Source of the DNA: a virus
DNA: 22,341 bases
IMG/VR virus record: IMGVR_UViG_3300019776_000520
Span: 1-22,341 of that record
Strand: one strand, 5' to 3'
Shown here: positions 1 through 22,341 of the stretch, piece by piece
Position numbering within the stretch: the stretch's first letter is position 1
Layout: every line of letters begins with the position of its first letter
The notes under the pieces: model-generated
Seen by the model: the letters and a program-made list of their open reading frames with translations, nothing else
What the model was told of the DNA's origin: nothing
Database searches by the model: none
Made by a program: the position numbers and the translations under genes

Positions 1-1302
1 ACCCGTGCGGCCGACATTGTCGAGCTGTGCACCCGCCACGGTGTGGCCGCCCTCGCTGCGGGCATGATCCGCGCGGGCAACACTGTCGAACAAGCCAGCC
101 GCGCCGTGCTGGACGAACTGGCCCGCCGCGACAGCGCAGCCGGTGGCCACCGCAATGTGGGCCGTATCGAAACAGTGCGCGACGAAATGCAGGTGCGCAT
201 GGCCGGCATCGAGCAGGCCATCCTGCATCGCATTGCTCCAAGTACCGCGCTGGACGACAACGGCCGCCAGTACCGTGGCATGAGCCTGCTGGAGATCGGC
301 CGCGACTTCCTCGAAGCGCATGGTCAGCACACTCGCGGTCTTGACCGCATGACCCTGGCCTCTCGCATGCTGGAATTCCGCGCTGGTGGCATGCATGGCA
401 CCAGCGACTTCACCAGCCTGTTCGCCAACGTCGCCAACAAGCGCCTGCGCAACGCCTACGAGGAAAACGCTGGCTCTTATGCCCTGTGGGCTCGCCGCGC
501 GCCCAACGCGCCCGACTTCAAGAACCTGAGCGTCGTGCAGCTGGCTGGTGCGCCTGATCTGTTGCAAACCAACGAGGCGGGCGAGTTCAAGTACGGCGCC
601 ATGACGGATGGTGGTGAAACCTACGCTGTGCTGACCTATGGCCGCATCGTGTCGCTCACCCGCCAGGCCATCGTCAACGATGACCTGCGCGCCTTCGAGC
701 GCATGGTCACAGCCTTCGGCTTCGCGGCCCGCCGCCTCGAAAACCGCACGGTGTACGCCCAGCTCACGGCCAATGCCAACTTGGCTGACGGTGGCGCGCT
801 GTTCAACGCCACTGCAGCTACCACGGCAGGCGGCCACGCCAACCTGGGCACAGGTGCAGGCAGCGCACTGCAGTTCTCCAGCCTCACCGCTGGCCGCACG
901 GCGATGCGCCTGCAAAAGGGCTACGCCAACGAAGAGCTGAACCTTGCGCCCAGCTACCTGATTGTTCCTGCAGCGCTGGAGCAAACCGCCTACCAGCTCA
1001 CCAGCAGCAACTACGTGCCCAGCACGAAGGCCGAGGTCAATGAGTTCCGCGCTGGCGGCCGTACCGCCCTCACTCCGGTGGTCGAGCCGGTGCTGGACGC
1101 AAACAGCGCCACGGCCTGGTATCTGGCTGCCGCCAACTCCCAGGTGGATACGGTCGAGTACTGCTACCTCGACGGCGCAGAGGGTCCAGTCATCGAGTCG
1201 CAAGTCGGCTTCGAGACTGATGGCATTTCCTACAAGTGCCGCCTGGACTTCGCCGCCAAGGCCATCGACTTCCGGGGCCTCTACAAGGCGGCCGGCGCCT
1301 GA
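1..1302 (+). CDS. Prohead protease/major capsid fusion protein, C-terminal part (5' end outside the window)
   Basis: The frame is open from base 1 and ends at TGA 1300-1302, so at least 433 residues are present and the start is upstream. The C-terminal ~300 residues look like the major capsid domain of the fused prohead protease/major capsid proteins of betaproteobacterial prophages. Recognisable segments are SLWARRAPNAPDFKN-like (here YALWARRAPNAPDFKN), the GEFKYGAMTDGGETY stretch, and RIVSLTRQAIVNDDLRAF. The first ~90 residues (charged, helical) would be the linker or scaffold-like region between protease and capsid domains. The protein would be cleaved and assembled into the head shell. 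It is followed by a perfect hairpin and then the cement protein gene. Family assignment is from remembered sequence patterns. The protease part cannot be seen here. Confidence 0.85.
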   Translation, partial: TRAADIVELCTRHGVAALAAGMIRAGNTVEQASRAVLDELARRDSAAGGHRNVGRIETVRDEMQVRMAGIEQAILHRIAPSTALDDNGRQYRGMSLLEIGRDFLEAHGQHTRGLDRMTLASRMLEFRAGGMHGTSDFTSLFANVANKRLRNAYEENAGSYALWARRAPNAPDFKNLSVVQLAGAPDLLQTNEAGEFKYGAMTDGGETYAVLTYGRIVSLTRQAIVNDDLRAFERMVTAFGFAARRLENRTVYAQLTANANLADGGALFNATAATTAGGHANLGTGAGSALQFSSLTAGRTAMRLQKGYANEELNLAPSYLIVPAALEQTAYQLTSSNYVPSTKAEVNEFRAGGRTALTPVVEPVLDANSATAWYLAAANSQVDTVEYCYLDGAEGPVIESQVGFETDGISYKCRLDFAAKAIDFRGLYKAAGA

Positions 1303-1309
1303 TGCCGCA

Positions 1310-1332
1310 GCCAGGGCGCAATGCGCCCTGGC
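1310..1332 (+). promoter_or_regulatory. Perfect 10-bp hairpin just after the capsid gene
   Basis: GCCAGGGCGC, loop AAT, GCGCCCTGGC: a perfect 10-bp stem with a 3-nt loop, starting 8 nt after the capsid stop codon. There is no U-tract, so it is not a classical intrinsic terminator. It may stabilise the upstream mRNA or mark a processing or attenuation point, adjusting capsid against downstream expression (inference). Confidence 0.6.
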
Positions 1333-1366
1333 ACCTCCCCAGCTCATCTGACTTCAAGGAATCGAC

Positions 1367-1711
1367 ATGCGCAACTTCGTGCAAGGGGGCCAGACCCTCA
1401 CTCTCACCCCAGCGGCAGCCGTGGCTTCCGGCGTGGGGTATCTGTTCGGCGCCGGCCTGTTCGGCGTCGCCTGCAATGACGTGGCTGCCAATGCGGCCGG
1501 TGAGTTCCTCACTGAAGGCGTGGTAACCATCGGCAAGACCAGTGCGCTGGCCATCGCTGTGGGTGATCGGGTTTTCTGGGACGCAGCGAACAAGGTAGTC
1601 AACAAGACCACCACGGCCCAGCAATGCGTCGGCGTGGCCGTCGCGGCTGCCGCTAACCCATCGCCCACGGTGGTCATCAAGCTCGGCCAATACCTGCCCG
1701 CAGCCACCTGA
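1367..1711 (+). CDS. DUF2190-family capsid cement (decoration) protein
   Basis: A 114-residue protein starting at ATG 1367 with an AAGGA Shine-Dalgarno sequence at 1355-1359. The sequence is rich in Ala, Val and Gly and predicted beta. It begins MRNFVQGGQTLTLTPAA and contains a GDRVFWDAANKVVNKT segment. This matches the DUF2190 pattern of short beta-sandwich proteins, often annotated as capsid cement or misannotated as recombinase-like. Its place directly after the major capsid gene agrees with a head-decoration role. No catalytic residues are expected or seen. Confidence 0.75.
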   Translation: MRNFVQGGQTLTLTPAAAVASGVGYLFGAGLFGVACNDVAANAAGEFLTEGVVTIGKTSALAIAVGDRVFWDAANKVVNKTTTAQQCVGVAVAAAANPSPTVVIKLGQYLPAAT

Positions 1712-1730
1712 TAGCCAGAGCTTGAGCGCC

Positions 1731-2039
1731 ATGTCCCTCGCCCCCTTCGCCGCCCTCGAATCCCGCGTGAACAACGCGGTGTTCACGCGGCTGGCCAATG
1801 CCGAGGTGTCCATCGATGGCGGCAGTGCCATCGGTGGCATCTTTGACGATGGCTACGCCATGGGCTCGGTGGGGCCGTTGGGCATGAGCGGATCGCAGCC
1901 AACGGTGGCGGTCCCTTCCGCCCAGGTGCCAGCGCAGCCCGTAGGCAAGGCCATCACCGTCAACGGTGTTGCCTACCTGGTGGCTGCGGTGGAGCCCGAT
2001 GGTGTTGGGTCCACCCGCCTGCTGCTGGAGGCCGCATGA
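1731..2039 (+). CDS. Head-tail joining/attachment protein
   Basis: About 102 residues from ATG 1731 (MSLAPFAALESRVNNAVF...). An in-frame TTG at 1722 would add three residues, but the ATG has a nearby GAG motif and a more usual protein start. Size, the 'ALESRVNNAVFTRLANAEVSIDGG' opening and position between cement protein and tail genes fit the gpFII-like head-tail attachment group, which joins the finished head to the tail. The TGA overlaps the next gene's ATG (ATGA), so translation is probably coupled. The family call rests on context and length more than on a strong motif. Confidence 0.55.
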   Translation: MSLAPFAALESRVNNAVFTRLANAEVSIDGGSAIGGIFDDGYAMGSVGPLGMSGSQPTVAVPSAQVPAQPVGKAITVNGVAYLVAAVEPDGVGSTRLLLEAA

Positions 2040-2476
2040 CCGCCCCCACCAAGTTCGCCCAGGTGCTTGGCGCCATGCAGACAGCGCTGCAGGCCGCTGC
2101 GCCCGTGTCGCCCAACGTGTTTCGCGCCCGGGCCCGGGTGGTGCCGCAGCAGATGGCCACGGCCATCGTGGTGCGGCCAGCCCAGGCAGAGCGCGATGCA
2201 TCGGTGGGGCAGGGTGCCATGGCGCTGTGGCTCACCGCTGTGGCGGTGGACTGCTATGCACGCGGCACCACCGCCAGCCCGGTGGATGTGGTGGTGGACG
2301 AACTCATGGGCTCGGCCGTGCAGCGGCTGATGCAAGACCCATCCCTCGGCGGCCTGGTGGGGTCCATCGACCCCCAGGGCGTGGCCTGGGATTTCGACGT
2401 GGACGGCGACCAAACCGCCTGCGCCACGGTGACTTTCTACGTGCGGCACGTCACGGCGGCTGCGACCTTCTTCTGA
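2036..2476 (+). CDS. Tail completion/terminator-like protein
   Basis: A 146-residue soluble protein overlapping the previous gene by ATGA. It starts MTAPTKFAQVLGAMQTALQAA, has an alpha/beta pattern and ends in a strand-rich 'FDVDGDQTACATVTFYVRH' segment. Proteins of this size between the head-tail joiner and the tail tube normally cap the tail end (lambda gpU / gpZ-like roles). No diagnostic motif was identified, so the function is inferred from gene order. It could be a different minor tail protein. Confidence 0.5.
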   Translation: MTAPTKFAQVLGAMQTALQAAAPVSPNVFRARARVVPQQMATAIVVRPAQAERDASVGQGAMALWLTAVAVDCYARGTTASPVDVVVDELMGSAVQRLMQDPSLGGLVGSIDPQGVAWDFDVDGDQTACATVTFYVRHVTAAATFF

Positions 2477-2501
2477 TTCCCCTTCCAACGAGGTAACCCA
2501 A

Positions 2502-3152
2502 ATGGCAAACCCCATCTTCTGGACCAACGTAGGCATCGACGTGCAAACCGCACTGGCTGCTGCCGTCACCATCACCGCCATCAGCAAGGCCGCCACGGGC
2601 GTGGCCACGTACAGCGGTGGCATCAACCCCAGCAACGGTGACTACATCGCCATCTCGGCCAACGGCATGAGCCAGGTGAATGACCGCATCTTCCGCATCG
2701 CCAACGTCAACACCACCGCCAAGACGTTCGAGCTGGAGGGCGAAGACACCACGCTGTACGACACCTTCATCAACGGAAGCTACCAGATCATCACCTTTGG
2801 CGCGTCCTTCAGCACGGTGCAGAGCATCAGCCCCAGCGGTGGCGACTACGAAAAAGCCGATGTCACCACCATCCACGACCAGGTGCGCAAGCAGGTGCCC
2901 ACCATTGCGGCGCCCCTCACGCTGGCCATGACCAACTTCTTCGACCTGACGGACCCCGGCTTCGTGGAGTGCAACAAGGCCTACAAGTCCAAGACCAAGC
3001 GCGCCATCCGCCTGCGCTTCGGCACCGGCGCAAAGATGCTGATGACGGGCTATGTGGGCGCCGCCGGCGTGCCCACCGGCCAGGCCCAGGGCGTGGTGCA
3101 GACCCCTGTGTCCATCGAGGCGCAAAACCTCCCCACCGTCTACGCGAGCTGA
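2502..3152 (+). CDS. Major tail tube protein
   Basis: 216 residues from ATG 2502, with a GAGGT Shine-Dalgarno sequence about 10 nt upstream. The sequence has many short beta strands and an Ig-like or tube-like composition, including the 'RIFRIANVNTTAKTFELEGEDTT' strand-turn-strand region and a C-terminal 'KAYKSKTKRAIRLRF' segment. It begins MANPIFWTNVGIDVQTALA. Similar proteins are annotated as phage tail tube proteins in related prophages. Its place just before the tail assembly chaperone pair and the tape measure gene is the standard position for the tube subunit of a non-contractile tail, and no sheath gene is seen between them. It is followed by a strong hairpin. Confidence 0.75.
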   Translation: MANPIFWTNVGIDVQTALAAAVTITAISKAATGVATYSGGINPSNGDYIAISANGMSQVNDRIFRIANVNTTAKTFELEGEDTTLYDTFINGSYQIITFGASFSTVQSISPSGGDYEKADVTTIHDQVRKQVPTIAAPLTLAMTNFFDLTDPGFVECNKAYKSKTKRAIRLRFGTGAKMLMTGYVGAAGVPTGQAQGVVQTPVSIEAQNLPTVYAS

Positions 3153-3161
3153 TCGCGCACC

Positions 3162-3186
3162 GCGCATGCCGCACCCCGGCATGCGC
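3162..3186 (+). promoter_or_regulatory. Perfect 10-bp hairpin after the tail tube gene
   Basis: GCGCATGCCG, spacer CACCC, CGGCATGCGC: a perfect inverted repeat beginning 9 nt after the tail tube stop, in the 143-nt gap before the chaperone gene. There is no immediate U-run. The rest of the gap (3187-3295) is GC-rich and shows a short direct repeat, ATCGGGC, near 3270-3290. It may act as a 3' stabiliser or partial attenuator. Confidence 0.55.
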
Positions 3187-3295
3187 ACGGTTTCGTGCGC
3201 GGCACGGTGGGCTGCAAGGCCCGCTGGCTCCGTCTTTGCCCGAGCGGGCACGCCGCGCACTCCCTTCCCATCGGGCCTTTGATCGGGCTTTTCCC

Positions 3296-3631
3296 ATGTC
3301 TATCTCTCTCGTCATCTCTCCCAAGGTCAAGTTCCCTGTGAAGGGGACCATCAAGAACGAAGCCGGTGTGGACCAGCCGTTCGACTTCACCCTCACCTGC
3401 AAGCGCCTGGACACCGAAGAAATCCAGGCCAAAAAGAGCGAAGACGGCTCCTACGTGTACGTCGATTTCATGGCCGATGTCATTGAAGACTGGTCCGGCG
3501 TGAAAGACGGCGAAAAGCAAGCCGTGCCCTACACCCCCGAGGCGTGGCAGGCGCTCAGCAAGATCCCGGGCGTGGCCGCGCTGGCCTGGCACACCTACAT
3601 GCGCGAGAACGGCGCCAAGGAAAAAAACTAG
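3296..3631 (+). CDS. Tail assembly chaperone (gpG-like, unshifted product)
   Basis: 111 residues from ATG 3296 (MSISLVISPKVKFPVKGTI) to TAG 3629-3631. The frame is open further upstream, but this ATG follows the tube gene and gives the family's usual length. It is acidic and helical toward the C-terminus, with 'MADVIEDWSGVKDGEKQAVPYTPEAWQALSKIPGVAALAW'. Such proteins bind the tape measure protein and recruit tube subunits in long-tailed phages. The last codons GAA AAA AAC TAG contain the slippery heptamer A AAA AAC in the zero frame, so a fraction of ribosomes should continue into the next frame. That is the gpG/gpGT arrangement of lambda. No strong Shine-Dalgarno sequence is seen. Confidence 0.75.
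   Translation: MSISLVISPKVKFPVKGTIKNEAGVDQPFDFTLTCKRLDTEEIQAKKSEDGSYVYVDFMADVIEDWSGVKDGEKQAVPYTPEAWQALSKIPGVAALAWHTYMRENGAKEKN
3622..3628 (+). promoter_or_regulatory. -1 programmed ribosomal frameshift site (A AAA AAC)
   Basis: The heptamer A AAA AAC matches X XXY YYZ with the zero-frame codons AAA (3623-3625) and AAC (3626-3628), directly before the TAG at 3629. After a -1 slip the next codon is CTA (3628-3630), and the frame stays open to TAA 4054-4056 through a DUF1799-like protein. A small GC hairpin (CGGGTC/GACCCG) lies about 70 nt downstream. No closer strong stimulatory structure was identified by eye. Confidence 0.8.
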
Positions 3632-4056
3632 CCCAGGTCGCCCGCCGGATCGCTGAGCACAACCATGCGCGCCACTCTGCCCAACAGCCACAGCAGCCGG
3701 GTCCAGACCCGTCCAGCCCCATGGGTGGGCTGCTCTCGCAACTGGCGGCCGTGGGTGCGTTTGACGCGCAGGGCGAGCCAGACCCCGGGGGCGACATCGT
3801 GTACCTGTGGCCCGAATGCGTTGATGCATGGGGCCACTGGCAGCAGTTGCAAACCCAGTGGCGCACCGGCGTGGCTGGCGCCACGGGCCTCGACTACACC
3901 GGCGTGCGCGCCTACCTGGACGAGCAAGGCATCGAGCCCGGCCCCGAGCGGCGCGAGCTGTTCGCCTGCCTGCAGGCCTGCGAGTTCGCAAGCCTTGAAG
4001 CGTGGTCCGAGCTGCGCGCTAAAGAACCACGGCCACCACCCCTAACCAACCGGTAA
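3628..4056 (+). CDS. DUF1799-like extension, made as a -1 frameshift fusion to the tail chaperone (gpGT-like)
   Basis: The -1 frame entered at 3628 gives 142 residues (LAQVARRIAEHNHARHSAQQ...), so the full fusion would be about 253 residues. The C-terminal part has the pattern 'DIVYLWPECVDAWGHWQQLQTQWR' followed by 'TGLDYTGVRAYLDEQGI', which fits the phage DUF1799 family usually found after the tail chaperone gene. In lambda the T extension binds the tail tube subunit while G binds the tape measure, and the same role is inferred here. An independent start at ATG 3721 (MGGLLSQL) is possible but has no visible ribosome-binding site. The slippery site makes the fusion more likely. Confidence 0.75.
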   Translation, partial: LAQVARRIAEHNHARHSAQQPQQPGPDPSSPMGGLLSQLAAVGAFDAQGEPDPGGDIVYLWPECVDAWGHWQQLQTQWRTGVAGATGLDYTGVRAYLDEQGIEPGPERRELFACLQACEFASLEAWSELRAKEPRPPPLTNR

Positions 4057-4062
4057 CGCTGC

Positions 4063-7000
4063 ATGACCGCACCCCTTGGCATCACCCTCAGCCTCGACGG
4101 CGTACAAGCCACCGAGCAAGGCCTGCGCCGTGTGGCTGGCGGGGTGGACGCCGTTGGTGTGTCCGCCAAGCAGACGGCCGCCGCATTGCGTGGCGTGCCG
4201 GCGCAGTTCACCGACATCGTCACCAGCCTGGCCAGCGGCCAGGCGCCGCTCACTGTGTTCCTGCAGCAGGGCGGCCAGCTCAAAGACATGTTCGGCGGCG
4301 CAGGCAATGCCGCCAAGGCGCTGGGCGGGTATGTGGTGGGGCTGGTCAACCCGTTTACTGTGGCTGCGGCTGCGGGTGTCGCCCTGGCCCTGGCCTACAA
4401 GCAGGGCAGTGCAGAGGCTGATGCCTACGCCCGCTCCATCGCCCTGACGGGCAATGCTGCGGGCGTCACCACGTCGCAGCTGCAAGGTATGGCAGAGCGC
4501 GTGTCTGCCGTGGTGGGCACCCAGTCCAAGGCAGCCGAAGTGGTAGCCCAACTGGTGGGCACCGGCAGCATCGCATCGCAAAACCTGGAGCAATTCACCG
4601 CCACGGCCATCCGGCTGGAGCGCAATGCCGGTGTCGCCGTCAAGGACACGGTGAAAGAGTTTGCCGAGCTGGGCAAGGAGCCTGTGGAGGCGGCCAAGAA
4701 GCTCAATGAGCGGTACAACTACCTCACGGCGGCGGTGTACGAACAGATCAAGGCGCTGCAGGAGCAGGGCAAGGCCAGCGAAGCGGCAGCGCTCTCGCAG
4801 CAGTCCTACGACAAGGCCATGACCACCGTGGCTTCGACGCTCGAAGGGCGACTTGGTTACCTGGAGCGCGCATGGCGTGGCGTGGGTGATGGTGCCAAGT
4901 GGGCATGGGACCAGATGCTCAACGTTGGTCGCCCGAGTACTGCCAAGGATGCTGCGGATGAGGTGAGGTCGCGCCTTTCACGCCAACTGCAGGAGCTGGC
5001 GGACAAGCGGGCGATCAACCCAAACGCGGATACGTCAGGTCTGGAAAAGGGTATTGAAGTGCTCAGGCAGCGCCTGGGAGTCATGGAGAGTGATGAGCGC
5101 ATGTTGCGTCGTGCGGCAGACGCGCAGGCGGCGAGAACCCAGGCGGAAAGGGATGCCATTGTTGCCAGCGACGAACTTCAAAAGATTCAGGCCAAGGGGC
5201 TAACCCAGCGGCAGCAAATGAATAAGGAGCTGGAGAAGTACCGGCAGAACCTTGAGAAAGAGCGCGCGGTAAATCCCGGCTCCGCGACCTTGACGCCCGA
5301 AGCTATTGCCCGTGGCGAGCGCGCCATCCGCGACCAATTCAAGGACCAGGCGGGCGCATCCACCGGCGAATCCGAACTCGCCACCATCAAAGCCAAGATC
5401 ACCGAAACCGAAAAGTACATCGAGGCCCTGCGCACCCAGGGCCTGGAGGGTGCCAAGCTCAACGACGGCGAGCGCATGGCCCTCAAGATCAAGGAAGAGC
5501 TCAAGACCAGCATCACCGGCACCGCCCGCGCCAATAAAGAGCTGGCCCTGGTGGAGGCTGAAAAGCTCGGCCTGGTGCAGCGTGCCGCAGCGGCTGAAGA
5601 GCAGCGCCAGAAGGCTGTCAAAAAGTCCACCGACGAATACGCCAAGCTGGTCGAGAGCACCTTCAAGGCCGCCGATGCCCTGCAAGACCAGGCAGACAAG
5701 CAGCAGGCCGCCAACGCCGTGTACGGCAAGGGCGCCGCCGCCATCGATGAGCTGGCCCTGACCACCCTCAAGTCCCGCATGGCCGAGGCCCAGGCCTCCG
5801 ACAGCTTCAGCGAAAAGTACATCGCCGCGCTGGAGGCTCAGATCCAGGCGCAGGAGCGCCTGAACGCCGCCCGCGCCGAAGGCCGGTTCAAGGAGATGAA
5901 CGAATCCCTGGACCGCGAACTGGCCGCTGCCAACCAGCAGGCCGCGCTGTACCAGGACGAACTGCGCCTCACGGGCCTGTCGGCCCTGGAGCGCGCCAAG
6001 ATCGTCGCCCTGCGCCAGTCCGAGCTGGAGCTGGCCCGCGACCTCGAAAAGATCGAACAGGGCGGATTCAAAGACGCTGAAAAAGAACAGCTGCGCATTG
6101 TTGCCCGCGAAAAGCAGCGCGTGGCAGGCTCCGCCGCCGTCAACAAGGTTATCCAGGACGATTTCACCCGCACGTCAGAAACCATCGAGCGCTCGCTCAC
6201 CGACGCGCTGCTGCGCGGCTTCGAGTCGGGCAAGGGCTTCGCCAAGAACCTGCGCGACACCGTCGTCAACATGTTCAAGACGCTGGTGCTGCGGCCCATC
6301 ATCAGCGCCATCATCAACCCCGTGGCGGGCGCCATCACTGGCGCGCTGGGCTTGGCTGGCACTGCCAGCGCTGCCACTGCGGCGGCCAGCGGCGGCAGCA
6401 TCCTGGGCAGCGCAGGGGGCATCCTCAGCGGCGTGGGCGCACTGGCGGGCAACTTTGGTGCAGGCCTTACCACCGGCTTCTCTGGCCTCATGGCGGGCAA
6501 CCTGGGCTCTACGCTGGGCCTTGGTACAGGCCTCATCGGCTCTGGCGCAACGGCGGGCGGCATTGGCACCATTGTGGGCGCATTGGGGCCCATCGCCCTG
6601 GGCATCGGCGCCCTGGTAGCCATCAGCAAAGCCACCAAGGGCGAAACCCGCACCGGCGGCCAGTTCGGCGTGTCGTTCGACGGCACCGTGACCAACCAGC
6701 GCCGTGACCAGGTTTACACCTACCAGGGCCAGCAGTTCGACCGCGACTTCTCCAACGGCCAGCGCAACGCGCTGATCGCTGGCCAGGCCTACCGCCTGGA
6801 AGGCGACCCGGTGCAGAACGAGCAGGCTATCCGCGATGCGGTCTCGGGCACGGCCAGCGGCATCAATGCCTTCCTGAAGGCGTTGGGCAGCAAGGCCACC
6901 CTGACGGGCTTCTCGGCAGGTCTGGAAACGTCCAGCAAAGGCCGGGGCGGTGTGTTCGCGGGCGGCATCTTGTCCGATGGCACCACCTTCGGCGAGAGCG

Positions 7001-9081
7001 GCAAGGGCGACAACTACGCAGGCACGCTGTACGAGAAATTCAGCACCAACAGCCCCGACTTCAAGACCGCGCTGGAGAACTTCACGCTCGACCTGAAGCA
7101 GTCCACCATCCAGGCGCTGCAGTCCGTCACCGATATCCCGGAGACGGTCAAAAAGATGCTCAAGGGCGTGGACGCCGAGGGCCTGAGCGAAGAGGCTGCC
7201 AACGCGCTGCTGGAGTCCATCAACGCCCAGATCGTCGGGGTGCAGAACCTCACCAGCGCATTCGAGGCCATGGGCCTGGACAAGCTGGCAGAGATGGGCT
7301 TCGACGCCGCTGCGGGCTTGGCTGCTGCCGCTGGTGGGTTCGACAAGCTGCAAACCAACCTCAACACCTACTACGACAACTTCTACACCGACGAAGAAAA
7401 GCGCGCCAACCTGCAAAAGCAGGTGGACAAGCAATTCGCCGAGCTGGGCATCGACGTGCCCAAGAACCGCGACGAATTCCGCCGCCTGGTGGAGGGCACG
7501 CTGGAACAGGTGGATGTGCAGGACAAGGCCCGCGCCTCTCTGTCCAAGCAGATCAACGACGCCATCGCAGGCGCTGGCAAGGATGGCTTCACGCTGGCCG
7601 ATGCCGGTGGCCGCAGCCTCGTATCGACCATCAATCCTGCGCTGCTGGGCAACGGCCCCGCCGACCCAGCGCTGGCTGGCAAGCTCAACGGGTTCCTGGC
7701 TGGCGTCAGCGACCTGGCCGCCAAGGGCCTCGACCCGGAAGCATTCGACAAGGGACTGGCTGGGCTGATCGATGTGAACGCCGAGGTGCTGGGCATCGGC
7801 AAGGACGCCTCAAAGACGGCCGCCACGCTGCTGGCTCTGTCTGGCACGTTCGCACAGCTGAACGAGTCCGCCGACGACGCAGCAGCCCGCATCGCCAAAG
7901 AGCAGGCCGACGCCCGCGACAAGGCCCTGCGCGGCTTGGAGCGCGCCATCGATGCCGAAAAGAAGGCGCTGCAGTCGCAGATCGACGTGGCGCGCGAAGT
8001 GGCCGACACCATGAGCGGCCTGTTCGACCTGCTCAAGACCAATGTGCAAGAGCTGTACGGCGAGGTGGACTCCACCCGCGCCATGCTGGCTGTGCAGGGC
8101 AACGACTTCATCACCCAGGCGCTGGCCACCGCCCGCACCACGGGCTACCTGCCCGACCAGACCCAACTGGCAGACGCCATCAGCGCCGCGCGTGGCGGTC
8201 TGGACTCCGCTGGCTACGCCAGCCAGTTCGAGCTGGACCGCGACCGCCTGGTGCTGGCCGGAAAACTGTCGGAGCTGGAGGGGCTGACCGGCAAGCAGCT
8301 CACCAGCGCTGAGCGCACGGTGAAGGAGCTGGAGGCCCAAAGCGACCAGCTGGACAAGACGCTCGACTACTGGAAGCAGCAGATCGACATCGCCAACGGC
8401 ACGTATGAAGCCACCCTGAGCGTCACTGAAGCCATCAAGGATCTTGAGGCGCTGATGTTCCCGAAGGCTTCTTCGGCTAGTTCTGCAAGTGGATCTGGTC
8501 GCGCAGGAGGGCCTACCGGTGCTGGGGGGACGGCCTTTGGCCCTGGGGCAAACACCTCGACTAAGTATCAGACGCCAGTGGGCGGCTACACGGGCGGCAC
8601 CATCTATGCAGGCGTGAGCCTCGATCAGGAAAGGCGGCTCGACAAGTATGCCGCTGGGTATCACGCCTTTGACGGCACTGGCGATGCGGAAGGTTTGAAC
8701 AAGTGGATCGCCGACAACAAGCTCACCCCCGAAGACCTTGCAGGCCTGTCTGGCCTGTACGAATCGGACTGGGAGCGTTGGTACAAGGCCAACAACATTC
8801 CCGCATTCGCAGTCGGCACCAACTACGTGCCGCGCGACATGCTGGCTCAGATCCATGAGGGTGAGGCCATCGTGCCCAAGGCTTACAACCCGGCGGCCAA
8901 TCCGGGCATGAGTGGCGGTGGGCAGACGGAAGCGCTTTTAGCAGCGCTGCTAGAGCAAAACGCTCGCCTAGAAACCCGTCTCGCAGCCATTGAGGGGCAC
9001 ACCCAGGACACCAGCCGCGCCACCAACGGCAACCCGATTTCCCCGGTGCCCATGGCGCTTGTTGAGGACGAAACCGTATGA
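4063..9081 (+). CDS. Tail tape measure protein
   Basis: 1672 residues, by far the largest gene and in the standard position after the chaperone pair. The N-terminus (residues ~30-130: '[34 protein letters not shown]' and '[28 protein letters not shown]') is the conserved prophage tape-measure domain. Long charged coiled-coil stretches rich in Ala, Glu, Lys and Gln cover residues ~250-740. A Gly/Ala-rich hydrophobic region at ~740-860 may insert into or cross the membrane during DNA entry. More helices follow, then a Ser/Gly linker near residue 1470. The C-terminus has the common '[29 protein letters not shown]' motif of tape measure proteins. The protein sets tail length as a ruler inside the tube. 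Its TGA overlaps the next ATG (ATGA). Confidence 0.93.
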   Translation: [1672 protein letters not shown]

Positions 9082-10013
9082 ACATCCTCGTCCCCATCAC
9101 CATCACCGACGCCATGATCGGCGCGGGCACCACCATTGCAGAGCCTGCGGCTGGCGAAACGGCGTGGGTGTCTGCTAGCAACTATGTGTTGGGCGACCGC
9201 CGCATCCGCACCACAACTCATCGCGTGTACGAATGTGTCCAGGCGCACACGGGGCGCACGGCTCTGCCGGAGGTTGATACTGCATTCTGGCTTGATGCTG
9301 GGCCTACGCAGCGCTTCGCTCCCTTCGATACCTACACCAGCACGGCGGCCACGGCCACAGCCAGCATCACCTACGTGCTGAGCCCTGGCTACTTCAACGC
9401 TATCAGCCTGTACGGCCTCACCGGCACGCAGATCGTGGTGAGCGTGAAGGATGCGCCCGGCGGCACAGAAATCTATCGCTACCCGGCCACCGGCGCTGCG
9501 AGCCTCACCGAACCGCCCACGGGCTGGTACGACTACATGTTCGGCAAGCGCCGTGCCATTCAAAAGCTGGTGCTGAGCAATCTGCCCATCCGTCCCACGG
9601 CTGAACTTACCGTCACCGTCACTGCGGCCTCGGGTGCGGCGGTGGGTATCGGAATGATCAACGTGGGCGACCTCACCCCGCTGCTCGGCGATGCGGAGTG
9701 GGGCGGTGTCACGGGTGGCGCGTCGGCAGAGCCAACTAGCTACAGCTACATCAAAACCAACGACGACGGCACCACCACCATCAAGCGGCGCGGGAAGGCC
9801 ACCAACCTGCGCGCAACGGTTGTCATCCCGCGCCAGAAGGCAGACGCCGCACTGGCCACCGTGCAGCAGGTGCTCGATGTGCCGGTGTCGTGGATCGCCA
9901 CTACCTCCCAAGGCTTCGACGGCCTGAACGTCTTTGGCATCGGCAGCTGCTCCATGAGCTACGACAGCTACGGCATTGCCACCCTGCAGGTCAATGTGAA
10001 AGGACTTATCTAA
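9078..10013 (+). CDS. Distal tail protein with a carbohydrate-binding-like segment
   Basis: 311 residues, overlapping the tape measure stop by ATGA. Residues ~28-60 (WVSASNYVLGDRRIRTTTHRVYECVQAHTG) resemble the short aromatic chitin-binding/CBM5-12-like segments often seen in phage tail proteins. The rest is strand-rich, with Thr-rich repeats and a C-terminus ending VNVKGLI. The place right after the tape measure suggests a baseplate or tail-tip component. The exact equivalent (distal tail, hub or minor tail protein) cannot be fixed from the sequence alone. Confidence 0.55.
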   Translation: MNILVPITITDAMIGAGTTIAEPAAGETAWVSASNYVLGDRRIRTTTHRVYECVQAHTGRTALPEVDTAFWLDAGPTQRFAPFDTYTSTAATATASITYVLSPGYFNAISLYGLTGTQIVVSVKDAPGGTEIYRYPATGAASLTEPPTGWYDYMFGKRRAIQKLVLSNLPIRPTAELTVTVTAASGAAVGIGMINVGDLTPLLGDAEWGGVTGGASAEPTSYSYIKTNDDGTTTIKRRGKATNLRATVVIPRQKADAALATVQQVLDVPVSWIATTSQGFDGLNVFGIGSCSMSYDSYGIATLQVNVKGLI

Positions 10014-10687
10014 TGGCAATCGTTGCCCCAACTCCGGTCGATGCGCTTCCCACGGCGCCAGACCCCAACGACCGCGCTACGTTCGATTCGCGGGCGTACC
10101 CGTTCCAGCAGGCTCTGAGCGGCGCCTACCGCACACAGATGAATGCGCTTGCTGACAACGTCAACAGCAACGCGACAGAAACGCAGTCGCTGGCAAATGC
10201 CGCATCCTCTGCTGCAGCATCAGCTGCCGACGTGCAGGCTGTGGTGTTGGGCGCGGCCAACTTCAAAGGGCTCTGGTCCAGCTTGACGGGCCCACTGCTC
10301 AAGCCTGCCACCGTGAAAGACAACGGGCGGTTCTGGCTGCTGCTGGCTGACTTGGCGGATGTGACGGCAGCAGTGCCAGGTGTGTCCGCGTCATGGACCG
10401 CCCTGGACACCGGCGTGGCGCCAACCCAGTACATCACCAGCAACACCACGGTGGTGCCAGGCGTGCGCTACATCATCGGCGCCACTGGCATCACGCTCAA
10501 CATGTCCGGCGTCACCTGGGTGAAGGGTGACTACTTCGGCGTGCGCGAGGCCATCGGCGCTGGCACCTACATCATCAATTTCGGCACCACCAAGGACCGC
10601 ACGCTGACGCGCGGCAGCTACGTGGTGACAGCTGGCTATCGCCAGCTCGACCGAACCTACGAAGACGCAACCCGAGGGCTTATCTGA
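10013..10687 (+). CDS. Tail fibre-like protein
   Basis: 224 residues from ATG 10013, which overlaps the preceding TAA (TAATG). Residues ~1-35 (APTPVDALPTAPDPNDRATFDSRAYPFQQALSGAY) form a proline-containing attachment-like N-terminus common in prophage fibre proteins. It is followed by an Ala/Ser/Asn helical stretch (~36-75), possibly a trimeric coiled coil, and then a beta-rich C-terminal domain. It ends TRGLI, similar to the KGLI end of the previous protein. It is likely a short side or tip fibre. There is no catalytic motif, and the call is by composition and context. Confidence 0.6.
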   Translation: MAIVAPTPVDALPTAPDPNDRATFDSRAYPFQQALSGAYRTQMNALADNVNSNATETQSLANAASSAAASAADVQAVVLGAANFKGLWSSLTGPLLKPATVKDNGRFWLLLADLADVTAAVPGVSASWTALDTGVAPTQYITSNTTVVPGVRYIIGATGITLNMSGVTWVKGDYFGVREAIGAGTYIINFGTTKDRTLTRGSYVVTAGYRQLDRTYEDATRGLI

Positions 10688-11535
10688 TGCCGAACACTCT
10701 CAACACGCTGGACAACATTGGAGGCGGCAGCAACGGCGCCTCGGCCTTCACGCTCAACTTTGATGTAAGCGGCACCTTCACAGCGCCGTTTGCGCTGACC
10801 GTCAACCTGGTGGTGCAGGCAGCAGGCGGATCTGGTGGGGCGGGCAATGTGGCGCTGGGGGGGAATTCCGGGCCATGGGGTATCAAGCAAATCAGTATGG
10901 CTGCTGGCGATGTGCTGGCCATCACCATTCCCGCCGCTGCGGCCGGCGTGACGGGTAGCGGGGTTGCTGGCAACAACGGCGGAACGACGACCGTCACGCT
11001 CAACGGCGTCACCATCCTGACGGCTACCGGCGGCGAGGGCGGACCAGCTTCGGCAAGTTTTGCAGCGCTCAATCCTGCCACGGTGGTGTCCGCGATCACG
11101 GGGGCTGATGTTTGGTATCCAGGGCTTCAGTCGGGCGCCATGACGACTGGAGGTGTCAGTGGGCGCACGGGCGGCGCAGCAGTCAATGTGACCGGCAACG
11201 GCAAGGGGCGGTCATCGTCGTTGAGCGTGAGTGATGCCAGTGCGGGCGGAAGCATCGGCATCGCTTCGGCGGCAAGCCCCAGCATTGCAGTGGACCCGGT
11301 CAGCACCGTCAACATCTACACCTTTGGCATCTACCCGACAGGTAACGTCGGCAAAGGTGGCAACGGCAACAGCGGCGGAGACGGTAGCGCTGGCGGCGCC
11401 TTTGCTGGCGGTGGCGCTGGATCAGCTAAAGGCGGTGCTGGCGGCTGGGGCGGTGGCGGCGGCGGGTCTGGGTCTGGCCTCAGTGGGCCTGGCGGCCCTG
11501 CCTATGTCAGTCTCAGAATCGTGAAGGATCAATGA
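10687..11535 (+). CDS. Glycine-rich tail tip/adhesin-like protein
   Basis: 282 residues with TGATG overlap to the gene before. The N-terminal ~190 residues are Ala/Gly/Thr/Val-rich. Residues ~220-270 are a dense glycine-rich tract (GKGGNGNSGGDGSAGG..., GGWGGGGGGSGSG), resembling the polyglycine stretches of T-even gp38-type adhesins that build a polyglycine helix sandwich displaying receptor-binding loops. The C-terminus closes with a short strand (PAYVSLRIVKDQ). The likely role is receptor binding at the fibre tip. Similarity to gp38 is by composition only. Another glycine-rich fibre type is possible. Confidence 0.55.
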   Translation: MPNTLNTLDNIGGGSNGASAFTLNFDVSGTFTAPFALTVNLVVQAAGGSGGAGNVALGGNSGPWGIKQISMAAGDVLAITIPAAAAGVTGSGVAGNNGGTTTVTLNGVTILTATGGEGGPASASFAALNPATVVSAITGADVWYPGLQSGAMTTGGVSGRTGGAAVNVTGNGKGRSSSLSVSDASAGGSIGIASAASPSIAVDPVSTVNIYTFGIYPTGNVGKGGNGNSGGDGSAGGAFAGGGAGSAKGGAGGWGGGGGGSGSGLSGPGGPAYVSLRIVKDQ

Positions 11536-11954
11536 TGCGCATCGAAATCTTGGACGGTGAAACCGTCATCAACACCATCTTGGCTGACGAAGAGTTTGCC
11601 GAGGCCCAATACCCCGGAGCATGGCGAGTGGCGGCCGTGCAGGATGAGCCCACATCCCCGCCGCCCCACATCACGAAGTTGGCCTTTCGCAACCGATTCA
11701 CGCGCGCGGAGAAGGTGGCCATTGAAATGGCGGCTCTCGACAACCCCGCCGCGCCCCTTGCTCAGCGGCAGCAGGCGGCAGCGTTGCGAGCGGATCTGAA
11801 AGACCAGCAGGACGCCACATATATCGACCTGGGGCGCGCTGACCTGCAGGCCGGTGTGCAGGCGCTGGAGGCGGCTGGTCTGCTGGCTGCAGGCCGTGCC
11901 GAGCAGATCCTGACCGCACCCATAACAGACATCGAGCGCTACAAGGGGCAGTGA
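11532..11954 (+). CDS. Small fibre-associated protein of unknown function
   Basis: 140 residues from ATG 11532, with a second ATG at once at 11535. The previous stop lies between them (ATGATG/TGA), so either can serve. It begins RIEILDGETVINTILADEEFAEAQYPGAWR, a short beta domain common in proteins encoded just after prophage fibre genes. It continues as a helical Ala/Gln-rich region (residues ~55-125). Such genes are often called tail fibre assembly or hypothetical proteins. A chaperone or fibre-end role is only inferred from position. Confidence 0.5.
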   Translation: MMRIEILDGETVINTILADEEFAEAQYPGAWRVAAVQDEPTSPPPHITKLAFRNRFTRAEKVAIEMAALDNPAAPLAQRQQAAALRADLKDQQDATYIDLGRADLQAGVQALEAAGLLAAGRAEQILTAPITDIERYKGQ

Positions 11955-12421
11955 TGCGCGCCGCCTTCTACAAAGGCACGCGCCCCGGCGTGCAGGCCGT
12001 GTACAGCCACGCCGTGCAGTGGGTGGACCGTGGCCCATACAGCCACTGCGAGCTGGTGTTCTCCGATGGGATGAGCGCCAGTGCCAGCTGGACGGATGGC
12101 GGTGTGCGCTTCAAGCGCATCGACTACGACCCGGATCACTGGGACTTCATCGAACTGCCCGACCACCTGGAGCCCGCTGCCCGCGCCTGGTTTGAGGCGC
12201 ACGAGGGCGAGCCTTACGACCTGGCGGGCAACCTGCGCTTTGTGTGCTGGCTGGTGCGCGAGGCGCCCGATGGCTGGTTTTGCAGCGAGGCGGAGGGCGC
12301 AGCGCTGGGCATCTTGGAACCCTGGCGATTGGGACCCAACGGGCTGGCGGCGCTGTTGCTCAGCATGTACCCACAGCAACCCTCCTCGGCGGGTTTTCTT
12401 TTGCCTGAAGGAACCCCATGA
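11954..12421 (+). CDS. Permuted NlpC/P60 (YiiX-like) cysteine hydrolase-like protein
   Basis: 155 residues from ATG 11954; a GTG at 11951 would add one residue. The order of candidate catalytic residues is His first (His31 in GPYSHCELVF) and Cys later (Cys110 in GWFCSEAEG), as in circularly permuted papain-like NlpC/P60 proteins. 'GEPYDLAGNLRFVCWL' sits between them. It may cleave peptidoglycan peptides or amide bonds during entry, or be structural. It is placed at the end of the tail module, as tail-tip hydrolases often are. The last ~15 residues are encoded across a terminator-like hairpin at 12379-12402. The fold assignment is from motif order. Confidence 0.6.
   Translation: MRAAFYKGTRPGVQAVYSHAVQWVDRGPYSHCELVFSDGMSASASWTDGGVRFKRIDYDPDHWDFIELPDHLEPAARAWFEAHEGEPYDLAGNLRFVCWLVREAPDGWFCSEAEGAALGILEPWRLGPNGLAALLLSMYPQQPSSAGFLLPEGTP
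12379..12402 (+). terminator. Possible intrinsic terminator inside the 3' end of the NlpC-like gene
   Basis: ACCCTCC/GGCGGGT pairs over six of seven positions around a very short loop and is followed by TTTTCTTTT. It resembles the GGCGGGTTTT-type terminators between phage modules. It lies within coding sequence, about 20 nt before the stop, and may end part of the tail transcripts. The stem contains one mismatch, so strength is uncertain. Confidence 0.4.
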
Positions 12422-13107
12422 ACTACCACAAGCACCTGCGGGCGGCCGGTGTGCCAGATCACTACCACCCGGCCGCCATTGCTGCCCTGGAGGGCGCCCG
12501 CGAGCGCGCGCAGGGCCTCACCTGGGGCAAGTGGCGCGTGCGCCTGTTCAAGGCGGGCAAGATCGCCCAGCTGCTGCCCTGGGCGGCCGAGCGCCTGGTG
12601 GACGTGCGCCCCGACCTGGCCGATTGGGACATTGCTCCCATGGTCAACATCACCGCGCACGGCGATAACGTGCCATGGGTGGAGACACCCGAGGGCGGGC
12701 GCCCCGCGCCTGGCCAGTGGCTGGACCCTGCAGACGCGCAGGCCATCGCCGCCAACTACTGGCTGCCAGGCACCCACCCGCGCAGCCCCGAGAGCCGCAA
12801 GGCTTGGTACAGGCGCAACGCCGGGGAGTACCGCGCTTGGCGCCTCGGTGTCCCGGTAGACCTGTCCACCGGTGTGCAGGTGTGGCGCGGCAACGGCGCC
12901 ACCGTGTATCGCTGCGGCGATGCATGGCAGCTGCAGGCCGCTGAGCAGCTGGTGGGGCCCCTGCACCTGCAGATCCGCGTGGGCTATGAGATCAGCAACG
13001 TGTGGCACGAGCCATCGGGGCAGCAAGCCTGGTGGCCCATCGCGGGCCATGACCTGCGCGCGCCCGTCACCTGGTCGGCGTTGCCTGCATGGGGTGCCGA
13101 TGCCTGA
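12418..13107 (+). CDS. Phage protein of unknown function between tail and lysis modules
   Basis: 229 residues from ATG 12418, with AAGGA at 12408-12412 and ATGA overlap with the gene before. It starts MNYHKHLRAAGVPDHYHPAAIAAL and is rich in Trp, Pro and Arg, with no signal peptide and no membrane span. Features include 'DNVPWVETPEGGRPAPGQWLDPADAQAIAANYWLPGTHPRS' and a Trp-rich C-terminus 'WHEPSGQQAWWPIAGHDLR'. I do not recognise the family with confidence. It overlaps the first holin-like gene by 8 nt, so it is part of the same late operon. Confidence 0.6.
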   Translation: MNYHKHLRAAGVPDHYHPAAIAALEGARERAQGLTWGKWRVRLFKAGKIAQLLPWAAERLVDVRPDLADWDIAPMVNITAHGDNVPWVETPEGGRPAPGQWLDPADAQAIAANYWLPGTHPRSPESRKAWYRRNAGEYRAWRLGVPVDLSTGVQVWRGNGATVYRCGDAWQLQAAEQLVGPLHLQIRVGYEISNVWHEPSGQQAWWPIAGHDLRAPVTWSALPAWGADA

Positions 13108-13525
13108 GCCCGTATCGTCTACCGCTGCCGGGGTCCTCACGGTGGCCACTGCCACTGCCACCAGCACCATGATCACCGCGTTTGGCGTGTCGCTGGGGCT
13201 GCGGGTCGATGTGCTGATTGCTGGCTTTGCCGGTGCCCTGGTGGCCATCATCCTGCTCAATGCTGTTCCGGGCAGCAGCGACACCTGGCGCGAGCTGCTG
13301 CGCACCACTGTGCGCCGCATGTTTGTTGCCATCGCCAGCAGCCTCACGGCGGGCTACCTGGCCCCGCTGGCCCTGCTGGCCGCGCAGCTGCCCGACAGCC
13401 TGCTGCTGGGCGGTGCCTTTGCCGTGGGTGGTGGTGCGCAGCAGGTGCTGGTGTTTGCCATCAAGCGCATCAGCGGCCAGGTGCAACCCGCGCCGCAGCA
13501 GCCCGGGGGAGGTGCCACGCCATGA
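13100..13525 (+). CDS. Holin-like membrane protein 1
   Basis: 141 residues from ATG 13100. At least two to three hydrophobic segments are visible: residues ~10-30 (AGVLTVATATATSTMITAFGV), ~36-54 (DVLIAGFAGALVAIILLNAV) and ~80-118 (YLAPLALLAAQLPDSLLLGGAFAVGG...). A short polar tail rich in Pro and Gln ends it. Position directly before a second small membrane protein, endolysin and spanin genes makes a pore-forming holin, or a partner of one, the best guess. There is no family-specific motif. It overlaps the next gene by ATGA. Confidence 0.6.
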   Translation: MPEPVSSTAAGVLTVATATATSTMITAFGVSLGLRVDVLIAGFAGALVAIILLNAVPGSSDTWRELLRTTVRRMFVAIASSLTAGYLAPLALLAAQLPDSLLLGGAFAVGGGAQQVLVFAIKRISGQVQPAPQQPGGGATP

Positions 13526-13821
13526 CCACCGCAACGTCACTTATCACCGCGCTGGCCGTGGTGCACTGGGTGTCTGGCCTCATCGTGCTGGCCGAGGCCC
13601 TCAACAAGCTGGAGCGCACAGCCCCCTGCAGGCGCGGCTTGCCAGTGCGCGAGCGCGCCACCGAATGGCTCAAGGCCATCGCCTGGGCCCTGCTGGCCGT
13701 GGGCGGCGCCGGCGCACTCATCACCCCGCTGCTGCCCCTGGAGCAACCCACGCTGCAAGACGCCTGCGTGCTGCTGGGGTTTGCAACGCTCATCGTTCGT
13801 ACTCGCGTCAAGGAGGGCTGA
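13522..13821 (+). CDS. Holin-like membrane protein 2
   Basis: 99 residues with two predicted membrane spans: residues ~7-25 (LITALAVVHWVSGLIVLAEAL) and ~50-72 (AIAWALLAVGGAGALITPLLPL), with a charged cytoplasmic-type loop between them (NKLERTAPCRRGLPVRERATEW). It starts at ATG 13522, overlapping the previous TGA. Size and topology fit a class II holin. One of the two neighbouring membrane proteins may be the holin and the other an antiholin, but the sequence does not show which. Confidence 0.6.
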   Translation: MTTATSLITALAVVHWVSGLIVLAEALNKLERTAPCRRGLPVRERATEWLKAIAWALLAVGGAGALITPLLPLEQPTLQDACVLLGFATLIVRTRVKEG

Positions 13822-13822
13822 C

Positions 13823-14371
13823 ATGCTCACTGCACAACAACTGCGCGCCGCCACCGGCTGCACCGCCGCCCGGGCCGATGACTGGCTGCCGCACATCACC
13901 AAGGCGTGCGAAACCTTCGCCATCAACACGCCAGCCCGACTGGCCGCTTTCTTGGCCCAGATCGGCCACGAATCCGGGCGCCTGGTATACGTGCGCGAAA
14001 TCTGGGGCCCCACGCCCGCGCAGCAGCGCTATGAGGGCAGGGCAGACCTGGGCAATACCCAGCCAGGGGACGGAAAACGCTACATGGGGCGCGGCCTCAT
14101 CCAGACCACCGGCCGCGCCAACTACTGCGCCACACGCGACGGCCTGGCCGCGTACCTGCCCAGTGTGCCCGATCTGGAGGCCTATCCCGCACTGCTGGAG
14201 CGCCCCGACCTGGCCGCCATCAGCGCCGCCTGGTTCTGGCACAGCCGCGAGCTCAATACCTTTGCCGACCTGGGCGACTTCATCCGCATCACCAAGCGCA
14301 TCAACGGCGGCACCAACGGCCTGGCCGACCGGCTGGCGCTGTATGAGGCGGCAAAGGCGGTGCTGCTGTGA
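13823..14371 (+). CDS. Endolysin, glycoside hydrolase family 19 (chitinase-like)
   Basis: 182 residues from ATG 13823 with a near-ideal AGGAGGG Shine-Dalgarno sequence at 13811-13817, the strongest in the late region. The GH19 signature is clear: 'FLAQIGHESGRLVYVREIW' carries the candidate acid Glu50 (HES). 'RYEGRADLGNTQPGDGKRYMGRGLIQTTGRANY' is the typical phage GH19 substrate-cleft segment, and 'RITKRINGG' the C-terminal motif. It cleaves peptidoglycan glycan strands after the holin opens the membrane. No signal sequence is present, so export depends on the holin. The stop overlaps the GTG of the spanin gene. Confidence 0.9.
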   Translation: MLTAQQLRAATGCTAARADDWLPHITKACETFAINTPARLAAFLAQIGHESGRLVYVREIWGPTPAQQRYEGRADLGNTQPGDGKRYMGRGLIQTTGRANYCATRDGLAAYLPSVPDLEAYPALLERPDLAAISAAWFWHSRELNTFADLGDFIRITKRINGGTNGLADRLALYEAAKAVLL

Positions 14372-14883
14372 TCCCGCTGCCGACCTCTCACCTCATCGCC
14401 GCTGGTGTCGCCGCCGCTGTCGGGTTTGGCGCCGCCTGGTGGTCGCAGGGCAACCGCTACGGGCTGGAGATTGAAAAGCTCAAGCACCAGGCCACCAGCA
14501 ACCAGCTGGCAGGCGCCAACAAGGCCGTGCAGGACATGGCCGGATTTCAGAAGGGACTGAACGATGCACTCGCCAATTTTCAAGCGACCGGCCAGCGCAA
14601 CGCGGCAGCGCAGCAGGATCTGGACCGCAGCCTGCGTGACCTGCGCACTACTGCTGCAGGCCTGCGGGGCGACTTTGCCGGCCTGCCAGCCCGCATCGAG
14701 CGAGCTGCCCAGCCCGCCCTCGCAGAGTACGCCGCAGCCTGCACAGCCGTATTCGAAGACCTGGCAGCTGCAGGTGGACGACTGGCGGAGCGTGGTGGAG
14801 ACATCGCGCGCAAAGCTGAAGGGCACGCAGCTGATGCGGGATTGATGCGGGAGGCGTGGCCCGCTAAATCAAGGGCACCATGA
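14368..14883 (+). CDS. Rz-like inner-membrane spanin subunit
   Basis: 171 residues from GTG 14368, which overlaps the endolysin TGA (GTGA). One N-terminal membrane anchor (residues ~8-25, HLIAAGVAAAVGFGAAWW) is followed by a long periplasmic helical region rich in Ala, Gln and Arg (residues ~30-100), as in i-spanins. It directly follows the endolysin and contains the Rz1-like lipoprotein gene in another frame. With that partner it should fuse inner and outer membranes in the last step of lysis. Its C-terminus overlaps the next small gene by ATGA. Confidence 0.75.
   Translation: MIPLPTSHLIAAGVAAAVGFGAAWWSQGNRYGLEIEKLKHQATSNQLAGANKAVQDMAGFQKGLNDALANFQATGQRNAAAQQDLDRSLRDLRTTAAGLRGDFAGLPARIERAAQPALAEYAAACTAVFEDLAAAGGRLAERGGDIARKAEGHAADAGLMREAWPAKSRAP
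14564..14845 (+). CDS. Embedded Rz1-like outer-membrane lipoprotein (o-spanin)
   Basis: 93 residues read in the +1 frame wholly inside the Rz-like gene. A basic N-terminus (KRPASATRQRSR) is followed by a hydrophobic stretch and the lipobox-like LLLQACG, giving a lipidated Cys at about residue 34. The mature part is short and Pro/Ser/Gln-rich (PACQPASSELPSPPSQSTPQPAQP), as expected for Rz1. The overlap geometry, with o-spanin nested in i-spanin, is the classical embedded arrangement. The Gln at -2 of the lipobox and the fairly long signal peptide are slightly atypical. Confidence 0.75.
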   Translation: MHSPIFKRPASATRQRSRIWTAACVTCALLLQACGATLPACQPASSELPSPPSQSTPQPAQPYSKTWQLQVDDWRSVVETSRAKLKGTQLMRD

Positions 14884-15032
14884 AGCGATCTGCCCGCGCC
14901 AGCAGGGCAGCCCGCCAGCTCGCCGAACGCCAGCGCCGCGATCAGCGCGACCTAGCCCGGGAGCTGCAGGAGCGGGTGCAGCGGCAGACCATCCCGCGAA
15001 GGGATGATGGGCCGCCGCCGCGAATCGACTAG
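14880..15032 (+). CDS. Small Arg-rich protein, 50 residues
   Basis: Starts at ATG 14880 overlapping the spanin TGA (ATGA) and ends at TAG 15030. The product is very basic and probably helical (ARQLAERQRRDQRDLARELQERVQRQ) with a Pro-rich end. It is the last gene of the late + strand unit. The function is unknown. The start-stop overlap supports real translation, but there is no family evidence. Confidence 0.45.
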   Translation: MKRSARASRAARQLAERQRRDQRDLARELQERVQRQTIPRRDDGPPPRID

Positions 15033-15037
15033 CGGCG

Positions 15038-15343
15038 CTAGAACGCCACCGGCACCACCCACCAGGCTTGTTTCAGGTGGCGGTGGCCCGCGTCAAAGTC
15101 TTGGCCTGTGAGGCGCATCCCGCCATGCAGCGGCCGCAGGTGGGCATTGAGGAGGGGCGGCAGGACTTCGGAATGATCGGGCGCCCCTTCTTTGGTCAGT
15201 AGCAGGGCGTGGCGAAAAGGCTCGCCAGTCTGCGGGCGCCTGAGCCTATACACCAGCCAGCCGGTTTTCCCGTTGGCCTTGGCTACATCGTTCGGCAGGC
15301 GCTTGCCCTGGCCGTCGTAAAGTCTGTAAACCGTGCAGTACAT
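15038..15343 (-). CDS. Small hypothetical protein, reverse strand
   Basis: 101 residues from ATG (complement of 15341-15343). It starts MYCTVYRLYDGQGKRLPNDVAKANGKTGWLVYRLRRPQTGEPFRHALLL and ends QAWWVVPVAF. It is compact and likely alpha/beta, with no membrane span. It runs tail to tail with the late operon, leaving only 5 nt between stops, and its start faces the AT-rich region upstream of the integrase. I do not recognise its family. Position next to the integration module suggests an accessory or lysogenic-phase gene. Confidence 0.55.
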   Translation of the reverse strand: MYCTVYRLYDGQGKRLPNDVAKANGKTGWLVYRLRRPQTGEPFRHALLLTKEGAPDHSEVLPPLLNAHLRPLHGGMRLTGQDFDAGHRHLKQAWWVVPVAF

Positions 15344-15414
15344 GGTGCCGCAACTAGGTCGATGAGTGTCTGAAAGCAGCGTAGCTTTTAGCGTAAGTAA
15401 TCAGATTGAAAATA

Positions 15415-15440
15415 GATTCTCATTTGAGAATATGAGAATC
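15415..15440. repeat. Operator-like repeat cluster (TGAGAAT heptamers)
   Basis: GATTCTCAT at 15415-15423 and ATGAGAATC at 15432-15440 form a perfect 9-bp inverted repeat. The heptamer TGAGAAT occurs three times: inverted at 15416-15422, direct at 15425-15431 and direct at 15433-15439. It looks like a binding site for a dimeric repressor. The heptamer also resembles half-sites of Fur boxes, but the spacing does not match the usual Fur layout. Confidence 0.5.
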
Positions 15441-15606
15441 GAGGATAACGATATTCATCGTTTGTTCTGCCTTCATAACTCATTGATATTCAAGGCGTTT
15501 TTGCTGCAACGCCTTGATTTGATTGCATTTTTTCGCTCATTCAGCTGCGCACTTTGTTGTGGCTCTTGGTGTCTGCGCTTGGCTGAATGTGGCTACACTT
15601 GCCGCC

Positions 15607-15628
15607 TTGGCGTAGGTTTGGCGTAGGT
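15607..15628. repeat. 11-bp tandem repeat upstream of integrase
   Basis: TTGGCGTAGGT is repeated exactly twice in tandem (15607-15617, 15618-15628) and is followed by a T-run. The 11-bp period puts both copies on nearly the same face of the helix. The repeat lies just before the integrase start, so it may be an integrase arm site or a site for the AlpA-type regulator. Confidence 0.55.
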
Positions 15629-15669
15629 TTTTTGAAACCTGCGCCGCCCTGACTATGGAGGGGTGGCGA

Positions 15670-16956
15670 ATGCAGTTTGACGCGAGGGCCGCAAAGGCTT
15701 TGCAGCCTGGTTCTTATATTGTCGTTGATGGGTGCAAAGGCTTACGGCTTGTGGCGTCGGCGAGTCGCAAAACGTGGACGTATCGTTACAAACACCCTGA
15801 CACCGGTCAAATGAAACAGGTGCGCCTGGGCTACTGGCCCGAGATGCCGCCTGTGGAGGCTGCAGCCCGGTGGTCTGAACTGCGCGCGGTGCGCGACGGT
15901 GGCGGCGATCCCCAGGCCAGCCGCGAGAAGCGCGCCACGGCGGTGCCTCCAGCCCCGGCTGTTTACACCTTGGGCGACCTGGTGCGCGACTACGCTACCG
16001 GCTACCTGGATGTGCGGCGTGAGGCCAAGGGGGCTATAGCCGTGCGCAACCGGCTAGAAAAAGCTACGCTGCAGCACCAGGCCCAGCCGGTTGCCGAAGT
16101 TACCCGGCGTTTCGCCTTCGACCTCATCACCAGCCTGTCAGACCGGCCCGTGCTGGCCAACTCGGTCAGAACAGAGCTGGGGGCGGCCTGGGACTACGCC
16201 ATGGATGCGGGGCGCATCCCTGAGGATCTGCCCAACTGGTGGCGCCAGGTGCTGGCCCGCAAGCTGCGCAGCAAGGGTGCCAAGCGCGACGGCGTGCACA
16301 AGGGCACCGGCAAGCGCGTGCTGACAGATGCCGAGGTGCGCGGCCTGGTGGCCGGAAACATGCACCTTTTCAGCCAGCAGGTGCAGGACTTTCTGATGCT
16401 GCAGCTGTGGACCTGCACGCGCGGGGCTGAGATCGTGCAGCTGCGCCGCGAGTTTGTGCGGGATGAGGGCGGCGTGCTGTGGTGGACCATGCCCAAAGGG
16501 CTGACCAAAAACAGGAACATCGAGGACGCGGTGGACCTGCGCGTGCCGCTGTTTGGCCGTGCAGCCGCCATCGTGCGGCGGCTGCTGGCTGGTGACAGTG
16601 ACTGGCTCTTCCCCAGCGTGTCGCGCGCCGGCTTGGTGGGCCCACAAACCCAGGCGTACATGCAGAGCAAGGTGCACTACCGGCAGCCCTACTGCAAAAC
16701 CCGGCCAGACCACGTGCGCGAGCGTCTGACCGTCACCCACTGGTCGCCCCATGACCTGCGCCGCACTGGCCGCACCATGCTGGCTGCCATGGGCTGCCCG
16801 CATGAGGTGGGCGAGGCCATCCTGGGGCACGTGGTGCCAGGGGTGGCGGGTGACTACAACCTCTACCGCTACGACAAAGAGCGGGTCCAATGGCTGGCCG
16901 CGCTCGATGCGCGGCTGGAATCCATCGTCACGCAGCCTGCGCCGCTGCCTGCGTAG
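15670..16956 (+). CDS. Tyrosine integrase (P4-type)
   Basis: 428 residues. ATG 15670 is preferred over ATG 15655 because GGAGGGG (15657-15663) sits 6 nt before it. The N-terminal ~90 residues (GLRLVASASRKTWTYRYKHPDTGQMKQVRLGYWPEM) are the DUF4102-like DNA-binding domain of P4-type integrases. A core-binding domain follows (~100-200), then the catalytic domain. Visible active-site residues are Arg251 (CTRGAEI), His361 and Arg364 (SPHDLRRT), His387 (ILGHV) and probably Tyr396 (GDYNLY). It catalyses integration and excision by site-specific recombination. Its 3' end overlaps by 29 bp the end of the convergent AlpA-type gene, which may encode its directionality factor. Confidence 0.92.
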   Translation: MQFDARAAKALQPGSYIVVDGCKGLRLVASASRKTWTYRYKHPDTGQMKQVRLGYWPEMPPVEAAARWSELRAVRDGGGDPQASREKRATAVPPAPAVYTLGDLVRDYATGYLDVRREAKGAIAVRNRLEKATLQHQAQPVAEVTRRFAFDLITSLSDRPVLANSVRTELGAAWDYAMDAGRIPEDLPNWWRQVLARKLRSKGAKRDGVHKGTGKRVLTDAEVRGLVAGNMHLFSQQVQDFLMLQLWTCTRGAEIVQLRREFVRDEGGVLWWTMPKGLTKNRNIEDAVDLRVPLFGRAAAIVRRLLAGDSDWLFPSVSRAGLVGPQTQAYMQSKVHYRQPYCKTRPDHVRERLTVTHWSPHDLRRTGRTMLAAMGCPHEVGEAILGHVVPGVAGDYNLYRYDKERVQWLAALDARLESIVTQPAPLPA

Positions 16957-17227
16957 GCCGGGGCTTGCGGGCGCCGGTGTTGGGTGGTGGCAGCTGGGTG
17001 GACTTGGGGCGCGACGCCGCCCAGGTGGCAACCTCGATCGCCAGCCACCCCACGCGGCGGCCTGAGAGCTGGCGCGGCTCGGGGAAGTGGCCCTCGCGCA
17101 CCATCTGCTGCACGGTGGAGACCGACACGCACAGCGTGGTGGCCACGCCCGGCAGGTCCAGCACCATGGGCGTGCCGGGGATGAGCAGCTTTTCGGGTGG
17201 AAATGCGGTGGTGGTTGTATCAGTCAT
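16928..17227 (-). CDS. AlpA-type helix-turn-helix regulator/excisionase
   Basis: 99 residues from ATG at 17227. The core is a winged HTH of the AlpA/excisionase type: 'LPGVATTLCVSVSTVQQMVREGHFPEPRQLSGRRVGWLAIEVATWAA'. The recognition helix is VSVSTVQQMVREG and the wing ends in the W-x-x-x-E-V-x-x-W pattern. A Pro/Arg-rich tail follows. It may act as an excisionase for the neighbouring integrase or as a transcription regulator. Its ATG overlaps the reverse transcriptase stop (ATGA) with AGGAGGAAT just upstream, so it is the last gene of the retroelement operon and faces the integrase gene tail to tail. Confidence 0.8.
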   Translation of the reverse strand: MTDTTTTAFPPEKLLIPGTPMVLDLPGVATTLCVSVSTVQQMVREGHFPEPRQLSGRRVGWLAIEVATWAASRPKSTQLPPPNTGARKPRPTQAAAQAA

Positions 17228-18327
17228 GCCTCATTCCTCCTGAATACCTTGCTCAAATTCATCCCCTCCACCGCGTGCCCGCGCTTCAGCAGCGCCCGGC
17301 ACACGGCCGCGCGCTCCTTGTGGCTGTGGCTGGCCTGGCGCACCAGGCCCAGGTAGCTGTTGCCCGCGCTGAAAACCTCGGCGGCTGGCAGGTGCTCGAT
17401 GCGCTGCAGTGCGCTGGCCAGGGTGCGGCGGCGGGTGGTGCGGCGCCAGGGCTTGATGATCTGGCCTACAAAGTCGATACCCCTGTCCACTGGCTGCAGG
17501 ATGGTTTTGCTGGGGTTGAGTTGCACGCCCAAGTTCGCGGGCAACCAGGCGGTGATGTCGCGCAGAGCGGCGCTGAGCCAGCGGGCGTCGGAGTGCAGCA
17601 GCACGAAGTCATCGACATAGCGCACGTAGTGCGGCGCGCGCAGCTGGTGCTTGGCGTATTGGTCCAGGCCGTCCAGCAGCACATTGGCGAAGAACTGGCT
17701 GCTCAGGTTGCCGATGGGCAGGCCGGTGTCGGCTGGGGCGTTGAACAGGCTCTTGTGCGCGGGCACGCGGCGCAGGGTGCTGGCCTTGCCGCGCACCTCC
17801 ACGTCGCTGCGCGGGTCGTGCATCAGGATGGTGGTGGCCAAGGCCAGCCACCAGGGCTCATGAATGCGGGCGGCCAGGCGCTGCAGCAGGATGGGCTTGC
17901 GGATGCTGACAAAGAAATTGGCGCAGTCGCACTTCAGGTAGAAGGCGGGGCGGGCCCAGTTCTGGGTGCAGCTGCGCACCTGGGCTTCCAGCCGCTGGGC
18001 GCCGTACAGGGTGCCCCGGCCTGGGATGCAGGCGCAGGAGTCGGCCACAAACGATGCCTCGAAGCGCGGGCCGATGTGGTTGTAGAGCAGGTGGTGCACG
18101 ATGCGGTCGCGGAACTGCGCGGCCCACACCTCGCGCGGCTTGGGGCGGGTGATGGCAAAGCAGATGCTGCGCCCGGGGCGGTAGCTGCCGTCCAGCAGCT
18201 CGGCGTGCAGGTCGCACAGGTTGCGCTCCAGGTGCTGCTCAAACTCGCGGGCGCTAGCGGTGTTGCGCTTGTGCTGGCGGCAGTCGATGTAGGCCTGCAG
18301 CAGGGTGTTGAGAGTGGGCACGGTCAT
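17224..18327 (-). CDS. Reverse transcriptase of a diversity-generating retroelement
   Basis: 367 residues from ATG 18327, chosen because it overlaps the methyltransferase TGA (ATGA); an ATG at 18342 would add five residues. RT motifs are in order: catalytic Asp about residue 134 in YLKCDCANFFVSI, the DGR-type motif IGNLSSQ at 205-211 (family pattern [I/V/L]GxxxSQ, where most other RTs have QGxxxSP), and the YVDD box at 237-240. The C-terminal thumb is short, with no maturase, RNase H or endonuclease domain, as usual for DGR RTs. Together with Avd it copies the TR RNA with adenine mutagenesis and directs the cDNA into the VRs. The TR, two VRs and Avd nearby make this assignment firm. Confidence 0.95.
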   Translation of the reverse strand: MTVPTLNTLLQAYIDCRQHKRNTASAREFEQHLERNLCDLHAELLDGSYRPGRSICFAITRPKPREVWAAQFRDRIVHHLLYNHIGPRFEASFVADSCACIPGRGTLYGAQRLEAQVRSCTQNWARPAFYLKCDCANFFVSIRKPILLQRLAARIHEPWWLALATTILMHDPRSDVEVRGKASTLRRVPAHKSLFNAPADTGLPIGNLSSQFFANVLLDGLDQYAKHQLRAPHYVRYVDDFVLLHSDARWLSAALRDITAWLPANLGVQLNPSKTILQPVDRGIDFVGQIIKPWRRTTRRRTLASALQRIEHLPAAEVFSAGNSYLGLVRQASHSHKERAAVCRALLKRGHAVEGMNLSKVFRRNEA

Positions 18328-20165
18328 GCTGCAACCATCCATGCGGCCTCATGACCAAAGTTCGCCCGCACCAGTGCCTCGGCCTGGGGTGGGCTGACGC
18401 TGTTGCCGCACATGCGCACCTGGGCGGTGGCTGACAGGGGGATGCGGGGCACCTGCAGGGGGTGGGCGGCCTGCTTGCCGTCTTTGAACAGCAGGGCGGG
18501 GTTGGGGATTTCGTGGATGACGTAGCCCTCGGGGAAGCCCTGGGCCTTGAATAGCTCTTTGGGCTTGAGCATGCGCAGGGTGATGTCCACCAGCGCCCAC
18601 CAGCTGCCCGCGTGCCACATCAGCACCATGTCGGCCGGGGTGGGGAAGTGTTCGGGCAGGTGCTGGTGCAGCAGCTCGGCGCACTGGCGGGCGCGGGCCC
18701 GGTGTTCTGGGGCCAGGCTGTCGGCGCTGACCTGCACGGCCTGCACCAGGCCCATGCGGCCCTTGGTGGGCGGGGTGTGCATGGGCTCGCCCAGGCCCTG
18801 CCACTGGCCGCCGCTGCTGTAATACTTGACGGCGTAGGCGGTGATGAGGCGCTGCTGCGCGCCGCTGGATGTAATGGTGCTGGCGGGAGCATCCATGGGG
18901 CGGCCGTCGCCGTCGTAGAAGCCGCCGTTGGCTTGCTCCAGGCAGGCGGTGACCAGAGCGCTGGGCGGGTTGCTGGCGGTGCAGGTGCCCAGCGGGATGC
19001 GCACGTCGCGCACGCCGTGGCTGAATCGCTTGGTGCCGCAGGCGCCTTCACCGTGGCCCATGTCCACCAAGTGGGCGGCTACCAACCCCTGGGTGATGCC
19101 GGTGCTGGGACGCTTGGGCGCGCCGCCCGCCGTGACGGTGGGGTGAGGTGTCAGCAGGCTGCAGCCCACGCTGCCCGTGTTGAACTTGGTCAGAAAGCCT
19201 GCCGCCATGGCGCCTTGTGAGCCCAGGCCGGTTGCCGTCCAGTACGGCTGCTCTACGCTACGCACGCGCGGCTGCTGGCCTTTGCGCTCGCCGTTGCGGG
19301 TGTTGACCAGGTAGGGCGTGGTTGTTTCATCGTTGGCGCTGTGGCTCACGATGAACGGCGTGGCCGTAGCCAGCACATGCCGCCACAGCCCCTTCGCCAC
19401 CCGGCGCTGGGTGTTGGTGGCCAGGGGCTTCTTGCGGTCGAAGATGCTGGCGGCCTGCAGGCTGAAGTCGATGCACTCGGCGGCCGTGCGGTGGGGCAGT
19501 AGCTTGCCTGCCAGAACGCGGCGGTCGGTGGGGGCGGCGTGGGTTTGCTCGGGCCAGATGATGGGGAGGCCGTCGCGGCGGGCGATCAGGAACAGGCGCT
19601 TGCGGATGGTGGGGGCGCCGTTGTCGCAGGCACGCAGCTCGCGCCAGTCCACCACGTAGCCGTGGGCGCGCAGCTGGCGCACAAAGCTGGCAAAGGTTTT
19701 TCCCCTGCGGGCGGGGTCGGGCCGGGCGGTGCCGTCGGCGCCCATCAGCAGGGGGCCCCAGGTCTGAAACTCTTCCACGTTCTCCAGCATGAGCACGCGC
19801 GGCTTGGTCAGCGCCACCCAGCGCATGCCCACCCAGGCCAGGCCCCGAATGTGCTTTGCCACGGGCGTGCCGCCCTTGGCCTTGCTGAAGTGCTTGCAGT
19901 CTGGCGACAGCCACACCAGGCCCACGGGCTGGTTGCCGGTGACGGCGATGGGGTCCACGTCCCACACGCTTTCGCACAGGTGTTGGGTGTGCGGGTGGTT
20001 GATGGCGTGCATGGCCAGCGCCTCGGGGTCGTGGTTGATGGCGATGTCCACGGGGCGGCCAAAGGCGGCCTCCAGCCCGGTGCTGGTACCGCCGCCGCCG
20101 GCGAAGTTGTCAATGATCAGCTCGCCGGGGAAGGCGAGAGGGAGGGTGAAGGCGTCGCGTTTCAT
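18324..20165 (-). CDS. C5-cytosine DNA methyltransferase
   Basis: 613 residues from ATG 20165. Motif I is IIDNFAGGGGTSTGLEAAFG (residues 17-36). The catalytic loop is LSPDCKHFSKAKGG with Cys90, so the usual Pro-Cys is Asp-Cys, as I recall for a phage-type subgroup. Motif VI is ENV (128-130) and motif VIII is IRKRLFLIAR (187-196). Motifs IX/X are LKPKELFKAQGFPEGY and GNSVSPPQAEALVRAN near the end. The large central part (~230-480) would hold target recognition. It transfers a methyl group from S-adenosylmethionine to cytosine C5. No restriction enzyme gene is adjacent. It sits between TR and RT of the retroelement, with ATGA overlaps on both sides, which is unusual. Confidence 0.9.
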   Translation of the reverse strand: MKRDAFTLPLAFPGELIIDNFAGGGGTSTGLEAAFGRPVDIAINHDPEALAMHAINHPHTQHLCESVWDVDPIAVTGNQPVGLVWLSPDCKHFSKAKGGTPVAKHIRGLAWVGMRWVALTKPRVLMLENVEEFQTWGPLLMGADGTARPDPARRGKTFASFVRQLRAHGYVVDWRELRACDNGAPTIRKRLFLIARRDGLPIIWPEQTHAAPTDRRVLAGKLLPHRTAAECIDFSLQAASIFDRKKPLATNTQRRVAKGLWRHVLATATPFIVSHSANDETTTPYLVNTRNGERKGQQPRVRSVEQPYWTATGLGSQGAMAAGFLTKFNTGSVGCSLLTPHPTVTAGGAPKRPSTGITQGLVAAHLVDMGHGEGACGTKRFSHGVRDVRIPLGTCTASNPPSALVTACLEQANGGFYDGDGRPMDAPASTITSSGAQQRLITAYAVKYYSSGGQWQGLGEPMHTPPTKGRMGLVQAVQVSADSLAPEHRARARQCAELLHQHLPEHFPTPADMVLMWHAGSWWALVDITLRMLKPKELFKAQGFPEGYVIHEIPNPALLFKDGKQAAHPLQVPRIPLSATAQVRMCGNSVSPPQAEALVRANFGHEAAWMVAA

Positions 20166-20539
20166 GCGGCGTGTTCCCGGTGTAGGGTGGCCGCACCCTT
20201 GGGCACGACCAGGGTGGATGAATCTGCGGACAGGACGGGCGCGGAACTCGTTGTCCTTGTTGTTGGCGTTGCTGTTGCCGTACTCGAAGTCCTGGCAAAA
20301 GGCGTTGTTGCGCGAGTACTGCGAAGCGTCGAGCTATCTACGTCGCCCTGCCGAAGGCTTGCGCCGATCAGCGGGGAAACTGCGCCGGACCGGGCCGCGC
20401 TGGTGTGCCGCGCGGTGGTATCCGTGGTGCGCCTGGCGGTGGGGCTGACAGTCAGCACCGCTGGGGTGCTGGTGCTGCTGGAGCCCAGCGGCTCGACCAG
20501 ATTCATAAAGCGCACGGGCATGGCGGCCTTGGCTGTCAT
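20162..20539 (-). CDS. Open frame containing the template repeat, coupled to both neighbours
   Basis: 125 codons from ATG 20539 to TGA 20162. The ATG overlaps the avd stop as ATGA, and the TGA overlaps the methyltransferase ATG as ATGA. The N-terminal half (MPVRFMNLVEPLGSSSTSTPAVLTV...) is Ser/Thr-rich. The C-terminal half is the TR read in a different frame from the targets, where the AAC codons become a Thr-rich stretch (STATATPTTRTTSSAPVLSA). No family is recognised. It may be translated only to carry ribosomes from avd to the methyltransferase, or may be chance openness of the TR RNA leader. The precise double overlap argues for translation; composition is neutral. Confidence 0.4.
   Translation of the reverse strand: MTAKAAMPVRFMNLVEPLGSSSTSTPAVLTVSPTARRTTDTTARHTSAARSGAVSPLIGASLRQGDVDSSTLRSTRATTPFARTSSTATATPTTRTTSSAPVLSADSSTLVVPKGAATLHREHAA
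20224..20324 (-). repeat. DGR template repeat (TR)
   Basis: About 101 bp matching VR1 and VR2. Read on the - strand in the target frame it contains seven AAC codons, the hallmark of DGR templates, at the codons that vary in the targets. All 11 differences to VR1 and all 12 to VR2 are at adenines of this strand; I count 26 adenines in the 101 bp. The 3' 26 nt (+ strand 20224-20249) contain no differences and correspond to the IMH* region. It lies between avd and the methyltransferase, 57 nt before the latter's start. Confidence 0.95.
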
Positions 20540-21006
20540 GCTGCAGGCGCTGCGGCGGTGTTGTCGAACAGGCCGGGCGTGTAGCCTTGTGGCTCTGCCG
20601 ACGGGGTGGCGGTGGCTGGGGTGGCGCCATCGCCCACCGGGTTGCCGGTGAGTCGGGCCCGGGCGGACTTGAGCCAGCCGTTGGCCATCTTGCCGATGGC
20701 GTCGGTCAGCTCGATGCTGTTGGCCCACAAGGTGGTGGCGATCAGCCGCTTGGCGTGCGCAGTGCGCAGCAAGATCTGCGCTACCTGTAGGCGCTCCAGC
20801 AGCTGCTCCAGGTGGGTGGCGCGGTCTTGCGGCTGGCGGGCCGCGTTGGCGCGGCCGATGAGCACCAGAATCTCCACGCACTCGTCCGAAATGCGGTACC
20901 CCACGGACGCCCGAAAGGCGCGGGGTATACGGGCCTGCACGTCGGTGCACAGGTCGAGCAGGGCGGTGCCGTGCTTGTGGATTTCAAGGTCGGTGGCGAG
21001 GGCCAT
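20536..21006 (-). CDS. avd: Avd-like DGR accessory protein (four-helix bundle)
   Basis: 156 residues from ATG 21006; an upstream in-frame TTG at 21033 is less likely. Residues ~1-120 are predicted as four amphipathic helices: ALATDLEIHKHGTALLDLCTDVQARIPRAF..., YRISDECVEILVLIGRANAA, THLEQLLERLQVAQILLRTAHAKRLI, and TTLWANSIELTDAIGKMANGWLKSAR. This is the S23/Avd-type bundle that forms a basic pentameric barrel and binds the RT and TR RNA in known DGRs. A Pro/Ala-rich tail of ~35 residues (GDGATPATATPSAEPQGYTPG...) extends beyond the usual ~125 residues. It lies between target gene 1 and the TR, the same order as in the Bordetella phage DGR. Confidence 0.88.
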   Translation of the reverse strand: MALATDLEIHKHGTALLDLCTDVQARIPRAFRASVGYRISDECVEILVLIGRANAARQPQDRATHLEQLLERLQVAQILLRTAHAKRLIATTLWANSIELTDAIGKMANGWLKSARARLTGNPVGDGATPATATPSAEPQGYTPGLFDNTAAAPAA

Positions 21007-21046
21007 GGTGCAAAACGGGGTCTGGTGGGCCAAAAAATCACGCGCG

Positions 21047-21065
21047 ACCGGCGCTGCGCGCCGGT
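21047..21065 (-). repeat. Hairpin downstream of VR1
   Basis: ACCGGCGC, loop TGC (GCA on the coding strand), GCGCCGGT: a perfect 8-bp stem. It lies 43 nt beyond the VR1 end, in the 3' untranslated region of target gene 1. The identical 19 nt occur after VR2. Known DGRs have a hairpin/cruciform after the VR that helps retrohoming. A weak T-run follows ~9 nt later, so a terminator role is also possible. Confidence 0.8.
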
Positions 21066-21081
21066 GAGCGGGCGGAAGGGT

Positions 21082-21582
21082 TTAAGTGCTCAAGTGCTGA
21101 AGTTGAACTCTGCGGACAGGACGGGCGCGGAACTCGCCGTCCTTGCTGTAGGCGCGGCTGCCGCCGTACTCGAAGTCCTGGCAAAAGGCGAAGTAGCGCG
21201 AGTACTGCGTGCTGCTCCAGTACCAGTCCTTCTGCTGGAACAGTTCGGGCGCGGTGGCCGACAGGGCGCGTAGCTCGGCGTCGGCGGGCAGGTACCAGTC
21301 GGTGTGGCCGCCAAGGTCCAGGGCCTTGATGCGCAGGGCCAGCTGCAGGCCTGCGGCGGCCATGGCGTCGGTGTTGGCCTGGCCGTCGGTCTTGCTATCG
21401 GCGCCGGTGATGGTGGTGTAGTCCTCAGACCAGGTTGTGTCTTCAATGTCGGCCGATGCTTCGGACACGATCAGGGCGTAGTCCCGGCTGCCGTCGGCGG
21501 CTGCGCCACGCAGGATGGCGCCAAAGTGGCCGCCGTGGGTGGTAAGGAGGGTGCCGAACAGAGGAATGGTGATGGTGCGCAT
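21082..21582 (-). CDS. DGR target protein 1 (DUF1566/C-type-lectin-like variable protein)
   Basis: 166 residues from ATG 21582 (MRTITIPLFGTLLTTHGG); a longer frame upstream crosses VR2-gene sequence in the wrong frame and is rejected. The DUF1566-type core has GHTDWYLPADAELRAL (~101-116), WYWSSTQYS (~120-128), AFCQDFEYG and a closing FRARPVR strand, typical of formylglycine-generating-enzyme/C-type-lectin-fold variable proteins. The VR covers residues ~125-158. Codons that are AAC in the TR are here Tyr130, Phe131, Gly141, Arg143, Tyr145, Ser146 and Gly149, while the scaffold between them is unchanged. There is no signal peptide or membrane anchor. Likely a ligand-binding protein displayed by the phage or the lysogen. 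Confidence 0.9.
   Translation of the reverse strand: MRTITIPLFGTLLTTHGGHFGAILRGAAADGSRDYALIVSEASADIEDTTWSEDYTTITGADSKTDGQANTDAMAAAGLQLALRIKALDLGGHTDWYLPADAELRALSATAPELFQQKDWYWSSTQYSRYFAFCQDFEYGGSRAYSKDGEFRARPVRRVQLQHLST
21110..21209 (-). repeat. Variable repeat 1 (VR1)
   Basis: 100 bp aligned without gaps to TR 20224-20323, with 11 substitutions, all at TR adenines on the coding strand: AAC becomes TAC, TTC, GGC, CGC, TAC, AGC and GGC in order. The 3' end (+ strand 21110-21135) is identical to the TR and is the likely IMH. Homology stops sharply on both sides. Confidence 0.95.
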
Positions 21583-21612
21583 GGGGTGCTGCCTTTCAAA
21601 AATTTGCGTCGG

Positions 21613-21631
21613 ACCGGCGCTGCGCGCCGGT
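21613..21631 (-). repeat. Hairpin downstream of VR2
   Basis: The same 19 nt as at 21047-21065 (8-bp perfect stem, 3-nt loop). It is 47 nt beyond the end of VR2, between the stop of target gene 2 and the start of target gene 1. Flanking sequence is otherwise different, so the hairpin itself is the conserved unit. Confidence 0.8.
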
Positions 21632-21665
21632 GGTGGGTGGGTGAAAGTGGCGAAGGGTTGGAGGG

Positions 21666-22304
21666 CTAAAGTTGAATGCTGCGGACAGGACGGGCGCGGA
21701 ACTCGTAGACCTTGCCGTTGGCGCCGCTGCCGCCGTACTCGAAGTCCTGGCAAAAGGCGAGGTCGCGCGAGCACTGCGAGCTGGTCCAGTACCAGCCCGA
21801 GGTCTTGAACACCTGGGGCGCGTGCAGGTAGCACATCAGCAGCTCGATGCGGCTGGGCAGGTAGTAGTCGGTGTGGCCGTCTTCGGTGTACTTAGCAGCC
21901 CACTCGGCTGCAGGGTGTTCGTCGCTGGCAGCTACTAGGGCGGCGGTATTGGCGCGGCCGTCGGTCTGGCTGGTGGCGTCTGGGGCTTCTTCGCCGTAGG
22001 GGCCCCAGGTCAGGTCTTCGGCCTCGTTGGTGCCTGCCACCAGGTGGCGGGCGGACAGGCCAAACTGGGCGGGCAGGGTGCAGATGAAGATGCCGCCCTG
22101 GCCGGGCCATGGCTGGCCGGGTGCGGGTGGGGTCGGTGCGGTGGTGGCTACCGGTGCAGGGGCGGATGGCGCAGCCACGGCGCGCAGGCTGGTACCGTCG
22201 TTGGCAACGCGCTGCAGGGTCTGCAGCACTTGCTCCATGCCAATGTGGGCGGCATGGGGCGCCTCGGGCTGTAGCAGGGTGATGTTGAGGGTTTTGATGT
22301 ACAT
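21666..22304 (-). CDS. DGR target protein 2 (DUF1566/C-type-lectin-like variable protein)
   Basis: 212 residues from ATG 22304, with GAGG about 10 nt upstream. The N-terminal ~45 residues (MYIKTLNITLLQPE..., helical MEQVLQTLQRVAND) form a separate segment. An Ala/Pro/Thr linker follows (~46-67, PSAPAPVATTAPTPPAPG), then the variable domain: LTWGPYGEEA, GHTDYYLPSRIELLM, WYWTSSQCS, AFCQDFEYG, FRARPVR. It is a clear paralogue of target 1. TR-derived variable residues are Cys178, Asp181, Leu182, Gly192, Gly194, Asn196 (unchanged), Gly197, Val199 and Tyr200. The extra N-terminal module may tether it to another structure. It is the most upstream gene of the cassette in this window. A promoter is not visible in the 37 bases before it. 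Confidence 0.9.
   Translation of the reverse strand: MYIKTLNITLLQPEAPHAAHIGMEQVLQTLQRVANDGTSLRAVAAPSAPAPVATTAPTPPAPGQPWPGQGGIFICTLPAQFGLSARHLVAGTNEAEDLTWGPYGEEAPDATSQTDGRANTAALVAASDEHPAAEWAAKYTEDGHTDYYLPSRIELLMCYLHAPQVFKTSGWYWTSSQCSRDLAFCQDFEYGGSGANGKVYEFRARPVRSIQL
21679..21779 (-). repeat. Variable repeat 2 (VR2)
   Basis: 101 bp aligned without gaps to TR 20224-20324, with 12 substitutions, all at TR adenines. Besides AAC codons, TAC became TGC and GAC became GTC; one AAC is unchanged. The invariant 3' block is + strand 21679-21704. Confidence 0.95.
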
Positions 22305-22341
22305 GGTGGATGCCTCGGTGGGTGGGTGATTGGTCAGATAG

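Follow-up and report, generated by a model that had tools for sequence, protein, structure and literature searches.

The stretch of DNA analysed here (the window) is a virus fragment of 22,341 bases from IMG/VR, not a whole genome, and carries siphophage-type tail genes, lysis genes and an integrase next to a diversity-generating retroelement (DGR). A complete DGR with two DUF1566-type targets and one template (TR) had been predicted, and all of its parts are present on the minus strand; its membership in the DGRs is secure. In the order of transcription, the element consists of target 1, target 2, avd, a non-coding stretch, TR, a methyltransferase gene, the reverse transcriptase (RT) gene and an AlpA/excisionase-like gene. 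The original prediction left out the methyltransferase between TR and RT as well as the structured RNA in the avd-TR gap, and its account of the RNA and the gene order was incomplete in this respect. The features are as follows.

21666..22304, minus strand: target gene 1, 212 aa, with a Lcl_C/DUF1566-like C-terminal domain holding VR1 (phrog_4245, E 2e-29; Lcl_C 25.5 bits, under the Pfam cut-off of 34.9)
21679..21779, minus strand: VR1, differing from TR at 12 sites, all of them TR adenines
21613..21631, minus strand: hairpin ACCGGCGC-GCA-GCGCCGGT, 47 nt downstream of VR1, a candidate target-recognition hairpin
21082..21582, minus strand: target gene 2, 166 aa, with a Lcl_C/DUF1566 domain holding VR2 (Lcl_C 43.8 bits, over the cut-off)
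21109..21209, minus strand: VR2, differing from TR at 11 sites, all of them TR adenines
21047..21065, minus strand: hairpin ACCGGCGC-GCA-GCGCCGGT, 43 nt downstream of VR2
20536..21033, minus strand: avd, accessory variability determinant (bAvd PF22296, 41.1 bits, over the cut-off; phrog_3206, 'Avd protein of DGR'; NCBIfam NF033474 under the cut-off)
20322..20552, minus strand: structured RNA of the Rfam family RT-15 (RF03018), a proposed 5′ scaffold for the DGR RNA (157.3 bits; the match covers model positions 1-192, the full 192)
20498..20506, minus strand: a1 strand ATGAATCTG, within a stretch unpaired in the Rfam model (covariation with a2; MFE fold)
20491..20497, minus strand: 5′ strand of the P2 helix, GUCGAGC, immediately 3′ of a1 (Rfam structure line; MFE fold)
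20328..20334, minus strand: 3′ strand of the P2 helix, GCUCGAC, 3-4 nt 5′ of TR (Rfam structure line; MFE fold)
20223..20324, minus strand: TR, with seven AAC codons when read in the frame of the VRs
20218..20226, minus strand: a2 strand CAGATTCAT, at the 3′ end of TR, partner of a1 (covariation; MFE fold)
18324..20165, minus strand: cargo gene for a C5-cytosine DNA methyltransferase, 613 aa (PF00145, 78 bits; motifs FAGGGG, SPDC and ENV)
17224..18342, minus strand: DGR reverse transcriptase, start probably at 18327 (PF00078; phrog_1423; motifs IGNLSSQ and YVDD; BPP-1 bRT 8ub7 as best solved relative)

The methyltransferase stop and the RT start overlap in ATGA. The two RT motifs named beforehand were found at residues 210 (IGNLSSQ) and 242 (YVDD), and among solved structures the nearest to the window RT is the BPP-1 DGR RT (8ub7, E 1e-35), followed by a group II intron RT (E 1e-10). 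The retron RT model NF038233, whose cut-off is 235 bits, gave a score of 33.5 bits, so the enzyme is not of the retron type. The gene called Avd-like likewise deserves that name by its Pfam match over the cut-off and its PHROG annotation.

When TR was aligned to both VRs, all 23 mismatches (12 in VR1 and 11 in VR2) fell on TR adenines, just as had been claimed; with 26 adenines among 99 TR positions, the hypergeometric p values are 1e-8 for VR1 and 6e-8 for VR2. The count of seven AAC codons in TR was also correct. The statement that stop codons cannot arise is true of these AAC codons but not of the whole TR, since TR also holds an AAG codon from which a TAG stop is possible. Adenines outside the AAC codons were varied too (in VR1, TAC became TGC and GAC became GTC). 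Profile matches place the Lcl_C domain, putatively C-type-lectin-like, at the 3′ ends of the target genes, which hold the VRs; the target stop codons follow the VR ends by 13 and 27 nt. An AlphaFold2 model of target 2 (pLDDT 76, VR loop below 50) gave no fold match in PDB.

In this family, a stem of at least 7 bp occurs within 80 nt of 38% of 183 VRs, against 2% in shuffles. The role of such a VR-downstream hairpin is known only from BPP-1, where it lies 4 bp from the VR (PMC3240598), as against 43-47 nt in the window. Matches to the Rfam family CRISPR-DR20 at 21039 and 21608 were far under threshold and were rejected; their positions coincide with the two hairpins. A third VR is present in 11 of 94 TR-bearing relatives (L018 3577, L031 908, L034 3353, L039 4889, L041 1630, L092 4892, L093 4996 and others). 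It often lies 2-6 kb upstream of the cassette, and thus one TR can serve distant targets.

Two near-identical sisters of the window, a virus contig (L002) and an Acidovorax MAG (L082), each have an RT 96% identical to that of the window. Variation of the VRs among siblings had been expected at TR adenines, and in six comparisons among these three sequences 60 of the 74 VR differences are found there. Of the 14 others, 13 are TR differences carried into the VRs; the last, a T-to-G change in VR1 of L082, is unexplained. The TR of the window reads TTT where both sisters and an outgroup (L003) read TGG, and the TR of L082 has a C-to-T change near its 3′ end. In each of the three sisters both VRs have, at these sites, the version found in their own TR. 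Since both VRs carry the TR changes of their own lineage, copying from TR to VR postdates the separation of the window, L002 and L082. Judging from these sequences, the DGR of the window is a recently active one, with homing since the sister phages split.

The ~210 nt between avd and TR match RT-15 (RF03018) over its full length with 157.3 bits against a gathering score of 82, and the match ends at the start of TR. RT-n motifs were reportedly defined by Weinberg in 2017, and the Rfam entry gives the type of RT-15 only as 'Gene; sRNA'. No Rfam family scored in the stretch 3′ of TR in the window. In the DGR of BPP-1 (mtd-avd-TR-brt), the element Sp is a structured RNA that recruits RT-Avd and primes the cDNA (PMC12875486); it matches Rfam family RF03022. 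No RF03022 match was met near the DGR of the window at E values up to 1, so a BPP-1-type Sp between TR and RT was not found there, and RT-15 and the BPP-1 Sp gave no cross-match at E values up to 10. In the 92 relatives that possess avd as well as TR, median gap lengths are 171.5 nt for avd-TR and 13 nt for TR-RT, and in 84 of them TR and RT lie no more than 50 nt apart. RT-15 thus appears in a position 5′ of TR, inverted relative to the BPP-1 scaffold.

The same arrangement emerged when the RNA was searched for first. In 401 genomes of one bacterial family, eight RT-15 matches exceeded the cut-off. Seven of them are flanked by avd on one side and by an adenine-type TR on the other, with VRs present and an RT match alongside (a partial one in L117); two of these seven, the Comamonas genome seeding the search and the contig of L083, had also been found via RT. 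The eighth belongs to an avd-bearing remnant without TR or RT. In a search of 369 Gammaproteobacteria, the sole match was the genome used as search centre. RT-15 also lies between avd and TR in the isolated phages Cruim01, Magia, Haboob and QDWS, and the Cruim01 record already annotates RT-15 beside its RT, whereas the phage DGRs FP_Lagaffe and BalMu-1 keep the BPP-1 layout. A few side observations were made in these records. L121/L128 is a decayed DGR that has kept avd and most of RT-15 (L128 8134-8288) but lost TR and RT, with an unrelated open frame within about 100 bases downstream. The Haboob record has a 'hypothetical protein' annotated antisense over RT-15 (L131 4232-4444), which is probably not a gene. 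The virus contig L054 carries two type II hammerhead ribozymes, one at 4501-4581 (62.9 bits) and one at 5314-5379 (55.2 bits), both lying a few kb upstream of its DGR.

TR and RT are more than 250 nt apart in 8 of the 92 loci. These eight fall into four distinct groups on the RT tree, and their cargo always lies 3′ of TR. It is a C5-methyltransferase gene in the window, a different C5-methyltransferase gene in L082, a DUF3606 gene on the other strand in L002, a C5-methyltransferase gene that looks frameshifted in L020, an N6/N4-methyltransferase gene in L085/86, a PAPS-reductase-domain gene in L031 and a gene of unknown kind in L041. In two sister sets (window/L002/L082 and L031/L041), the DNA to the left is 90-93% identical until about 5-35 nt past TR and the RT is about 94-95% identical, while the intervening genes are unrelated or only distantly related. 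No comparable insert between avd and TR was seen among the 92 loci; the sole large avd-TR value, that of L019, reflects an avd to which an early stop was assigned. Cargo only 3′ of TR, with none 5′, is what would be expected if the needs of the RNA end at a2. In this group of phages, DNA methyltransferase genes are common slightly downstream of RT (L003, L018, L027, L044, L077, Cruim01, Haboob and QDWS), and the cargo of the window may therefore be a moved neighbour. The DGR is likely active with the cargo in place.

These exchanges bear on whether the element could be an ordinary DGR of the BPP-1 type, with its essential scaffold 3′ of TR, hidden in the RT coding sequence or in a cargo gene, and with RT-15 as an extra. 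The 3′ spacer of BPP-1 is required for RT-Avd recruitment and priming (PMC12875486), and cargo-free relatives have the RT coding sequence immediately 3′ of TR, where it could still contribute to the RNA; the latter counts against a scaffold that lies 5′ only. However, in both sister sets the sequence 3′ of TR is unrelated between sisters that are otherwise 90-95% identical, and homing went on after the window, L002 and L082 split. Moreover, RF03022 is absent near the window DGR at the E values given above, and RT-15 shows conservation of both sequence and structure as well as covariation with the TR 3′ end. We therefore regard a hidden 3′ scaffold as unlikely and a scaffold 5′ of TR as the better reading.

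The covariation concerns a stretch TGAATCTG (Rfam consensus UgAAUCUGG), which is conserved, is left unpaired in the RT-15 model, and is complementary to the TR 3′ end CAGATTCA. In the window, ATGAATCTG (20506-20498) pairs with CAGATTCAT (20226-20218) about 280 nt away, and we call the two strands a1 and a2. Among the 50 different versions that 83 relatives provide, 83.6% of the a1/a2 cells are paired, versus 72.6% when shuffled and at most 44% in slid registers, and two-sided changes occur in seven of the nine pairs. Pair 3-24, for example, occurs as UA (22), GC (19), CG (3), UG (2), AU (1) and GU (1), with two sequences unpaired, and rare variants of the core are compensated on the other strand (CATTTG/CAAATG, AACCTG/CAGGTT and ATCTC/GAGAT). 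Cognate strands outpair non-cognate ones to an extent reached in none of 20,000 permutations. An independent-pairs test on the RT tree had too small a number of supported pairs, and a null simulated along the RT tree was used in its place; this gave p = 0.001 for the outer four pairs, mostly from pair 7, with pair 9 lacking support and pairs 6 and 8 weakly supported on their own. The helix is reduced to five core pairs plus mismatches in some relatives (L031/L041 and L037).

Folding agrees with the pairing tests. Unconstrained MFE folding of the window RNA alone recovers the a1/a2 helix, adjoining P2, and the same holds for the a1/a2 helix in 32 of 83 relatives, versus 2 of 83 with a shuffled a2. 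A single RNAalifold run on the spacer and TR of 71 divergent relatives gave no useful consensus, and for this reason Rfam and local pairing tests were used. Since a2 pairs with a1 and a1 adjoins P2, TR forms a loop of ~100 nt whose ends coincide with two helices. This retron-like topology, a TR loop held between two helices, is well supported.

The same data speak to a different role for RT-15, that of a cis-regulatory leader for expression of avd or RT, outside the working structure of the template RNA. In relatives without cargo RT-15 precedes RT within the operon, which would fit such a leader, as would the bare classification as 'Gene; sRNA'. But RT-15 shows covariation with the distal end of TR, about 280 nt off; it keeps to TR and not to RT where cargo separates the two; and it stands at no fixed distance from the RT start. 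A leader is accordingly an improbable explanation, somewhat more so than the hidden 3′ scaffold, and a part in the template RNA remains the preferred one.

Least probable is that the avd-TR region is coding, in which case TR would encode an N-terminal extension of RT. An open frame does run through spacer and TR in many relatives, is open through TR in most, and continues in L002 in frame into RT, and spacer indels among the three sisters are multiples of three. Long chance frames, however, follow from GC-rich DNA, and the frame of RT misses TR in 11 loci, the window included (the others being L020, L031, L041, L053, L061, L068, L079, L082, L085 and L094). A 21-base difference in the window sits in a hairpin that stays paired (GGGCT...AGCCC), and the region holds the structured RNA RT-15. 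We have therefore rejected the idea that TR belongs to the reading frame of RT.

Taken together, the computed observations (DGR parts, adenine specificity, past homing, the position of RT-15, a1/a2 covariation and cargo exchange) fit a phage DGR that diversifies two Lcl_C proteins by means of an RNA with a 5′ scaffold, and we hold it probable that RT-Avd works on RT-15, that the cDNA runs from a1/a2 to P2 and that cargo is tolerated. The order of this RNA would be P1 hairpin, a1, P2 multibranch domain (these together being RT-15), TR and a2, and its extent RT-15 plus TR plus about 8 nt. RT-Avd would bind the RT-15 part of a transcript running through TR, and the a1/a2 pairing would put the TR 3′ end next to the scaffold. 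Synthesis of the cDNA may start beside the a1/a2 helix, with errors at adenines, and may halt at P2, which would fix the cDNA length. Priming from the 5′ scaffold might use a 2′-OH in RT-15, as in retrons, or another route. The cDNA would then replace VR1 or VR2, aided by the hairpins 43-47 nt downstream. Sequence 3′ of a2 would be dispensable, and with the needs of the RNA proposed to end about 8 nt past TR, the TR-RT junction would tolerate exchangeable cargo.

The DGR of BPP-1 shares with that of the window the RT, Avd, one TR, adenine-specific VR changes, a GC-rich hairpin downstream of the VR and a location in a phage. In BPP-1, however, avd abuts TR, a 144-nt Sp scaffold lies between TR and brt, and there is one target and no cargo, whereas the window has its RT-15 in the avd-TR gap, lacks a 3′ spacer, and carries two targets as well as a methyltransferase gene between TR and RT. 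The Rfam family RT-15 matches the window over its full length and lies between avd and RT in other phages as well, but its model stops at the start of TR and hence lacks TR, a2 and the a1/a2 helix, and its name is silent on DGRs. The retron msr-msd RNA has the same topology, with the scaffold 5′, the template in the middle and a 3′ end whose pairing partner is a strand located 5′ of the scaffold (a1/a2). Unlike in retrons, the window RT is a DGR RT and its product homes into VRs with adenine mutations; the likeness is one of topology only, not of membership.

The DGR of the Bacillus phage BalMu-1 also has an RT-n Rfam RNA adjoining TR, RT-14 (RF02921). In contrast to RT-15 in the window, RT-14 lies 3′ of TR (3789-3932; TR end 3791, RT start 3944), and its layout is thus that of BPP-1. 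The DGR of the Bacteroides uniformis phages F2 and F4, with DUF1566 targets (PMC8143477), resembles that of the window in its avd-TR gap of 128 nt, its TR-RT gap of 33 nt and an 8-bp a1/a2-like helix, GTTATCTG/CAGATAAC. It differs in an RT of 35-37% identity and in the absence of an RT-15 match (F2 scanned). An 8-bp helix was reached by 15-16 of 200 shuffles and is not significant alone; an a1/a2 equivalent in F2/F4 is suggestive. A broader reading, to which we lean less than to its opposite, is that these elements make up a second class of DGR RNA with a 5′ scaffold, retron-style priming from RT-15 beside a1/a2 and a stop at P2, in which the two helices would set both ends of the diversified segment. 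Such a class may extend beyond Proteobacteria to the Bacteroides phages F2 and F4.

DGRs as a kind and RT-15 as a Rfam family are already known. In a literature search that was incomplete and lacked the paper believed to define RT-15, we found no text linking RT-15 to a DGR template or dealing with an a1/a2 helix, a 5′ scaffold or exchangeable cargo; within that coverage, the link between RT-15 and the template, the a1/a2 helix and the 5′ scaffold are apparently new. What is known of the DGR mechanism comes largely from BPP-1, whose scaffold lies 3′ of the template. If our reading is true, DGRs use at least two RNA layouts, the RT-15 RNA has a function, and a compact, insertion-tolerant RNA would be at hand for programmable mutagenesis of reporter proteins. 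A family with a 5′ scaffold also has a bearing on how DGRs and retrons are linked in evolution, and with it one can test what fixes the ends of the diversified segment. Isolated phages with this layout exist. Finally, the inverted RNA layout may explain how unrelated genes can come to lie inside a DGR without breaking it.
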